Positions 1 through 64,000 of a DNA stretch of 64,000 nucleotides are shown piece by piece (the stretch's first letter is position 1; every line of letters begins with the position of its first letter). The notes beneath the pieces were generated by a model. The model worked only from the letters and a program-made list of their open reading frames with translations. It did no database searches and was not told the DNA's origin. Location of the stretch: positions 935,001 to 999,000 of the forward strand of contig NZ_JACHNC010000001.1 in assembly GCF_014205215.1 (NCBI RefSeq). Direction: 5' to 3'. Origin of the DNA: Actinoplanes lobatus (lineage in GTDB: Bacteria; Actinomycetota; Actinomycetes; Mycobacteriales; Micromonosporaceae). The translations under genes and the position numbers were made by a program.

Positions 1-2
1 TG

Positions 3-557
3 GCCGGCGAGGCGGCGGACGGCGCCCAGGCCGTCGAACTGGCCCTGCGGCTGCGGCCGGACGTCGTACTGATGGATGTCGAGATGCCCGGGATGGACGG
101 CCTGGAGGCGACCCGCCGGATCGCCGCCGCGGGAGGTCCGTCGGTGCTGATCCTGACCACCTTCGACCGCGACGACTACCTGTTCGCCGCGCTCCGGGCC
201 GGGGCCAGCGGCTTCCTGCTCAAGAACGGCACGCCGGAGGCGCTCACCGAGGCGGTCCGGGTGATCGCCGCCGGGGAGGCGCTGCTCGCGCCGGCCGTCA
301 CCCGCCGGGTCATCTCCACGTTCACCGCGCCGGTGGCCGCCGGCGTCCGGCTGGACCAGCTCACCCCGCGCGAGCACGAAGTGCTGGTCCTCCTGGCCGG
401 CGGCGCCACCAACGCGGAGATCGCGACCACTCTGCGGCTCGGCGAGACGACGGTGAAGACGCACGTCAGCCGGGTGCTCATGAAGCTCGGCGCGCGCGAC
501 CGCACGCAGGCCGTGGTGCTGGCGTACGAGCTCGGGGTGGTCCGGCCCGGCGGGTGA
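3..557 (+). CDS. LuxR/NarL-type response regulator, 5'-truncated by the window edge
   Basis: C-terminal about 184 residues of a two-component response regulator; the reading frame is open from base 3, so the true start lies upstream of the window. The receiver part shows the phosphoacceptor context LMDVEMPGMDG (the Asp after LM is the expected phosphorylation site), then the conserved Thr in LTTF and Lys in FLLKNG. The C-terminal part is a LuxR helix-turn-helix beginning LTPREHEVL with recognition helix region ETTVKTHVSRVLMKLG. Such proteins are usually paired with a histidine kinase encoded just upstream, which is not visible. It lies 68 bases before an ABC exporter on the same strand, which it may regulate (inference from position). 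Confidence 0.93.
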   Translation, partial: AGEAADGAQAVELALRLRPDVVLMDVEMPGMDGLEATRRIAAAGGPSVLILTTFDRDDYLFAALRAGASGFLLKNGTPEALTEAVRVIAAGEALLAPAVTRRVISTFTAPVAAGVRLDQLTPREHEVLVLLAGGATNAEIATTLRLGETTVKTHVSRVLMKLGARDRTQAVVLAYELGVVRPGG

Positions 558-625
558 GGTCCTCCGCGAGGATGACGTACCCGAGCCGGACGACGGGACA
601 TCGACGCGGATCTAGCGTGGTTCCC

Positions 626-1519
626 ATGACCACCGTCCTGAACGTCGATGCCGTGAACCGGTCCTTCGGCGAGCGTCAGGTCCTCAAGGACGTCTCGTTC
701 ACCGTGGACTCCGGCCGGCTCACCGGCTTCGTCGGCGCGAACGGCGCCGGCAAGACCACCACGATGCGGATCGTCCTGGGCGTGCTCGCCGCCGACACCG
801 GCGCGGTGACCTGGCGCGGCGCCCCGATCACCCGGGCGGACCGGCAGCGGTTCGGCTACATGCCGGAGGAGCGCGGCCTCTACCCGAAGATGACCGTGAC
901 CGAGCAGATCGTCTACCTCGGGCGGTTGCACGGGATCGGCGTCGCCGACGCCCGCCGCCGCACCACCGCCCTGCTGGAACGGTTGGAGCTGGCCGAGCGG
1001 GGGAACGATCCGGTGGAGAAGCTGTCGCTGGGCAACCAGCAGCGCGCCCAGATCGCCGCCGCCCTGGTACACGACCCGGAGCTGCTGGTGCTGGACGAGC
1101 CGTTCTCCGGGCTGGACCCGATCGCCATCGAGACGGTGCTCGCCGTGCTCCGCGAACGGGCCCGCGCCGGCGCCGCCGTGCTCTTCTCCAGCCATCAGCT
1201 CGAACTGGTCGAGCGCCTCTGCGACGACCTGGTGATCATCGCCGACGGGACGGTCCGGGCGGCCGGCTCCCGGACCTGGCTGCGCGACCGGTACACGCTG
1301 CCCCGTTTCCGGATCGAGGTCGACTCCGACGCCGGCTGGCTGCGTGACGAGCCCGGGGTGACCCTGCTGGAACTGGACGGCCGCCGTGCCGTCGTCGACC
1401 TCGGCCCCGATGCCGACGAGCAGGCGCTCCTGCACGCCGCCCTGGCCCGTGGGCCGGTCCGCGCCTTCGCGCCGGTCCGCCCCTCCCTCGCCGAGATCTT
1501 CCGAGAGGTGATCCAGTGA
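626..1519 (+). CDS. ABC transporter ATP-binding protein (ABC-2 / NatA-like)
   Basis: 297-residue cytoplasmic ATPase subunit. Walker A GANGAGKTT lies at residues 37-45, the signature is LSLGNQQ, Walker B is LLVLDEPFSGLD, followed by the switch His in SSHQLELVE. The C-terminal about 90 residues are the extra domain often found in NatA-type exporter ATPases. The start is the ATG at 626 because homology to the ATPase fold begins directly there; an in-frame ATG at 554 would add an unrelated 24-residue leader. Its stop overlaps the permease start by 4 bases (GTGA), so the two are translationally coupled. Substrate unknown; sodium or drug export is the usual guess for this architecture. Confidence 0.93.
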   Translation: MTTVLNVDAVNRSFGERQVLKDVSFTVDSGRLTGFVGANGAGKTTTMRIVLGVLAADTGAVTWRGAPITRADRQRFGYMPEERGLYPKMTVTEQIVYLGRLHGIGVADARRRTTALLERLELAERGNDPVEKLSLGNQQRAQIAAALVHDPELLVLDEPFSGLDPIAIETVLAVLRERARAGAAVLFSSHQLELVERLCDDLVIIADGTVRAAGSRTWLRDRYTLPRFRIEVDSDAGWLRDEPGVTLLELDGRRAVVDLGPDADEQALLHAALARGPVRAFAPVRPSLAEIFREVIQ

Positions 1520-2583
1520 CCACGTTCGAAGCCGCCAGGCTGGTCGCGGGCCGGGAGATCCGGGTCAAGCTCCGCGACAAGACCTTCCTTCTCAGTACGG
1601 TCCTGCTGCTCTTCTTCACGGCGCTCGGGGTGGTGCTGCCGATGCTGATCAACGGCGGCCCGGAGAAGGTCGCCGTGGTCGGCACCACCCACGTCGCCGT
1701 CCTGGAGAGGGCCGGCCTCGAGGTGATCACCGTCCCGGACGCGGCCACCGCCGAACGGATGGTCCGCGACGACGAGGTGGCGGCCGCCGTGGTCGACGGG
1801 CCGAGGGTGCTGGCCATGGAGGAGGCGCCGGGTGAGGTGGTGGCGGCGCTCAGCACCTCACCGCCGGTGGAGTACCTGAATCCGGACGCGCTCGACGAGG
1901 CGGCCCGCTTCCTGGTCCCGTTCGTCCTGGCCACGCTCTTCTTCTTCACCACGATCTCGTTCGGCGTGCAGATCGCGCAGAGCGTCACCGAGGAGAAGCA
2001 GACCCGGATCGTGGAGATCCTGGTCGCCAGCATCCCGGTCCGGGCGCTGCTGACCGGCAAGGTGGCCGCCATGACCGTGCTCGCCTTCGGTCAGCTCGCC
2101 CTGATCGCCGTGGTCGGCCTGGTCGGCATGCGGGTGGCCGACGTGGGCGGCCCGGTGATCGACGCGGTCCTGCCGGCGATCGGCTGGTTCCTGCCGTTCT
2201 TCGTGGTCGGCTTCCTGATGCTCGCGGCGCTCTGGGCGGGGGTCGGCGCGCTGGCCGCCCGGCAGGAGGATCTCGGCGCCACCACGGCCCCGCTCCAGCT
2301 CCTGGTGATGACCCCGTTCTTCCTGGTGCTGGCCTTCCAGTCGAACCCGGCGGCGATGACCGTGCTGTCCTACGTCCCGTTCTCCGCCCCGGTGGCCATG
2401 CCGGTCCGCCTGTTCACCGGTGAGGCCGCCACCTGGGAGCCGTTCGTGTCGCTGGCCCTGCTCCTGCTGACCAGCGGGCTCACCCTGCTGGCCGGGGCCC
2501 GGATCTACCAGGGGTCGCTGCTGCGCACCAACGGGCGGACGTCGTTCGCGACCGCCTGGCGCAACCCCACCCCGATCGGCTGA
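1516..2583 (+). CDS. ABC-2 type transporter permease (NatB-like)
   Basis: 355-residue membrane subunit partnering the preceding ATPase. One transmembrane helix near residues 20-45 is followed by a soluble, probably extracellular segment of about 85 residues, then about five further helices from residue 135 to the C terminus. The segment EEKQTRIVEILVASIP is the typical cytoplasmic coupling motif of NatB-like permeases. Starts with GTG inside the ATPase stop codon. Together with the upstream response regulator this forms a classic sensor-controlled export operon. Substrate cannot be read from the sequence. Confidence 0.9.
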   Translation: MTTFEAARLVAGREIRVKLRDKTFLLSTVLLLFFTALGVVLPMLINGGPEKVAVVGTTHVAVLERAGLEVITVPDAATAERMVRDDEVAAAVVDGPRVLAMEEAPGEVVAALSTSPPVEYLNPDALDEAARFLVPFVLATLFFFTTISFGVQIAQSVTEEKQTRIVEILVASIPVRALLTGKVAAMTVLAFGQLALIAVVGLVGMRVADVGGPVIDAVLPAIGWFLPFFVVGFLMLAALWAGVGALAARQEDLGATTAPLQLLVMTPFFLVLAFQSNPAAMTVLSYVPFSAPVAMPVRLFTGEAATWEPFVSLALLLLTSGLTLLAGARIYQGSLLRTNGRTSFATAWRNPTPIG

Positions 2584-2662
2584 TCCCGGCCCGGCGGAGA
2601 AATCCCACATCCGTTCCTCCAGTGGTGGACATCACGTGATCGTGAACGGCAGGATCGAGGTC

Positions 2663-3646
2663 ATGTCGATGCGATGGGGCATGACCGTACCGTTCGGTGG
2701 CGTTCCGCTGGCCGACCACGGAGGCGTGTACAAGGCGCTGGCCGACGCGGGTTTCACCGACGCGTGGACGGCCGAGGTGGCCGGCACCGACGGGTTCACC
2801 CCGCTGACCCTGGCCGCGGCCTGGGAGCCCCGGCTGCGCCTGGGCACCGCCATCGCCCCGGTCTTCACCCGGGGGCCGGGCCTGCTCGCGATGACCGCCG
2901 CCGCGCTGGCCGAGGCCGCGCCGGGCCGGTTCCAGCTGGGCATCGGCGCGTCCTCACCGGTCGTGGTCGGCGACTGGAACGCGGTGGACTTCACGAAGCC
3001 GTTCGAGCGCAGCCGGGGCGTGCTCCGCTTCCTGCGCTCGGCGCTCGCCGGGGAGCTGACCGACGGCGAGTTCGGCACCTTCCGGGTGCGCCGGTTCCGC
3101 CTGGAGCGGCCGCCGGCCGTCCCGCCGCAGGTGCTGCTCGCCGCGCTGCGCCCCGGCATGCTGCGCCTGGCCGCGGCCGAGGCCGACGGCGTGATCCTGA
3201 ACTGGCTGTCCGCGGGCGACGTCGCCACCGCTCTCGCCGAGACCAAGGAGGCGCGGCCCGGCTTCGAGGTGGCCACCCGGATCTTCATGGTCCCCACCGA
3301 GGACGCCGCCTACGCCCGTGCCGTGGGCCGTCGCCTGATCACGTCGTACCTGACCGTCCCGGCGTACGCCGCCTTCCATCGCTGGCTGGGCCGCGAGGAG
3401 ATCCTCACCCCGATGTGGCAGGCCTGGCAGTCCGGCGACCGCAAGGGCGCGCTGGCCGCCATCCCGGACTCCCTGGTCGACGACCTGATCGTGCACGGGT
3501 CGCCGGACGAGTGCCGGGCCCGCGTGCAGGCATACGCGGACGCCGGCGTCACCGTTCCGATCATGGCGCTGACCCCGACCCCGGAGCTGGAGCGGGGCGG
3601 CCTCCCGGCCCTCCTGGAGCTGATCACCGCCCTCGGCCGCCGCTGA
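2663..3646 (+). CDS. LLM-class (luciferase-like, F420-type) oxidoreductase
   Basis: TIM-barrel oxidoreductase of the bacterial luciferase-like superfamily, about 327 residues. The N terminus MRWGMTVPFGGVPLADH, the strand LRLGTAIAPVFTRGP, the segment FQLGIGASSPVVVGDWN and the C-terminal GSPDECRARVQAYADAGV are family hallmarks. In actinobacteria these enzymes generally use coenzyme F420 rather than FMN; that is family knowledge, not visible here. An ATG at 2663 preceded by AGGATCGAGG is preferred to the GTG at 2636. Monocistronic; it converges on the padR gene across a repeat-bearing gap. Substrate unknown. Confidence 0.85.
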   Translation: MSMRWGMTVPFGGVPLADHGGVYKALADAGFTDAWTAEVAGTDGFTPLTLAAAWEPRLRLGTAIAPVFTRGPGLLAMTAAALAEAAPGRFQLGIGASSPVVVGDWNAVDFTKPFERSRGVLRFLRSALAGELTDGEFGTFRVRRFRLERPPAVPPQVLLAALRPGMLRLAAAEADGVILNWLSAGDVATALAETKEARPGFEVATRIFMVPTEDAAYARAVGRRLITSYLTVPAYAAFHRWLGREEILTPMWQAWQSGDRKGALAAIPDSLVDDLIVHGSPDECRARVQAYADAGVTVPIMALTPTPELERGGLPALLELITALGRR

Positions 3647-3733
3647 CGGCCGGCTCCCGGGCGCCGTCCCGGTGGACCTCAGGGCTGTCTCGATGCGCTT
3701 GAGACAGCCCTGACAGCCAGCCCAACCACCGAA

Positions 3734-3850
3734 CTCAGCCCGGCGGGCGCGGCAAAGGCTGGACCCGGCAGATGGTCGCGCGGAGCCGGCGGGACGGGGT
3801 GTTCTCGGCGGGCGCGTTCCACCCCGTACCAGAAACGGGCCTTCAGGAAG
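3734..3850. repeat. Dispersed convergent-gap repeat, copy A
   Basis: This 117-base segment fills most of the gap between the converging LLM oxidoreductase and padR genes. Its left end (CTCAGCCCGGCGGGCGCGGC) and right end (CCCCGTACCAGAAACGGG, then CTTCAGG) recur, with a divergent but similar GC-rich middle, in two copies at 45231-45343 and 45391-45510. It stops 7 bases before the padR stop codon. Role unknown; position suggests a 3'-end or transcription-termination function, or a non-coding mobile repeat. Confidence 0.65.
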
Positions 3851-3857
3851 AGGGGGT

Positions 3858-4457
3858 TCACTCGCTCTCGGCGAGGATGGCGTAGAGCTTGCGCCGGGTC
3901 TCGTTGAGCACCTCGAGCGCCTTCTGGCGCTGCTCCGGGGTGCCGTTGAAACCGACCTGCTTGAGCGCGCCCATGATGCCGACCGCCGCGTCGCGGAAAT
4001 CCTGCACCTGGGACATGGTGTCGGCGCCGATCTGGGCCCACGGCGGGTTCTGTGCCGCGGTCTCGGCCTCGGGCCGGCCGTCCTCGGTGAGCCGGTAGCT
4101 CTTGCGGCCGCCCTCGGCGGTGACCTCGATGAGGCCCTCGTCCTCCAGCAGTTGCAGGGTCGGGTAGACCGAGCCGGGGCTCGGGCGCCAGATCCCCCCG
4201 GTCCGGGAGTCGAGCTCCTGGATCATCTCGTAGCCGTGCATCGGGCGCTCCAGGAGCAGCGCCAGGATGGCGGGCCGGACGTTCTGCCGGGCGCCGCGAC
4301 CGCCGCGCCGTGGCCCGGGCCTGCCGCCGAATTCGGGCGGCGGGAAACCGGGGCCACCGGGGCCGCCGAAGGGAAAACCGGGCGGGAACCCGAAGCCACG
4401 CCTGCGCGCCTCGCCCATCCAGCCACCGTGTCCGGGTCCTCCGTGTGGGTGCCTCAT
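3858..4457 (-). CDS. PadR-family transcriptional regulator
   Basis: 199-residue regulator. Residues about 1-55 are a Gly/Pro/Phe/Arg-rich, probably disordered arm. Residues about 60-135 form the PadR winged helix: ILALLLERPMHGYEMIQEL, then GSVYPTLQLLEDEGLIEV, then the wing GGRKSYRLTEDG. The C-terminal part is a short helical dimerisation region. The ATG at 4457 is preceded by GGAGAAGG at good spacing, so it is chosen over an upstream in-frame ATG at 4502. PadR proteins usually repress their own promoter and a neighbouring gene; a palindrome lies just upstream. It diverges from the acetyltransferase gene. Confidence 0.92.
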   Translation of the reverse strand: MRHPHGGPGHGGWMGEARRRGFGFPPGFPFGGPGGPGFPPPEFGGRPGPRRGGRGARQNVRPAILALLLERPMHGYEMIQELDSRTGGIWRPSPGSVYPTLQLLEDEGLIEVTAEGGRKSYRLTEDGRPEAETAAQNPPWAQIGADTMSQVQDFRDAAVGIMGALKQVGFNGTPEQRQKALEVLNETRRKLYAILAESE

Positions 4458-4488
4458 GACCTTCTCCGTTCTGTCGTCGATAGGTAGA

Positions 4489-4498
4489 CGATATATCG
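4489..4498. promoter_or_regulatory. Candidate PadR operator palindrome
   Basis: Perfect 10-base palindrome CGATATATCG, 31 bases upstream of the padR start and within the divergent gap to the acetyltransferase gene. TATA-centred palindromes are typical of autoregulated PadR-family promoters. Assignment rests on position and symmetry only. Confidence 0.45.
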
Positions 4499-4570
4499 GC
4501 AATCTGTCGGCGGCAAGGTTTCTGAGATCGCGGGGTTGCGGTACGTGTCAGCGGGCGCGCATCTGGCAAT

Positions 4571-5419
4571 GTGATACCTGTGTTGACGGTGCCCATTCGC
4601 CAGCTCGGTGAGCCCGAGCGCGCGGCCGTCGAGCGGATCCTCGACGCCGACCCCTACGCGGGCGCCCAGATCGCTGAGCGGGTCGCGGCACACGGCCTGA
4701 ACTGGTGGCGGTCGGACGGGCGGATCTACGGCTACGAGCCGGATCGCCACGTCGAGTCGATCATCTGGTCCGGGGCGCACCTGGTGCCGGTGGGCGCGAC
4801 ACCGCCCGCCACGGCCGCCTTCGCCGATCTGCTGGGCGCCGAGCCACGGGTCTGCTCGTCGATCATCGGCCGCTCGGAGGCGGTGCTCGACCTGTGGAAC
4901 AGGCTCGGCGGCAACTGGGGGCCGGCCCGGGATGTACGCCCCCATCAGCCGCTGCTGGTCACCAACCGGGACCCGGTGGTGCGCGCCGACCCCTCGGTCC
5001 GGCTGGTCCACGCCGGCGAGGTCGATCAGCTCTTCCCGGCCGCCGTCGCGATGTACACCGAGGAGGTCGGCGTCTCACCGTTGCAGGACGACGGTGGGCG
5101 CGGCTACCGGCGGCGGATCGCGGAGCTGGTGAAGGCGAAGCGGGCGTATGCGAAGTTCGACGGCGATCTGGTCGTCTTCAAGGCCGAGCTGGCGATCGTC
5201 ACCCGGCGGACCACGCAGATCCAGGGCGTCTGGGTGCACCCGGAGTACCGCGGCAGCGGCATCGCCACGGGCGCCATGGCGACCGTCGTGGCGGACGCCC
5301 TGCGCCGGGTCGCGCCGACGGTCAGCCTCTACGTCAACGACTACAACACGACGGCCCGCCGAGTCTACGCACGCTGTGGCTTCGTCTCGGCGGGCTCGTT
5401 CGCCACTGTCCTGTTCTAG
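4571..5419 (+). CDS. GNAT-family N-acetyltransferase with DUF4081-like N-terminal half
   Basis: 282 residues with two halves. Residues about 1-140 resemble the actinobacterial DUF4081 region (GEPERAAVERILDADPYAGAQ, then SIIGRSEAVLDLW). Residues about 145-282 are a GNAT fold with the acetyl-CoA-binding stretch VHPEYRGSGIATGAMATVV (QxxGxG-type, here RGSGIA) and the C-terminal segment YVNDYNTTARRVYARCGF. The start is uncertain: GTG 4571, GTG 4580 and TTG 4583 are all in frame with no clear ribosome binding site; homologue-like sequence begins at the TTG. Acceptor substrate unknown. Ends immediately before a long inverted repeat. Confidence 0.85.
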   Translation: MIPVLTVPIRQLGEPERAAVERILDADPYAGAQIAERVAAHGLNWWRSDGRIYGYEPDRHVESIIWSGAHLVPVGATPPATAAFADLLGAEPRVCSSIIGRSEAVLDLWNRLGGNWGPARDVRPHQPLLVTNRDPVVRADPSVRLVHAGEVDQLFPAAVAMYTEEVGVSPLQDDGGRGYRRRIAELVKAKRAYAKFDGDLVVFKAELAIVTRRTTQIQGVWVHPEYRGSGIATGAMATVVADALRRVAPTVSLYVNDYNTTARRVYARCGFVSAGSFATVLF

Positions 5420-5519
5420 CGATTCGCCGCCGACGACGAGAGGCCCGGTCTTTCGACGCCCGCGGGGATTGCGGGTGACGGAAGACCGGACCTCTCGTCG
5501 TCGGTTACCAGGCGAATCG
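5420..5519. terminator. Nested inverted repeat between convergent genes (probable bidirectional terminator)
   Basis: Inner arms 5430-5453 and 5481-5504 are complementary over about 24 bases (CCGACGACGAGAGG on the left, CCTCTCGTCGTCGG on the right) with one or two mismatches and a 27-base loop. They are enclosed by outer arms CGATTCGCC (5420-5428) and GGCGAATCG (5511-5519). The structure starts one base after the acetyltransferase stop and ends 27 bases before the ispG stop, as expected for a two-way terminator. There is no long T tract. Confidence 0.75.
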
Positions 5520-5546
5520 CCGCGGAGCGAAGCGGAGCCAGCTAGC

Positions 5547-6719
5547 TCAGTGCACGGTGACGGTCGGGCCGGGGAGCAGGTCGCGCAGTTCCTCGGGCAG
5601 GTCGGCGCCCATCTCGTCGGCGAGGCGCAGCGCCTCCTCGACCAGGGTCTCCACGATGATCGACTCGGGCACGGTCTTGATGACCTTGCCCTTGACGAAG
5701 ATCTGGCCCTTGCCGTTGCCGGACGCCACACCGAGGTCGGCCTCGCGGGCCTCACCGGGACCGTTGACGACACAACCCATGACGGCCACCCGCAGCGGCA
5801 CCGGGAACCCGTCGAGAGCCGCGGTGACCTGCTCGGCGAGGGTGTAGACGTCGACCTGGGCGCGGCCGCAGGACGGGCAGGAGACGATCTCCAGGCCACG
5901 CTCGCGCAGACCCAGGGACTCCAGGATCTGGTTGCCGACCTTGATCTCCTCGACCGGCGGGGCGGACAGCGACACCCGGATGGTGTCGCCGATGCCCTCG
6001 GCCAGCAGGGCGCCGAACGCCACGGCCGACTTGATCGTGCCCTGGAACGCCGGGCCGGCCTCGGTCACGCCGAGGTGCAGCGGGTAGTCGCACTGCTCGG
6101 CGAGCTGCCGGTACGCCCGGATCATGACGACCGGGTCGTTGTGCTTCACCGAGATCTTGATGTCCCGGAAGCCGTGCTCCTCGAACAGTGAGCACTCCCA
6201 GAGCGCCGACTCGACCAGCGCCTCGGCGGTGGCCTTGCCGTACTTCTCCAGCAGCCGCTTGTCGAGCGAACCGGCGTTGACGCCGATCCGGATCGGGATG
6301 CCGGCGTCGGAGGCCGCCTTCGCGATCTCCTTCACCTTGTCGTCGAACTGCCGGATGTTGCCCGGGTTCACCCGGACCGCGGCGCAGCCGGCGTCGATCG
6401 CGGCGAACACGTACTTCGGCTGGAAGTGGATGTCGGCGATCACCGGGAGCTGCGACTTCTTGGCGATCGCGGGCAGCGCCTCGACGTCGTCCTGCGACGG
6501 GACGGCGACCCGGACGATCTGGCAGCCCGACGCGGTGAGCTCGGCGATCTGCTGCAGCGTGGAGTTGACGTCCGAGGTGAGGGTGGTGGTCATCGACTGG
6601 ACGCTGACCGGGGCGCCGCCGCCGACCAGCACTCCCCCGACGTTGATCTGGCGGCTCTGCCGACGGGGGGCCAACGGCGGCGGAGGAACGGCCGGCATGC
6701 CCAGACTGATCGCAGTCAT
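5547..6719 (-). CDS. ispG: 4-hydroxy-3-methylbut-2-en-1-yl diphosphate synthase (IspG/GcpE)
   Basis: 390 residues, normal for actinobacterial IspG. Cytosolic iron-sulphur enzyme that converts MEcPP to HMBPP in the methylerythritol phosphate pathway. The TIM-barrel part carries [10 protein letters not shown] (residues 37-46), VADIHF-like VIADIHF and RVNPGNI. The [4Fe-4S] ligands expected for the family are seen as Cys281, Cys284, Cys316 and Glu323 (SCPSCGRAQ and [10 protein letters not shown]). It follows the site-2 protease and dxr on the same strand, so two MEP-pathway enzymes flank a membrane protease, the arrangement also known in mycobacteria. Confidence 0.97.
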
Positions 6720-6726
6720 TCGCTAC

Positions 6727-7986
6727 TCACTTGAAGATCGTGATCGGGTTGATGATGTCGGCGGTGACGGTCAACAGGGTGAACGCACCACCGATGAGGA
6801 TGACCGCGTACGTCACGGGCATCAACTTGTAGTAGTCGACCCGGCCTGGGTCAGGCCGCCGGAAACGTTTGTAGACCCACGAGCGAATTGCTTCGAACCA
6901 GGCGATGGCGATGTGCCCGCCGTCGACCGGCAGCAGCGGCAGCAGGTTGAACAGCCCGATGAACACGTTCAGCGAGATGAAGACCTGCCAGAAGACCTCG
7001 GGCACACCCTTCTCGATGGCCTCGCCGCCGATCCGGCTGGCTCCGACCACACTGATCGGGGTGTCCGGGTCGCGCTCGTCGCCGGTGATCGAGTTCCACA
7101 GCGCGGGGATCTTCTGCGGGATCCGGGCCATCGCCTGGATCGAGTTCTCCACCAGGTACCAGTTGAACTCGCCGGAGGCGGGGATCGCGCCGAGAGGACT
7201 GTATTCGACCACCCTGGGCTGGTCTATCTCCAGGTTCACACCGGCGACCGCTACCTTGGAGACCGGGCCCTTCGGGTCGTTCAGCGGGGTCCGTTCGGCG
7301 GTGGCCAGGTCGACGGTGATGGTCGCGGTCTGGCCGTTCCGCACGTACTCGAACGAGGCCGGGCCGGCGGGCTGGGCGCGGATGGCGTCGGTGAGCTGCC
7401 CGTAGTTGGCCACCGCGGTGGTGCCCACCTTGGTGATCACGTCGCCGGTCTGGAGGCCGGCGGCCTTGGCCGGACCCGCCACGGCGCCGTTCTGGCCGAC
7501 CACGCACTCGGGGCTGGTGTCGGAGTGCAAGGTGGGGACGCAGTCACCCACGAAGATCATCGCGGGAGCGGCACGCTGCTCCTCCGCGGTGTCCGGCAGA
7601 TGGATGTTCGGCAGGCCGATGCTCCAGGCCATCACCCAGGCGCCGACCAGCGCCAGCATGAAGTGGGTGATCGAGCCGGCGGCCATCACGACGGTCCGCT
7701 TCCAGACCGGGAACCGCCACATGGCGCGGTGCTGGTCCTCCGGGGCGACGTCGTCGTCCTGCGGCGTCATCCCGACGATCTTGCAGAATCCACCGAGTGG
7801 GATGAGCTTCAATCCATACTCGGTCTCACCGCGGTGGAACGAGAACACCGTCGGGCCGAACCCGACGAAATACTTCGTCACCTTCATGCCGAAGCGCTTG
7901 CCCGTGATCATGTGACCCAGCTCGTGCAGGCTCACCGAGATCAGAATGGTCAGCGCGAAGGCTGCGCACCCCAGCCAGAACAGCAT
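6727..7986 (-). CDS. Site-2 protease, M50 family (Rip1/RseP-like)
   Basis: 419-residue intramembrane zinc metalloprotease. HELGH at residues 21-25 in the first transmembrane helix supplies two zinc ligands and the catalytic Glu; the third ligand is in the downstream motif NLLPLLPVDGGH around residues 340-352. Between them lies a PDZ domain (AKAAGLQTGDVITKVG, about residues 170-245). A last hydrophobic helix closes the protein. Family members cleave anti-sigma factors or other single-pass proteins within the membrane; the target here is unknown. Its ATG overlaps the dxr stop by one base (TGATG), and ispG follows 7 bases on, so dxr, the protease and ispG look like one operon. Confidence 0.94.
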   Translation of the reverse strand: MLFWLGCAAFALTILISVSLHELGHMITGKRFGMKVTKYFVGFGPTVFSFHRGETEYGLKLIPLGGFCKIVGMTPQDDDVAPEDQHRAMWRFPVWKRTVVMAAGSITHFMLALVGAWVMAWSIGLPNIHLPDTAEEQRAAPAMIFVGDCVPTLHSDTSPECVVGQNGAVAGPAKAAGLQTGDVITKVGTTAVANYGQLTDAIRAQPAGPASFEYVRNGQTATITVDLATAERTPLNDPKGPVSKVAVAGVNLEIDQPRVVEYSPLGAIPASGEFNWYLVENSIQAMARIPQKIPALWNSITGDERDPDTPISVVGASRIGGEAIEKGVPEVFWQVFISLNVFIGLFNLLPLLPVDGGHIAIAWFEAIRSWVYKRFRRPDPGRVDYYKLMPVTYAVILIGGAFTLLTVTADIINPITIFK

Positions 7987-9185
7987 CAGGCTCCTTCAGC
8001 CGCAGTCTCGATTGTCCGCTGTGCCTGGGCACGCGCCCATGCCTCGGCGGCAAGCACGTCATCGACGGTACCCGGCTCCGCGAAATCCGGGGCCGCCGCC
8101 AACACCCGCTCGAGGGTGTCGACGATGCCCAGAAAAGGTAGCCGACCGGAGACGAAAGCGGCCACACACTCCTCGTTCGCCGCGTTGTAGACGGCCGGCA
8201 GGCAGCGCCCGGCCCGGCCGGCCTGCTTGGCCAGCCGCACCGCCGGGAACGCCTCGTCGTCCAGCGGGCGCAGCTCCCAGTTGTGCGCGCTCGTCCAGTC
8301 GACCGCGGCCGCCGCCTGCGGCACCCGCTCCGGCCAGGCCAGGGCCAGGGCGATCGGCAGCCGCATGTCCGGCGGGCTGGCCTGGGCCAGCGTCGAGCCG
8401 TCGGTGAACTCGACCAGGGAGTGCAGGACCGACTGCGGGTGCACCATCACCTCGATGTCGTCGTACGCCACCCCGAACAGCTCGTGCGCCTCGATCACCT
8501 CGAGCGCCTTGTTCACCATGGTGGCCGAGTTGATCGTCACGACCGGGCCCATGTCCCAGGTCGGGTGCTTCAGCGCCTCCTCCGGGGTGACGTTCGTCAA
8601 CTCGTCGCGCCGGCGGCCCCGGAACGCCCCGCCGCTGGCCGTCAGCACCAGCCGCCGTACCTCGGCCGCTGTCCCGCCGCGCAGGCACTGGGCGAGCGCC
8701 GAGTGCTCGGAGTCGACCGGGACGATCTGGCCCTCCTTGGCGACGCGGCGGACCAGCGGCCCTCCGGCGACCAGGGACTCCTTGTTGGCGAGCGCGAGGA
8801 TCCGGCCGCTCTCCAGCGCGGCCAGGGTGGGCGCCAGGCCGAGGCTGCCGACCACGCCGTTGAGCACCACGTCGCACGGCCACTTGGCCAGCTCGGTCAT
8901 CGCGTCCGGGCCGGCCACGATCTTGGGGAGTTTGAAGTCGCCGGTGGCCCAGCCCCGCTTCTGCGCCTCGGCGTAGAAGGCGAGCTGGAGGTCCTGGGTG
9001 ACCGAGGAACGGGCCACGCCGACCACCTCCACGCCCAGCTCCAGTGCCTGGGCGGCGAGCAGTTCGACGTTGCCGCCGCCGGCCCCGAGGGCCACCACCC
9101 GGAACTTGTCCGGGTTGCGCCGGACGATGTCGATGGCCTGGGTGCCGATGGACCCGGTGGAGCCGAGCAGTACGAGGTCACGCAT
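7986..9185 (-). CDS. dxr: 1-deoxy-D-xylulose 5-phosphate reductoisomerase
   Basis: 399 residues. NADPH-dependent enzyme making MEP from DXP, the second step of the MEP isoprenoid pathway. N-terminal nucleotide-binding motif GSTGSIG (residues 7-13); catalytic/metal region [10 protein letters not shown] and [13 protein letters not shown]; substrate loop [37 protein letters not shown]. The start ATG at 9185 has GGGAAG 9 bases upstream; an ATG 9 bases further up (9194) is a less well-placed alternative. First gene of the dxr - protease - ispG operon. Confidence 0.97.
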
Positions 9186-9223
9186 ACCGCTCATCTTCCC
9201 GGACGGCCGCACCCCGGTCGCCG

Positions 9224-9706
9224 TCAGGCCGGGACGTGCGCCCGGACGAACGCGGTCACCTCGGCGGCCGTCTCCGGCGGCAGGTCGGCGATCGGCACGG
9301 CGAAGAAGCCGCTCTGCCCGGTCCGCGCGATCAGCAGGCCCGGAGTCTCGTCCAGCCGGTCCACGGCGGCCCACCGGTAGAAGACCTCGGTCAGGTCGCT
9401 GGTCATCCGGACGCCCTGGTCGTCGACCCGGTACTGGGTCGGACGGCCGATCACCCCGGCCATCTTGCCGACCACCGACCGGACGGTCAGCGGCGGAACG
9501 ACCGCGATCAGGCTGACGCCGAGCAGCGCGACGAAGAGCCCCATGGTGCGCTCACCCAGGCTGAAGAACAGGAAGTCGAGCGCGATCAGCAGCACCCCGA
9601 GCAGCCGGGCGAGCCGCAGCTGCGGCCTCATGAACTGCTTGACCGAGACGGCGAGCTGCTCGCGGGTCGGCTGTACGTAGAACGAGAAGTCGGTGGCGGC
9701 ATCCAC
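9224..9706 (-). CDS. YcxB-like domain membrane protein
   Basis: About 160 residues from a GTG at 9706. The opening [12 protein letters not shown] and the PH-like C-terminal half ([28 protein letters not shown]...) are typical of the YcxB-like family, with two adjacent hydrophobic segments between them ([14 protein letters not shown] and [14 protein letters not shown]). The frame stays open upstream to an ATG at 9808 (194 residues) that would abut the divergent FAD enzyme gene; the shorter form fits family lengths. Function unknown. It lies 38 bases upstream of dxr on the same strand. Confidence 0.75.
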
Positions 9707-9806
9707 GACTGTGAGATCGTAGTGAGCCGCAACCCGGAACGGGATAACGATCCGGTACGCGGTCGGCTGAAGATGACGCGCTGATCGCGGGGTAGCGTCG
9801 ATCGGC

Positions 9807-11363
9807 ATGACGCCCATTCCCGGCCGCGCCGACGTGGTAATCATCGGAGCCGGTCACAACGCCCTGGTCTCCGCCATACTGCTGGCCCGCGCCGGGCTCG
9901 ACGTCGTCGTCCTTGAGGCGGCGGGCGTGCTCGGCGGCGCCACGCGTACCGAGCATCCCTTCGCCAAGGTTCCCGGTCTCGGCCAGTCGACCGGCTCCTA
10001 CCTGCTCGGCCTCATGCCACCGGAGCTGCTGAAGACGCTGGACGTGGACATTCCGGTGCTGCGCCGGGATCCGCACTACTTCCTGCCGTCGCCCGGGCCG
10101 GCCGGCTCGCCGTACCTCCTCTTCGGCAGTGACGGCGAGGCCAACCGCGCGCAACTGGCGCCCCGCGACGCCGCCGCCGACGAAGCGCTGGCCTGCGAGA
10201 TCGGCGCGCTGCGCGCCGATCTCGCGCCCTCCTGGCTGGAGGAGCCGGGGTCCGTCGAGGAGATCGCCGACCGCTGGATCCGGCCGCAGCTCCAGAGCAC
10301 CTTCCTGGATCTGGTACGCGGATCGGTCGTCGACTACCTGGGTCGTTTCGGGTTCGCCAGTGAGCTGCTGATCGCCATGTACGCGGTGACCGACGGCCTG
10401 TCCGGGCTGAACGCCGGGCCGGACGATCCGGGCACCGGGCACAACTTCCTGGTCCACAACATGTGCCGGCTGCCCGGCTCGGACGGGACCTGGTTGATCG
10501 CCGAGGGCGGGATGGGCACGGTCTCCCGGGTGTTCGCCGACGCCGCGCGGGCCGCCGGGGCCCGCCTCTACACGGATGCCCGGGTGACGGCGGTGACCGT
10601 GGACGGCGGGGCGGCCAGCGGGGTGGTCCTGGCCGATGGGCGGTCGGTCGCGGCGAATGTCGTTCTGGGTGGCTGTGACCCGTACCAATTGATGGGTCTT
10701 GTCCCTGAAGGTGTTCTGCCGGTCTCGCTCACCGAGCGGATGGCCGCGGTCAAGCGGACGGGAAGCACGCTCAAGGTCAATCTCGCGCTGCGCGATCTGC
10801 CGCGTTTCTCCTGCCTGCCGGAGGGTGCGCCGTCGCCGTTCGGGTCGACCATCCACCTGCTGCCGGGCGACGCCTCACCGATGACGAACCTGCGGCGGAT
10901 GTGGGCCGATGTGCAGGCCGGGGTGCTGCCGGACGAGCCGACCATCGAGTGGTACCTGCACACCACCATCGACCCGTCGCTGCGCGACGAGGCCGGGCAT
11001 CACTCGTCCGCGCTCTTCGTGCAGTCGGTGCCCTTCGAGCCTGCCGGATCTTCGTGGGATCAAGAGCTTCCGGGGTACGTGGACCGCCTGCTCGCCCTCT
11101 GCGACCGGTACGCGCCGGGGACGTCCGACCTGGTGGCCGATGTGATGCCGCTGACCCCGCCGGGGATCGAGAAGCACTTCGGGATGACCGGCGGGCACAT
11201 CCACCACGTCGACAACACGGTCGCCTTCGACCGGCGGATGCCCTATTTCACCGGGCTGGACGGGCTGTACCACGGCTCCGCCGGCGCGCACCCGGCCGGC
11301 AGCGTGATCGGCGCGGCGGGCCACAACGCGGCCCGCCGCATCCTTCGTGATCTGGCCGTTTAG
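9807..11363 (+). CDS. FAD-dependent NAD(P)/phytoene-desaturase-like oxidoreductase
   Basis: 518 residues of the amine oxidase/phytoene desaturase superfamily, closest in appearance to PYROXD2-like proteins. Residues 10-37 form the FAD-binding beta-alpha-beta unit VVIIGAGHNALVSAILLARAG..VVLE with a GxGHN signature, followed by GGATRTEH. A second FAD contact is at the C terminus (GLYHGSAGAHPAGSVIGAAG). The C-terminal GG motif argues for a carotenoid-desaturase-like fold, but no carotenoid genes are nearby, so the substrate is unknown. Its TAG stop interlocks with the TAA stop of the convergent Rieske-fusion gene (shared bases 11361-11362). Confidence 0.88.
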   Translation: MTPIPGRADVVIIGAGHNALVSAILLARAGLDVVVLEAAGVLGGATRTEHPFAKVPGLGQSTGSYLLGLMPPELLKTLDVDIPVLRRDPHYFLPSPGPAGSPYLLFGSDGEANRAQLAPRDAAADEALACEIGALRADLAPSWLEEPGSVEEIADRWIRPQLQSTFLDLVRGSVVDYLGRFGFASELLIAMYAVTDGLSGLNAGPDDPGTGHNFLVHNMCRLPGSDGTWLIAEGGMGTVSRVFADAARAAGARLYTDARVTAVTVDGGAASGVVLADGRSVAANVVLGGCDPYQLMGLVPEGVLPVSLTERMAAVKRTGSTLKVNLALRDLPRFSCLPEGAPSPFGSTIHLLPGDASPMTNLRRMWADVQAGVLPDEPTIEWYLHTTIDPSLRDEAGHHSSALFVQSVPFEPAGSSWDQELPGYVDRLLALCDRYAPGTSDLVADVMPLTPPGIEKHFGMTGGHIHHVDNTVAFDRRMPYFTGLDGLYHGSAGAHPAGSVIGAAGHNAARRILRDLAV

Positions 11364-12910
11364 GCCTTCTTGGTCGCCCTGATCTTGTGGCCGACGCCGG
11401 TGAGGCAGCGGCCACTCGGCAGGTCGAACTTCCAGCCGTGCAGCTGGCAGGTCAGCACGTTGCCCTCGACGATGCCGAACCGGGACAGGTCGGCCTTCAG
11501 GTGCGGGCAGCGGCGCTGCACGGTCCAGTCGCCGAACTCGATGTCCTCGGCGTCGACGGCCTTCTCGTGCTCGTCGTACCAGCCCTCGGCGTACTGGAGG
11601 CGCTCCTCGGAGAGGCACTTGAAGAACGCGTAGACGAACTCGTTGTACTGGCCGATCCGGGCCGCCGAGAAGCGGCAGGACAGGAACAGCGAGTTCACCC
11701 AGTCGCCCTCGTCGATGAAGATGAGGTGCTCGATCAGCTCGCGCTGGGTGCGGAAGCGGTAGCGGACCTTCTCGTCGGCGTACGCCCGGACCTGCTTGCC
11801 CGGGAAGTCCACCACGATCGACTCGACCTCGTCGCCGTCGTAGGAGACCAGGTCGAAGCGGACCGGGCCGCCCACGCCCTTGGCCATGTAGATCGACTCC
11901 TCGAGCAACGGCTCGATCCGCTTCTTCAGCTCGCCGAGGACGTCGATCTCCGGGTGCCGCCAGGACGCCTTCTCGGCCTCGATGACCGGGCGCTTACGCT
12001 CCCGCATCTCCTCCAGGTGCGCCTTCTTGTTGGCGAAGAACTCGTCGACCGGCATCGGGTGCGTGGTGGTCTGCCTCGTGCCGCCGTCGGTCAGCTCGGT
12101 CACGCTGCCGGGCAGCTGGACGACCGCGTTGGTGCCGCCGACCTTCGCGTACTCGGACAGGAACACCGACTGGTCGGGGAAGATGTTGCCCTCGTCGCCG
12201 TGGATGTCGTTGAACTGCCACAGTTCGTCGTCGAGGAAGCACGGCGGACCGGCGATCGGGAAGACGAAGTCCGCCTTCAGGTCGTCGATGTAACGCCAGG
12301 TGCGGTCGAACTGCCGCTCCCGCTTCTGCTTGCCGAACGCGGTCTTCGCGCTCTCCGGCAGCTCGTAGACCATCGGATACCAGATGGCGCCGGAGAACTG
12401 GAGCATGTGCGCGTGCACGTGGCCCAGCTCGTTGAACCGCGTCAGGTCGGCGGGCCGGGCGTCGTTCTGGTTCAGCACGCGGACGCCGTCGTACTCCACC
12501 CAGAGCGACGAGTCACCGATCGGGCCGTCGGTCGGGCTGATCAACGCCTGGATCATCACCTTCAGGCCGCCGTCCAACTCGTGCACCTCGTCGGACTTCG
12601 TCCGCAGGAAGCTGGTGAAGCCCAGCGCCCGCAGCTCGTCCTCGAGCTGGCTGGTCGGGTACTCCGGCAGGAGCACCGTGGCCTTCTTGTTGATGAACCT
12701 CTTCAGGTGCTCCGCGTCGAAGTGGTCCCGGTGCAGGTGGGAGACGTACAGGTAGTCGACGTCGCCCAGGGTCTCCCAGTCCAGCTGGGAGTTGTCCGGG
12801 AACGGGAACCAGGAGGCGAAGTACGCCGGGTTCACCCACGGATCGCACAGAATGCTGCCGGCAGCGGTGTCGATCCGCATGCTCGCATGGCCGGTGCCCG
12901 TGATCCGCAC
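11360..12910 (-). CDS. Metallo-beta-lactamase fold hydrolase fused to a C-terminal Rieske [2Fe-2S] domain
   Basis: 516 residues. The N-terminal UlaG-like metallo-beta-lactamase domain (about 1-260) has the metal motif SHLHRDHFD (His58, His60, Asp62, His63). A middle region of about 170 residues is unassigned. The last about 60 residues are a Rieske domain with ligands Cys468/His470 (RRCPHLKAD) and Cys488/His491 (TCQLHGWKF). Proteins of this build resemble CMP-Neu5Ac hydroxylase-like enzymes, where a Rieske centre is fused to this fold; here the order is reversed. Starts with GTG behind GAGGAG. Reaction unknown; an electron-transfer or oxygenase role is an inference. Confidence 0.87.
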   Translation of the reverse strand: MRITGTGHASMRIDTAAGSILCDPWVNPAYFASWFPFPDNSQLDWETLGDVDYLYVSHLHRDHFDAEHLKRFINKKATVLLPEYPTSQLEDELRALGFTSFLRTKSDEVHELDGGLKVMIQALISPTDGPIGDSSLWVEYDGVRVLNQNDARPADLTRFNELGHVHAHMLQFSGAIWYPMVYELPESAKTAFGKQKRERQFDRTWRYIDDLKADFVFPIAGPPCFLDDELWQFNDIHGDEGNIFPDQSVFLSEYAKVGGTNAVVQLPGSVTELTDGGTRQTTTHPMPVDEFFANKKAHLEEMRERKRPVIEAEKASWRHPEIDVLGELKKRIEPLLEESIYMAKGVGGPVRFDLVSYDGDEVESIVVDFPGKQVRAYADEKVRYRFRTQRELIEHLIFIDEGDWVNSLFLSCRFSAARIGQYNEFVYAFFKCLSEERLQYAEGWYDEHEKAVDAEDIEFGDWTVQRRCPHLKADLSRFGIVEGNVLTCQLHGWKFDLPSGRCLTGVGHKIRATKKA

Positions 12911-13034
12911 TTTGATCGCTCCTCTGCTGACTGCGTTTTTGACCGCCTCGAAACTACAGCCGGGTTGCTGGGTTCCGCCCGTCGACCCCGTGACAGACTG
13001 TTTTCCGATTCAACATCGACTAGGAGGTCGCCAC

Positions 13035-13274
13035 GTGGCTGCGGAAGAACACCACGAGGAGGTCTACGCGCCCGACCAGCTGAAGCCCGGCAACCGCAAG
13101 CGGGCCCAGAAGGGCGCGATCATCTCGGCCGCCATCATGTTGCTCTTCTTCTGGGGCAACCAGCAGGGCAACACCGAGAAGGTCTGGCTCGCCGTCATCG
13201 CCGTGGGCCTGATCGCCATCATCATCGGCGACGCCGTCCTGCGCCGCAGCGGCCTCCGGCCGAGCGACCAGTAG
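13035..13274 (+). CDS. DUF2631 small membrane protein
   Basis: 79 residues from a GTG with TAGGAGGTCG just upstream. A hydrophilic acidic/basic N terminus (EEHHEEVYAPDQL) precedes two transmembrane helices (IISAAIMLLFFWG and VWLAVIAVGLIAIIIGDAVL) and a short basic tail. This matches the actinobacterial DUF2631 family, found near dxr/rip in mycobacteria too (Rv2876 type). Function unknown. Followed by a strong hairpin terminator. Confidence 0.88.
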   Translation: MAAEEHHEEVYAPDQLKPGNRKRAQKGAIISAAIMLLFFWGNQQGNTEKVWLAVIAVGLIAIIIGDAVLRRSGLRPSDQ

Positions 13275-13289
13275 CCCCTCGGCTCACGA

Positions 13290-13319
13290 AAAAGAGGGGG
13301 CCCCTCGGCCCCCTCTTTT
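13290..13319. terminator. Bidirectional intrinsic terminator
   Basis: Perfect 13-bp stem AAAAGAGGGGGCC (13290-13302) / GGCCCCCTCTTTT (13307-13319) with a 4-base loop. A/T tracts on both sides give a T run in either direction. It lies 15 bases after the DUF2631 stop and 13 bases before the end of the convergent DivIVA-type gene. Confidence 0.9.
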
Positions 13320-13332
13320 CGGTTTCGCTCAC

Positions 13333-14568
13333 TCAGCGGCGCCGCAGCAGGATGTCCTTCACCTCGCGCAGCGCGGCGTCGACCTCGGCCTCGAAGTAGC
13401 CGTTCGGCACCAGACCGAACTGCAGCATGTCGAGGTCGTTCTCGTTCACCGGCATCGGGCCGCGGCCGGTCATCGCCTGCAGGATGCCCTCGAACAGCCG
13501 GTCCACCTGCATCGGGTCGTAGCCGCTGCCGAACCGGCGGGGCTGGAACGTGCGGCGCAACTGGTCCACCCGGTACAGCTCGCCACCCGGCTCACCCAGC
13601 GGCGGGCCGAGCTGCGGCTGCTGCGGGCCGTAACCCCCGCCGTACGGCGGGCCGCTCATCGGCGCGCCCGGCATCGGCGAACCGGGCATGGCCATCGGCG
13701 AACCCGGCATCGGGGCGCCCGGCATCTGGCCGTAACCGCCGCGCTGGTCCCGCTCGGGCATCCGGATCTCGGCGGTCATGTCGGCCTTGCCGTGCCGGCC
13801 GGGCTCGAAACCGTCGTAGCCGCCCTGGTCGTAACCACCCTGGTCGTAGCCGGGCGGCGGGCCGGGCCGCTGCGGAGGCTGCTGCTGCGGGGGCTGCTGG
13901 CCGTAACCGGTGGGCTCGTCGTACCGCCCGTACGGGTCGGGGCCGGGCGGAAGCTGCTGCTGCTGCCGCTGCGGCATCTGCGGGGGCAGCATCCGGTCGT
14001 CACGCACCGGTGCGGGCAGCCGCTCGGTCGGCGGGGACGCCATCCGGGCCGCCGGGTTCATGGCCGGGCCGGCCGGCTGCTGCGGGCCGCCGAAGCCGCC
14101 CTGACCGGGCATGCCCTGCGGCTGCATGCCGCCGCCCGGCGGGTAACCCTGGCCGGGGGGCGGGAAGCCCTGCCCCTGCTGCATGCCACCGGGACCGCGG
14201 TCGTAACCGCCACGATCGAAGCCCTGGCCGGGCCCGGGGCCCATCGACGGGGGGCCGGAGGCGGAGGCGGCGGTCAGGCCGCTGCGCATGGAGTCGCGCA
14301 TGGGATCCGGAGCGGGACGCCCGCCCCGCTCCTCGAACTCGGCGAGCTGCCGCTCCACCCGGTCGAGGTGCAGGTCGACCTGCCACTCGTCATAGCCGCC
14401 GAAGCGCACACGGAAGACGACGTCGTGCACCTCCTGCGCCGCCACCGGCGGGCCGACCTGCTCCCCGGCCAGGGTCGCCTCGACCCGGTCCAGGAAGGCG
14501 TCGACCTCGTCGACCTTGTAGCCACGCCGCAGCGCACGCCTTCGGAAACGCTGCCCCTGACTCGTCAC
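13333..14568 (-). CDS. DivIVA-domain protein with long Pro/Gly/Gln-rich linker
   Basis: About 411 residues from a GTG at 14568 (GGGAG just upstream; an in-frame GTG at 14580 is the alternative). Residues about 1-85 form a DivIVA-like segment (FRRRALRRGYKVDEVDAFLDRVEATLAG and a second YDEWQVDLHLDRVERQL). Residues about 90-320 are low complexity with PGQGFPPPGQGYPPGG, PMPGSPM-type and GGYDQ repeats. Residues about 325-411 form another DivIVA-like helical unit (FGSGYDPMQVDRLFEGIL, FEAEVDAALREVKDILL). This is a polar-growth or cell-division type scaffold by family; it is not the canonical coiled-coil Wag31, so its partner is unknown. Confidence 0.85.
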   Translation of the reverse strand: MTSQGQRFRRRALRRGYKVDEVDAFLDRVEATLAGEQVGPPVAAQEVHDVVFRVRFGGYDEWQVDLHLDRVERQLAEFEERGGRPAPDPMRDSMRSGLTAASASGPPSMGPGPGQGFDRGGYDRGPGGMQQGQGFPPPGQGYPPGGGMQPQGMPGQGGFGGPQQPAGPAMNPAARMASPPTERLPAPVRDDRMLPPQMPQRQQQQLPPGPDPYGRYDEPTGYGQQPPQQQPPQRPGPPPGYDQGGYDQGGYDGFEPGRHGKADMTAEIRMPERDQRGGYGQMPGAPMPGSPMAMPGSPMPGAPMSGPPYGGGYGPQQPQLGPPLGEPGGELYRVDQLRRTFQPRRFGSGYDPMQVDRLFEGILQAMTGRGPMPVNENDLDMLQFGLVPNGYFEAEVDAALREVKDILLRRR

Positions 14569-14605
14569 AACGTCTCCCACTCCGCTCGCTGGGACCTACG
14601 CCCAG

Positions 14606-15784
14606 TCACTGTGCCACCTCCGCGTCGGCTGCGGCGCCCCCTGCGCTCGCGTGCGTCAGCTCGCCCGCGGCCAGTTGGCCGCATGCGCCGTCGATCTCCC
14701 GCCCCCGGGTGTCGCGAACGGTCGTCGCGACGCCGGCCTCACGCAGCCGGCGGACGAACTCGCGCTCGACCGGTTTGGGACTGGCATCCCACTTGCTGCC
14801 CGGTGTCGGGTTGAGCGGGATGAGATTCACATGGGCCAGCTTGCCGTTCAGAAGGCGGCCCAGCAGATCGGCACGCCAGGGCTGATCGTTTACGTCCCTG
14901 ATCAGGGCGTATTCGATGGAAACCCGACGGCCGGTCTGCGCCGCGTAGTCGAACGCGGCATCGAGCACCTCGGCCACCTTCCAACGCTGGTTGACGGGCA
15001 CAAGCTCATCGCGCAGATCATCATCGGGGGCATGCAGTGACAGCGCAAGAGTCACCGAGAGCTGTTCAGCGATCAACCGGCGCATTGCGGGCACCAAACC
15101 CACCGTGGACACGGTGATGTGCCGTTGTGACAGCCCGAGCCCCTCCGGAGCGGGCGCGATGAGCCGCCGCACCGCCTCGATGACCCGCGGATAGTTGGCC
15201 AGCGGCTCGCCCATCCCCATGAAGACCACCCGGGACAGGCGCGGCGGGGAGCCGGTGACCGCACCGGACGCCGCCACACCGGCCAGGTAGACCACCTGGT
15301 CCACGATCTCCGCCACCGACAGGTTGCGGGTCAGGCCCTGCTGGCCGGTCGCGCAGAACGGGCACGCCATACCGCAGCCGGCCTGGCTCGACACACAGGC
15401 GGTCACCCGGTCCGGATAGCCCATCAGGACGCTCTCCACGAGCGCGCCGTCATGCAGCTTCCACAGCGTCTTGCGCGTCGCGCCGTCGTCGCACGCCTGC
15501 TCCCGGATCGGGGTCAGCAGGGTGGGCAGCAGGTCCGCGGTGAGCCGCTCGCGCGTCGCGGCCGGCAGGTCCGTCATCTCGGAGACGTCCCGCACCAGGC
15601 GGCCGAAGTAGTGGGTGGAGAGCTGCTTGGCCCGGAACGCGGGCTCGCCCAGGCTCGCCACCGCGCTCTTGCGGCCGGCGAGGTCCAGGTCGGCGAGGTG
15701 GCGTGGGGGCATGCTCGGACGGCGGCGGGTACTGACCGCGTCTGGCTGGTCGGGGCTGATCGGGATGACCGGAAGAATCGTCAT
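14606..15784 (-). CDS. rlmN: 23S rRNA (adenine-C2)-methyltransferase RlmN
   Basis: 392 residues. Radical SAM enzyme that methylates A2503 of 23S rRNA (and A37 of some tRNAs). The cluster motif CxxxCxxC is CGMACPFC with Cys137, Cys141 and Cys144. SAM-binding region [16 protein letters not shown]; the methyl-carrying Cys is in [14 protein letters not shown] near the C terminus. Lies 43 bases downstream of cdsA on the same strand. Confidence 0.96.
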
Positions 15785-15827
15785 GGCGTATCCAGTCTCC
15801 CACGTTCGCCGAGTGTCTCGCCCATAG

Positions 15828-16730
15828 CTAGCTCGGGGCGATGATCGCGAAGAGCAGGTACGCGGTCGGAACGGCGAACAGGATCGAGTCCAGCCGGTCC
15901 ATCAGGCCGCCGTGCCCGGGCAGCAGGTTGCTCATGTCCTTCACGCCGAGATCCCGCTTGAGCATGGACTCGGCCAGGTCGCCGAGCACCGCCACCACCG
16001 AGATGACCGCGCCGAACAGCAGGCCCCCGTAGACCGGCACGTCGAGCAGGAAGAAGAGCAGCGCGCCGCTGCCGATGGCGGCCGCCGTGACCGAACCGGC
16101 GAAGCCCTCCCACGACTTCTTCGGGCTGATCTTCGGAGCCATCGGATGCTTGCCGAGGAACACGCCGGCGGCGTACCCACCTGTGTCCGAGAGCACCACG
16201 GCGACCAGGGTGCAGATCACCCGCAGCGGGCCGTCGTCCATCTGCACCAGCATGGCCGCGAAGCTCAGCAGGAACGGGCCGTAGACGGCGATCAGGAGAC
16301 TGGGGGTGAAGTCCCGGCGGACCGCGGCCACCCCGTCGGCGAGACGCCACAGGACCGCGGCGCCGACCGTGGCGACCAGGCCCAGGGTCAGCGCGTCGAC
16401 GCCCTCGAACCAGGCCAGGCCGATCATCACGGTGCTGCCGGCGATCAGCGGGATCAGCGGCGGGCGGGCACCGGTGGTGGCCAGCGCGCGGGCCATCTCC
16501 CAGGCGCCGACGCCGGAGGCCACCACGAGGACGGCCAGCAGGGCGATCGGCTCGATCAGCAGGGACGCCAGAACGATCAGGCCCAGGCTGAGGCCGACCG
16601 CGATGGCGGCGGGCAGGTTACGGCCGGCACGGCTGCCACCCTGCGGTTTGCGGCCTTTCCCGGCACGGCGGCGGCCCTTGCCGCCGCTCCTGGCGGTCTC
16701 TGCCGGCTGCGGGTTACCGGGCTCGATCAT
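15828..16730 (-). CDS. cdsA: Phosphatidate cytidylyltransferase
   Basis: About 300 residues from the ATG at 16730 (GGAACGGAA upstream); a TTG at 16781 would add 17 residues. After a basic Lys/Arg/Gly-rich cytosolic arm there are about seven transmembrane helices. The C-terminal CDP-alcohol signature is present: [22 protein letters not shown], then [31 protein letters not shown] and [13 protein letters not shown] ending. Makes CDP-diacylglycerol for phospholipid synthesis at the inner membrane. Separated from frr by about 220 bases and a hairpin, so it likely has its own promoter. Confidence 0.96.
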
Positions 16731-16903
16731 CGATTCCGTTCCGGGGTACGCGGGCGGCGCTGCCGCTGGTTGCAAAGACAATGCCGACCCCTACCTCATG
16801 CTCACAGAAACCGTGCAGAGCGTACTGCAAAGGTGACGGTAGAACAGGGTTCGAGATGGCCGGGAATTTAACCATCCGTGAACCAGGACCGGCCGAACAG
16901 GCG

Positions 16904-16942
16904 GAAGCCCGGCACACCTGTCGGCGAGGCGGGCCGGGCTTC
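16904..16942 (-). terminator. Hairpin downstream of frr
   Basis: 10-bp perfect stem GAAGCCCGGC (16904-16913) / GCCGGGCTTC (16933-16942) with a 19-base loop, starting 10 bases after the frr stop on the minus strand. No T tract, as is common in high-GC actinobacteria. Confidence 0.6.
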
Positions 16943-16951
16943 GTCCGGTGC

Positions 16952-17509
16952 TCAGACCTCGAGCAACTCGGCTTCCTTGTGCTTGAGAAGCTCGTCGATC
17001 GCGGCGACGTAGCGGTGGGTGACGTCGTCGAGTTCCTTCTCGGCGCGACGGCCGTCGTCCTCGCCGGTCTCGCCGTCCTTGACCGCCTTGTCGATCTGGT
17101 CCTTGGCCTTGCGGCGGACGTTACGGATCGCGACCCGGCCGTCCTCGGCCTTGCCGCGGGCCACCTTGATCATCTCTCGGCGGCGCTCCTCCGTCATCTG
17201 CGGGAGGTGGATGCGCAGCTGCGTACCCTCGTTGTTGGGGTTGACCCCGAGATCGGAGTCACGGATCGCCCGCTCGATCGGGCCCAGCTGAGACGCGTCG
17301 TAGGGCTTCACGATGACCATGCGCGGCTCCGGGACGCCGACGGACGCCATCTGCGTCACCGGCGTGGGCGCACCGTAGTAGTCGACCAGGATCTTGGAGA
17401 ACATCGCGGGAGTAGCCCGGCCGGTACGGATGGCGGCGAACTCCTCCTTGGCGTGCTCGACCGCGCTCTCCATCTTCTCCTCGGCCTCGAAGAGGGTTTC
17501 CTCGATCAC
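16952..17509 (-). CDS. frr: Ribosome recycling factor
   Basis: 185 residues, the standard length. Splits post-termination 70S ribosomes together with EF-G. Recognisable segments: [23 protein letters not shown] near residue 25, the [11 protein letters not shown] strand, ESDLGVNP-type [28 protein letters not shown] and the C-terminal [14 protein letters not shown]. Lies 58 bases downstream of pyrH; pyrH-frr is a conserved bacterial pair. Confidence 0.97.
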
Positions 17510-17567
17510 CGGCTCTTCTCGCCTCCTTGCTGTCTTCGGTGGTGCGGGATGTGGGGACGGAGCGCGA

Positions 17568-18329
17568 TCAGTCGGCGGTGATCAGGGTCCCGATCCGCTC
17601 GCCGGCACACGCGCGCACGATGGTGTCGTCGCCCTCGGCGCCGAAGACCAGCATCGGGAGCTTGTTCTCCTCGCAGAGGCTGAACGCGGCCTGGTCGGCC
17701 ACCCGCAACCCGCGCTGGAGGACGCCCTGGAAGGTGATGGTCTCCAGTTTCCGGGCGGTGGGGTCGATCCGGGGGTCGGCGGTGTAGACCCCGTCCACGC
17801 CGTTCTTGCTCATCAGCACCATGTCCGCGTGGATCTCCAGCGCACGCTGGGCGGTCACCGTGTCGGTGGAGAAGTACGGCATGCCGGCGCCCGCGCCGAA
17901 GATCACGACCCGGCCCTTCTCCAGGTGACGGATCGCACGGAGAGGAAGGTACGGCTCGGCGACCTGGGCCATCGTGATGGCGGTCTGCACGCGGGTCTCG
18001 ATGCCCTCCTTCTCCAGGAAGTCCTGGAGGGCCAGGCAGTTCATCACCGTGCCGAGCATGCCCATGTAGTCCGCCCGGTTGCGGTCCATGCCGCGCTTCT
18101 GCAGCTCCGCGCCACGGAAGAAGTTGCCGCCGCCGACCACCACGGCGACCTGGATGCCGCGCCGCGTCACGGTCGCGATCTGCTTCGCCAGCGACTGGAC
18201 CACGTCGGGCTCGACCCCGACCGCGCCGCCGCCGAAGACTTCGCCGGAGAGTTTGAGCACGACCCGCCGTGGCCGCATGGGCGGCGGGTTCTCGTCAACC
18301 GTGGCGGACTGCTCGGTCACCATCGTCAT
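17568..18329 (-). CDS. pyrH: UMP kinase
   Basis: 253 residues; phosphorylates UMP to UDP in the pyrimidine pathway (amino-acid kinase fold, hexameric, GTP-activated and UTP-inhibited by family). Phosphate-binding start [45 protein letters not shown]; the uracil-binding C-terminal half with [21 protein letters not shown] and [13 protein letters not shown]. An N-terminal 15-residue extension precedes the core; ATG at 18329 is used. Separated from tsf by a hairpin terminator. Confidence 0.97.
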
Positions 18330-18374
18330 GAGACCCGCCTTCCCTTCGCTATCTGCAGGAGACCTTATGCGACC

Positions 18375-18410
18375 GGGAGGCCGGGCGCTGAATCGCGTAC
18401 CCGACCTCCC
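18375..18410 (-). terminator. Hairpin downstream of tsf
   Basis: Arms GGGAGGCCGGG (18375-18385) and CCCGACCTCCC (18400-18410) pair with one mismatch around a 14-base loop, 20 bases after the tsf stop. Consistent with termination of the rpsB-tsf transcript before pyrH. Confidence 0.7.
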
Positions 18411-18430
18411 GTGCCACAGCGTTACTCGCC

Positions 18431-19261
18431 TTACTCCTGGCCGACCTCGTACCGGACGAAGCGGGTGACCTCGATGCCGGACTCGCTGACGACCTGCTTG
18501 ACCGTCTTCTTGTTGTCGACGACCGAAGCCTGCTCGAGCAGGACGAAGTCCTTGAAGAAGGAGTTCACCCGGCCCTCGATGATCTTGGGCAGGGCCTGCT
18601 CCGGCTTGCCCTCCTCACGAGCGGTCTGCTCGGCCACGCGGCGCTCGGTCTCGACGACCTCGGCCGAGACCTCCTCGCGGGTGAGGAACCTCGGGCGCAT
18701 CGCGGCGATCTGCATGCCGACCGCGCGGGCGTCGTTGTCGGCCGCCTCGTCGCTCTTGCCGGTGTACTGCACCAGGACGCCGACCTGCGGCGGCAGGTCC
18801 TGAGCCTTGCGGTGCAGGTAGACCGCGACGGTGCCGTCGACGATCGTGAAGCGGTTGACCACGATCTTCTCGCCGATCTTGGCGGCGTAGTCCTGGACCA
18901 GGTCGGCGACGGTCTTGCCGTCCTCGATCGTGGCGGCCAGCAGCGCGGCGGCGTCGGCGATCTTGTTGTCCTCACCGAACTTGACCAGCCGGTCGCCCAG
19001 GGCGACGAAGTCCGGGGTCTTCGCGACGAAGTCGGTCTCGCAGTTCAGCTCGAGCAGCGCGCCGCCCGAGTGGCTGACGATGCCGTTCGCGGCGGTCCGG
19101 CCGGCCCGCTTGCCGACGTCCTTCGCACCCTTGATGCGGAGGAACTCGACGGCCTTGTCGAAGTCGCCCTCGGACTCCTCGAGCGCCTTCTTGCAGTCCA
19201 TCATGCCGGCACCGGTGAGGTCGCGGAGCTTCTTGACGTCCGCGGCGGTGTAGTTAGCCAT
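18431..19261 (-). CDS. tsf: Translation elongation factor Ts
   Basis: 276 residues. Nucleotide exchange factor for EF-Tu. N-terminal UBA-like part with [19 protein letters not shown] (residues about 10-28), then the EF-Tu contact region [22 protein letters not shown]-terminal core of two related subdomains follows. Transcribed directly after rpsB with a 29-base gap, the usual rpsB-tsf operon. Confidence 0.97.
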
Positions 19262-19290
19262 GACTCTTCTCTCGATGTCGATCGGTCGAG

Positions 19291-20190
19291 TTACTCGGCG
19301 GGGACGGCAGCGGCGGGAGCAGCGGGAGCATCCGCGGGAGCCGCGGGAGCATCGGCGGGAGCGGCAGCGGCAGCGGCCGGCTCCTCAGCCTTCTTCTCGG
19401 CGCCCTCGTAGAGGTCCCGCTCCCACTCGGGCAGCGGCTCGCCGGCGGCGACGGTGCCCGCCTCGGGCTTCTCGTCGGCGTTGCCACCGCGGCCACGGCC
19501 GGAGCGGGCGATCAGGCCCTCGGCGACGGCGCTGGCGACGACCTTGGTCAGCAGCTCGGCGGAGCGGATCGCGTCGTCGTTGCCCGGGATCGGGAAGTCG
19601 ACCTCGTCCGGGTCGCAGTTGGTGTCCAGCACCGCGATGACCGGGATGTTGAGCTTCCGGGCCTCGTCGACCGCGATGTGCTCCTTCTTGGTGTCCACGA
19701 CCCAGATCGCCGACGGCACCTTGGTCATGTCACGCAGACCACCGAGGGTCTTGGTGAGCTTCTCCTTCTCGCGGGAGAGCTGGAGGGTCTCCTTCTTGGT
19801 GTAACCGGCGGCGGTGCCGCTCAGGTCACCCAGGGCCTCGAGCTCCTTCATCCGCTGAAGACGCTTGTACACCGTCTGGAAGTTGGTCAGCATGCCGCCG
19901 AGCCAGCGGTGGTTGACATACGGCTGACCGACCCGGGTCGCCTGCTCGGCGATGGCCTCCTGCGCCTGCTTCTTGGTGCCGACGAAGAGGATGTGGCCAC
20001 CCTCGGCGACGGTGTCCCGGATGAAGCTGTACGCCTTCTCGATGTAGTCGAGGGTCTGGCGCAGGTCGATGATGTAGATGCCGTTGCGCTCGGTGAAGAT
20101 GAAGCGCTTCATCTTCGGGTTCCAGCGGCGGGTCTGGTGCCCGAAGTGGACACCGCTCTCCAGCAGCTGACGCATGGTCACGACGGCCAT
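19291..20190 (-). CDS. rpsB: 30S ribosomal protein S2, with Ala/Pro-rich tail
   Basis: 299 residues from the ATG at 20190 (AGGGAG upstream; the open frame extends to 20265 without homology). Core S2 sequence begins [25 protein letters not shown] and includes [28 protein letters not shown] and [21 protein letters not shown]. The last about 35 residues are an acidic then Ala/Pro-repeat tail ([15 protein letters not shown]), longer than in Escherichia coli S2 and probably disordered. First gene of rpsB-tsf. Confidence 0.97.
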
Positions 20191-20221
20191 GGTTGGCACT
20201 CCCTGATCTTCCCTGGTTGTC

Positions 20222-20242
20222 ACGCCCACCGGCGGTGGGCGT
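20222..20242 (-). promoter_or_regulatory. Hairpin in the rpsB leader
   Basis: Perfect 9-bp stem ACGCCCACC/GGTGGGCGT with a 3-base loop, ending 32 bases upstream of the rpsB start. S2 represses its own mRNA through leader structures in several bacteria, so this is a candidate regulatory hairpin. The divergent gap 20191-20538 also contains AGCATA at 20391-20396 (TATGCT on the minus strand), a possible -10 for rpsB; nothing else is recognisable in it. Confidence 0.4.
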
Positions 20243-20538
20243 CCTGGCGCCCGGTCGGCGGCCACGGTCGGACCCGACGAGATCGGGACCAGGGAGGGCC
20301 ACCGCCGACGACCGCTACTCTGAGTGACTCAGACCACGGCACGTTCGGAGGGCACGCGAGGTCGACCGCGTGGGCGGTCGCCGCCGACAAGCATACGCCA
20401 AGCCCTGCGCCGGGCCGGTCCGCCCTCTTGTCTTGGGCCGCTATCACGCTCCGGCGGACTGCGGACGGTCATCCACACCGCCGCGCGACCCACAGGGCGC
20501 CGGGCGGGCCGCCGCGATCGGTGCCACGGTGCCGGGTC

Positions 20539-20901
20539 ATGACGACTCAGCGACGGGCGGTCGGCGCGTACGGCGAACGACTGGCCGCCCGGCACCTCCA
20601 GGACAGCGGCCTGATCCTGCTGCAACGCAACTGGCGCTGCGCCGACGGCGAGGTCGACCTGATCCTGCGCGACGGCGACGACCTGGTCTTCTGCGAGGTG
20701 AAGACCCGCCGCACGGCGACCTTCGGTCCACCGGCGGCCGCGGTGGGTCACCGCAAGGTGCTCAGGTTGCGCCGGCTGGCGGCCCGCTGGCTGACCGAGA
20801 CGGGGGTACGGGGAGGAAGCGTCCGTTTCGACGTGGTGGAGGTCATGCCGCAACCACGTGGCGCCGCCCGCCTCGTACACATCCGCGGGGCATTCCAATG
20901 A
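20539..20901 (+). CDS. UPF0102 / YraN-family nuclease-like protein
   Basis: 120 residues. The restriction-endonuclease-like fold is signalled by YGERLAARHLQDSGL, then GEVDLILRDGDDLVFCEVKTR, which contains the D...ExK-type residues of the family. The start is the ATG at 20539; the longer open frame upstream is antisense to rpsB. In actinobacteria yraN precedes comM and dprA, as here. Its stop overlaps, in an ATGA motif, the start of the 81-base repeat mini-ORF rather than comM itself. Function not established; a role in DNA uptake or repair is only suggested by context. Confidence 0.92.
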   Translation: MTTQRRAVGAYGERLAARHLQDSGLILLQRNWRCADGEVDLILRDGDDLVFCEVKTRRTATFGPPAAAVGHRKVLRLRRLAARWLTETGVRGGSVRFDVVEVMPQPRGAARLVHIRGAFQ

Positions 20902-20978
20902 GCGAGCTTGCGAGCGAATCATCCAGCTCAGTCATCAACTCATTGCGACGCCGGAGCGCAGCGGAGGTGGCGCAATGA
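20898..20978 (+). repeat. 81-bp mini-ORF repeat, copy 1 (26-residue peptide, ATGA-coupled on both sides)
   Basis: Begins with ATGAGC overlapping the yraN stop and ends with ATGAGC overlapping the comM start, so both borders are ATGA stop/start overlaps. In between is an uninterrupted reading frame for a 26-residue Ser/Arg/Ala-rich peptide starting MSELASES and ending RRRSAAEVAQ. A copy with 77 of 81 identical bases lies at 46827-46907 on the opposite strand, also exactly between two coupled genes. Whether the peptide itself matters or the frame only preserves translational coupling is open. Confidence 0.9.
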
Positions 20979-22510
20979 GCTACGCCCGGGTGCTCTGTGT
21001 CGGGCTCGCCGGGGTCGCCGGTCACCTCGTCGAGGTCGAGGCCGACCTCTCCACCGGCCTGCCCACGCTGGCCCTCACCGGCCTGCCCGACACCGCCCTC
21101 AACGAGGCCCGCGACCGGGTCCGGGCCGCCGTGGTGAACTCCGGCCGGGACTGGCCCAACCGGCGGATCACGGTGAACCTGCTGCCCGCCGCCCTGCCCA
21201 AGCACGGCAGCTCCTTCGATCTGGCGATCGCCGCGGCGGTGCTGGCCGGGGCCGGTGAGCTGCCGGCGGCGCCGCTCGACCGGGTCGTGCTGCTCGGCGA
21301 GCTCGGTCTCGACGGCACGGTGCGACCGGTACGCGGCGTGCTGCCGATGGTGGCCGCGGCCGCCCGGGCCGGGATCACGCGCGTCATCGTGCCGGCCGGC
21401 AACGCGCGGGAGGCGACCGTCGTACCGGGCGTCACCGTGCGGGCCGTCGACACCCTGCACCGGCTCGTCGAGTTCGCCCGGGGCGAGGCGGCGCTGCTCG
21501 ATCCGCCGCCCGCACCGGAGACGACCGAGCCGCCCGGCCCCGACCTGGCCGACGTGGCCGGTCAGGAGATCGGCCGGTACGCCCTGGAGATCGCCGCGGC
21601 CGGTGGCCACCACCTGGCCCTCTTCGGCCCGCCCGGCTCCGGCAAGACGATGCTCGCCGAGCGGCTCCCGTCCATCCTCCCGGAGCTCGACGACGACGCC
21701 GCCCTCGAGGTCACCGCCCTCCAGTCGATCGCCGGGATGCTGCCGCCGGACGGGCGACTGGTCCGCCGGCCGCCGTTCCAGGCGCCACACCACAGCTCGT
21801 CACTGGCGGCCCTGGTCGGCGGCGGCTCCGGGCTGGTCCGGCCGGGCGCGCTCAGCCTCGCCCACCGGGGCGTGCTCTTCCTCGACGAGGTGCCCGAGAT
21901 GAGCCGCGGCACGCTCCAGGCGCTCCGGCAGCCCCTGGAGAGCGGACGGGTGGTGCTGTCCCGGGCCCGCGGCACCACCGAGTACCCGGCCCGGGCACAG
22001 CTGGTCGTCGCCGCGAACCCGTGCCCCTGCGCCAGCCCCGCCGGGGACCACGCCTGCCAGTGCACGCCCCTGGTCCGACGCCGCTATCTGGGCAAACTGT
22101 CCGGGCCGCTGCTGGACCGGATCGACATGAAGATCAACCTGCTGCCGGTGCGGGCCGCCCAGCTGACCGTCGCGACCGAGCCCGCCGAGCCGTCCACGGC
22201 CGTCGCGGCCCGGGTGGCCCGTGCCCGTACCGCGGCCGCGGCCCGGTGGGCGACCGGCGGCTGGCGGGTCAACGCCGAGGTCCCCGGGCACCGGCTGCGG
22301 CGGCCACCGTGGCGACTGCCGGCCCGGGACACGGCCGTGCTGCACGACGCCCTGGAGATCGGGGTGCTGTCGGCGCGCGGCTTCGACCGGTGCCTGCGGT
22401 TGGCCTGGACCATCGCCGACCTGGACGGGCGGGACCGGCCCGCAGTGGGGGACGTCTGTGAGGCGTACCAGCTGCGCATGGGCGAGCCCACCACCCGCGC
22501 CGCCGCCTGA
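20975..22510 (+). CDS. comM: ComM/YifB-family Mg-chelatase-like AAA+ ATPase
   Basis: About 511 residues. N-terminal Lon-protease-like domain (GLPTLALTGLPDTALNEARDRVRAA, then NLLPAALPKHGSSFDLAIA). Central AAA+ module with Walker A GPPGSGKTML at residues 217-226 and Walker B VLFLDEVPEM. The Cys-rich loop NPCPCASPAGDHACQC and sensor region KLSGPLLDRIDM follow, then a C-terminal Mg-chelatase-type helical domain. ComM is a hexameric helicase promoting branch migration during natural transformation in Vibrio. The start ATG at 20975 lies in the 3' end of the repeat mini-ORF. Part of the yraN-comM-dprA group. Confidence 0.93.
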   Translation: MSYARVLCVGLAGVAGHLVEVEADLSTGLPTLALTGLPDTALNEARDRVRAAVVNSGRDWPNRRITVNLLPAALPKHGSSFDLAIAAAVLAGAGELPAAPLDRVVLLGELGLDGTVRPVRGVLPMVAAAARAGITRVIVPAGNAREATVVPGVTVRAVDTLHRLVEFARGEAALLDPPPAPETTEPPGPDLADVAGQEIGRYALEIAAAGGHHLALFGPPGSGKTMLAERLPSILPELDDDAALEVTALQSIAGMLPPDGRLVRRPPFQAPHHSSSLAALVGGGSGLVRPGALSLAHRGVLFLDEVPEMSRGTLQALRQPLESGRVVLSRARGTTEYPARAQLVVAANPCPCASPAGDHACQCTPLVRRRYLGKLSGPLLDRIDMKINLLPVRAAQLTVATEPAEPSTAVAARVARARTAAAARWATGGWRVNAEVPGHRLRRPPWRLPARDTAVLHDALEIGVLSARGFDRCLRLAWTIADLDGRDRPAVGDVCEAYQLRMGEPTTRAAA

Positions 22511-22574
22511 GGCCCGCTACCGCCCGTCACCCCCGGTTCGACTCTCACCCCGTACGTCCCTTTTGGAGTCTTTG

Positions 22575-22667
22575 ATGAATTTCACCACGGCTCGTGCCGT
22601 CACCCGTGCGGCGCTCGTCGCCGTGATCGCCGTTGTTCTCGTGATCGCCGCGGGATGTCCGGCATGA
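22575..22667 (+). CDS. Small 30-residue lipoprotein-like ORF preceding dprA
   Basis: ATG at 22575 with GGAG 8 bases upstream. The product is MNFTTARAV, a basic start, then a hydrophobic run (AALVAVIAVVLVIAAGC) ending in a Cys followed by Pro-Ala and stop. The shape is that of a lipoprotein signal peptide (lipobox IAAGC, imperfect at -3) with almost nothing after the lipidated Cys. Its stop overlaps the dprA ATG (ATGA), so it may act as a translational coupler or leader peptide. Not a known family. Confidence 0.5.
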   Translation: MNFTTARAVTRAALVAVIAVVLVIAAGCPA

Positions 22668-23869
22668 GCGGCTGCCCCGGCGCGGGTGAGCCGGCCGACC
22701 GGGCCGCCCGTGTCGCGCTGACCTGGCTCGCCGAGCCCGGCAACCGGACGGTGTGGACACTCGTCCAGCAGGCCGGCGCACCGGCCGTACTGGACCGGCT
22801 GCTCGACGGTGACATCCCGGACGCCCGCCTGCGCGCGGCGGTCACCGCCCGGCTCAGGTCCGGTGATCCACGCCGGGTGGCGGAGATCGCACTGCGCCGG
22901 GCGGACCGGCTCGGCGCCCGCCTCGTCGTACCCGCCGACGACGAGTGGCCCAGCCGGGTCGACGACCTGGCGGCTCTGGAACTCGACTCCGGCGGGATCG
23001 TCAACCAGGACACCAGGCCTCCTCTCTGTTTCTGGGTGCGCGGTGCGCCGGCCCTCGGCGAGACGCTGGAGAGGTCGGTGGCGATCGTCGGCGCCCGGGC
23101 CTCCACCGCCTACGGCAGGCACGTCACGACCGACATGGCGTACTCGATCTCCGGCAAGGGATGGACCGTCGTCTCCGGCGGCGCGTTCGGGATCGACACG
23201 GCCGCCCATCGTGGCGCGCTGGCCGCCGACGGCCGCACCATGGCGATCCTCGCCTGCGGCGTGGACCGGCCCTACCCGGTGGGGAACTCCGCGATGTTCG
23301 ACCTGATCGCCGAGCGGGGCCTGCTGGTGAGTGAGTGGCCGATCGGCGCGGCTCCGTTCCGGCACCGGTTCCTGATCCGGAACAGGGTGATCGCCGCGAT
23401 CACCGCCGGCACGGTCGTGGTCGAGGCGGCGGCCCGCAGCGGCGCGACCCAGACGATGAGCCGGGTGCTCGCACTCGGACGGCCCGCGATGGTGGTGCCG
23501 GGCCCGGTCACGTCGGCGATGTCGGTCGGCTGCCACGAGATCCTGCGCGGCCATCCGTACGCCCGGGTGGTGACCTCGGCCACGGACGTGCTCGAGGAGG
23601 TCGGCCGGATCGGCGAATACCTGGCGGATCCGCCGCGCGGCCCGGAGCACCGCCGCGACAGCCTCGACGAGGAGTCGGCCCTGATCCTGGAGTCACTGCC
23701 GTCGCGGGGAGCGCGGACGCCGGAGGAACTCGCCGTCGGCGCACGGCTGAGCCTGCGGACCGTGTTGCGGCGGCTCTCCCTGCTGGAGATGGCCGAATTG
23801 GTGGTCCGCACCGGGGACGGATTCGCGCTGTCACCCGGCCGGCGGCCCATCCATCACTCGGACGAGTGA
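22664..23869 (+). CDS. dprA: DNA-processing protein DprA (Smf)
   Basis: 401 residues. Binds single-stranded DNA and loads RecA in transformation. The Rossmann-like core shows VAIVGARASTAYGRHV, then VVSGGAFGIDTAAHRGAL, ILACGVDRPYPVGN, SEWPIGAAPFRHRFLIRNRVIAA and VVEAAARSGATQTMSRVLALGR. A C-terminal winged helix (residues about 340-390) follows. ATG 22664 is chosen because it shares ATGA with the preceding small ORF; ATG 22655 is 9 bases upstream. DprA next to comM and yraN is the standard actinobacterial order. Confidence 0.94.
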   Translation: MSGCPGAGEPADRAARVALTWLAEPGNRTVWTLVQQAGAPAVLDRLLDGDIPDARLRAAVTARLRSGDPRRVAEIALRRADRLGARLVVPADDEWPSRVDDLAALELDSGGIVNQDTRPPLCFWVRGAPALGETLERSVAIVGARASTAYGRHVTTDMAYSISGKGWTVVSGGAFGIDTAAHRGALAADGRTMAILACGVDRPYPVGNSAMFDLIAERGLLVSEWPIGAAPFRHRFLIRNRVIAAITAGTVVVEAAARSGATQTMSRVLALGRPAMVVPGPVTSAMSVGCHEILRGHPYARVVTSATDVLEEVGRIGEYLADPPRGPEHRRDSLDEESALILESLPSRGARTPEELAVGARLSLRTVLRRLSLLEMAELVVRTGDGFALSPGRRPIHHSDE

Positions 23870-24078
23870 TCGCACCCCATGCGAACGTTCGAACTATCCG
23901 GACCGATCGCCCACCCGATGAGGGGCCGCCAGAGGGCCGGGCCGTCGATGGCACACATCGACAGTCGTCATCAGCCGGCGGGCACGGCTGCAACCGGCTC
24001 GTCGAGTGTGCCGGCCGCCGCCGGAACGGTGGCCGGCACACGAGCCGGTCGATGGGTCACGACACGTGACCGGACGGG

Positions 24079-24288
24079 TCAGTCCTCGGACTCGTCCAGG
24101 TCACGGCGGTGAACCTTCATCCAGGCCTCGACATCTTCGGTCAGCCAGACCTTGCCCTGCGCCAGGTCTGCGGCCGGCTTCGGAAAGTCCGCGCGGCTGG
24201 TGATCTGGTACGCCCGCTGGCGACTGACACCACCCAGACGGATACGGATTTCGTGCGCGCCCATGAGTCGGATCGGCTTCACTCCCAC
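24079..24288 (-). CDS. Small AlpA/MerR-type helix-turn-helix protein
   Basis: Up to 69 residues. The segment HEIRIRLGGVSRQRAYQITSR followed by FPKPAADLAQGKVWLTEDVEAWM is the winged-helix pattern of AlpA/excisionase-like DNA-binding proteins: helix, turn, recognition helix, then a beta-wing with KVW. The tail is acidic (DLDESED). Starts GTG 24288, GTG 24282 and ATG 24264 are possible; none has a clear ribosome binding site. Flanked by about 210 bases of empty sequence towards dprA. It could be a housekeeping regulator or a relic of an integrated element; no integrase or att repeats are seen beside it. Confidence 0.7.
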   Translation of the reverse strand: MGVKPIRLMGAHEIRIRLGGVSRQRAYQITSRADFPKPAADLAQGKVWLTEDVEAWMKVHRRDLDESED

Positions 24289-24371
24289 GCGATCGACCGT
24301 AGGCGCGGGTCAATTAGTCAAGGACCAACTTGTTATGGGCCAGGTTGTCACCGAGCAAGTAGGGTGGGCCG

Positions 24372-24908
24372 ATGACTGTTCGTCGCGATTCAGCCGAGCC
24401 GGTACCCCATCACCCTCGCCATCGACGCGATTGGCGGACCCTGTGGCGTCGCTGCATATGCGGTCTTCCCGCACCCTGCATCGACCGCATCCCACCCTCA
24501 CCACCGCCGCCCTATCCACCCCGGCCCCAGGTCGCGGAACAGGAGGCGCCACGGGGCGGGCCGGGCCTCTACCGTTCGAGGGCCGCCCGGCCCGGCACGG
24601 GCACCCCGGCCGGGCCCCAGCCTCCCACGGGAGCCGCACCCGCACCGAGACCTCCCACCCGTCCGGGGGCCTCCGGGTCCAAGCCTCCCGCACATCCGGG
24701 AGCCCCTGGGCCTCAGCGACCCGCGCATCCGGGCGCCTCCGGACCCAAACCACCCGGCGTCTCCGGAGGTGCGCCCAGGTCCAACCCGCCGGCCCGCACC
24801 TCCGGAGAGTTCGATGTCGGGCGCGCCGGCCGCCTCACCCCGGCTCAGGAGCATCGGGCCGGGCAGAGCGGCCGTCCCACACTCCGTCGTCGACGTCACC
24901 ACCACTGA
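24372..24908 (+). CDS. Proline-rich protein with N-terminal CxCGxxxxC motif
   Basis: 178 residues. N-terminal 45 residues are basic and end in WRTLWRRCICGLPAPCIDR, a short Cys motif that could bind metal. The rest is Pro/Gly/Ala-rich low complexity (repeated HPGAxGPxxP units) with a basic tail GRAGRLTPAQEHRA...RRRRHHH. The pattern recalls a short-protein family seen in Micromonosporaceae before the CxxC protein encoded next (recollection, not searched). No membrane segment or signal peptide. Codon use and GC resemble the surroundings. Function unknown. Confidence 0.65.
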   Translation: MTVRRDSAEPVPHHPRHRRDWRTLWRRCICGLPAPCIDRIPPSPPPPYPPRPQVAEQEAPRGGPGLYRSRAARPGTGTPAGPQPPTGAAPAPRPPTRPGASGSKPPAHPGAPGPQRPAHPGASGPKPPGVSGGAPRSNPPARTSGEFDVGRAGRLTPAQEHRAGQSGRPTLRRRRHHH

Positions 24909-24941
24909 CCACCAAAGGCGCATGTCTCTTCGGGGGAATAC

Positions 24942-25202
24942 TTGTCCACCACACACGAGGCAGAACATCTGCACGACCGTCCTCATTGGCTCTGCCGCGT
25001 TTGCCGGGAGCCATGGCCCTGCGCCGAGGCGAAGGCACGTCTCCTGGCCGAGTACACCGACTTCCCGTCCCTCTTGAAGATCTACCTGTCGGCGCAGATG
25101 TACGACGCGCTCGACGACTTCACGGCCCTGGGCGAGTCCGCGCCGCTGAACCTGTACGAACGCTTCATCTCCTGGGCGCGCGGCCGACCACCCACCCGAT
25201 GA
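24942..25202 (+). CDS. Small CxxC/PWPC motif protein
   Basis: 86 residues from a TTG with GGGGGA 6 bases upstream. The N-terminal block HDRPHWLCRVCREPWPCAEAK is a compact Cys/Trp motif that could be a zinc knuckle; the rest is a short helical domain (FPSLLKIYLSAQMYDALDDF, LYERFISWARG). This type recurs in Micromonosporaceae next to a Pro-rich protein like the one 33 bases upstream. Function unknown; likely co-transcribed with that gene and possibly xerC. Confidence 0.75.
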   Translation: MSTTHEAEHLHDRPHWLCRVCREPWPCAEAKARLLAEYTDFPSLLKIYLSAQMYDALDDFTALGESAPLNLYERFISWARGRPPTR

Positions 25203-25281
25203 CAGCCTCCCTCGCGGCAACCCACCGCACACGCGGGCGCGGAAAGCTTGACCTCACGGTCCGGCGGTAGCACGGTCAGAG

Positions 25282-26364
25282 GTGATGCGGATCCGTGAGA
25301 TGCACGAGCGACTGCCCCGGGGGCTGCGCGAGGCGGTCGACGAGTTCAGCCGGCACCTGGCGGTGGTGGAGGGCCGCTCGGAGCACACCGTGCGCGCCTA
25401 CACCGGGGACGTCGTCTCGCTCCTCGACCACGCCGCCTATGAGGGCCGGTCCAGCGTCGCCGAACTGGACATCACACTGCTGCGCGGGTGGCTCGCCGCC
25501 CGGATGGGGTCGGGCGCGGCTCGTACCTCGCAGGCCCGGCGTGCGGCGGCGGCCCGCGCCTTCACCGGCTGGGCCCATCGCACCGGCCGGGCTCCCACCG
25601 ACCCGGGCACGCAGCTCGCGACCCCGCGCGCGCATCGCGGCCTGCCGACGGTCCTTCGCGCCGACCAGGCCGCGACTCTGGTGACCACCTCACCCGGCCA
25701 CTACCGCAGCCCCACCGCCCAGGGCCCGGCCGGCGGGCAGGACGGCCCGGACAACCCGGAAAGCGCGAGCAGCCCCGGAAGCGCGGGCAGCGGGAACGAG
25801 GACACCGGGGGCACGGACGGTACCGATGGCGGGGAAGGCGCTGGAAGCGCCGCCGGGAGTGCGCTGAAGCTTCGGGACCGGGCCGTTCTGGAGTTGCTCT
25901 ACGCGACGGGCGTTCGGGTGAGTGAACTCTGCAACCTCGACCGTCCCGACGTGGATCACGCTCGGCAGGTGGTCCGGGTCTTCGGGAAGGGAGCCAAGGA
26001 GCGGGCCGTGCCCTTCGGGCATCCGGCCCGCCACGCGCTCGACGACTGGCTTCGGCGAGGGCGGCCCGAACTCGTGGCAAGGGGTAGCCGGGACGCCCTC
26101 TTCCTCGGGGTCAAGGGGGGCCGTCTGCAGCCGACCGTGGTTCGGCGGATCGTGGCGGACGCGGCCCGGGCGGCGGGGCTGCCGCACACCCGGCCGCACG
26201 ATCTGCGGCATTCGGCGGCGACCCATCTGCTGGACGGGGGCGCTGATCTGCGCGCTGTGCAGGAGTTGCTGGGGCACAGCTCACTGGCGAGCACACAGAT
26301 CTACACCCATGTGTCGACCGAGCGGCTGCGGACGGCCTTCAATCAGGCGCACCCGCGGGCCTGA
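25282..26364 (+). CDS. xerC: Tyrosine recombinase XerC with an unusual interdomain linker
   Basis: 360 residues from the GTG at 25282 (ATG 25285 and ATG 25300 are alternatives). N-terminal core-binding domain (residues 14-120) and C-terminal catalytic domain (about 196-355). Catalytic residues: Arg212 in ATGVRVSEL, Lys in GKGAKER, His306 and Arg309 in HDLRHSAATH, His332 in LGHSS and the nucleophile Tyr341 in IYTHVSTER. XerC with XerD resolves chromosome dimers at dif. The family is about 300 residues; the excess is a Gly/Ser/Asp/Glu-rich insert at about 137-195 joining the two domains. Context dprA-xerC is conserved. Confidence 0.94.
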   Translation: MMRIREMHERLPRGLREAVDEFSRHLAVVEGRSEHTVRAYTGDVVSLLDHAAYEGRSSVAELDITLLRGWLAARMGSGAARTSQARRAAAARAFTGWAHRTGRAPTDPGTQLATPRAHRGLPTVLRADQAATLVTTSPGHYRSPTAQGPAGGQDGPDNPESASSPGSAGSGNEDTGGTDGTDGGEGAGSAAGSALKLRDRAVLELLYATGVRVSELCNLDRPDVDHARQVVRVFGKGAKERAVPFGHPARHALDDWLRRGRPELVARGSRDALFLGVKGGRLQPTVVRRIVADAARAAGLPHTRPHDLRHSAATHLLDGGADLRAVQELLGHSSLASTQIYTHVSTERLRTAFNQAHPRA

Positions 26365-26382
26365 CATCGTACGATCCACATT

Positions 26383-27573
26383 ATGACCGCCCCGGAGATT
26401 CCGCGGCCCATTCCGGGCGCCCGTCTGCTGTTCTCGCTGGATCCGTCGGTGTCCCATTTGAATCACGGCTCGTTCGGCGCACTGCCGATCAGTGTGCAGC
26501 GGGCCCAGCAGCGGCTCCGGGACGAGGTCGAGGCGAATCCGCTGCGCTTCTACGGCTCCTCCGCACTGGTGGACCGGATCGTCCACACCCGACGGCATCT
26601 GGCGGGCTTCCTCGGCGCCGACCCGGACGGCAGCGCCCTGGTGCCGAACACGACGGCCGCCGTCTCGCTGATCCTGCAGTCGGTGGGGTTGCGGGCGGCC
26701 GACGAGGTGCTGCTGACCGATCATGCCTACGGGGCGGTGACGATGGCGGTCCGGCGGCAGTGCCGGCGGTCCGGGGCGACGGCCCGGACGGTGGCGGTCC
26801 CGCTCGGCGTCTCCGCCGCGGAGGTCACGGCCCGGATCCGGGCGGCGCTGCGGCCGGGCCGGACCAGGCTGCTGGTGGTCGACCAGGTGGCGTCGGCGAC
26901 GGCGGTTCTCTTCCCGGTGCGCGAGATCGTCGCCGCCGCCCGGGAGCACGGCATCCCGGTGCTGGTGGACGCCGCCCACGTGCCGGGGATGCTGCCGGTG
27001 GACGTGTCCGCGATCGGCGCCGATTTCTGGGTGGGCAACCTGCACAAGTGGGGCTGGGCGCCCCGCGGCACCGCCCTGCTGACCGTGGCGCCGGCCTGGC
27101 GCCGCCGGATCGACCCGCTCGTGGTGTCGTGGGACCAGGATGAGGGGTTCCCGCTGTCCGTGGAGTTCCAGGGGACGATCGACTACACGTCGTGGCTGGC
27201 GGCCCCGGCCGGGGTGTTCGCGCTGCGCACGCTCGGGCTGGAGGCGGTCCGGGAGCACAATGCCGCGCTCGCGGCCTACGGTCAGCGGGTCGTCGGTGAG
27301 GCTCTCGGCCTCGCGCCCGCCGATCTGCCCGGCCCCGGCGGACCGGGGGTGTCCATGCGGGTGGTGCCGCTGCCGGCCGGGCTGGCCAGCACCTCGCCGG
27401 AGGCTCTCGAGCTGCGGCTGCGGATCGCCGACAAGCTGGGCGCTGAGGTGGCGGTGAACGCGTGGGGCGGGCGCGGGCTGCTCCGGCTGAGCGCGCAGAT
27501 CTACAACCGGCCGGAGGATTACCACCTGCTGGCGGAGCGCCTGCCCGCGCTGATCAGGGAGATGCGGCGGTGA
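26383..27573 (+). CDS. Class V aminotransferase-fold PLP enzyme (isopenicillin N epimerase-like)
   Basis: 396 residues. PLP-dependent enzyme of the CsdA/CefD-like class V family. The start SHLNHGSFGALP is typical of CefD-like proteins; NTTAAVSLIL contacts the cofactor phosphate; VLVDAAHVPGMLPVD carries the cofactor Asp and His; the Schiff-base Lys is in WVGNLHKWGWAPRG. No sulphur-transfer Cys is evident, so an epimerase, lyase or aminotransferase role is more likely than a desulfurase. No beta-lactam genes are nearby; substrate unknown. Ends overlapping the convergent M23 gene by 20 bases. Confidence 0.87.
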   Translation: MTAPEIPRPIPGARLLFSLDPSVSHLNHGSFGALPISVQRAQQRLRDEVEANPLRFYGSSALVDRIVHTRRHLAGFLGADPDGSALVPNTTAAVSLILQSVGLRAADEVLLTDHAYGAVTMAVRRQCRRSGATARTVAVPLGVSAAEVTARIRAALRPGRTRLLVVDQVASATAVLFPVREIVAAAREHGIPVLVDAAHVPGMLPVDVSAIGADFWVGNLHKWGWAPRGTALLTVAPAWRRRIDPLVVSWDQDEGFPLSVEFQGTIDYTSWLAAPAGVFALRTLGLEAVREHNAALAAYGQRVVGEALGLAPADLPGPGGPGVSMRVVPLPAGLASTSPEALELRLRIADKLGAEVAVNAWGGRGLLRLSAQIYNRPEDYHLLAERLPALIREMRR

Positions 27574-28021
27574 GCGGCAGGAGCCGGACCCGGCCGATCC
27601 CGAGCAGGGCGAGCGGGTCGAGGTAGGCCGGGCCGCGGCGCAGGCCCCAGTGCAGGCAGGCGGTCTGCGGGCAGCCGGGATGCCCGGCCTGGAGTGTGCC
27701 GATCGGCTGGCCGGCCGTGACCGGCTCGCCGACCGTGACGGTGGCGGTGACCGGCTCGTAGGTGGTCCGCAGACCACCGGCGTGGGCGACGCTGATCACA
27801 CCGCGGCCGGCGATGGTCCCCGCGTGGACGACGACGCCGGCGCCCGCGGACCGCACCACCGCCCCGGCGGGGGCGCCCAGGTCGACCCCCCGGTGCCCGG
27901 CCAGCCAGGGTTGCGGTGGCGGGTCGAAGCGCCGCAGCACCGTCGGCGACGTCACCGGCCAGGTGTAACCGGACGGCACGACGAGCAGCAGCAGGGACAG
28001 GAGAGCGACGAGTCCGGGCAT
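27554..28021 (-). CDS. Secreted M23-family metallopeptidase-like protein
   Basis: 155 residues. N-terminal hydrophobic signal sequence (LVALLSLLLLVVPSGY) points to export. The rest is a lysostaphin/LytM fold with GHRGVDLGAPAGAVVRSAGAG (His and Asp zinc ligands) and ACLHWGLRRG (HxG variant of the usual HxH motif, so one ligand differs). Expected role is cutting or binding peptidoglycan peptides; the altered second motif leaves activity uncertain. Its position opposite rpsB-type backbone genes and before DUF2469-rnhB is common in actinobacteria. Confidence 0.87.
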   Translation of the reverse strand: MPGLVALLSLLLLVVPSGYTWPVTSPTVLRRFDPPPQPWLAGHRGVDLGAPAGAVVRSAGAGVVVHAGTIAGRGVISVAHAGGLRTTYEPVTATVTVGEPVTAGQPIGTLQAGHPGCPQTACLHWGLRRGPAYLDPLALLGIGRVRLLPLTAASP

Positions 28022-28094
28022 GCCGGAGAGCCTGCCCGCTCCGCCGCCGGGACGCGGCCGGCCCTGTGGACAGCCGCGAACTGTGGATGGGGCG

Positions 28095-28418
28095 TCAGCC
28101 GCCGAAGCCGGCGTCGTCGGGCAGCGAGATGTCCGGCTTCTCCAGCTCCTCGACGTTGACGTCCTTGAACGTCATCACTCGCACGTTCTTCACGAAGCGG
28201 GCCGGACGGTACATGTCCCACACCCAGGCGTCGTGCATCTCGACCTCGAAATACACCTCACCGTCGGAGTTGCGCACGTGCAGGTCCACCTGGTTGGCCA
28301 GGTAGAACCGGCGCTCGGTCTCCACCACGTAGGAGAACTGGCGGACGATGTCGCGGTACTCCCGGTAGAGCTGCAGCTCCATCTCGGTCTCGTACTTCTC
28401 GAGATCCTCTGCGCTCAT
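28095..28418 (-). CDS. DUF2469 family protein
   Basis: 107 residues, cytoplasmic, acidic. Sequence is that of the highly conserved actinobacterial DUF2469 family (MSAEDLEKYETEMELQLYREY, then RRFYLANQVDLHVR and EMHDAWVWDMYRP). It is always next to rnhB in this phylum (Rv2901c type). Start overlaps the rnhB stop by 4 bases (ATGA). Function unknown. Confidence 0.93.
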   Translation of the reverse strand: MSAEDLEKYETEMELQLYREYRDIVRQFSYVVETERRFYLANQVDLHVRNSDGEVYFEVEMHDAWVWDMYRPARFVKNVRVMTFKDVNVEELEKPDISLPDDAGFGG

Positions 28419-29254
28419 CGTTCTTCGCCCTCCATGGCCTCATCTTCCCCCACTGACGGCGACGGCCGAGGCTGCTCGCCTGACGCCACGCCGACGGTAC
28501 CCGCCGCTGCCTCCGGAAGCAGCAGCGGCTCGGTAACGGATACATCGTCGAACAAAGACGGCGCCGATGACGAAACGGGACGCCGTGCCCGCGGCGGCCG
28601 GTTGCCGCGCCCCGAGGCGGCGGCCACGTTGACGTACGAGAATCGATGCTCCGGGCACGGCCCGTGCCTGGTCAGCGCGGTGCTGTGCTCCTCGGTGATG
28701 TAGCCCTTGTGAACGGCGAAACCGTAGTCCGGATACCTCTCGTCCAGCTCGACCATGAGCCGGTCCCGGGTGACCTTCGCCAGGACGCTGGCGGCCGCGA
28801 CGCAGGCGGCGACCCGGTCGCCCTTCCACACCGCGAGACCGGGCACGCCGAGGCCGTCGACCGGGAAGCCGTCGGTCAGCACGTACTCCGGGCGGACGGT
28901 GAGCGACGCCAGCGCGCGGCGCATCGCCGCGAGGTTGCAGACGTGCAGGCCGCGCGCGTCGACCTCGGTCGGCTGGATGATCATCACGGACCAGGCCAGG
29001 GCCTTGGCGACGACCTGGTCGTAGACGCGCTCCCGGGCCGCCGCCGTCAGCAGCTTGGAGTCGGCCAGGCCGGGGATCTCCCCGCGCCGGCCCTCGGGCA
29101 GGATCGCGGCGGCCGCGACCAGCGGCCCGGCGCAGGCGCCACGGCCCGCCTCGTCGGCGCCGGCCACGTGCCGGAAGCCACGGCGCTGAAGCGCCTGCTC
29201 CAGCGCGTAGAGCCCGGCCTCGCGGCGGACCACGGTGCGTGGTGGGGCCAGCAT
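28415..29254 (-). CDS. rnhB: Ribonuclease HII
   Basis: 279 residues. Removes RNA from RNA/DNA hybrids. Catalytic acidic residues appear in VAGADEAGRGACAGPLVAAA (Asp and Glu near residues 33-34), YVLTDGFPVDG and ASVLAKVTRDRLM. The C-terminal about 70 residues after HRFSYVNV are a variable tail with a basic GRGNRPPRARR patch and an acidic end, longer than in E. coli RNase HII. Coupled to DUF2469. Confidence 0.94.
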   Translation of the reverse strand: MLAPPRTVVRREAGLYALEQALQRRGFRHVAGADEAGRGACAGPLVAAAAILPEGRRGEIPGLADSKLLTAAARERVYDQVVAKALAWSVMIIQPTEVDARGLHVCNLAAMRRALASLTVRPEYVLTDGFPVDGLGVPGLAVWKGDRVAACVAAASVLAKVTRDRLMVELDERYPDYGFAVHKGYITEEHSTALTRHGPCPEHRFSYVNVAAASGRGNRPPRARRPVSSSAPSLFDDVSVTEPLLLPEAAAGTVGVASGEQPRPSPSVGEDEAMEGEER

Positions 29255-29257
29255 CTG

Positions 29258-29731
29258 TCAACGTCCATCCGGTACGGCGTCGGCGGTGTGCCGACGCAGC
29301 AGGTCGGCCAGGTCGACCGGGAAGATCTGCTCGGCGCTCGCCTCGATCTCGGCGGCCGACCACCATCGATGCTCGGTGATGGTGAGGCGCTCGGCCTCCT
29401 CCATCCCGGCCGTGTCGACCTGCCAATCGGCCACCCGGACCAGGAAGAAGTCCTGCTCCTGACGGTACTGCCGACGGTCGTACGAGAACTCGGTCACCTC
29501 GTGGTGGACCGGCTCGCCCAGATCGGACGGGCCGATCCGCAGGCCGGTCTCCTCGAACAGCTCGCGGCGGGCCGCGTCGGCGACCGTCTCGCCCGGTGTC
29601 AGGCCGCCGCCGGGCGTGAACCACCAGCGCTGCCCCGGGCGCGCCGGGTCGCCGCCGTGCAGCAGCAGGACCCGGCCGACCAGATCGACCAGGAGAACCC
29701 GGCCGGCACGGCGGTCAATCACCTCGGTCAC
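29258..29731 (-). CDS. Nudix hydrolase
   Basis: 157 residues. The Nudix box GX5EX7REUXEEXGU spans residues 42-64 (GGLTPGE ... RRELFEETGL) with all metal-binding Glu residues present. Beta-strand RVLLVDLVGRVLLL precedes it and RWWFTPGGG leads in. The substrate (nucleoside diphosphate derivative) cannot be deduced. Three bases upstream of rnhB on the same strand, so they are probably co-transcribed. Confidence 0.9.
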   Translation of the reverse strand: MTEVIDRRAGRVLLVDLVGRVLLLHGGDPARPGQRWWFTPGGGLTPGETVADAARRELFEETGLRIGPSDLGEPVHHEVTEFSYDRRQYRQEQDFFLVRVADWQVDTAGMEEAERLTITEHRWWSAAEIEASAEQIFPVDLADLLRRHTADAVPDGR

Positions 29732-29755
29732 GCGACCAAGCCTATTCTCGGATGG

Positions 29756-30415
29756 TTACTTGCCCGCGTCGGGGATGGAATCGAACTCCTGCGGAACGGT
29801 CAGCCAGGTCGCCCGGCTCAACGGCCAGAAGATCGTGAAGGCGCGGCCGACGACCGAGTCGACGGCGATCGTCGCGTCCTGGATCTTGCCGGCCTCGTCG
29901 GCCGCGGCGCTCTGCTCGTAGTGCTCCAGCGAGTCACCGGAGGCCTCGCGGTGGTCACCCATCACCCAGAGGCGGCCCTCCGGGACGGTGATGTCGAAGT
30001 TCTGGTCGGCGACCTGGTTGCGGGTGCCGTCGGCCTCGACGTACACATACGGCTCGTCGAGGGACTTGCCGTTGATGACGAGCCGCTGCTGCTGGTCGCA
30101 GCAGACCACGTTGTCGCCGGGCTGCCCGATGACGCGCTTGATGAAGTCCTCACCGTCGGCGCCGGACTGCCAGGCGGTCGGCGCCTTGAAGACGATGATC
30201 TCGCCGCGGCGCGGCTCACGGAAGTCGTAGACGAGCTTGTTGACGAGCACCCGGTCCCACAACTCCAGCGTGTGCTGCATGGAGGGGGACGGGATGTAGA
30301 ACGTCTGCAGCACGAACGCCCGGACCAGGAAGGCGACGAGGATCGCCACGCCAAGCAGGATGGGGAGCTCGCGCCAGAAAGAGCCCTTGCGTTTTTCGGT
30401 CTGCTCGTCAATCAC
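29756..30415 (-). CDS. lepB: Type I signal peptidase (second of a tandem pair)
   Basis: 219 residues from GTG. One N-terminal transmembrane helix (LPILLGVAILVAFLVRAFV), then the catalytic Ser45 in IPSPSMQHTL and Lys93 in DFIKRVIGQPGD, the box C RLVINGKSLDEPYV and box E WVMGDHREASGDS. Removes signal peptides on the outer face of the membrane. Start overlaps the stop of an upstream paralogue by 3 bases, so both proteins are made from one mRNA. Confidence 0.93.
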   Translation of the reverse strand: MIDEQTEKRKGSFWRELPILLGVAILVAFLVRAFVLQTFYIPSPSMQHTLELWDRVLVNKLVYDFREPRRGEIIVFKAPTAWQSGADGEDFIKRVIGQPGDNVVCCDQQQRLVINGKSLDEPYVYVEADGTRNQVADQNFDITVPEGRLWVMGDHREASGDSLEHYEQSAAADEAGKIQDATIAVDSVVGRAFTIFWPLSRATWLTVPQEFDSIPDAGK

Positions 30416-31305
30416 GCTCGGAGCCTACGTCGTCGAGTCACCAACGACATGCCGGAACGCGCGGATAGCGCCACTGCGAGCAGAACCGGGAACCCGTCCG
30501 TGGCCACCGCGGGGCGCTCCTCACGGACCTTGACCGGGTGCGCGGCGGCCGCCGACGGGTACTGCTCGGCGTACTGTTTCCACACGTCGGGGACGTTGAG
30601 GCTGGTGAACCGGTCGCTGGGCCAGACCACCACGAAGGCCCGGCCGATGATGTTCTCGATCGGCACGGTCCCCTGGCAGCGGGCGTCCTGGGAGACCGAC
30701 CGGTGGTCGCCCATCACGAACATCTCACCGGCCGGGACGGTCACCTCGGCGAACCGCCGGCTGGTGCACTGCCCGGCGATCGGCGGCTGGCTCAGATCGG
30801 AGTTGAAACCCTCGGCGATGTACGCCTCGTCGATGCCGACGCCGTTGACGGTGATCCGGCCCTGCGCGTCGCAGCAGGCCACCTTGTCACCCGGAAGGCC
30901 GATCACCCGTTTGATGAAGTCGCGCTCGCCGGGACGGCTGACCCCGACCAGGTCGCCGATGGTCCGGCCGAGCTTGGCCAGGAACGCGTTGCTGACCGGC
31001 TCGGTGACCTCGGGCGCCCAGTCGTCGGTGCCGCGGAAGACGACGATCTCGCCGCGCAGCGGGTCACGCATGTCGTAGACGACCTTGTTGACCAGGACCC
31101 GGTCCTGGATCGCCAGGGTGTTCTCCATCGACCCCGACGGGATGTAGAAGGCCTGGACCAAGAAGGTCCGGATGAGAACGGCCAAGCAGAACGCCACGAT
31201 CAACAGGAGCGGCAGCTCCTGCCACAGTGGCATCTCCTTGCGCCGCATCGCGGCCCGCCGTCGTTCAGACGGCCGATAGCCTTCCATCGGATCCACGCTT
31301 CGCAT
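30412..31305 (-). CDS. lepB: Type I signal peptidase (first of a tandem pair), with C-terminal membrane helix
   Basis: 297 residues. Basic cytosolic N terminus (RPSERRRAAMRRKE), transmembrane helix near 32-52, catalytic Ser59 in IPSGSMENTL and Lys132 in DFIKRVIGLPGD, MFVMGDHRSVSQDARCQG near residue 215. After the protease domain a second hydrophobic stretch (FPVLLAVALSA) and a basic tail would anchor the C terminus, unlike the paralogue downstream. Encoded upstream of and coupled to it. Compared with the partner it carries an insert between the Ser and Lys (about residues 94-125). Confidence 0.92.
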   Translation of the reverse strand: MRSVDPMEGYRPSERRRAAMRRKEMPLWQELPLLLIVAFCLAVLIRTFLVQAFYIPSGSMENTLAIQDRVLVNKVVYDMRDPLRGEIVVFRGTDDWAPEVTEPVSNAFLAKLGRTIGDLVGVSRPGERDFIKRVIGLPGDKVACCDAQGRITVNGVGIDEAYIAEGFNSDLSQPPIAGQCTSRRFAEVTVPAGEMFVMGDHRSVSQDARCQGTVPIENIIGRAFVVVWPSDRFTSLNVPDVWKQYAEQYPSAAAAHPVKVREERPAVATDGFPVLLAVALSARSGMSLVTRRRRLRA

Positions 31306-31345
31306 CTCCCGCCACCTGCCGGCCGAACCGCCCCCGGATACAGCA

Positions 31346-31389
31346 CTACCGCCCGAGTTTCCCGGCTTAGGGAAATTTACGAGCGGTAG
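31346..31389. terminator. Nested inverted repeat between rplS and the signal peptidase genes
   Basis: Outer arms CTACCGC (31346-31352) and GCGGTAG (31383-31389) and inner arms TTTCCC (31358-31363) and GGGAAA (31370-31375) form an interrupted hairpin about 80 bases downstream of rplS. It could end the trmD/rplS transcript or sit in the signal peptidase promoter region. Confidence 0.45.
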
Positions 31390-31471
31390 GACTGAAAAGG
31401 TTCACCTACAGCGCGCCAGGCACAGCCGCAAGCGTAGTTCGCCCGCACCCGTTCCCGCCGCACCGAGTGAA

Positions 31472-31828
31472 TCAGACGGTCTGCTTCTCCCGAAGCTCCT
31501 TGATCTTGGCCTTCTTGCCACGGAGCTCACGCAGGTAGTAGAGCTTGGCGCGGCGGACGTCACCACGGGTGATGACCTCGATCCGGTCGATCGCCGGGCT
31601 GTTGATCGGGTAGGTCCGCTCGACGCCGACACCGAAGCTGATCTTGCGGACCTTGAAGGTCTCACGCAGACCGGCGCCGTGGCGGGCGATCACGACGCCC
31701 TGGAAGACCTGGACACGGGAGCGGTTACCTTCGACGACCCGGGCGTGCACCTTGAGCGTGTCACCGGCCCGGAAGTCGGGAAGGTCGGTACGCCGCGACT
31801 GGGCGTCAAGAGCGTCCAGCGTGTTCAT
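31472..31828 (-). CDS. rplS: 50S ribosomal protein L19
   Basis: 118 residues from ATG 31828; the frame is open to 31900 but homology starts here. Core sequence: [32 protein letters not shown], then [21 protein letters not shown] and the C-terminal [20 protein letters not shown]. Lies at the 30S-50S interface. Downstream of trmD, the usual rpsP-rimM-trmD-rplS order, but separated by 126 bases with a hairpin. Confidence 0.96.
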
Positions 31829-31922
31829 CGCTGCATCCTCGTCGTACTCGTTGCGCACCGGGAGTTCGGTACGCGGATGGGTGATTCTGACCCTCCACAC
31901 CTTCGGAGAGTCCTCGTCCGCA

Positions 31923-31937
31923 CCCCGCGGCGCGGGG
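31923..31937 (-). terminator. Short hairpin between trmD and rplS
   Basis: CCCCGC/GCGGGG stem with a 3-base loop, 18 bases after the trmD stop on the minus strand. It may attenuate or end the rpsP-trmD transcript, or be part of an L19 leader. Short, no T tract. Confidence 0.35.
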
Positions 31938-31954
31938 CGTAGACGGCAACCTCC

Positions 31955-32719
31955 CTACTCTGCCACACGCGGAGGCGGGATCTGAAATCCGGCCTCGGTG
32001 AGCGCCACCCGGTCCTTCTTGTCGAGATTCTCCGGGGGGTAGGTGGCATACATGTCGGGCCGGCGGGACGCGGTCCGCAGCAGGCTCTGCTCCCGCCGCC
32101 AGCGGGCGATCCGGCCGTGGTCGCCCGAGCGGAGCACCTCCGGCACCTCGCGGTCGCGCCAGGACTGCGGCTTGGTGTAGACCGGGGCCTCCAGGAGGCC
32201 GGCGGCATGCGACTCCTCGGTGAGCGAGTCGGCGTTGCCGAGCACCCCGGGCAGCAGGCGGGTGACCGCCTCCATGATCACGATGACCGCGACCTCACCG
32301 CCGAAGAGCACGTAGTCGCCGAGCGACACCTCACGCACCGGCATCCGGTCCGCGGCGTCGTCGATCACCCGCTGGTCGATGCCCTCGTAGCGGCCGCACG
32401 CGAAGACCAGGTGGGGAAGCGTGGCCAGCTCGTGGGCGTCGGCCTGGGTGAACGGTCTGCCGACCGGGGACGGCACGATCAGCGTGGCGCCCGGCGAGGC
32501 GACCGCGTCCAGGGCCTGGCCCCACGGCTCCGGCCGCATCACCATGCCCGGGCCACCGCCGTACGGGGTGTCGTCCACGGTCCGGTGCACGTCGGATGTC
32601 CAGGTACGCAGATCGTGCACAGCGAGCTCGAGCGTCCCGGTGGTCCGCGCCTTGCCGATCAGCGAGAGCTCGAGCGGCGCGAAATAGTCCGGGAAGATCG
32701 AGACGATGTCGACCTTCAC
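31955..32719 (-). CDS. trmD: tRNA (guanine-N1)-methyltransferase
   Basis: 254 residues from the GTG at 32719 ([13 protein letters not shown]). Adds m1G37 to tRNAs, preventing frameshifting. The trefoil-knot SPOUT motifs are present: [32 protein letters not shown] and [23 protein letters not shown]. Ten bases downstream of rimM in the conserved ribosomal block. Confidence 0.97.
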
Positions 32720-32729
32720 AGGAGAATCC

Positions 32730-33299
32730 TCACAGGTCGAGCAGGCCTTCCGGGAGGTCGACGACGACCCGGCCACCGGGCAGGTCCACGGTCGGGACCA
32801 TCGCGGTGACGAACGGGATGAGAGCCGTCCCGCCGCCCTTCTTCGCGAGCACGATCAGATCCGAGGACGGAGCGTGCTCGATCCGCTGCACGGTGCCGTG
32901 GTCGGTGCCGTCCAGGGACTCCACCCGCAGCCCGACGAGCTGGTGGTCGTGGAACTCCTCCGGATCCTCCGGGGGCGCCAGACCGGCGCTGTCCACCTGG
33001 AGGAAGACGCCCTTGAGCGCCTCGGCGACGTTGCGGTCGTGAATGCCCTCGAAGACGGCGATCCCCCGGCCCTGATGCCAGCGGATCGACTCGAGAGTGA
33101 GCTGTTGAGGAACTTCGAAGCGAGCACCGGGAGCGGGAGCGGCCGCAGGGCCGGCGCTCACCCGGCGGTCCCGGGGGACCTCCGTGATGAACACCGACCC
33201 GGCGGTGAAGCGTTCCTCGGGCTCGTCGGTCCGCACGACCACCGAGACCTCGCCCCGGATGCCGTGCGGTTTACCGATCTGGCCGACGACGAGCAGCAT
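32730..33299 (-). CDS. rimM: Ribosome maturation factor RimM
   Basis: 189 residues. Assists 30S head assembly with S19. N-terminal barrel [30 protein letters not shown]-terminal PRC-barrel with [50 protein letters not shown]. An Ala/Pro-rich stretch at about residues 45-62 is a small insertion. Three bases after the KH protein gene. Confidence 0.96.
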
Positions 33300-33302
33300 C
33301 GA

Positions 33303-33560
33303 TCAGTACGCGTCGACGATGTCGACCCGGATGCCACGACCGCCGATCGACCCGATCACCTGACGCAGGGCCTTGGCCGTCCGGCCGCCACGCCCGATGA
33401 CCGTTCCCAGGTCCTCGGGGTGCACGCGAACCTCGAGCCGCTTGCCGCGGCGCGAGTCGACCAGCCGGACCCGGACGTCGTCCGGGTTGTCGACGATGCC
33501 CTTGACGAGGTGCTCCAGCGCGGGCCGGAGCGCCCCGTCAGCTCGCGTCGGCGCCGGCAC
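33303..33560 (-). CDS. KH-domain RNA-binding protein (KhpA-like)
   Basis: 85 residues from the GTG at 33560, which lies 23 bases inside the end of rpsP; no start codon is available closer to the conserved [26 protein letters not shown] single KH domain with the GxxG loop [12 protein letters not shown]. Known in all actinobacteria between rpsP and rimM (Rv2908c type); related KhpA proteins bind RNA and affect cell size in firmicutes. The overlap with rpsP implies translational coupling. Confidence 0.9.
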
Positions 33561-34002
33561 CGGCCGGGTCCTCAGCGGTCTCGGCGACAGCCTCGCGGTT
33601 CGGCTCGGCGGCCTCAACGGGCTTCGGCGCCTTCTTCGCGGTGGCGGGCTTGTCGGCGACGCCGGCGGCGGCCTTCGACTCGGCGTCGAACACCTCGGCC
33701 TTGCTCTGCTTGCTCGGCGCGACCAGCAGCGGGGCCGGAGCGGGCAGGCCCTTGAACTTCTGCCAGTCGCCGGTCTTCTCCAGGATGCGCTGCACCGGCT
33801 CGGACGGCTGAGCGCCGACGGAGAGCCAGTACTGCACGCGCTCGGACTTGACCTCGATGACCGAGGGGTGTTCCTTCGGCTGGTAGATGCCGATGTACTC
33901 GATGGCGCGGCCGTCACGCTTGGTGCGCGAGTCGGCGACGACGATGCGGTACTGCGGGTTGCGGATCTTGCCCATCCGCAGGAGCCGGATCTTAACGGCC
34001 AC
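33538..34002 (-). CDS. rpsP: 30S ribosomal protein S16 with long Ala/Lys/Glu tail
   Basis: 154 residues from a GTG at 34002 with AGGAG 9 bases upstream. The S16 core occupies about residues 1-90 ([59 protein letters not shown]). The remaining about 60 residues are an Ala/Pro/Lys/Glu-rich extension absent from E. coli S16 (82 residues) but common in actinobacteria. First gene of the rpsP-KH-rimM-trmD unit; the 178-base gap upstream should hold its promoter. Confidence 0.96.
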
Positions 34003-34180
34003 GGTGTTTTCGCTCCTGATGACTGCGTGGGTGAGCCGACCGGAACCCACGTGGGGATGTGGGACCGATGCCTCGTGGACTGGCTTGCGCTGTCAGGGGT
34101 TAGAGGGCGCCTGCAGCGTGCCGGATACCAACGAGCCATTCTGCCAGACGACCAGGGCGGGATCCCAATCGGGATACGTT

Positions 34181-34834
34181 TTACGCCCGGGCCACGACCG
34201 GGCGGTCCCAGCCCTGCGGCAGTTCCTCAGGGGCCGGCCAGGACGGGTCGGGGCGGAAGCCGGTCCAGGTCCCGTCGAAGGGGAACTCCCCCGACTCGAT
34301 CTTCTTGATCACGCGGTGGCCCTCGGCCCACACGGCGGCCTCGTCCGGGACCCAGTAGAGGTCCGGGTGGGCCAGCCGCTCGGCGAAGTCGTCCTCGTCC
34401 TTCCACCACCAGGTGCGGTCCGGGCCGGCGACGATGTCGAGATCCTGGTCGACCACGTCGATCCCGGCCGCCACGCCGTCGTCCCAGCGGACCGCGGGCT
34501 CCTCCAGGTTGACGTAGTACCGGGTGAAGACGCCCTCGTCGTCGCGGAAGAACCAGACCGAGTGGTTCGCTCCGGGCGGAAAGAACCGCAGCACACCCGG
34601 GCCACGCCAACGGGCGATCCGGGGCGCCCGCTCGGCGGCCATCCAGTCGGCGAACGCGAGATCACGCGGGAAACGGCCGTCCAGCGTCGTCTCGACCGCG
34701 ATCACCGAACCGCGGGCCACCCAGATGAGCAGCCCACGGTCGTCGTCCGAGACCACCCGGCCGGGATGCACGAAGGCGATCCGGCCGTGGTGGGTGTCCC
34801 GGTGCAGGATCAACCGGCCCGGCTCGAAACCCAT
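34181..34834 (-). CDS. DUF402 domain protein
   Basis: 217 residues. DUF402 proteins are small beta-barrel nucleoside-diphosphate phosphatases or RNase E/G-associated domains. Here VWFFRDDEGVFTRYYVNLEEPAVRW, GIDVVDQDLDIVAGPDRTWWWKDEDDFAERL shows the conserved acidic metal residues (Asp/Glu of VDQDLDI and KDEDD). A phosphatase activity is inferred from characterised relatives. The ATG at 34834 lies 9 bases from the proS stop; same strand as proS. Confidence 0.85.
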   Translation of the reverse strand: MGFEPGRLILHRDTHHGRIAFVHPGRVVSDDDRGLLIWVARGSVIAVETTLDGRFPRDLAFADWMAAERAPRIARWRGPGVLRFFPPGANHSVWFFRDDEGVFTRYYVNLEEPAVRWDDGVAAGIDVVDQDLDIVAGPDRTWWWKDEDDFAERLAHPDLYWVPDEAAVWAEGHRVIKKIESGEFPFDGTWTGFRPDPSWPAPEELPQGWDRPVVARA

Positions 34835-34842
34835 CCGGGCGC

Positions 34843-36249
34843 TCAGTAGGAGCGGGCCAGGTAGGCGATCAGGTCCGGCTCCTCGTCCGACTCCGGCATC
34901 GAGCCGTCCTCGCGGGTGAGGCAGCGGACCGTGACGGCCTTGCCGTTCGCCTCCTTCTCGCCGGCCTCGCCGACCGCCGACCACGGCACCCGGGCGAACC
35001 CGGTCTGCGCCGCCTCGATCGCCTCGGCGAGCGTCTTCACCTCGACGGTGCGCTCCACCCGGAACGCCAGCGCGTCGTCGAAGAGCCGCTGCTGGTCGGC
35101 CTTGAGGGCGGCGACGACCTCGTTCACCACCTCGGCCAGGGCGACCGGCGACTTGGTGCCGTCGATCCGGCGGGCCACCACGGCGTTGCCGTTGGCCAGG
35201 TCACGCGGGCCGACCTCGATCCGGATCGGGATGCCCTGGAGCTCGGCGTCCACGGCGCGCCGGCCGAACGGGACGTCCGCGCGGTCGTCGAGCTTCACCC
35301 GTACACCCGCGGTCTTGAGGTCTGCCGTGAGCTGGGCCGCCGCTTCCGCGACGCCCTCGCCCGCCTTGACCACCATGATCTGGACCTGGATCGGCGCGAG
35401 CCGCGGCGGAAGCCGCAGGCCGTTGTCGTCGCCGTGCACCATGATCAGGCCGCCGACCATCCGGGTGGACGTGCCCCACGAGGTGGTCCAGGCGTGCTCG
35501 ACGGTCCGCTCGGCCGACGAGTAGGTGATGTCGAACGCCTTCGCGAAGTTCTGCCCGAGCTCGTGCGAGGTGCCCATCTGGAGCGCCTTGCCGTCGCCCA
35601 TCATGGCCTCGACGGTCATCGTGTTGGTGGCTCCGGCGAAACGCTCACCACGGGTCTTGCGGCCCGGGATGACCGGGATGGCCAGGAACTCCTCCATGAA
35701 CGCCTGGTAGACGTTGCGGTGGATGTCCCGGGCGTGCTCCCGCGCGTCGGCCTCGGTGGCGTGCGCGGTGTGGCCCTCCTGCCAGAGGAACTCGGTGGTC
35801 CGCAGGAAGGTCCGCGGGCGCAGCTCCCACCGGACCACGTTGGCCCACTGGTTGAGCAGGAGAGGCAGATCACGGTACGAGTCGACCCACTTGGCCATGA
35901 ACTCGCCGATCACGGTCTCGCTGGTGGGGCGCACGACCAGCGGCTCGGCCAGCTCCTTGCCGCCGGCGTGGGTGACCACGGCCAGCTCCGGCGAGAAGCC
36001 CTCCACGTGGTCGGCCTCACGGCGCAGGTAGTTCTCCGGGATGAAGAGCGGGAAGTAGGCGTTCTGGACGCCCTGCTCCTTGATCCGGGCGTCCATGTCG
36101 GCCTGCATCCGCTCCCAGATCGCGTAGCCGACCGGACGGATCACCATCGTCCCGCGCACCGGGCCGTTGTCGGCGAGCTGCGCCTTGGCGATGAGGTCCT
36201 GGTACCAGCGGGGGAAGTCCTCCGCACGGGGAGTGAGCACGCGAGCCAT
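34843..36249 (-). CDS. proS: Prolyl-tRNA synthetase, short (eukaryote/archaeon-like) form
   Basis: 468 residues; class II aminoacyl-tRNA synthetase charging tRNA-Pro. Motif 1 GTMVIRPVGYAIWERMQ; motif 2 around LLLNQWANVVRWELRPRTFLRTTEFLWQEGHTAH; motif 3 TSHELGQNFAKAFD and STRMVGGLIMVHGDDNGLRLPPRLAP. It lacks the about 180-residue editing insertion that separates motifs 2 and 3 in the E. coli type, so it belongs to the short ProS type 3 group. ATG 36249 is used; no clear ribosome binding site. Confidence 0.95.
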   Translation of the reverse strand: MARVLTPRAEDFPRWYQDLIAKAQLADNGPVRGTMVIRPVGYAIWERMQADMDARIKEQGVQNAYFPLFIPENYLRREADHVEGFSPELAVVTHAGGKELAEPLVVRPTSETVIGEFMAKWVDSYRDLPLLLNQWANVVRWELRPRTFLRTTEFLWQEGHTAHATEADAREHARDIHRNVYQAFMEEFLAIPVIPGRKTRGERFAGATNTMTVEAMMGDGKALQMGTSHELGQNFAKAFDITYSSAERTVEHAWTTSWGTSTRMVGGLIMVHGDDNGLRLPPRLAPIQVQIMVVKAGEGVAEAAAQLTADLKTAGVRVKLDDRADVPFGRRAVDAELQGIPIRIEVGPRDLANGNAVVARRIDGTKSPVALAEVVNEVVAALKADQQRLFDDALAFRVERTVEVKTLAEAIEAAQTGFARVPWSAVGEAGEKEANGKAVTVRCLTREDGSMPESDEEPDLIAYLARSY

Positions 36250-36332
36250 GAGGAAGCATCGTAGTCCCGCCTGAACCGCAACCGGCCGGGTGGGCATCCC
36301 GTGTCCCTCATCGGAGAAAGACGGGGTGACGG

Positions 36333-36836
36333 ATGGACTTCGATGGCTTCTACCGGGACACGTCCCGGCGGCTGTTGCGATACGCGTACGGGCTCACCGG
36401 CGATCCGGGCGAGGCCCAGGATCTGGTGCAGGAGGCGTACGCGCGGGCGTGGCAGCGCTGGCGCAGGGTGTCCGGGTACGACGACCCCGAGGCCTGGCTG
36501 CGGCTGGTGGTGAACCGGCTGTCCGCGGACCGGTGGCGCCGCCTCGGGGTCCGCCGCGCGCGGGCCGCCGCCGAGCCACCGCTGCCGGCGGTCGACCCGC
36601 CGTCGGAGGACGTGGTCCTGCTGGTCCGGGCGATGCGCGAGCTGCCGGACAAGCAGCGGCGCGCCCTGGCCCTGCACTACCTGCTGGACCGGTCGATCGC
36701 CGAGATCGCCTCCGAGTCCGGGGCCTCGCAGAACACCGTCAAGTCCTGGCTGTCCCGGGGCCGTGCCGCGCTGGCGGCCGCACTCGGCGACACCCGCGCC
36801 ACCGTCACCCCGGAAGGAGCCCGCCGTGCCCACTGA
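36333..36836 (+). CDS. SigE-family ECF-type RNA polymerase sigma factor
   Basis: 167 residues. Region 2 with FDGFYRDTSRRLLRYAYGLTGDPGEAQDLVQEAYARAWQRW (-10 recognition) and region 4 with LPDKQRRALALHYLLDRSIAEIASESGASQNTVKSWLSRGRAAL (-35 recognition). The SigE subfamily name is the actinobacterial one (short sigma-70, no extracytoplasmic anti-sigma with zinc motif visible). Its 3' end overlaps the start of the propeller-like membrane protein by 11 bases, so that protein is probably its regulator or main output. Confidence 0.93.
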   Translation: MDFDGFYRDTSRRLLRYAYGLTGDPGEAQDLVQEAYARAWQRWRRVSGYDDPEAWLRLVVNRLSADRWRRLGVRRARAAAEPPLPAVDPPSEDVVLLVRAMRELPDKQRRALALHYLLDRSIAEIASESGASQNTVKSWLSRGRAALAAALGDTRATVTPEGARRAH

Positions 36837-38274
36837 CCTGGACGACCTGTTCACCGCCCTGGGCCGGCAGGCCGACACGCTTCCCCTGGCCGGCGCCGAA
36901 GGGGCCCGGCAGCGCGGCCGGCAGCGCCGCGCCCGCAACCGCGCCGTGCTGGCCGGTGTCGTCGTGCTGGCGGTGCTCACCGGGATCGGCATGACCGTCA
37001 CCCGGGAACGGCATGCGGAACCGATCCTCCCGGCCACCACCCCGGCCCGGGTCCGCGGCCTGTCGCCGGTCGGCGAACCGCAGCGGCTCGGCGAGGGCCG
37101 GATGTGGAACAACGCCCGGATCTCCGGGAACCGGGTGATCGGCTTCTCCACGGTCGGCGACGGTGGCCACGAGACGGTCGCCGTGGACACCTCGACCGGT
37201 GCGACCCTGTGGCGGATCTCCAGCCGGGACACGTACTACCGCGGGGTGGCGGCCACCGCCGGAGCGGTCATCCTGCTCCGCGAGTCGACCGACTTCTCCG
37301 GGGAGATCGACGACCCGCAGAACCGGGTCCTGGAGTTCCACGACCCGGCCACCGGCACGAAGCGCTGGGAACTGGCCCACACCGACCGGGACCGGCTGGT
37401 GCTGCACGACAAGGTCCTGGTCCGGCTGGCCGGCGCGACCGGGGTGACCGAGGCGTACGACCTGGTCAGCGGGCGCAAGCTGTGGTCGGTTCCGGCCGGC
37501 GCGGACCGGCCGCTGCTGATGGACGGGATGGTGACCGAGGCGGACGCGCATGAATACGGCAGTGGCAACGACGCGCTCTTCGATCCGTCCTCGGTGAAGG
37601 CCTTCCCGTACACCGACGACCGTCTGGTCCAGGTGACCGCGGCCGGCCGGGTGGTGATCCGGGACATCCGCAACGGCAAGGTCCGGTCGACCGTCCAGGC
37701 GGAGACGGCCGGCATCGAGGAGGTGACCGCATACGAGGGAACCGTCTACCTCACCGCGCGTACCGGCCAGGGGCTACAGGTCGGCACCCCGGAGCGGATC
37801 CTGCACCGTCGGCAGGCTCCCTGGGAGTGGGAGGACTACGCCCCGTGCGGGCGTGAACGGCTCTGCGTCTTCGAGTACCAGGATCAGAAGGCCCGCACCG
37901 TCATGATCGACGCCACCACCGGGGCGGTGCTGCGGACCACCGGGGCGGTGCCGGGCAACGGGATCGCCTCGCTGCGGACCGGCCGTCTCCTGATGAGCTT
38001 CGGCGGCGAGGGCGGCACCGCGCTCTACGACCCGGACGGCCAGGCGATGTACTCCGACAACGGGTTCGGCGGCTTCCTCGACGACGGCAACGCGCTCACC
38101 CTCACCCAGGACGCGGGCGATCGTCAGTACACCGCCCGCGCTGTCTCCACCATCGACTACCAGAAGAGCAAGATCGGCATCCTCCCGGAGGTCTCCGGGC
38201 GGTGCGACTGGGACGAGACGGTGCTGACCTGCCCGGCCGGGCGGGAGCTGCGGATCTGGCGCTTCACCCGCTGA
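36826..38274 (+). CDS. Membrane-anchored beta-propeller (PQQ-like) protein
   Basis: 482 residues from GTG 36826 behind GGAAGGAG. Cytosolic N terminus of about 38 residues (DDLFTALGRQADTL...RQRRARNR), one transmembrane helix (AVLAGVVVLAVLTGIGM) and a large outside domain of about 420 residues with repeated blades: VDTSTGATLWRISS, FHDPATGTKRWELAH, DLVSGRKLWSVPAG, DIRNGKVRST, DATTGAVLRTTG. Such proteins are commonly encoded after SigE-like sigma factors in Micromonosporaceae. The short cytosolic segment could bind the sigma factor (inference); the propeller may sense an extracellular signal. Confidence 0.82.
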   Translation: MPTDLDDLFTALGRQADTLPLAGAEGARQRGRQRRARNRAVLAGVVVLAVLTGIGMTVTRERHAEPILPATTPARVRGLSPVGEPQRLGEGRMWNNARISGNRVIGFSTVGDGGHETVAVDTSTGATLWRISSRDTYYRGVAATAGAVILLRESTDFSGEIDDPQNRVLEFHDPATGTKRWELAHTDRDRLVLHDKVLVRLAGATGVTEAYDLVSGRKLWSVPAGADRPLLMDGMVTEADAHEYGSGNDALFDPSSVKAFPYTDDRLVQVTAAGRVVIRDIRNGKVRSTVQAETAGIEEVTAYEGTVYLTARTGQGLQVGTPERILHRRQAPWEWEDYAPCGRERLCVFEYQDQKARTVMIDATTGAVLRTTGAVPGNGIASLRTGRLLMSFGGEGGTALYDPDGQAMYSDNGFGGFLDDGNALTLTQDAGDRQYTARAVSTIDYQKSKIGILPEVSGRCDWDETVLTCPAGRELRIWRFTR

Positions 38275-39351
38275 TCACCTGATGACGGCCCCGCGCAGCA
38301 CGATCCGGCGCGGGGCCCGCACCACGCGCAGGTCGGCGCGCGGGTCGGCGTCGTAGACCACCAGGTCGGCGAGACCGCCCTCGACCAGGCCGGGGAAACC
38401 CAGCCACTCGCGCGCCCGCCAGGAGGCGGCGGCCAGCACGTCGACCGCCGGGATGCCGGCCTCGTGCAGGTAGAGCATCTCCTCGGCGGCCAGCCCGTGC
38501 CGGATGCCGCCGCCCGCGTCGGTGCCCACGTAGATCGGGACGCCGGCCTCGTGCGCGGCCAGCACCACCGACGGGAACCGGTCGCGCAGCGCGATCATGT
38601 GGTCGGCGTACCCGTCGAACTTGCCGCGCGCGTTGTCGGCGATGCCCCCGAACGTCCGGATGTTGATCATCGTGGGCACCAGCGCGGTCTTCCGCCGGGC
38701 CATCTCGTCGATCAGGTCCAGGGTGAGCCCGGTGCCGTGCTCCACCGAGTCGACCCCGGCCTTCACCATGATCTCCACCCCCTCCTCGGAGAAGGTGTGG
38801 ACGGCGGCGCGGGCGCCCGCGGCGTGCGCGGCCTCGACGGCGGCGGTCATGGTCGCGGCATCCCAGCTCGGGGCGAGATCCCCCACCGAACGGTCGATCC
38901 AGTCGCCGACCAGCTTCACCCAGCCGGTCCCGGCCTTCGCCTGCTCGGTCACGGCGGCGGCGACCTCCGCACCGGCCACCTCGACGCCGATGTCGCGCAG
39001 ATAGCGGCGGGGCGCGGCCACGTGCCGCCCGGCGCGGGCGAGGCGCGGCACGCCCGGTTCGTCGTCCAATTCGGGGTACGGGTACGGCGAGCCCGCGTCC
39101 CGGATCGCCAGCACTCCCGCGTCACGATCCTGATGGGCCAGCTCCCGGGCCTGGCCGACACTCTCGATCGGCTTGGCCCCGTAGGCGATCCCCAGGTGAC
39201 AGTGCGCGTCGACCAGCCCCGGCACGATGAACCCGCCGTCGCTGATCGTCTCCGCATCGGCCACCGGCTCGAAGGTGACCCTGTCCCCCACCAGCCACAG
39301 GTCCCGGACCTCACCGTCCGGCAGAACCGTCCCACGCACATGCAACGCCAT
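38275..39351 (-). CDS. Amidohydrolase-family metal-dependent hydrolase
   Basis: 358 residues. TIM-barrel amidohydrolase: HCH motif His50/His52 in GLVDAHCHLG, putative carboxylated Lys in GTGWVKLVGDW, His in AAVHTFSEEG and EHGTGL, Asp in YVGTDAGGGIRHG. The small beta-sandwich is formed by both termini (VRGTVLPDGEVRDLWLVG, VEGGLADLVVYDADPRADL). Resembles imidazolonepropionase-like or Xaa-Pro dipeptidase-like members; substrate unknown. Its stop abuts the stop of the convergent propeller gene without a gap. Confidence 0.9.
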   Translation of the reverse strand: MALHVRGTVLPDGEVRDLWLVGDRVTFEPVADAETISDGGFIVPGLVDAHCHLGIAYGAKPIESVGQARELAHQDRDAGVLAIRDAGSPYPYPELDDEPGVPRLARAGRHVAAPRRYLRDIGVEVAGAEVAAAVTEQAKAGTGWVKLVGDWIDRSVGDLAPSWDAATMTAAVEAAHAAGARAAVHTFSEEGVEIMVKAGVDSVEHGTGLTLDLIDEMARRKTALVPTMINIRTFGGIADNARGKFDGYADHMIALRDRFPSVVLAAHEAGVPIYVGTDAGGGIRHGLAAEEMLYLHEAGIPAVDVLAAASWRAREWLGFPGLVEGGLADLVVYDADPRADLRVVRAPRRIVLRGAVIR

Positions 39352-39368
39352 GGGTAAGTACTACCGGA

Positions 39369-39956
39369 TCAAGCATCGTCCCGTGCAGCGAGGTATTTAT
39401 CACGCAACGCCGTGAACACCCCAAGGTTGATCTTGATCGGAAAGGGTTTCTCGGTCTCGAAGACCTCACTGGTGCTGGTGACGATCTCGTAGTCGCCCCT
39501 GTCGCTGATCCGGGACTCGGTCAGCACCACGCCATGATCGAAGGTGACCGGGTCGACGACCAGGTAAGTGCCAATGCCGGCCATGGCGTAGACACGCGCC
39601 TTGGCATGCATGTCACGCCAGTGCGAACTGGGCGAGATGATCTCAACAGCGAGGATCGCCCGATCGATGGGTGCGGGAGTCCTCAGGATGACGCTGTCGT
39701 GCACCACCACGACATCCGGCCGAGGCTCATTGCGGCGATCGACCTCCATCGAGTAGTCGGTCACGACGCTGTAGCCCTCAGGACAGCCGTGCTCCAGAGC
39801 GGTCGCGATCTTGTTTCCAAGGATCTGATGTAGGCCGGTAGGGGACGGCAAGATCAGCCTTCCGTCGATCAACTCATAGTTGAGATCCGGCGGAAGGCTG
39901 GCCAGGTCGTCGATGGTCCAGTCCTGCTTGTCAGGCAACTGAAGGGCAGCGGTCAC
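39369..39956 (-). CDS. Uma2-family (DUF820) putative restriction endonuclease
   Basis: 195 residues from GTG 39956 behind GAGGAGGAGCTC. The PD-(D/E)xK-type motif is RPDVVVVHDS followed by ILAVEIISPSSHWRDM; preceded by YELIDGRLILPSPTGLHQ, typical of Uma2. Family members are abundant in cyanobacteria and actinomycetes; biological role unclear. It is a single gene with no methyltransferase neighbour. Sequence is slightly less GC-rich than its flanks. Confidence 0.82.
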   Translation of the reverse strand: MTAALQLPDKQDWTIDDLASLPPDLNYELIDGRLILPSPTGLHQILGNKIATALEHGCPEGYSVVTDYSMEVDRRNEPRPDVVVVHDSVILRTPAPIDRAILAVEIISPSSHWRDMHAKARVYAMAGIGTYLVVDPVTFDHGVVLTESRISDRGDYEIVTSTSEVFETEKPFPIKINLGVFTALRDKYLAARDDA

Positions 39957-40036
39957 GAGCTCCTCCTCACGTGGATCGCCACCCATACTACTTGCTCCTT
40001 GACACCTAGCGCAATACAGCCTGACGGGTGACTAGA

Positions 40037-41596
40037 TCAGCGATTGTCATCCTTTGGAGGCTTGCTGAGCTTGTTGAAGTCGAGCTTCGGCAGCTTGAAA
40101 CCGGGCGGCATCCCCTGCCCACCGCCCAGCGCGCCCGGGTCGAGGCCCGGCGGCAGCTGCGGCATCCCACCCGGGAACCCGGCGGGCATCCCGCCCGGCC
40201 GCCCGCCGACCCGCGGCCGGTTGCCACCCTTCGTGCCCTTGCGCTTGTTCTTCGAGCTCTTCGTGGCGCTGCGCCGGGAACCGGGCAGGCCCATCATCCC
40301 GGTCATCTGCTTCATCATCTTCTGCGCCTCGGTGAAGCGGTTCAGCAGCTGATTGACGTCCATCACGGTGACGCCGGAGCCGTTCGCGATACGCAGCCGG
40401 CGCGAGCCGTTGATGATCTTCGGGTTGCTGCGCTCGCCGGGCGTCATCGAGCGGATGATCGCGGTGACCCGGTCGAAGTGACTGTCGTCGAGCTCGTCGA
40501 GCTGCCCCTTGAGCTGGCCCATCCCGGGCATCATGCCGAGGATGTTGGCGATCGGGCCCATCTTGCGGACCGCGATCAGCTGGTCCAGGAAGTCCTCCAG
40601 CGTGAACTGCTCGCCACCGAGCAGCTTGCTGGCCATCTTCTCCTTCTGGTCCTCGTCGAAGGCCTGCTCGGCCTGCTCGATGAGGGTCAGCAGGTCGCCC
40701 ATGTCGAGGATCCGCCCGGCCATCCGGTCGGGGTGGAAGACGTCGAAGTCCTCCAGCTTCTCACCGGTGGAGGCGAACAGGATGGGCTGGCCGGTGACGT
40801 GCCGGACGGAGAGCGCGGCGCCACCGCGGGCGTCACCGTCGAGCTTGGAGAGGACCACACCGGTGATGCCGACGCCGTCGCGGAACGCCTCGGCGGTGCG
40901 GACCGCGTCCTGGCCGACCATCGCGTCGATGACGAAGATGACCTCGTCCGGGTCGACCGCGGCGCGGATGTCGGCGGCCTGCTGCATCATCTCGGCGTCG
41001 ATGCCGAGGCGGCCGGCGGTGTCGACGATGACGATGTCCTTGGCGGTGCGCTTGGCGTGCTCGATCGAGTCACGTGCGACCTGCACCGGGTCGCCGACGC
41101 CGTTGCCCGGCTGCGGGGCGTAGACGTCCACTCCGGCCCGCTGGGCGAGCACCTGGAGCTGGTTGACCGCGTTGGGGCGCTGAAGGTCACAGGCGACCAG
41201 CAGCGGCTGGTGGCCCTGCCCCTTCAGCCAGCGGGACAGCTTGCCGGCCAGCGTGGTCTTACCGGAGCCCTGGAGGCCGGCCAGCATGATCACGGTCGGC
41301 GGCTGCTTGGCGAACTGCAACCGCCGGCTCTCGCCGCCGAGGACCTGGATCAGCTCCTCGTTGACGATCTTGATGATCTGCTGGGCCGGGTTGAGGGCCT
41401 GGGAGACCTCGGCGCCGAGCGCCCGCTCCTTCAGGTTGGCGATGAACGCCTTGACCACCGGAAGCGCGACATCCGCCTCCAGCAGCGCGAGACGGATCTC
41501 GCGGGCGGTGGCATCGATGTCGGCATCGGTGAGCCGGCCTTTGCCGCGGAGCTTGCCGAAGATCCCGGAGAGGCGGTCACTCAAGGTGTCAAACAC
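40037..41596 (-). CDS. ffh: Signal recognition particle protein Ffh
   Basis: 519 residues. GTPase that binds signal sequences and 4.5S RNA and docks to FtsY. N domain (FDTLSDRLSGIFGKLRGKG), G domain with P-loop GLQGSGKTTLAGKL, DTAGRLGIDAEMMQ, SKLDGDARGGAALS and TGQPILFASTGEKLEDF. M domain with EDFLDQLIAVRKMG and SRRLRIANGSGVTVMDVNQLLNRF. A Gly/Met/Pro-rich tail of about 60 residues (GGMPAGFPGGMPQLPPGLD) extends beyond the usual end and could help bind hydrophobic signals. Marks the edge of the backbone before the polysaccharide island. Confidence 0.97.
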   Translation of the reverse strand: MFDTLSDRLSGIFGKLRGKGRLTDADIDATAREIRLALLEADVALPVVKAFIANLKERALGAEVSQALNPAQQIIKIVNEELIQVLGGESRRLQFAKQPPTVIMLAGLQGSGKTTLAGKLSRWLKGQGHQPLLVACDLQRPNAVNQLQVLAQRAGVDVYAPQPGNGVGDPVQVARDSIEHAKRTAKDIVIVDTAGRLGIDAEMMQQAADIRAAVDPDEVIFVIDAMVGQDAVRTAEAFRDGVGITGVVLSKLDGDARGGAALSVRHVTGQPILFASTGEKLEDFDVFHPDRMAGRILDMGDLLTLIEQAEQAFDEDQKEKMASKLLGGEQFTLEDFLDQLIAVRKMGPIANILGMMPGMGQLKGQLDELDDSHFDRVTAIIRSMTPGERSNPKIINGSRRLRIANGSGVTVMDVNQLLNRFTEAQKMMKQMTGMMGLPGSRRSATKSSKNKRKGTKGGNRPRVGGRPGGMPAGFPGGMPQLPPGLDPGALGGGQGMPPGFKLPKLDFNKLSKPPKDDNR

Positions 41597-41661
41597 GATG
41601 CGACTTCCCGTTGGTCGTAACTGTTGGCGTCGCCCGCAAGCCTAGCCGGACCGTCTCGGGG

Positions 41662-41892
41662 TCACCGGTTCCGCATCCGGTACGTCCGCGCGGCCGCCTC
41701 GATCCGCCGCTGCGTCCGGGTGCCGGGGGCCAGGCCCTTCTTCACCTTCGCGTAGAGGAGAGCGCCGCCGCCGAGCACGAGAGCGCCCACGATCAGGTAG
41801 AAGAGCACCGGGCCGAGGATCGCGCTGGCCACCCAGCCCACCACGACCACTCCGGCGATCAGTGCCACCAGATATCCGATTGCCTTGCCCAT
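41662..41892 (-). CDS. Small two-helix membrane protein
   Basis: 76 residues from ATG 41892 behind GGGAGG. Two adjacent hydrophobic helices (AIGYLVALIAGVVVVGWVA and LGPVLFYLIVGALVLGGGALLYA) followed by a basic tail (KVKKGLAPGTRTQRRIEAAARTYRMRNR). No known family recognised. Just upstream of ffh on the same strand, 66 bases away. Confidence 0.75.
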   Translation of the reverse strand: MGKAIGYLVALIAGVVVVGWVASAILGPVLFYLIVGALVLGGGALLYAKVKKGLAPGTRTQRRIEAAARTYRMRNR

Positions 41893-42130
41893 CGCGGCCT
41901 CCCGCTGTCGTCGCGTCGTCGCCGCTTTCCACCATGGCCTGTCCGCGCAACCGCCCGCATCGGCCGAGACCCCGATCCGTTCCCCTAAGGGTGGGGCTTC
42001 CGCGTTTCTCCCTGATACCCGGATGAAACGGTGTAAACCCCAGATAACAGGTGCAACTCCTGATATAGACCGCAACTTCCGTCTCAGCCCTGACGTTATG
42101 TCGTCGAACGTGCGGCGAAAGGACTACGGC

Positions 42131-43882
42131 GTGGCCCTGCGACAGATCCTGCGGCTGACCCCCTGGTCGGTGCGACGGCGGATCTTCGAGACGGTCGAGA
42201 CACGTGTCCTGCCCCGCGTCGCCCCCGAACGGCGCCTCCGGATCGCCCGGACCCTGATGCCGCTGGGGCCCGGCCGGCGCCCCGCCGAGGCCACCGCGCT
42301 GCGGGTCCGCACCCCGGCCGGCTGGCTGACCGCCCGCGTCGACCCGGCCGCCGCCCCGGCCGACGTCCGCCGCCGCAACCTGGACCGGGTCGTCCAGGCG
42401 CTGGACCGGGCCGGGATCGACTGGTTCCGGGTGCCGGTCCGGGCCGCGTACCGGACCTCGGTGGCGGTCCGCCGCACCGACCGGGACCGGACCCTGCGCC
42501 TGCTCGCCGAACTCGTCACCGGGGATCACGGCACACTGCGGACGGTCTTCCCGGCCGGCCGGCGCGGACGGCGTGAGGCCGAGGTGGTGTCGGTGTCCTG
42601 GCCGGTCACCGACCCCGGCGGCAGTCTGGTGCTCGGTCCCGAACTGGGCTGCGAGGTCGAGTTCTGGCGGGTGACGAAGGACCGGCTGATCTCGCCACGG
42701 CGCAATCCGGTGGCCGACGACATCCCGGCGGACGAGCCGGAGACGACCGCCGCCGAACCGGTCTTCGGGTCGTTCGCGGCGCGGGACGACACCACGGAGT
42801 ACCGGACCCGGCGGGTGTTCACCACGGTCGACCCGGACCGCGTCGACTTCCCGATCGACGTGGTCTACACCTGGGTGGACGGTGGCGACCCGGAGTGGCA
42901 GCAGCGCAAGGCCCGGGCCCTGGAACGGAACCCGTGGGTCGGCGACGTCAGCGCGCAGGCCGCCAACGACTCCCGGTACGTCAGCCGCGACGAGCTGCGC
43001 TACTCCCTGCGCGCCCTGCACTGCTTCGCCCCCTGGGTACGCCGGGTCTTCCTGGTCACCGACGATCAGGCGCCGTCCTGGCTGGACCGGGCGCACCCGC
43101 GGCTCACCGTGGTGAGCCACCGGGAGATCTTCGGCGACACCGGGACCCTGCCGACCTTCAACTCGCAGGCCATCGAGTCGCGGCTGCACCGGATCCCGGA
43201 GCTGGCCGAACACTTCCTCTACCTCAACGACGACGTGATCCTGGGCCGCCCGGTCGGCCCGGAGCTGTTCTTCACCCCGGGCGGGCTGGCCAAGTTCTTC
43301 GCGTCGGCGGCCCGGGTGGACACCGCGCCGCGCGGGCCCGCCGACCGGCCCGCCGACTCGGCCGCCAAGAACAACCGGCGGCTCATCCAGGAGACCTTCG
43401 GCCGGATGCTGACCCGCAAGATGATGCACACCCCGCACCCGTCGCGGCGCAGCGTCATCGAGGAGATCGAGGACCGGTTCGCCGAGCACGTACGGGCCAC
43501 GGCCGGGCACCAGTTCCGGCATCCGGACGACATCTCGCTGCTGTCCTCGCTCCAGCAGTACTACGCGTACCTGACCGGCCGGGCCGCTCCGGGCCGGATC
43601 CGCTACCTCTACACCGATCTGGCGCAGCCGGCCACGCCGCTGCGGCTGGCCCGGCTGCTGCGCTCCCGGGACGTCGACGCGTTCTGCCTCAACGACGTCG
43701 ACGTGCACAGCGCCGCGGTCGCTGACCAGGAGGCCCTGGTCGCCGAGTTCCTTCCCGCCTACCTGCCGTTCGTCTCGCCGTTCGAGTCGCAGCACCGGGT
43801 CCTCCGGGCGATCGCGGCGCCGCGGCGGCCGAACACCGACCGGCCGGTCCCGCCCGATGTGGCGCTGCCGCCCGTCGCCTGA
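42131..43882 (+). CDS. Stealth-family capsule polysaccharide phosphotransferase
   Basis: About 583 residues from GTG 42131 (AAAGGA 7 bases upstream); an ATG at 42098 has no ribosome binding site. Stealth proteins transfer a sugar-1-phosphate from a UDP-sugar to make phosphodiester-linked glycans. Conserved region 1 is IDVVYTWVDGGDPEW (about residue 242), region 2 RDELRYSLRALHCFAPWVRRVFLVTDDQAPSWL, region 3 with FLYLNDDVILGRP, region 4 with QFRHPDDISLLSSLQQYYA. The N-terminal 240 residues are a basic, less conserved domain. First gene of the island; the 205 bases upstream are relatively AT-rich and should hold its promoter. Confidence 0.9.
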   Translation: MALRQILRLTPWSVRRRIFETVETRVLPRVAPERRLRIARTLMPLGPGRRPAEATALRVRTPAGWLTARVDPAAAPADVRRRNLDRVVQALDRAGIDWFRVPVRAAYRTSVAVRRTDRDRTLRLLAELVTGDHGTLRTVFPAGRRGRREAEVVSVSWPVTDPGGSLVLGPELGCEVEFWRVTKDRLISPRRNPVADDIPADEPETTAAEPVFGSFAARDDTTEYRTRRVFTTVDPDRVDFPIDVVYTWVDGGDPEWQQRKARALERNPWVGDVSAQAANDSRYVSRDELRYSLRALHCFAPWVRRVFLVTDDQAPSWLDRAHPRLTVVSHREIFGDTGTLPTFNSQAIESRLHRIPELAEHFLYLNDDVILGRPVGPELFFTPGGLAKFFASAARVDTAPRGPADRPADSAAKNNRRLIQETFGRMLTRKMMHTPHPSRRSVIEEIEDRFAEHVRATAGHQFRHPDDISLLSSLQQYYAYLTGRAAPGRIRYLYTDLAQPATPLRLARLLRSRDVDAFCLNDVDVHSAAVADQEALVAEFLPAYLPFVSPFESQHRVLRAIAAPRRPNTDRPVPPDVALPPVA

Positions 43883-43906
43883 CCAAAACGTTTGAAGGAG
43901 ACATCC

Positions 43907-45169
43907 TTGAGTTACGACGTCGTCATCCTCGGACTCGGGTACGTCGGGCTGCCGCTGGCGCAGCAGGCGATCCGGGCCGGCATGTCGGTGCTCGGCTTCG
44001 ACGTCGACGAGACCGTCGTCCGGAGCCTGGCCGAGGGCCGCTCCCACGTGGACGACCTGAGCGGCACGGACGTGGAGAACATGCTGGCCGGCGGCTTCCG
44101 GCCGACCACCGACGAGACCCTGATCGGGCAGGCCCGGACCGCGGTGATCTGCGTGCCCACGCCGCTCGCCGAGGGCGACGGGCCGGACCTGCGGGCGGTC
44201 CTCGGGGCCACCTCGGCGATCGGCCGCAACCTGCGGCCCGGCATGCTCGTGGTGCTGGAGTCCACCACCTATCCCGGGACCACCGACGACGAGGTGCGGC
44301 CCCGGCTGGAGCAGCTGTCCGGGCTGACCGCGGGCATCGACTTCCACCTGGCGTTCTCACCGGAGCGGATCGACCCGGGCAACGCGGTCTACGGCGCGCA
44401 CAACACGCCGAAGGTGGTCGGCGGCTACACGCCGAAGTGCACCGACCAGGCCGAGGCGTTCTACGGCCGGTTCGTGGAGACCGTGGTGCGGACCCGGTCG
44501 ACCCGGGAGGCGGAGACCGCCAAGCTGCTGGAGAACACCTACCGGCACGTCAACATCGCGCTGGTCAACGAGATGGCGCGGTTCTGCCACGAGCTGGACA
44601 TCGACCTGTGGGACGTGATCCGCGCGGCCGCCACCAAGCCGTTCGGGTTCCAGGCGTTCTACCCGGGGCCGGGCGTGGGCGGGCACTGCATCCCGATCGA
44701 CCCGAACTACCTCTCGCACAACGTGCGCAGCAAGCTCGGCTACCCGTTCCGGTTCGTCGAGCTGGCCCAGGAGATCAACACGACCATGCCGGCCTATGTG
44801 GCCCGGCGCGCCCAGAACCTGCTCAACGCCGACGGCCAGGCGGTCCGCGGGGCGACCGTGCTGCTGCTCGGCATCACCTACAAGGCCGACATCGCCGATC
44901 AGCGGGAGTCGCCGGCCGCCCCGCTGGCCCGGCACCTGGCCGCACTCGGCGCGACGGTCGCCTACCACGATCCGCACGTGACGACCTGGGACCTCGACGG
45001 GGTTCCGGTCTCCCGCACCGACGACCTGACCGGCGCGGCCGCCTCGGCCGACCTGGTGATCCTGGTCCAGAACCACCGCGAGTACGACCCGGACGAGCTG
45101 TCCCGCACCGCGAAACGCTTCTTCGACACCCGAGGCGTTACCACGACCCGCGAGGCCCATCGCCTCTGA
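43907..45169 (+). CDS. UDP-N-acetyl-sugar 6-dehydrogenase (WecC/WbpA-like)
   Basis: 420 residues from a TTG at 43907 behind GAAGGAG. NAD-dependent nucleotide-sugar dehydrogenase. Rossmann motif GLGYVGLPLA at residues 9-18; TYPGTTDDEV; SPERIDPGN; the central Lys in AKLLENTYRHVNIALVNE; catalytic Cys261 in GVGGHCIPIDPNYL. The GGHCIPIDP form and SPERIDPG fit the UDP-GlcNAc/UDP-ManNAc dehydrogenase group rather than UDP-glucose dehydrogenase. It supplies a UDP-aminosugar acid for the surface glycan. 24 bases after the Stealth gene, same operon. Confidence 0.92.
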   Translation: MSYDVVILGLGYVGLPLAQQAIRAGMSVLGFDVDETVVRSLAEGRSHVDDLSGTDVENMLAGGFRPTTDETLIGQARTAVICVPTPLAEGDGPDLRAVLGATSAIGRNLRPGMLVVLESTTYPGTTDDEVRPRLEQLSGLTAGIDFHLAFSPERIDPGNAVYGAHNTPKVVGGYTPKCTDQAEAFYGRFVETVVRTRSTREAETAKLLENTYRHVNIALVNEMARFCHELDIDLWDVIRAAATKPFGFQAFYPGPGVGGHCIPIDPNYLSHNVRSKLGYPFRFVELAQEINTTMPAYVARRAQNLLNADGQAVRGATVLLLGITYKADIADQRESPAAPLARHLAALGATVAYHDPHVTTWDLDGVPVSRTDDLTGAAASADLVILVQNHREYDPDELSRTAKRFFDTRGVTTTREAHRL

Positions 45170-45230
45170 TCCGGTTCCTTCCGCTCCGGCGCCGGGCCGC
45201 TCTCTCTGTTCCGGCGCCGGGCCGTCCGTT

Positions 45231-45343
45231 CTTCAAGACCTTTTCCGGTACGGGGTGGACGGTCCCCAACCGCAGCCACCCGTCCCCTGACGCACCGCGA
45301 GCTGCGCGGGTGGTCCCGCCCGCGAGGCACCGCCGGGCTGAGG
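45231..45343. repeat. Dispersed convergent-gap repeat, copy B-left (inverted)
   Basis: Read on the minus strand this segment starts CTCAGCCCGGCGG and ends with CCACCCCGTACCGGAAAAGG, the same ends as copy A at 3734-3850. It faces copy B-right across a 47-base spacer; their middles share AGCTCGCGGTGCGTCAGGGG with one indel. Upstream, CCGGCGCCGGGCCG occurs twice (45186-45199, 45211-45224). Confidence 0.65.
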
Positions 45344-45390
45344 TCGGTGGCCCGGCATCCACGCGGGCGTGACCGAAAGGGATCACTCGC

Positions 45391-45510
45391 TCACGCCCGG
45401 CGGGCGCGGCACGGTCTGGACCACGCACGGAGCTCGCGGGTGCGTCAGGGGACGTGCGGAAATGCGTTTGGGGGCGCTCCCGACCCGTACCGGAGAAGGG
45501 TTTTCAGGCG
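45391..45510. repeat. Dispersed convergent-gap repeat, copy B-right
   Basis: Starts with ACGCCCGGCGGGCGCGGCAC followed by GGTCTGGACC and ends CCCGTACCGGAGAAGGG then TTTTCAGGCG. The end includes the stop codon of the gtrA-like gene. Together with B-left it makes an inverted pair of about 280 bases filling the gap 45170-45503 between the dehydrogenase and the convergent gtrA-like gene. Confidence 0.65.
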
Positions 45511-45875
45511 AAGGTCCAGCGTGAGTTGAGCACGTAGTTGACCACCGGGATGAGGAACAGGGCGACGGCCTGGACCACCGGATAGGGGCCGCCCAACAGC
45601 TCCGCGCCGGTCCACAGGACCGCGGTGTTCAGGGCGAGGGCGGCTGCCGTGACCGCGAGGAACCGCGGCGCGGTGCTCGTGTGCGCGGTGCCGGACCGGA
45701 AGACCCAGGTCCGTTGCAGCAGGTAGGACACGGCGACGCTGGCCGCGAACCCGGCCGTGGAGGCGGGCACCGCGGGCAGCCCGAGACCGATTCCGGCCAG
45801 GCCCACCGTGAAATGGGTGAGGGCGCTCAGCCCACCGCTCACGCCGTAGCGGAACAGCCGGTCAACGTTCGGCAC
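45504..45875 (-). CDS. GtrA-like four-helix membrane protein
   Basis: 123 residues. GtrA/DPMS family: LFRYGVSGGLSALTHFTVGLAGI, four transmembrane helices, and the conserved end VNYVLNSRWTF. Members are thought to flip or bind polyprenyl-linked sugars. GTG start lies 14 bases inside the end of the GtrB-type gene upstream, so the two are coupled; together they look like a polyprenyl-phosphate sugar module. Confidence 0.9.
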   Translation of the reverse strand: MPNVDRLFRYGVSGGLSALTHFTVGLAGIGLGLPAVPASTAGFAASVAVSYLLQRTWVFRSGTAHTSTAPRFLAVTAAALALNTAVLWTGAELLGGPYPVVQAVALFLIPVVNYVLNSRWTFA

Positions 45876-46830
45876 GCTGCTCGACCACCAGGCGTTCGGC
45901 GATCTCCGGCGCCCCGGTGCGCTCCTGGACCAGGTAGCGGGGCCGGGCGCGGACCTCGTCGTGGATGCGGGCCAGGTACTCGCCGATCACGCCGAGGCCG
46001 ATCAGCACGAACGTCCCGGTCACCAGCAGCAGCAGGATGACCGTGGTGAAACCGGCGACCGAGCCGCCGCTGATCCACCGGACCAGCGTCTGTACGCCGA
46101 GAACCGCGGCGAACACCGCGAACGCCAGCCCGGCCAGCGTGACCATGTGCAGCGGGGCCGAGGTGAACGAGGTCAGCCCGTTGACGGCGAGCCGGAACAG
46201 CCCGCGCAGGGTCCACCGGGACGCCCCGCCCTCCCGGTGGTCGATGTCCACCTCGACGGTGGCCCGGGTGAAGCCGATCCAGCTGCTGGTGCCGCGGAAG
46301 AAGGTGGAGTGCTCGGGCATCCGCCGCAGCGCCTCCACGGCCGGGCGGCCGAGCAGCCGGAAGTCGGTGGCGTCGACCAGGTCGACCTGGGTGAGCCGGG
46401 TGAAGGCGCGGTTGAAGAGCCGTGACCCGAGCCGGTTGCCGAGGCCCTGTCCGGCCCGGTTGCGTTTCACCGCCTCGACCACGTGCGCGCCGTCCTGCCA
46501 GCGGCGGACCATGGCCGGGATGGCCGACGGCGGATGCTGGAGGTCGGAGTCGATCACCACGACCGCGTCGCCGGCGGCGTGTTCGAGGCCGGCCAGCAGC
46601 GCCGCCTCCTTACCGAAGTTGCGGGACAGCCGCAGCCCGCGGACCCGTGGGTCGACCAGCGCACAGTGGGCGATCCGGGACCACGAGTCGTCGGACGAGC
46701 CGTCGTCGATCAGGACCAGCTCGTAGTCGAGGGCGGCGTCGCCGAGCACCTCGGCGAGCCGGGCCACGAACCGGTCGACGCCCGCGCCCTCGTTGTAGAT
46801 CGGCGCGATCACCGACACCAGCGGGCTCAT
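45862..46830 (-). CDS. GtrB/DPM1-type GT2 glycosyltransferase with two membrane helices
   Basis: 322 residues. GT-A domain: VSVIAPIYNEGAGVDRFV, VLIDDGSSDDSW, and the DxD-type VVIDSDLQHPPSAIPAMVRRW; RDFRLL-type ATDFRLLGRPAVEAL. Two C-terminal transmembrane helices (LHMVTLAGLAFAVFAAVLGV and TTVILLLLVTGTFVLIGLGVIGEYLARI), the hallmark of polyprenyl-phosphate glycosyltransferases such as GtrB. Expected to make undecaprenyl-phosphate-glucose or a similar donor. The ATG at 46830 is inside the repeat mini-ORF. Confidence 0.92.
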   Translation of the reverse strand: MSPLVSVIAPIYNEGAGVDRFVARLAEVLGDAALDYELVLIDDGSSDDSWSRIAHCALVDPRVRGLRLSRNFGKEAALLAGLEHAAGDAVVVIDSDLQHPPSAIPAMVRRWQDGAHVVEAVKRNRAGQGLGNRLGSRLFNRAFTRLTQVDLVDATDFRLLGRPAVEALRRMPEHSTFFRGTSSWIGFTRATVEVDIDHREGGASRWTLRGLFRLAVNGLTSFTSAPLHMVTLAGLAFAVFAAVLGVQTLVRWISGGSVAGFTTVILLLLVTGTFVLIGLGVIGEYLARIHDEVRARPRYLVQERTGAPEIAERLVVEQRAER

Positions 46831-46907
46831 CGCGCCACCTCCGCTGCGCTCCGGCGTCGCGATGAGTTGATGACTGCGCTGAATGATTCGCTCGCAAGCT
46901 CGCTCAT
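46827..46907 (-). repeat. 81-bp mini-ORF repeat, copy 2 (26-residue peptide, ATGA-coupled on both sides)
   Basis: Same element as 20898-20978, on the opposite strand and 77/81 identical. Its ATG overlaps the TGA of the polytopic membrane protein gene, and its TGA overlaps the ATG of the GtrB-type gene. Peptide starts MSELASES and ends RRRSAAEVAR; the four base differences change four residues or fewer and none breaks the frame. See copy 1. Confidence 0.9.
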
Positions 46908-48472
46908 TGGGCCCGCTCGCAGAACGGGACGCCGGCCAGGGTGCGGGCCGCCACGTCGAGCGAGTCCCGGTAGCGCCGCTGCAGGAACGGTTTGCCCTGG
47001 TTGGCGACGATCGCCTCGTCGAGCAGCGCGCAGCGCCGGGCGTCACCGGCCCGGCTCCGTTCGAACGAGCCCATCGCCGCGGCGATCCGGTTGTCGAGCT
47101 GCGCGGCACGCTGGACCGCGACGGTGTCGGCGTACGCCCGGTTGGCGGTGGCCGAGACCGCGCCCAGCAGCACCAGGGCGGCCAGCGCGCCGACGGTCAC
47201 CCGCCGCCCGGCGAGCAGCACCAGCGCCACCACCAGGAGCATCCCGCCGGGGACGGTCAGCGCCGAGTCCCGCCAGCCCTGCTCCCACAGTTCCCGGCCG
47301 CTCATCGCGCTGCGCACCGCGACGCTCAGCGTGGCCAGCAGCGCGCCGCAGGCCAGGACCACCACGCCGAGCGCGGCGAGACCCAGGAGCGGGCGCGCGG
47401 CCGGAACGCCTGTTTTCGGCAGGAGCATGAGGGTACGCGCGGCGAGCGCCCCCAGGAGCAGCAGCGCCACCACCGGCACCACCCCGCGCAGCCAGTCCCC
47501 GGGCGTCTCGGCGGTGGCCGCCCGCCATTGCAGCGGCGGAAGCCAGGCCACCATCCGGACCGGCAGCAGCAGCACCGACCGCCCGTCCACGATCAGGTCC
47601 GACCCCTGGTAGCAGCCGCCCTGGGCGCAGAACCCGCGGATGATCCAGCGGACCGTCGCGAAGGCCGGCAGGAACCCGGCCCACAGCAGGCCGGCGAACC
47701 GCACCCCGGCCGAGGTGAGCAGTTCCCGCCCGGTCTGCCCGAGCACGAACCGGCCGCGGATCAGCACGGCGGCCGTGGCCAGCGGCACGGCGAAGTAGGC
47801 GGGCTCGTTGAACACCGCGAGGGCGGCCCCGGCGGTCACCGCGAGGACACCGCCCCACCAGCGCAGCCGGTCCAGCCGGCAGGCCGTCGCGGCGACCGTG
47901 AGGACGAGCGCCGCGGTGGTCAGGTAGAGGCCGCCGAAGAGGATCGTGGTGCTGTCCTGGCCGGCCGCCACGAACCCGGCGGCGACGGCGTACGGCAGCA
48001 GCAGCGCCACCCGCGAGGGGGCGCCGCCGAACAGCCGCCCCCGGGTCAGCACGCTCTCCGCGAACAGCACCAGGGCCAGGGCCAGCAGAATCGCCGCACC
48101 GATGGAGACGGCCCGCAGCGTCATCGTGACCGGCAGGCCGAGCTGCTGCGTGCCGGTGAAGGCGAGCAGGTCGAGCGACTTCTCCAGCATCCGCCCGAGC
48201 GGCCGGAAGTTGCCGAGCCGCAGGTAGGCGTCCCCGCTCGCGATGGTGTGCGACACGATCGCGCCCGGGTCGTCGCGGAACATACCGCCGTGCCAGTAGA
48301 CGTTGAACCGGTGGTCCCGGGACGGCGCGACCGCCAGCAGCGGGGCCAGCACCACGATCGGCGCGAGCACGCAGCGCCGGGCCACGTGTCCCCAGAGGCG
48401 GGGTGGTTGCGGCGGAGGGACCGGCGACGCCACGGCGGAAAGCGCCGGAATCACGGTGGTTTGGGCCGTCAT
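46904..48472 (-). CDS. Polytopic membrane protein of the polysaccharide island
   Basis: 522 residues with about ten predicted transmembrane helices (for example CVLAPIVVLAPLLAVA, LRAVSIGAAILLALALVLF, GGVLAVTAGAALAVF, VVPVVALLLLGALAARTL, GMLLVVALVLLAGRRV). A soluble loop RDHRFNVYWHGGMFRDDPG after the first helix and a Cys-containing loop FCAQGGCYQGSD recall GT-C-type transferases or polymerases, but no diagnostic Asp motif can be assigned. The C-terminal about 75 residues are soluble. ATG 48472 shares ATGA with the gene upstream. Confidence 0.78.
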   Translation of the reverse strand: MTAQTTVIPALSAVASPVPPPQPPRLWGHVARRCVLAPIVVLAPLLAVAPSRDHRFNVYWHGGMFRDDPGAIVSHTIASGDAYLRLGNFRPLGRMLEKSLDLLAFTGTQQLGLPVTMTLRAVSIGAAILLALALVLFAESVLTRGRLFGGAPSRVALLLPYAVAAGFVAAGQDSTTILFGGLYLTTAALVLTVAATACRLDRLRWWGGVLAVTAGAALAVFNEPAYFAVPLATAAVLIRGRFVLGQTGRELLTSAGVRFAGLLWAGFLPAFATVRWIIRGFCAQGGCYQGSDLIVDGRSVLLLPVRMVAWLPPLQWRAATAETPGDWLRGVVPVVALLLLGALAARTLMLLPKTGVPAARPLLGLAALGVVVLACGALLATLSVAVRSAMSGRELWEQGWRDSALTVPGGMLLVVALVLLAGRRVTVGALAALVLLGAVSATANRAYADTVAVQRAAQLDNRIAAAMGSFERSRAGDARRCALLDEAIVANQGKPFLQRRYRDSLDVAARTLAGVPFCERAQ

Positions 48473-49125
48473 GTCTGCTGCAACGAGCCCGGCGCCGACA
48501 GGGTTGTGTCGTCCAGCAGGTCGGTCAGCGCCGGGGGCCGTTCCGGGTCGACGAAGACCACGTGGGTGGCGGAGTGCTCGGCGTACAGGCGGGACAGGCG
48601 GCCGGCGAGCACCTCGTCCCAGGCCCGGTCCGGCCGGTGCCGCTCCCAGGTCCACCGGTCCGGCAGGTACTCCAGGATCAGGCCGGACTTGCGCAGCAGC
48701 GAGAACTCCGGGTTGTCGGTGAGCACCACGGCCCGGTGGTCGGGTTCGACGGTCAGCCGCCGCCGCAGGGTCTGGACGAACTCCCCCAGCGCCGGCAGGT
48801 CCAGGCCCATCGCCACGTACAGGCGGGCCGGCAGGGGGCGTTTGGTGGTGCGGGTGCGGCGCGCCGGCGCGTCCGGGCGACGGCGCATCCGGCCGACCAG
48901 CCGCCGGATCAGCCGCGGCGGGCCCTGCAACGGCTCCCGCGCGAAGGAGACCAGGGTGCGGCCCAGCCGGTAGGAGCCGCTGCCGCGCAGCCGCCGGGCC
49001 TGCTCGCGTTCGGAGTCGCGTTCCCCGGCCAGGCCGGCGCAGCGGGTCCGCCAGGCGTCCCGCTCCTGTTCGACGGTACGCAGCCGGACCACGAGCGCCT
49101 GCATCTCCTCGCCGCTGTCGGTCAC
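48469..49125 (-). CDS. Coiled-coil glycan-cluster protein of unknown function
   Basis: 218 residues from a GTG that overlaps the upstream stop (GTGA). Residues about 4-45 are heptad-like and charged (GEEMQALVVRLRTVEQERDAWR), followed by GSGSYRLGRTLVSFAREPL, a motif often found behind coiled coils in glycosyltransferase-cluster proteins, and a strongly basic patch (RRLVGRMRRRPDAPARRTRTTKR in part). The C-terminal 115 residues (LYVAMGLDLPALGEFVQTL, VVLTDNPEFSLLRKSGLILE, VVFVDPERP) resemble the start of a GT-B fold but lack a donor-binding half. No confident family. Confidence 0.7.
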   Translation of the reverse strand: MTDSGEEMQALVVRLRTVEQERDAWRTRCAGLAGERDSEREQARRLRGSGSYRLGRTLVSFAREPLQGPPRLIRRLVGRMRRRPDAPARRTRTTKRPLPARLYVAMGLDLPALGEFVQTLRRRLTVEPDHRAVVLTDNPEFSLLRKSGLILEYLPDRWTWERHRPDRAWDEVLAGRLSRLYAEHSATHVVFVDPERPPALTDLLDDTTLSAPGSLQQT

Positions 49126-51305
49126 CGTGCATCCTCCGGTCGGTCGATGAACGCCGCCAGCCATCCGGCGGCGTCGGCGGCGCCGTTGAGCGGGGCCACC
49201 TCGGCGCAGCGACGGCTCAGCGCCTCCCGGACGTCGGGGCGTACCGCCTGGGCCAGCACCCGGTCCAGGTCCGGGCCGTCCGGGTCCTCGATGATCAGCG
49301 CGGCGCCCGCGGCCGCCGCGAACCGGGCCCGGCTCACCTGGTCGTCCAGGGCCGTCTCCCGGTTGGGCAGGAAGACGGCCGGGATGCCGAAGGCGATCAG
49401 CTCATGGAACGAGTTGTAACCCGAGGCACTCACCACCAGGTCGAATCCGCGCAGATACCGACTCATCGGGTAGAGCTTCACGAGTTGCGCCCCCTCCACC
49501 GGGGGCATCGGCTCGGTGGCGATCGCCGACTCGGCCAGCACCAGCTGGAAACCGGCGTCGCGCAGGTGCCGGGCGATCCGGGCGACCGGCGACGCGATGT
49601 CGTTGATGTTGCCGGCGCCGAGCTGGAGCAGGGCGGCCGGCCGGTCCGGTTCGATGCCGAGGGCCTGCCGGGCGTCCGCCGGCTCGGCCAGCTCGTCCGG
49701 GTCGAGGTAGGTGATCGGGCCGACCAGCCGTACCCCGGCCCGGTCCTCGACGGTCGGGCCCTCGTCGGCGGCGGCCGCGAACTCGCCCGGCTCCAGGACG
49801 TGGTCGAAGGCGTCCCGCCGCTCGATCCACTCGGCGCCGGTGTCACGCCGCCACATCGGGCGGCGCACCCACACCCAGGTGATCCCGCGATGGGCCCGGG
49901 CCGCCGCGACGATGCCGTCGTGCGGCACGCTGTCCACGGCCACGACGGCCGGGCGGTGCAGCTCGATCAGGTACTCGAGGCGGCTGCGCAGCAGTTCGGC
50001 CCAGCCGCTGCGGGGCAGGTTGAGCACCGAACGGGACGGGATGTACTCGGTGAGGAACCCCTCCTTGTGGGCCACCAGGGCGCCGTGCGACTGGGTGGCG
50101 ACCACCACCGGGGTGTCGCCGGGCAGCCGCCGGCCGATCGCCATCAGCCGGGACAGGTGGCCGAGGCCGACCCCGTTGTCGCTGACCAGCAGCACCGCAC
50201 CGGGTGGCGGGGGCGGCGGCGGGTCCAGCGCCGGGGGTGGCGGGGCGCCCGGGCGTACGCCGCGGTCGGCCAGCCGGACCAGGTGCGACGGGTAGCCGAA
50301 CCGGGTCTCGACGAACTCGCGGGCCCGCAGCGCCACGGCACGGTAGCGGCCGGGGTCGGCGTACAGGGAGCGGACCAGCGGGACCACGCCCTCGGGGGTG
50401 GTGTAGAGCGCCGCGTCGCCGAACAGTGGCCGGAAGTGCTCACCGATGACCACCGGTACGCCGGCCGCCATCGCCTCCATGATGGTCCGCCCGAACGCCT
50501 CGATCAGGTCGGGGTCGTGGAAGTAGACGAAGAAGTCGATCCCGCGCAGGAACTCGGCCGGCTCCTGGGTGCCGAACTCGATGATCTCCCAGTTCGCCGG
50601 GGTGCGGCCGAGCTTCTCCACGGCCAGTTCGCCGCCGCCGAGGATGCGGACCCGCATGCCGGGTGTGTCCGGGTAGGCCTGGAGCAGCTCCGGCACGGTC
50701 CGCGGCCACTTCACCGGGTCGGGCCGTCCGTGCCGGCCGATCACCGGGACCGCGCTGACCGGGCCGGGCCGGTCGGTCCACCACTCGGACCCGTCGATGA
50801 TCTCGTGCCAGTCGGCGCCGGTGAGGGTCGCGCCCGGGTCGGCCCGGAGCACCTCGGCGCGCACCTGCGGGCTGATCGGCGCCCACTCGATGCCGGCCCC
50901 GAAGTATCCCTGGACCCGCTGCCGGACGGCCGCGAAGGCGTAGTAGCGGGCCGGATCACCGGCGTCGCCGGGCGCCTGGTTGAGCACCATCACGGCGCGC
51001 CCGGCCCGGATCGGCGGCACGCTCCTCAGGTCCTCGGTGAAGATCCGGGGCTGCCGGACCACCAGCAGCCGTGCGGTGACCTCCTCCCCCTCGGCCGCCA
51101 GGTACGCCGACCCATCCTTGATCAGCTCGGTGAGCAGCGGATGGAACGGCCGGTTCTGTTTGAGGTGCGGCGACCTCACGTGCACCAGCACCGTGGTGAG
51201 CCCGGCCCGGGCCTGGGCGCGGATCTCGGCGGCGATGCTCGCCGAGGTGCCACCCGGGTACCGGAAATCCGAGAGGATCGCCACGTCGTGGACGGTCGCG
51301 GTCAT
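49122..51305 (-). CDS. Two-domain glycosyltransferase: GT4-like half fused to a MurG/GT28-like half
   Basis: 727 residues. Residues 1 to about 345: ILSDFRYPGGTSASIAAEIRAQ, then the GT4 donor-site region with FFVYFHDPDLIEAFGRTIMEAMAAGVPVVI (E-x7-E type). Residues about 350-370: a poly-Pro linker (PPPPALDPPPPPPP). Residues about 370-727: a second GT-B unit with LLVSDNGVGLGHLSRLMAIGRRLP, AALLQLGAGNINDIASPVARIARHL, DLVVSASGYNSFHELIAFGIPAVFLPN, the donor-binding signature of MurG/GtfB-like enzymes. Two different glycosyl transfers by one protein are implied. Divergent from the large GT2 gene at 51389. Confidence 0.85.
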   Translation of the reverse strand: MTATVHDVAILSDFRYPGGTSASIAAEIRAQARAGLTTVLVHVRSPHLKQNRPFHPLLTELIKDGSAYLAAEGEEVTARLLVVRQPRIFTEDLRSVPPIRAGRAVMVLNQAPGDAGDPARYYAFAAVRQRVQGYFGAGIEWAPISPQVRAEVLRADPGATLTGADWHEIIDGSEWWTDRPGPVSAVPVIGRHGRPDPVKWPRTVPELLQAYPDTPGMRVRILGGGELAVEKLGRTPANWEIIEFGTQEPAEFLRGIDFFVYFHDPDLIEAFGRTIMEAMAAGVPVVIGEHFRPLFGDAALYTTPEGVVPLVRSLYADPGRYRAVALRAREFVETRFGYPSHLVRLADRGVRPGAPPPPALDPPPPPPPGAVLLVSDNGVGLGHLSRLMAIGRRLPGDTPVVVATQSHGALVAHKEGFLTEYIPSRSVLNLPRSGWAELLRSRLEYLIELHRPAVVAVDSVPHDGIVAAARAHRGITWVWVRRPMWRRDTGAEWIERRDAFDHVLEPGEFAAAADEGPTVEDRAGVRLVGPITYLDPDELAEPADARQALGIEPDRPAALLQLGAGNINDIASPVARIARHLRDAGFQLVLAESAIATEPMPPVEGAQLVKLYPMSRYLRGFDLVVSASGYNSFHELIAFGIPAVFLPNRETALDDQVSRARFAAAAGAALIIEDPDGPDLDRVLAQAVRPDVREALSRRCAEVAPLNGAADAAGWLAAFIDRPEDAR

Positions 51306-51388
51306 GGTCGGATCAACGAACCGTCCACGCCCGGCGTCACGCTCCCCCGCCCCGGCGCGTTGATCCTGCCGACAGTTGAGGGGGGTCC

Positions 51389-53776
51389 TTGCGCAGGCAG
51401 CACACGACACCGGACGCGTACGGCAGGGAACTGCTGGAACGCTCTTGGCGGCAACTGACCGCGGTGGCGCCCACCGGGCCGGCCACGGCCGCCCTGCACA
51501 CACGGTCGGCGGCGGCCCGGACACTACTGGCGTACGCCACCGCCCGCCGCTCCGCCGACGAACTGGTCGCCGCCGCGCGGGAGGGGCGGCTGTTCCAGGA
51601 CGCCGACCCGTGGACGCTCGGCGAGCTGGCCCGGGTGGTGGCGTGCCAGGATCTGTACCCCGGCGACCGCTCCGACGGGCTGGCCCTGTTCGACTCGCTG
51701 CTGCGTACCTTCGGGCCGGCCGGGGTGGCGCCCCTGCATCAGGGGCTGCACGCCCAGATCGCGTTCGCGGCCGGCGACCCGGTCCGCGTCGCCAAGCTGC
51801 TCGCCGACTACCCGGACGTGCCCGCGCCGGTCCGTGAGGCGCTGGTCGTCGACCTGGCCACCAAGGACGAGTGGCCGGGCCGGTTCGCCGGGCTGCTGCC
51901 CGCACCGGGGCTGTCGCTGGACGGCGAGGCGGCGGCGACCTCCTTCGACCGGATCCGGTCCGGGACCGTGACCCGCACCGGGTCGGCGCACCGGATCACC
52001 ACGATCGTCACGACGTACCGGCCGGGACCGGAACTGATCACGGCGGTCCGGTCCCTGGTGGCGCAGAGCTGGACCAACCACGAGATCCTGGTCGTCGACG
52101 ACGGGTCCGGGGACGCGTACGGGGCGGTGCTGGCCCGGGCGGCGCAGCTGGACCCGCGGGTGCGGATCATCCGGATGCCCGTCAACGGCGGCACCTACCG
52201 GGCCCGCAACACCGGCCTCGACCGCGCGAGCGGCGAGTTCGTCACCTTCCAGGACTCCGACGACTGGTCCCACCCGCTGCGGCTGGAACGCCAGGTCACC
52301 CCGCTGCTCGCCGCGGACGGACCGGTGGCGACCACCTCGGCGGCCATCCGGGTGACCGAGGACCTGGTGGTGACCCGTCCGGGATTCGCCGAGTTCCGGT
52401 CGTACAACCTGTCGTCGCTGATGATCCGCCGGGAGGCCGCCCTGGAGCGGCTCGGCTACCTCGACCCGGTACGCAAGGGCGCCGACGCCGAGTACGTGGA
52501 ACGCGCCCGTGCCGTCTTCGGCCGCCCCGCCGTACGGCACCTGGACACCGAGCCGCTGGCCCTGATCCGCCTCGGCGCCGGGTCGCTGTCCGGCACCGAC
52601 ATCGGGCCGGGCTGGATGATCCCGGCGCGGCACGCGTACCTCTCCGCCTTCCAGGCCTGGCACACCCGGGTCGCCGCCGGGCAGGAACCGGCGGTCCGGC
52701 CGAGCGCGCCGCAGCACCGGCCGTTCGCCGTGCCCCGCGGTCTGGCCGGGGACGCGGCGGACCGGCGGTCCACCTTCGACGTCATCCTGGCCGGTGACTG
52801 GCGGACCCGCGGCGACCTGGCCTGGCCGGTCGCCGAGCGGGTACGGGCGGCGCTCCGGCCCGGCCGCACGGTCGCCGTCCTGCACCTCGACGAGCTGAGC
52901 GGCGTCGCGGGCCGCCCGGCCCGGATCGATCCCGCCCTGCAACAGATGATCAACGCCGGGGAGGTGGACCAGGTGGTGCTCTCCGACGAGGTGCACGCCC
53001 GGTTGATCCTGGTGCACGGCCCGGCCGGGCTCGGGTTCGCGCCCGGCACCCCGTCCGGGGTCCGCGGCGACCGGGTGGTCATCGAGTCCGACCCGGCGTG
53101 GGCTCCGGCCGCCGCCCACTGCGCCGCGGAGGCCCGTCGGCTGTTCGGCGTCGAGCCGCTGTGGGCGCCCACCGGACCGTCGTCCCGCGCCTGCCTGACC
53201 GCCGGCCCGTTCGGCGCCCGGCTCACCGCCGCCGACGTGCCCGGCACCGTCGACCTGCGCCGCTGGCAGCTGCACCGGCCCGGCCCGCGCGCCGACCGCC
53301 CGGTGATCGGCCGGATCTGCACGGGCGGCCCGGCGGAATGGCAGCGGCTGCGCGGCATCCTGCCCCGGTCCCCGCAGGTCGACGTCCGGATGCTGGACCT
53401 CAACCGCCCGGCCCAGAAGCCGGACCGCGGCTGGCTGGTCTACCGCTCATCCGACCTGGACACCCGCGGATTCCTCCACCAGCTGGACTTCTACCTGCAC
53501 GTGCCGCCGGACGACGACCCGGCCGACCCGGGCTGCCCCGAGGTGCTGATCGCCATGGCGGCCGGCTGCGTGCCGGTCCTGCCGCACCGGTTCAGCCCCG
53601 ACTTCGGCCCGGCGGCCGTCTACGCCACCGCCGAGGACGTCCCGGCCGTGATCACCCGCCTGCACGGCGACCGGGCCGCCCTGCTCGCCCAGAGCGAGCA
53701 GGGCCTGGCCTTCGCCGAGTCCCATCACGCCCACGCCCGCTACGGGGACGCGGTCACCGCCTTCCTCAAGGGGTGA
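51389..53776 (+). CDS. Large GT2 glycosyltransferase with C-terminal GT-B-like region (paralogue 1)
   Basis: 795 residues from a TTG behind GAGGGGGG. Residues about 1-195 are an alpha-helical N-terminal domain (SAAARTLLAYATARRSADELVAAAREGRLF). Residues about 200-430 form the GT-A domain: RITTIVTTYRPGPEL, ILVVDDGSGD, GGTYRARNTGLDRASGEFVTFQDSDDWSHP (DxD-like). The C-terminal about 360 residues resemble a GT4-type unit (VEPLWAPTGPSSRA..., LDFYLHVPPDDDPADPGCPEVLIAMAAGCVPVLP). Closely similar in order and motifs to the protein at 56970-59432. Likely builds the repeating unit of the surface glycan; sugar unknown. Confidence 0.85.
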   Translation: MRRQHTTPDAYGRELLERSWRQLTAVAPTGPATAALHTRSAAARTLLAYATARRSADELVAAAREGRLFQDADPWTLGELARVVACQDLYPGDRSDGLALFDSLLRTFGPAGVAPLHQGLHAQIAFAAGDPVRVAKLLADYPDVPAPVREALVVDLATKDEWPGRFAGLLPAPGLSLDGEAAATSFDRIRSGTVTRTGSAHRITTIVTTYRPGPELITAVRSLVAQSWTNHEILVVDDGSGDAYGAVLARAAQLDPRVRIIRMPVNGGTYRARNTGLDRASGEFVTFQDSDDWSHPLRLERQVTPLLAADGPVATTSAAIRVTEDLVVTRPGFAEFRSYNLSSLMIRREAALERLGYLDPVRKGADAEYVERARAVFGRPAVRHLDTEPLALIRLGAGSLSGTDIGPGWMIPARHAYLSAFQAWHTRVAAGQEPAVRPSAPQHRPFAVPRGLAGDAADRRSTFDVILAGDWRTRGDLAWPVAERVRAALRPGRTVAVLHLDELSGVAGRPARIDPALQQMINAGEVDQVVLSDEVHARLILVHGPAGLGFAPGTPSGVRGDRVVIESDPAWAPAAAHCAAEARRLFGVEPLWAPTGPSSRACLTAGPFGARLTAADVPGTVDLRRWQLHRPGPRADRPVIGRICTGGPAEWQRLRGILPRSPQVDVRMLDLNRPAQKPDRGWLVYRSSDLDTRGFLHQLDFYLHVPPDDDPADPGCPEVLIAMAAGCVPVLPHRFSPDFGPAAVYATAEDVPAVITRLHGDRAALLAQSEQGLAFAESHHAHARYGDAVTAFLKG

Positions 53777-53887
53777 CGGGCCGTCCACCGCAACCGGGTG
53801 GTGACGGGAAGGCACCCGACGTAACGATCGAGCCCGCGCGGCGGCCGCCGATGAGAAGGGGGCAGGGCCGGAACCCCCTCCCGGCCC

Positions 53888-53946
53888 GCGCGGTGCCCCC
53901 GCACCGCGCGCGTGCCCCCGTCCGTCACCCCACGGGCGGGGGCACG
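53888..53946. terminator. Two consecutive hairpins between convergent genes
   Basis: First stem GCGCGGTGC (53888-53896) / GCACCGCGC (53901-53909). Second stem CGTGCCCCCGTCCGT (53911-53925) / ACGGGCGGGGGCACG (53932-53946), 14 of 15 pairs, loop of 6. Placed between the ends of the GT2 gene and the acyltransferase gene; the second ends 8 bases before the acyltransferase stop. Strong two-way terminator candidate. Confidence 0.8.
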
Positions 53947-53953
53947 CCCCGTC

Positions 53954-55936
53954 TCACACCCGCGGCAGGTGCGGCTCCATCAACGGGGCGACGACCTTGG
54001 CGTACGCCTCCGTCAGGTGATTGCTGTCCCGGTAGACCAGGGTGTCCCCGACCACGAGCGGGCACTTCGCGGCGCACAGCCACGGCACCGGGTCGACCAC
54101 CGGGATCCGGGCGGCCACCGCGGTGGCGCGCTGGATCTCCCGCCACCGCGGCTCGGGCAGCACGTCCCGGCGTGGGGCGGCGCAGCCGGCGATCGACGTC
54201 GACCGGGTGCTCAGGCAGTCGGCCGGCACCACCGTGAGGAACGGCGTGTCGACCAGCATCGTCACGTTCCGGGAGGCGCGCTTGAGGGCGGCCAGGGTGC
54301 GTACCCAGCCGGTCTGCCAGACGGCGTCCGGGTCGGCCGACGGGTCGGCCAGCACCTGCCGGTAGTTGACGCTGGACGAGACCACCACGAGCCCGGGCCG
54401 CAGTCGCGCGATCCGGGTCAGCACCTCCCGCCGCCAGTCGTCGCACTCCAGGTAGCGGGCCTGGGCCCGGCGCTCGTTGACGGCGATCTCGGCCGGGCTG
54501 CACGAGCTGCGGGTGAAGCTGTGGAGCCGCCAGCCGTGCCGCCGGGCGAGCGCCTCCATGGTGGGGAACCACTGGAGGGCGTGCGAGTCGCCGAACAGCA
54601 CCACCACCCGGTTCGAGGCGCGGTCGCCGTAGGCGCAGTCGCTCTTCGGCCGGAACGGTCCGGACAGCCCGACGTGGCAGCCGTCGAGTTGCGGGGCGAG
54701 CCGCTGCCGGGCCGCGCCCGCCAGCGTGGGGTTGAGATTTCGCGGCAGGTCGGTGGCGGTCTGCCCGGCGAGGAGCAGCCGGTTCAGGGTGATCGCCGGG
54801 TTCCCGGCCGCGGCGACGGCCCGCCGTGCGTCGGCGGCGGTGCCCTTGGCGGGGACGGCCGGCGGGTGGGTCATGCCGGCGCCGGCGATGGCGGCGGCCG
54901 CGGCGGACAGGCCGAGCCCGAGGAACAGGCCGCGACGGGGGTGTACCGCCCACAGGCGGTGGTGACGTACCGGGTTCTCCAGCAGGTGGTGGCTCGCGAC
55001 GGCGAGTCCCAGCGCGACGGTGGCGGCGGCGGTCCGGGCGGCGAGGCCGGCGGGCGCGAGCAGCAGCAGCGGCCAGTGCCAGAGGTACCAGCCGTAGGAC
55101 ATCCGGCCGAGCCAGCGCATCGGCGCCGTCTCCAGCAGCCGGTTGCCGTTCGCGGCGATGACGGCGACGGCGCCGGCGACCGCGAGCCCGGGGAAGGTGT
55201 GGCTCTCGTCGGCGGTGACCGCCCCGAGCAGGACGGCCGCGAGCCCGGTCCAGCCGAGCCACGGCAGTTCCCGCCGGAACGCCAGGTAGCTGAGGATCGC
55301 GCCGGCGCCGAGTTCCCAGGCCCTCCCCTCCGTACCGAAATATCCGGTTTTTGACATGCTCCAGGCGAACGAGGCGACCGTGCCGGCGGTGAGTACGCCC
55401 AGCGCCCACCGCCCCCGGGCCAGCAGGAGGATCAGCGGCCAGGCCAGGTAGAACTGCTCCTCCACGGCCAGTGACCAGAAGTGCTGGAACGGCGACGGCG
55501 CCGGGTCCCCGAAGTAGTCGGTCTCGGCGCCGGCGAGACGCAGGTTCATCGTGTAGGTGGCGGCGGCCAGCGCGTCGTGCGCGAACGAGGCGAACCGGCT
55601 GGGCGGCGCCCAGAGCCAGGCGCCGGCCAGGCTCACCAGGATCACCAGGGTGGCCACCGGCAGCAGCCGGACGGCCCGGCGTGCGTAGAACCGCACCAGA
55701 TCGACCCGCCCGGTCGACGCGATCTCCCGGCGCAGGAGCGTGGTGATCAGGAACCCGGAGACGACGAAGAAGACGTCGACGCCGAGGAACCCCCCGGCCA
55801 CCCCGGGCACGCCCACGTGGGCCAGGACGACGAGCAGCACCGCGACGGCGCGCAGCCCCTCGATGTCGCCCCGGTACGCCGGGTGCGCCGCGGCGGGCGC
55901 CGGACGGTTCCGGCGCCCGGGCAGCGTGACGGTCAT
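53954..55936 (-). CDS. Acyltransferase-3 / SGNH-hydrolase membrane protein (OafA-like)
   Basis: 660 residues. N-terminal acyltransferase-3 domain with about ten transmembrane helices: YRGDIEGLRAVAVLLVVLAHVG, FVVSGFLITTLL, FYARRAVRLLPVATLV, FWSLAVEEQFYLAWPLIL (His and Glu of family). C-terminal periplasmic SGNH domain: catalytic Ser in LFGDSHALQWFPTME, Asn/Gly blocks, and DSNHLTEAYAKVVA (Asp-x-x-His). Acetylates sugars of lipopolysaccharide or capsule in relatives such as OafA. 2 bases downstream of the methyltransferase gene, same operon. Confidence 0.93.
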   Translation of the reverse strand: MTVTLPGRRNRPAPAAAHPAYRGDIEGLRAVAVLLVVLAHVGVPGVAGGFLGVDVFFVVSGFLITTLLRREIASTGRVDLVRFYARRAVRLLPVATLVILVSLAGAWLWAPPSRFASFAHDALAAATYTMNLRLAGAETDYFGDPAPSPFQHFWSLAVEEQFYLAWPLILLLARGRWALGVLTAGTVASFAWSMSKTGYFGTEGRAWELGAGAILSYLAFRRELPWLGWTGLAAVLLGAVTADESHTFPGLAVAGAVAVIAANGNRLLETAPMRWLGRMSYGWYLWHWPLLLLAPAGLAARTAAATVALGLAVASHHLLENPVRHHRLWAVHPRRGLFLGLGLSAAAAAIAGAGMTHPPAVPAKGTAADARRAVAAAGNPAITLNRLLLAGQTATDLPRNLNPTLAGAARQRLAPQLDGCHVGLSGPFRPKSDCAYGDRASNRVVVLFGDSHALQWFPTMEALARRHGWRLHSFTRSSCSPAEIAVNERRAQARYLECDDWRREVLTRIARLRPGLVVVSSSVNYRQVLADPSADPDAVWQTGWVRTLAALKRASRNVTMLVDTPFLTVVPADCLSTRSTSIAGCAAPRRDVLPEPRWREIQRATAVAARIPVVDPVPWLCAAKCPLVVGDTLVYRDSNHLTEAYAKVVAPLMEPHLPRV

Positions 55937-55938
55937 GC

Positions 55939-56973
55939 TCAGCCGCGGGTGGCGGCCATCGCCGGCGGCCGGGCGAACGCCAGCACGGCGTGCCGGCCGA
56001 GCAGCTCACCCTCCCGGGTCAGCCCGTCGTACCGCTCCGTCCAGGCGGCCAGCGCGGCCTGCTCGTCGGGCCGCCCGGCGTCGTCGAAGACCACGGTGGC
56101 CCGGTCGGCGAGCCGCTTCTCGATCATGTGCAGGGCCGGGAAGCGGGCGTCCGCGCCGACCGCCGCGGGCGGGCCGTCGATCAGCACGAAGTCGATGTCG
56201 TGCAGGTCGGCCAGCGCCTCCGGGTCGTACCAGGGGTAGTCGCGGCCCTCGATGTTGACCGGGGCGAGCGGTGCGTCGCGCACCACGGCGACCTTGGTGA
56301 GCCCGTGGGCGGTCAGCGCCTGCCGGGTCCGGTTCGCGTACCCCGGCTCGTGGTCCAGCGAGACGAGCTTGCCACCGGACTTCTCCAGCACGTAGGCGAT
56401 CCACACCGACGAGGTGCCGCTGCCCAGTTCCAGGACCAGGCGCGGTTTGCGGGTCCGGATCAGGTGCAGCAGCTCCAGCAGGCCGGTGGGGTTGAGCGCG
56501 AAGTCACCGGACGACGGCATCGGCGCGCGCGGGGTGAAGCCCTGGAACAGCTGGACGGTCGCCTCGAACTCGCGGGGCAGCGAGAGCACCTGGGCGGAGC
56601 CGGCCTTGCGCTCGGTGAGCTGCCGGACCCGGGCGACCGCCTCGGCCAGCTCCAGGTGCCGGTCGCCGGCGGTGAGCCGCTCCCGCTCCACGGCGGCGAT
56701 CAGGCGGCGCTGCATCTCCTCGACCGTGGTCCGCAGGTCCCGCTGGGCGGCGACGCCGGCCTTCTGCACCTTGGCGAGACGCCGGTACACCAGCAGCAGC
56801 CCGGCCACGATCACGCCGCCGAGCAGCGCGAGCAGGGAGACGGCGATCCTGTCGTACCCGGTGACCGCGGTGGCCACGGCCCCGGCGCAGAGGACGCCGG
56901 CGGACACCGGCACCGCGATCTGCGGGCTGGTCAAACGCGGCAGCCGGCGACGTGTTCGGCTCAGGGTGCTCAT
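55939..56973 (-). CDS. Membrane-anchored SAM-dependent methyltransferase
   Basis: 344 residues. Two N-terminal transmembrane helices (IAVPVSAGVLCAGAVATAV and AVSLLALLGGVIVAGLLLVY) and a helical coiled-coil segment (residues about 65-120) precede a class I methyltransferase domain: LVLELGSGTSSVWIAYVLEKSGG (SAM motif I), LVSLDHEPGYANRT, IDFVLIDGPPAAVGADARFPAL and VVFDDAGR. This arrangement fits modification of a membrane-near glycan. Overlaps the GT2 gene stop by 4 bases (ATGA). Confidence 0.86.
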   Translation of the reverse strand: MSTLSRTRRRLPRLTSPQIAVPVSAGVLCAGAVATAVTGYDRIAVSLLALLGGVIVAGLLLVYRRLAKVQKAGVAAQRDLRTTVEEMQRRLIAAVERERLTAGDRHLELAEAVARVRQLTERKAGSAQVLSLPREFEATVQLFQGFTPRAPMPSSGDFALNPTGLLELLHLIRTRKPRLVLELGSGTSSVWIAYVLEKSGGKLVSLDHEPGYANRTRQALTAHGLTKVAVVRDAPLAPVNIEGRDYPWYDPEALADLHDIDFVLIDGPPAAVGADARFPALHMIEKRLADRATVVFDDAGRPDEQAALAAWTERYDGLTREGELLGRHAVLAFARPPAMAATRG

Positions 56974-59432
56974 GCTGACAACTCCTCCTGGGTGCACTTC
57001 CCCCGGGGTAACGGGGCGGATCGCGGCCTCGTTACGCCCTCGGCCGGCGCACTCGGGAGCAGAGTGCCGATCCGCTCGGCCAGAAGCCCGGGGCGATAGT
57101 CGCGTTCGACGGCGGTCCGGGCCCGCCGGCTCTGCGCGGTGTAGAGGTCCGGATCGGACTGGTAGCGGCGCAGCAGGGCCGGCACGTCGGCCGGGGCGCA
57201 GGGCACCGCGGCGTCGCCGAACGCGGCCGTGAGACGCGGCGGCACCAGCACCACGCAGCCGGTGGCGGCCGCCTCCAGGGCCGGCCGGGACACCAGCTCG
57301 ACCGCCTCCTCCGGGGGGAAGTGCAGGTAGAAGTCGAGCTGCGCGGCGAACGTCCGGGGGTCCAGGTCGGCCGCCTCGTAGACCAGCCACGACGCGGGCA
57401 CGCCGGACGGCCGCAGCGGGCTCTCCGGCAGCCGGAGCCGGACGTCGGCCCCGGCGCAGCGGCGCGGCACGTCCAGCGCCGCTGCCAGGTCGGCGGGCCA
57501 CTCGCCGGCGTCGCACAGGTCGGTGCCGATCACGGCCGGGCCGTGCGGATCGGGAAGTGGACGGGCCACGTCGTGCGGCTCGATCACGGCCGGCAGGTCG
57601 AAGGCGGTCAGCTCCACGCCGTCCAGCAGTGCGCGTACGCCCCGGTCCTGCGGGCACCAGAGGGGGGCGGCGCCGAAGAGCCGGGTGGCCGCCGCGCCGG
57701 CCGCGTCCACGGTGTACCGGCGGTCGGCGCCGTCCCGGCGGGCCGGCGCCCGGTCGGCCACCACGAGCAGCCGGCCGGGCCGGATCCGGCAGCCGTCTTC
57801 CGGCGCGAACTGGAGCACCTCCGGCTGCCGGACCAGCACCATCCCGACCTCGACCGGGTCGGTCTCCAGCACCTGGTCCAGCCGGCCGGCGTTGATCAGG
57901 CGCTGCACCCCGGGGCTGAGGCCACGACGCTGCCGGTGCACCGAGCGCAGCGCCTCCAGGTGCAGGATCGCGACCGTTCGGCCGGACTCGCGCAGGGCGG
58001 CGATCTCGGCGAGCGCGGACCGCTGGACCCCGGCCAGGAACCGCCAGTCGGCGGCGACCACGACGTCGTACCGGCGGGCCGCCGTGCCGCCGCTGAGGTG
58101 CGCCGGCGCCACGAACGGGCGGTCGGCGCCGGACCGGGCCCGGTGCAGCGGACCGGCCGAGGCGTGCCAGCACCGGTACGCCGACATGTACGCGGTCCGC
58201 GCCGGGTGCATCCAGTAGGCCCGGATCTCGGCCCGCGACAGGGAGCCCTCGGAGAGCCGGATCAGGGCCAGCGTACGGCTGACCCGCCGGACCGCCCGCT
58301 TGCCGAAGGCCTTCTGGATCCGCTCCAGGAACTCCGAGTCGGCGGCCTTGCGCACCTCGTCGAACCAGCCGATCCGCCCGATCACCGGCTCCCGGCGGAA
58401 CAGCAGCGACGACACGTTGACCCGGCCGCGCCGGATCCCCGGGCGGGTCATCACCAGCTGATCGGTGACGCTGAGCCCCTCCGAGGTGGACGCCACCACG
58501 GAGGGGTCGTCGAGCAGTGGCCGCAGTTGCAGCTCGACCCGGCGCGGATGCGACCAGTCGTCGGAGTCCTGGAAGGTGACGAAGTCGCCGCGGGCCACCT
58601 CCAGCCCGGCGTTGCGGGCCGCGTAGGTGCCCCCGTTCTCCGGCAGCCGGACCAGTCGCACCCGGGGGTCCAGGTCCTCGGCGGCGGCCAGGACGGCGTC
58701 GTGCTCGGGCGGCGACGCGTCGTCCACCACGATGATCTCCAGGTCCGGCCAGGACTGGGCGGCGATCGACCGGACCGCGGTGAGCAGGCCCGGCCCGGGC
58801 CGGTACGAGGTCACCACGACCGTGACCCGCTCGCCACCCGTCTCCGCGGGCTGCCCGGCCGATCCGGCGAGCCGGTCGAACGGGGTCCGTTCGGGGGCGG
58901 CCGTCAGCACCGGCGGCGGGTCCGGGAAGAGCCGGCCGAACCGGGCCAGCCAGACCTCCTCCGGGACCGATCCACCGGCGTACGGGTTGGCCAGGTCGAT
59001 CTCCAGGGCCTCCCGGGCCGGGGCCGGGATCCGCCGGTACGCCCCGAGCAGCTCCCGGGCCTTCTCCGGGCCCTGCCAGGCGTAGACCAGCTGGGTGTGC
59101 AGGGCCTGGTGCTCGGGCGGGAGGGCGGACCGCAGCAGCCCGTACAGGGCCAGCGCGTCGTCCCGGTCACCGGGCAGCTCCTCCTGGAGGGCGATGGTCT
59201 GCGCCAGCCCGGCGAGACGTGCGGGGTCGGCCCGGCGCCGCAGCCGGCGCGCGTCGCCCGCCCGGGCCGCCTCCAGCGCCTCCTCGAGGTCGACGCCGGC
59301 CGCGCGGGCCAGGACCCGGCGGGCCGCCACCGAGCGGGTGCGCATCGCCGAGTTCGGCAGCGAAACCTCCGCCCCGGCGCCCGCCAGGGCCACGTGATCG
59401 TCCAGCAATGCGACCGGCTGCGCGTCAGCCAT
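56970..59432 (-). CDS. Large GT2 glycosyltransferase with C-terminal GT-B-like region (paralogue 2)
   Basis: 820 residues. N-terminal helical domain (about 1-195; PNSAMRTRSVAARRVLARAAGV), GT-A domain about 200-430 (RVTVVVTSYRPGPGL, IIVVDDASPPEHD, GGTYAARNAGLEVARGDFVTFQDSDDWSHP) and a C-terminal unit with LDFYLHFPPEEAVELVSRPALEAAATGCVVLVP. Same design as the product of 51389-53776 and clearly its paralogue; the two probably add successive residues or act on different acceptors. First gene of the minus-strand GT2 - methyltransferase - acyltransferase operon. Confidence 0.85.
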   Translation of the reverse strand: MADAQPVALLDDHVALAGAGAEVSLPNSAMRTRSVAARRVLARAAGVDLEEALEAARAGDARRLRRRADPARLAGLAQTIALQEELPGDRDDALALYGLLRSALPPEHQALHTQLVYAWQGPEKARELLGAYRRIPAPAREALEIDLANPYAGGSVPEEVWLARFGRLFPDPPPVLTAAPERTPFDRLAGSAGQPAETGGERVTVVVTSYRPGPGLLTAVRSIAAQSWPDLEIIVVDDASPPEHDAVLAAAEDLDPRVRLVRLPENGGTYAARNAGLEVARGDFVTFQDSDDWSHPRRVELQLRPLLDDPSVVASTSEGLSVTDQLVMTRPGIRRGRVNVSSLLFRREPVIGRIGWFDEVRKAADSEFLERIQKAFGKRAVRRVSRTLALIRLSEGSLSRAEIRAYWMHPARTAYMSAYRCWHASAGPLHRARSGADRPFVAPAHLSGGTAARRYDVVVAADWRFLAGVQRSALAEIAALRESGRTVAILHLEALRSVHRQRRGLSPGVQRLINAGRLDQVLETDPVEVGMVLVRQPEVLQFAPEDGCRIRPGRLLVVADRAPARRDGADRRYTVDAAGAAATRLFGAAPLWCPQDRGVRALLDGVELTAFDLPAVIEPHDVARPLPDPHGPAVIGTDLCDAGEWPADLAAALDVPRRCAGADVRLRLPESPLRPSGVPASWLVYEAADLDPRTFAAQLDFYLHFPPEEAVELVSRPALEAAATGCVVLVPPRLTAAFGDAAVPCAPADVPALLRRYQSDPDLYTAQSRRARTAVERDYRPGLLAERIGTLLPSAPAEGVTRPRSAPLPRGKCTQEELSA

Positions 59433-59497
59433 CGGCTCTCCGTCCGTACCCGTGATGATCCGCTCGGATCAACGCCGGGGCGACGGCCCGGGTGACG

Positions 59498-61765
59498 CTA
59501 GACCGCTGCCAGGACGGCCGCCGCCACCCGGTCCCGGTCGGCCGGGGACCAGGTGCCGACCAGGTAGAACGCGTCCACCACGTCGGTGCCGAGCGTGGAG
59601 ATGCGGGCGGCCCGGATCTCCGCGCCGGCCTCGTCGAGTGCGTGCGTCACCCGGTACAGCAGGCCGGGCGAGTCGGCCGCGCGCAGCTCCAGCACGACCG
59701 CGTCGGTGGCCACGTCGCGCTGCCAGACCACCCGGGGCGAGGCGGTGCCGCCGCGCGCGCTCATCGCGCGGGCGCGGACCCGCTGGGTCACCGAGACGTC
59801 GCCTGCGCCGACCCGGCGCAGATCGGCCGCGAGAGCAACCGGATCGTACGGCGACCCGTACCGCGGTTGGGTGTAGAATTCGACGATGGCCCGCCCGCCC
59901 ACCGTGACGGTGTTGGCGCCCACCACGTCGAGCCGGTGCATGGCCAGGCAGGCGGCCACCCCGGCGAGCAGCCCGCGCCGGTCGGCGGCGGCCACCGCGA
60001 CCCGGTCGCCGTCCAGGTGCACCACCGGCAGCGTCCCGTCGAGCAGTTCCGGGTCGGGTTCCGGCGGCTCCGGGAGGGCGCCGGTGTCGAGGGCGGTCTG
60101 CACCTTGCCGACCAGCTCGGCCATCAGCCGGCCCTTCCAGTCCGACCAGGCGGCCGGACCGGTGGCCCGCGAGTCGGCCCGGGCCAGCGCGTGCAGCAGG
60201 TCGACGGTGGCCGGGTCGCCGATCGCCCCGGCGACCGTGGAGATGGTCTTCGGGTCGCTCAGGTCGCGGCGGGTGGCCACGTCGGGCAGCAGCAGGTGCA
60301 GCCGGACCATCTTCTCGACGGTGGCGACGTCGGCGGGCGGCAGGCCGATCCGGGTGGCGATCTCGGCGGCGATCGGGGCGCCCACGATGCTGTGGTCGCC
60401 CGGCAGCCCCTTGCCGACGTCGTGCAGGAGCGCGCCGATCAGCAGCAGGTCGGGCCGGTCCACCTCGCGGGTGTAGGCGGTCGCCTCGTACGCGGTCTGC
60501 ACCAGGTGCCGGTCGAGGGTGTACCGGTGGATCGGGTGGTGCTGCGGGAGGCTGCGCATCCGGGCCCACTCGGGCAGCCAGGCGTCGATCAGGCCGTACC
60601 GGTCGCAGGTCTCCCAGGCGGGCAGCAGGCCGGGGCCGGAGCCGAGCAGCGAGACCAGCGCGGCGCGGGCGGCGGGTGGCCACGGGGTGGGCAGCGGCGG
60701 GCAGAACGAGGCCAGCCACTCGCTGGTGGCCCGGGCGATGGGCAGCCGCACGATGGCGGCCGCGGCGGCCACCCGCAGCGACAGGCTGGGGTCGGGCACC
60801 GGCCCGATGGCGGTCCGGGCGAGGACCAGCTCACCGTCCTGTTCGACGACGTCCCGGGCGACCGGGCGGCGGGACGGCGCACCGGACGGGCCGCCCCGGC
60901 GGCGGCCGCCACGCAGCCGGTCGATGGCGCGCCAGGCGTCGTCGACGGCGTGCGCGATGGTCCGGGCGTCACCGGACACCCGGCGCAGCAGCGTGTCCGG
61001 GTCCTCGATGTCGAGCAGGTCGGCGACGGCTTTGCGCTCCTGGGCGACGAGCCGGTCCACCCGGCGGCCGACCGCCAGGTGCAGGGCGTCACGGGTGTCG
61101 AGCAGGCGCAGCGTGGCGGCGCGCACGGCGGGCCGCATGGTGTCGGCGATCCCGGCCCGGCCGACGCCGCGCAGCAGGGTGACGTCGCGCAGCCCGCCGG
61201 ACGCCTCCTTGAGGTCGCCCTCGAGCAGGAAGGCCAGCTCGCCGTGGCTGGTCCAGCGGGCGGTGGTGAGTTCCTTGAGCTGCGGCACGAGGCGTACCGC
61301 GGTCCGCCGCCACTGGTCCGAGGCGGCCGCGATCAGTTCCTCGGAGAGGGCCGCGTCGCCCGCCACGTGCCGGGCGTCGAGCAGGCCGAGTGCCACCTTC
61401 ACGTCGTCGTGGGCGACGGACAGCGCCTCGGGGAGGGTCCGCACCGAGTGGTCCAGGCCGAGGCGGGCGTCCCAGATCGGGTACCAGAGGGCGGAGGCGA
61501 TCCGGTCGATGCCGGCCGCGCCGCGGTGCAGCAGCACCAGGTCGAGGTCGCTGTACGGCGCGCAGTCGCGCCGGCCGAGCCCGCCGACCGCGAGGAGGCT
61601 CACCCCGGGCAGGTGGGACGGGAAGAGCTGCCTGAGCCAGACGTCGAGCGCCGCCGCCCGCTCGTCGCGGGCGGCGGTGCCGATGTGTTCCTTGAGCTTG
61701 TCGAGCGAGCCGCCTGCGGCCGGGCGCGCCGGAGGGGCCGGCGGCTCGCTCAACGGATTCGTCAT
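59498..61765 (-). CDS. glnD: [Protein-PII] uridylyltransferase/uridylyl-removing enzyme
   Basis: 755 residues. Nucleotidyltransferase domain: LLAVGGLGRRDCAPYSDLDLVLLH with Gly61-Gly62 and Asp73/Asp75. HD domain: HLVQTAYEATAYTREVDRPDLLLIGALLHDVGKGLPGDHS. Two C-terminal ACT-type repeats (about 620-755; VAAADRRGLLAGVAACLAMHRLDVVGAN and LRAADSPGLLYRVTHALDEAGAEIRAARI). In actinobacteria GlnD usually adenylylates the PII protein rather than uridylylating it. Four bases after glnB on the same strand. Confidence 0.96.
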   Translation of the reverse strand: MTNPLSEPPAPPARPAAGGSLDKLKEHIGTAARDERAAALDVWLRQLFPSHLPGVSLLAVGGLGRRDCAPYSDLDLVLLHRGAAGIDRIASALWYPIWDARLGLDHSVRTLPEALSVAHDDVKVALGLLDARHVAGDAALSEELIAAASDQWRRTAVRLVPQLKELTTARWTSHGELAFLLEGDLKEASGGLRDVTLLRGVGRAGIADTMRPAVRAATLRLLDTRDALHLAVGRRVDRLVAQERKAVADLLDIEDPDTLLRRVSGDARTIAHAVDDAWRAIDRLRGGRRRGGPSGAPSRRPVARDVVEQDGELVLARTAIGPVPDPSLSLRVAAAAAIVRLPIARATSEWLASFCPPLPTPWPPAARAALVSLLGSGPGLLPAWETCDRYGLIDAWLPEWARMRSLPQHHPIHRYTLDRHLVQTAYEATAYTREVDRPDLLLIGALLHDVGKGLPGDHSIVGAPIAAEIATRIGLPPADVATVEKMVRLHLLLPDVATRRDLSDPKTISTVAGAIGDPATVDLLHALARADSRATGPAAWSDWKGRLMAELVGKVQTALDTGALPEPPEPDPELLDGTLPVVHLDGDRVAVAAADRRGLLAGVAACLAMHRLDVVGANTVTVGGRAIVEFYTQPRYGSPYDPVALAADLRRVGAGDVSVTQRVRARAMSARGGTASPRVVWQRDVATDAVVLELRAADSPGLLYRVTHALDEAGAEIRAARISTLGTDVVDAFYLVGTWSPADRDRVAAAVLAAV

Positions 61766-61769
61766 CGGC

Positions 61770-62144
<375 letters not shown>

Positions 62145-63530
62145 TTAGCCGGAAACCTTCTGGCTGACGGAAGCCTTGCCGTCAGCGTCCACGGTCTCCT
62201 TCTGGCCGATACCGGCGAGAGCGAACGCGCCGCCGTTGCCGGAGCCCGCGGCCGGGGTGAACTCGTAGCCGGTCTCGCCGTGTGCGGCGATGTCGATGCC
62301 GCCGACCTCGGACTCCTCGCTGACGCGCAGGAGCTTGACGGCCTTGAGGACGAGGGCGAGGACCAGCGCGACACCGAAGGAGTAGACCGTGACCAGGGCA
62401 CTCCCCTCGAACTGGCGGAGCAGCTGGGTGGCGCCGCCGCCGTAGAAGAGACCGTTGCTGGCGTTGAGGATCTTCTCGTCGGTGATGCCGGAGTTGACGG
62501 CGTCGGTGGCGAAGAGGCCGATCGCCAGCGAGCCGATCCAGCCGCCGACGAAGTGGACGCCGACCACGTCGAGCGAGTCGTCGTAGCCGAACCGGTACTT
62601 GAGGCCGACCGCGAGGGCGCAGACCGCACCGGCGACCAGACCGATGAGCACGGCCGGCAGCGGGGCGACGAAGCCACAGGCGGGGGTGATCGCGACCAGA
62701 CCGGCGACCGCGCCGGAGGAGGCGCCGACCAGGGTCGGCTTGCGGTCCCGGATCCACTCGACGGCGACCCAGCCGAGGAGCGCGGCCGCGGTGGCGACCT
62801 GGGTGTTGATGAAGGCGATGACGGTGGTGCCGTCGACGGTCAGCTCGGAGCCGGCGTTGAAGCCGAACCAGCCGAACCACAGCAGGCCGGCGCCGAGGGC
62901 CACGAACGGCACGTTGTGCGGCCGCATGTTCTCCTTCGGCCACCCGATGCGCTTACCGAGCACCAGCACCAGGGCCAGGGCCGCGGCACCGGCGTTGATG
63001 TGCACCGCGGTACCACCGGCGAAGTCGAGGGCGCGGATCGTGGTGCCGATGAAGCCGCCACCCCAGACCATGTGGGCGACCGGGATGTAGACCAGGCTGA
63101 ACCAGCCGAGCGCGAAGAGGACCCAGCCGCCGAACTTCATGCGGTCCGAGACCGCGCCGCTGATCAGCGCGACGGTGATGACGGCGAACATCATCTGGAA
63201 GACCAGGAAGGCGTACGTCGGGATGCCGGTGTTGGCCCCGAAGAACAGCCACTCCTCACTGATCTTGGCAACATCGGTACCGAGGTAGTCGAAGTTGCCG
63301 ATGATGTTCTGAAGGCCCGCGCTCTCGTTGACGCCGAAGGCGAGGGTGAAGCCGTAGACGACCCACAGAACGCTGACGAGCCCGATGGCGGAGAAGCTCA
63401 TCATCATCATGTTCAGGACGCCCTTGGACCGGTTGAGGCCACCGTAGAACAGCGCCAGACCGGGTGTCATGAGCAAAACGAGCGCAGACGACAGGAGCAA
63501 CCAGGCGGTATTGCCGGTGTTGATCTCCAC
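62145..63530 (-). CDS. amt: Ammonium transporter
   Basis: 461 residues from GTG 63530 behind GAGAGGAGG. Eleven transmembrane helices. Diagnostic segments: LLSSALVLLMTPGLALFYGG, VYIPVAHMVWGGGFIGTT, LDFAGGTAVHINAGAAALALVLVLG (pore His), FVGGWIGSLAIGLFA. A soluble C-terminal tail of about 70 residues carries the region that PII binds. First gene of amt-glnB-glnD; a GlnR-like operator lies about 120 bases upstream. Confidence 0.96.
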   Translation of the reverse strand: MEINTGNTAWLLLSSALVLLMTPGLALFYGGLNRSKGVLNMMMMSFSAIGLVSVLWVVYGFTLAFGVNESAGLQNIIGNFDYLGTDVAKISEEWLFFGANTGIPTYAFLVFQMMFAVITVALISGAVSDRMKFGGWVLFALGWFSLVYIPVAHMVWGGGFIGTTIRALDFAGGTAVHINAGAAALALVLVLGKRIGWPKENMRPHNVPFVALGAGLLWFGWFGFNAGSELTVDGTTVIAFINTQVATAAALLGWVAVEWIRDRKPTLVGASSGAVAGLVAITPACGFVAPLPAVLIGLVAGAVCALAVGLKYRFGYDDSLDVVGVHFVGGWIGSLAIGLFATDAVNSGITDEKILNASNGLFYGGGATQLLRQFEGSALVTVYSFGVALVLALVLKAVKLLRVSEESEVGGIDIAAHGETGYEFTPAAGSGNGGAFALAGIGQKETVDADGKASVSQKVSG

Positions 63531-63645
63531 GCTGCCTCCTCTCGGAATAAGGTGTCCTCACACACCGGACCTGGGGCAACGTCGCCTGTCGGCCGGTTCG
63601 GCGGGAAGCCTTCCGGTCGGCTGTTTCGAGCACGGTCTACACGCG

Positions 63646-63682
63646 ATTTCCAGAACGTCACGCGTTGTTTCCGACGTGTGAA
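63646..63682 (-). promoter_or_regulatory. GlnR-type operator upstream of amt
   Basis: On the minus strand the series TTCAC-N6-GAAAC-N5-GTGAC-N6-GAAAT matches the GlnR consensus gTnAC-N6-GaAAC repeated twice, with one N5 spacer. Located 116 bases upstream of the amt start. GlnR is the global nitrogen regulator of actinomycetes and activates amtB-glnK-glnD in Streptomyces, so control of this operon by it is very plausible. Confidence 0.7.
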
Positions 63683-63765
63683 GAAAAACTCACAGTCGGT
63701 GTGATCAAGCCCTCTGAGCTGCGACGATATCGCCGTTTTCGCCCGGCTCGGGACACTTCCGGGGC

Positions 63766-63999
63766 TCAGCGCAGCGCGTACTCGAGAATGTGGCGCTCGT
63801 AATCGAGCAGGCGGAGATCGCGCATCGGGCGGCGCAGGTGGCCCTTGTGCACGATCCGGACGAACGCCGGATCACCGGCCGCGGCCATCCGCCGGATCCC
63901 CTCGACGTGGTCGACGATCCGCTTCCGGATGGTCCGCACCAGCCGGTGCCGGTCCCGCGGGATCAGCCCGTACGCGTCCGCGAACAACCGCAGCCGCCG
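63766..63999 (-). CDS. C-terminal end of a phosphotransferase-like (APH-family) gene, truncated by the window
   Basis: The minus-strand frame is open from the window end to the TGA at 63766, giving the last 77 residues. RRLRLFADAYGLIPRDRHRLV, then RRMAAAGDPAFVRIVHKGHLRRPMRDLRLL, resembles the C terminus of aminoglycoside phosphotransferase-family proteins from actinobacteria. The catalytic part lies outside, so the call is tentative. The gene reads into the amt promoter region on the same strand. Confidence 0.55.
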   Translation of the reverse strand, partial: RRLRLFADAYGLIPRDRHRLVRTIRKRIVDHVEGIRRMAAAGDPAFVRIVHKGHLRRPMRDLRLLDYERHILEYALR

Positions 64000-64000
64000 C

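Follow-up and report, generated by a model that had tools for sequence, protein, structure and literature searches.

A MIRU-like 81-bp repeat, very probably a mobile mini-cistron, at coupled gene junctions of Actinoplanes lobatus

A complete mini-ORF between yraN and comM

The junction between yraN and comM in Actinoplanes lobatus holds a short repeat that is, very probably, a non-autonomous mobile element of the MIRU type: a portable mini-cistron that would have spread recently, be crossed by ribosomes through re-initiation, be moved by an enzyme supplied from elsewhere and have an arm of its hairpin matched to its target. The 81-bp stretch, counted from ATGA to ATGA, consists of a 77-bp unit plus the ATGA that it shares with its surroundings. 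In the window, that is, the whole 64,000-nucleotide stretch of DNA that was analyzed, the relevant features are the following.

20539..20901, + strand: yraN, UPF0102 family (PF02021), the upstream gene
20898..20978, + strand: element copy 1, 81 bp from ATGA to ATGA, a mini-ORF of 26 codons plus TGA
20898..20901, + strand: left ATGA, 4-nt overlap of the yraN stop TGA and the mini-ORF start ATG
20939..20979, + strand: 3' hairpin, arms 20939-20952 and 20966-20979
20963..20967, + strand: GGAGG, Shine-Dalgarno-like, 7 nt 5' of the comM start
20975..20978, + strand: right ATGA, 4-nt overlap of the mini-ORF stop and the comM start
20975..22510, + strand: comM-like gene of the Mg-chelatase family (ChlI/Mg-chelatase domains), the downstream gene
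45862..46830, - strand: glycosyltransferase family 2 gene (PF00535), downstream of copy 2
46827..46907, - strand: element copy 2, 81 bp, 95% identity over query positions 1-81

Copy 1 (window 20898-20978; ATGAGCGAGC...GCGCAATGA) translates into 26 residues and a stop. A preliminary description of this DNA had recognized in it a complete mini-ORF of 26 open residues with ATGA overlaps on both sides, together with a 77/81-identical second copy, and both observations hold, the second copy lying at 46827-46907 on the minus strand, 5' of the family 2 glycosyltransferase gene. The ends had been given as ATGAGC; ATGA is indeed present at both ends, but the unit stops there, and the following GC occurs in most copies, not all. 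An Rfam search over 20800-21100 gave no match up to E 1.

Copies and their placement in the A. lobatus genome

BLAST of the 81-mer against its own genome (G000) returned at least 53 matches, with 40 of 80 candidates scored, and a covariance model, R1, for which 150 candidates were scored, returned 78 matches with E values no higher than 0.1, 69 of them of the 81-bp type. Seventy-seven of the 78 R1 matches were read, the 29-bp partial match at 5400884 being left out, and they amount to 77 units at 61 sites, some of which carry 77-bp tandem arrays. The repeat thus extends beyond the two loci of the window, a count that the preliminary description had proposed as a check. The same description had held that frame breakage at neutral rates would speak against its reading; 67 of the 77 units are exactly 81 bp long, with the 26-codon frame open throughout. 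Coupling is exact at the end of 72 of the 77 units and off in 5. Shorter coupled units also occur (four of 57 bp and one of 60 bp), and the off-pattern units comprise one of 80 bp (2504343), one of 82 bp (4934496), remnants of 53 and 59 bp, and an ill-defined partial unit (7499151) that was left out of the site counts. Codon changes within the mini-ORF of 66 units number 152 synonymous and 272 non-synonymous, versus 119 and 293 expected, and the peptide itself seems little constrained, with weak conservation. The four 57-bp units (L036, L084, L085, and L086) have a spacing of 53 bp and 18 codons, the same spacing as that of published 53-bp MIRUs.

The preliminary description had further suggested examining whether copies elsewhere sit at coupled gene junctions, and they do. 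On the upstream side, a long frame overlaps the ATGA at 56 of the 61 sites, and at 1 the overlap is 1 nt; the remaining cases are 2 stops starting 8-9 nt before the ATGA and 2 sites with no upstream frame by the criteria used. A gene follows downstream at 59 of 61 sites, the other 2 being weak. For comparison, of the 257 ATGA in the window, counted on both strands with the element's own ends included, 9 lie at a coupled junction when judged by identical gene criteria. The distance from ATG to ATG is 77, or 3 x 26 - 1, so every unit preserves the 4-nt overlap on both sides. Across genera and families, the spacings found (53, 65, 74, 77, and 80) are all -1 mod 3; the published 51- and 54-bp MIRU units are not. 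The junction pattern may result either from a choice of target or from the loss of bad insertions.

Empty sites in a relative

Comparison with a close relative, G019, whose ComM is 98% identical to that of the window, bears on mobility. Flanks of 54 A. lobatus sites were queried in G019 and gave 40 matches, with 39 sites paired on both sides and 15 of the 54 left without a pair. At 34 of the 39 paired sites, the element is missing from G019, which has a single DTGA in its place; gain is polarized against loss by further relatives at only one of these 34, yraN-comM. The flanks of the empty sites are mostly 92-99% identical in G019. Copies are present in both genomes at the other 5 sites (G000:C1:203589, 2155294, 6258398, 8214878, and 8521558); two of the G019 copies have shrunk to 51 and 65 bp, and the five are older insertions in decay.

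What the preliminary description had inferred from two copies, namely, that the element inserts at stop/start overlaps and regenerates them, holds insofar as the junctions are coupled, the frame is kept and most sites are empty in G019 (34/39). The plain duplication of an ATGA target that it had envisaged does not. In G019, the 34 empty sites read ATGA in 25 cases and GTGA in 9, and in A. lobatus both ends of the element are ATGA at every one of these sites. Moreover, the three bases to the left of the element, -1, -2, and -3, differ between the two genomes in 11, 12, and 12 of the 34 sites (32-35%), against a background of 58 differences in 1,360 positions (4%) further out, from -60 to -21. 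At element-free control junctions, a small set of 16, the same three positions differ in 1, 2, and 3 cases, positions further out in 15 of 480, and the start letters of A. lobatus and G019 are A/A in 9, G/G in 6, and G/A in 1. On the downstream side, the first base differs at 8 of 34 sites, with a downstream background of 64 in 1,564; an excess of change at this base is not proven, since counts of 8-10 of 34 are likewise attained at the third positions of subsequent codons, and 2 of the 16 control junctions also differ there.

The yraN-comM junction itself is free of the element in all 29 relatives compared. Rather than the single clean ATGA expected there by the preliminary description, the empty junction is mostly TTC TGA TG, with a 1-nt overlap. 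As 20 of the 29 relatives read TTCTGATGAG and none carries the element, it is A. lobatus that changed TG to CA.

Similarity of the left flank to the element's right end, as would follow from copying, is weak: identity is 24/48 at -1 (p 0.016) and 23/48 at -2 (p 0.005), with no signal at -3 and -4. Sharing of the left base -1 between copies declines with their distance, from 0.54 (distance 0-5) to 0.42 (6-8), 0.30 (9-12), and 0.23 (13-20). Since this base is common to close copies, a donor base may travel along with the element.

A covarying hairpin matched to the target

An inverted-match scan of the element revealed the 3' hairpin, a left junction with a 79% match to the inner arm of that hairpin, and 6-nt matches. 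The hairpin has 13 pairs, with 96% of cells paired and 5 of the 13 pairs changed on both sides, and its covariation of 0.245 exceeds the value for shuffled alignments (0.117; reached by 0 of 500 shuffles) and that obtained when the pairing is slid (at most 0.052). Both the GGAGG, which lies 7 nt before the downstream ATG and is invariant in all 52 aligned last units, and the downstream ATG itself are inside the hairpin. When folding was compared with shuffles, the 101-nt RNA as a whole did no better (z -0.15), and the hairpin alone, folded as DNA, reached z -2.79.

The outermost pair joins base 42 of the element to the first base outside it; in copy 1, these are C at 20939 and G at 20979, the latter within codon 2 of comM. 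Among 52 copies, the pair is C-G in 40, G-C in 6, T-A in 2, and A-T in 1, and it is unmatched in 3. The 49 matches compare with a permutation mean of 34.1, and none of 20,000 permutations reached 49. Units other than 81 bp were left out of this count and of the left-flank-copy and nearest-neighbor counts, as was the degenerate unit 1742501, which was likewise left out of the codon counts and kept as unmatched in the G019 comparison. In other genomes of the same genus, 16 of 19 copies are matched (L339 left out), a flanking C facing G in 4 of 5. The 19 of 20 found in a second genus are uninformative, all 20 targets being ATGAG. A broader set spanning all families gave 43 of 64, with an arm that the script picks poorly in degenerate copies; it leaves out 11 of the 29 mycobacterial places, those that hold no complete 69-bp unit, together with L099, L133, and L197, which are degraded or of odd length. 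Most of the 69-bp mycobacterial units are unmatched, and so are those of G270, with a stem that ends earlier. Read by eye, the 69-bp units with GTGA at both ends have a CAC arm in 5 of 5 cases (at most four independent sites), those with ATGA at both ends have a CAT arm in 12 of 12, and the one mixed unit, L244, has CAT.

How the match arises can be addressed with the G019 comparison. There is a serious case, if not one that we would favor, for quasi-palindrome correction, whereby, once the element has inserted, template switching would rapidly repair mismatches between the arms in one direction or the other. All six empty G019 sites with DTGAC are matched in A. lobatus, three through a G in the element and three through a G replacing C in the flank, as such correction would produce. 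It accords less well with a mid-stem position (48-76) that stays unpaired in 21 of 52 copies, with the two flank substitutions of seven that lead away from the match (3932647 and 8635482; the other five match, and one site, 4808038, has a gap), and with the changes in the left flank, which it leaves without explanation.

We consider it somewhat unlikely that the outer pair reflects selected RNA structure only, a closed hairpin masking the start codon better and either side mutating later. Covariation of the stem, both within the genome and across families, agrees with such selection, and unfolding features among the established models of translational coupling (PMC12548453). The pace of matching is the difficulty: 31 of the 34 copies absent from G019 are already matched, and changes at base 42 are dispersed among the A. 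lobatus copies, the nearest neighbor having the usual C in 7 of 9 (one a tie), both of which are fast for selection.

A more specific proposal, which we advance tentatively, is that the 5' arm of the hairpin pairs, as a guide, with the target's start codon plus one further base (DTGAN), and that insertion replaces the target D and a few flanking bases. If true, guidance by pairing would mean a novel insertion chemistry for an element of the MIRU type residing in translational overlaps across the order of mycobacteria.

Two further observations concern individual positions. Near element base 22, a left GTGA tends to occur with C and a left ATGA with T (GAACCA versus GAATCA; L112, L155, L117, L219, L227, L235, and L238), with exceptions in G095, L128, and the inner units of A. 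lobatus; base 22 is possibly a second start-codon match. At site G000:C1:4808038 (L057), the downstream frame has only 46 codons, and the one-base gap relative to G019, right after the ATGA, is perhaps a frame-breaking change.

Relation to MIRUs and other known elements

MIRUs are a standard tuberculosis typing marker, and their target is written DTGA in the letter code; they were described as lacking obvious dyad symmetry, and we know of no account of how they move. The preliminary description knew of no described mobile element that behaves like the present one, but mycobacterial MIRUs do: according to PMC12548453, which cites Supply 1997, they appear mobile, insert at start codons, and have an ORF coupled at -4 nt. 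In two further papers, unit lengths are given as 77 bp for MIRU4 and 53, 51, and 54 bp for others (PMC8803872), and 77-bp repeats are placed between senX3 and regX3 (PMC9392950). The present element shares with MIRUs (Supply et al. 1997, Mol Microbiol 26:991) its short dispersed units of 77 and 53 bp and tandem arrays, its internal ORF coupled at -4 nt (72/77 units, 56/61 upstream overlaps), and its mobility at start codons (34 empty G019 sites, ATGA 25 and GTGA 9). It differs in extending to further genera and families within the order and in having a covarying hairpin that holds the start codon and a target-matched base. Within the order, the family of the window genome is not that of the PE-rich genomes, and since its host lies outside the mycobacteria, the element is MIRU-like rather than a MIRU by name, a likeness drawn from published descriptions. 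A literature search covering titles and the starts of abstracts, with few subscription papers, found no such repeat outside mycobacteria among the papers listed. The kind of element is already known; within that literature, no account was found of its occurrence beyond mycobacteria, of a covarying hairpin, or of a match to the target.

Other short elements are more distant. MITEs have inverted termini and duplicate their target; the present repeat resembles them in being short, numerous, and without a gene of its own for movement, whereas the inverted-match scan found no inverted repeat pair at its two ends, and its 4-bp repeat is unfaithful to the target (GTGA in G019 versus ATGA at 9 of 34 sites). 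Rickettsia palindromic elements are short repeats inside genes whose reading frame stays open after insertion; the frame is kept here as well, but in a separate ORF between genes. REP/RAYT and IS200/IS605 elements combine a hairpin, a short target, and base pairing to the target, and the present element likewise has a hairpin, a short target, and a base complementary to the target side. Movement as a REP-like element by a Y1 transposase (IS200/IS605, RAYT-type), with guide bases and single-stranded DNA transposition, would therefore suit its hairpin end, its short fixed target, and an internal base complementary to the one beside the target, and A. lobatus does have IS200-type transposase genes, some fragmentary (G000:C1:7151369, 7989186, 7171992, and others). 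We nevertheless judge it improbable. Y1 genes show no association with the element in 14 genomes: of the 7 that bear it, 3 have a Y1 match and 4 have none, although a Y1 partner may have been lost from these, and of the 7 that do not bear it, 3 have a match. No element-like piece accompanies the 12 loci read among the 25 Y1 matches listed, and the element has a coupled open frame, whereas we know of no REP elements that are coding units. Finally, that these are ancient intergenic repeats lost from relatives is very hard to credit, for although G019 also has a copy at 5 of the 39 sites and the 33 empty sites other than yraN-comM were compared with G019 alone, 0 of 29 relatives carry the element at yraN-comM and many closely similar copies stand beside unrelated genes.

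We return to a mobile mini-cistron, which would have spread recently. By analogy with coupling models (PMC12548453), ribosomes finishing the upstream gene would re-initiate on the mini-ORF, whose translation would open the hairpin ahead of re-initiation on the downstream gene, and insertion would be tolerated owing to this re-initiation across the element. An enzyme not encoded by the element presumably moves it, and the hairpin arm would come to match the target as the element inserts or shortly afterwards. No such enzyme was found. A genus in which similar copies number in the dozens, with a close relative that offers 34 clean empty sites, makes MIRU movement testable without a pathogen. It also provides a natural experiment on translational coupling, repeated many times over, in which dozens of different genes are each preceded by one and the same cassette that brings its own Shine-Dalgarno-like site and hairpin.

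Distribution across the order

The 81-mer was detected in at least 13 of 59 relatives besides its own genome, all of the same genus, and R1, at E up to 0.001, matched at least 40 of the order's 297 other genomes; both searches scored 15 candidates per genome. These 40 comprise 37 from one other genus of the same family, with mostly 84-bp units and a spacing of 80, and genomes from two further genera of that family and one other family. The genome from the other family has 78-bp units, and G198 has a degraded 82-bp unit (L099). A second model, R2, built from 56 diverse copies, uncovered 84-bp units in G095 (best E 1.8e-7), from a family that includes PE-rich genomes. Judged from sequence, units of 69-84 bp are present across several genera of the order. 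Plasmids and phages gave no blastn match to the 81-mer, and viral contigs no exact match to a 24-base core of it. The exact published MIRU4 primer hit 12 unrelated records among named genomes, none of them M. tuberculosis, and of the places to which a primer search for senX3 led in 198 Mycobacterium-like genomes, with 2 mismatches allowed, 8 were read by eye, none showing senX3-regX3 and most having one unrelated gene in common.

A pattern derived from the mycobacterial matches of R2 occurs at 29 places in 10 of 60 genomes of probable Mycobacterium, of which 18 are 69-bp units with a spacing of 65, one is of 54 bp, and the rest are shorter. Shorter forms, such as 33-bp units, read in frame into the downstream gene. 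By eye, these forms of about 27-36 bp, tandem in G339, have no stop and constitute an N-terminal extension of the downstream gene (L222, L224, L225, L226, L229, L230, L232, L234, L237, and L240 near 1501).
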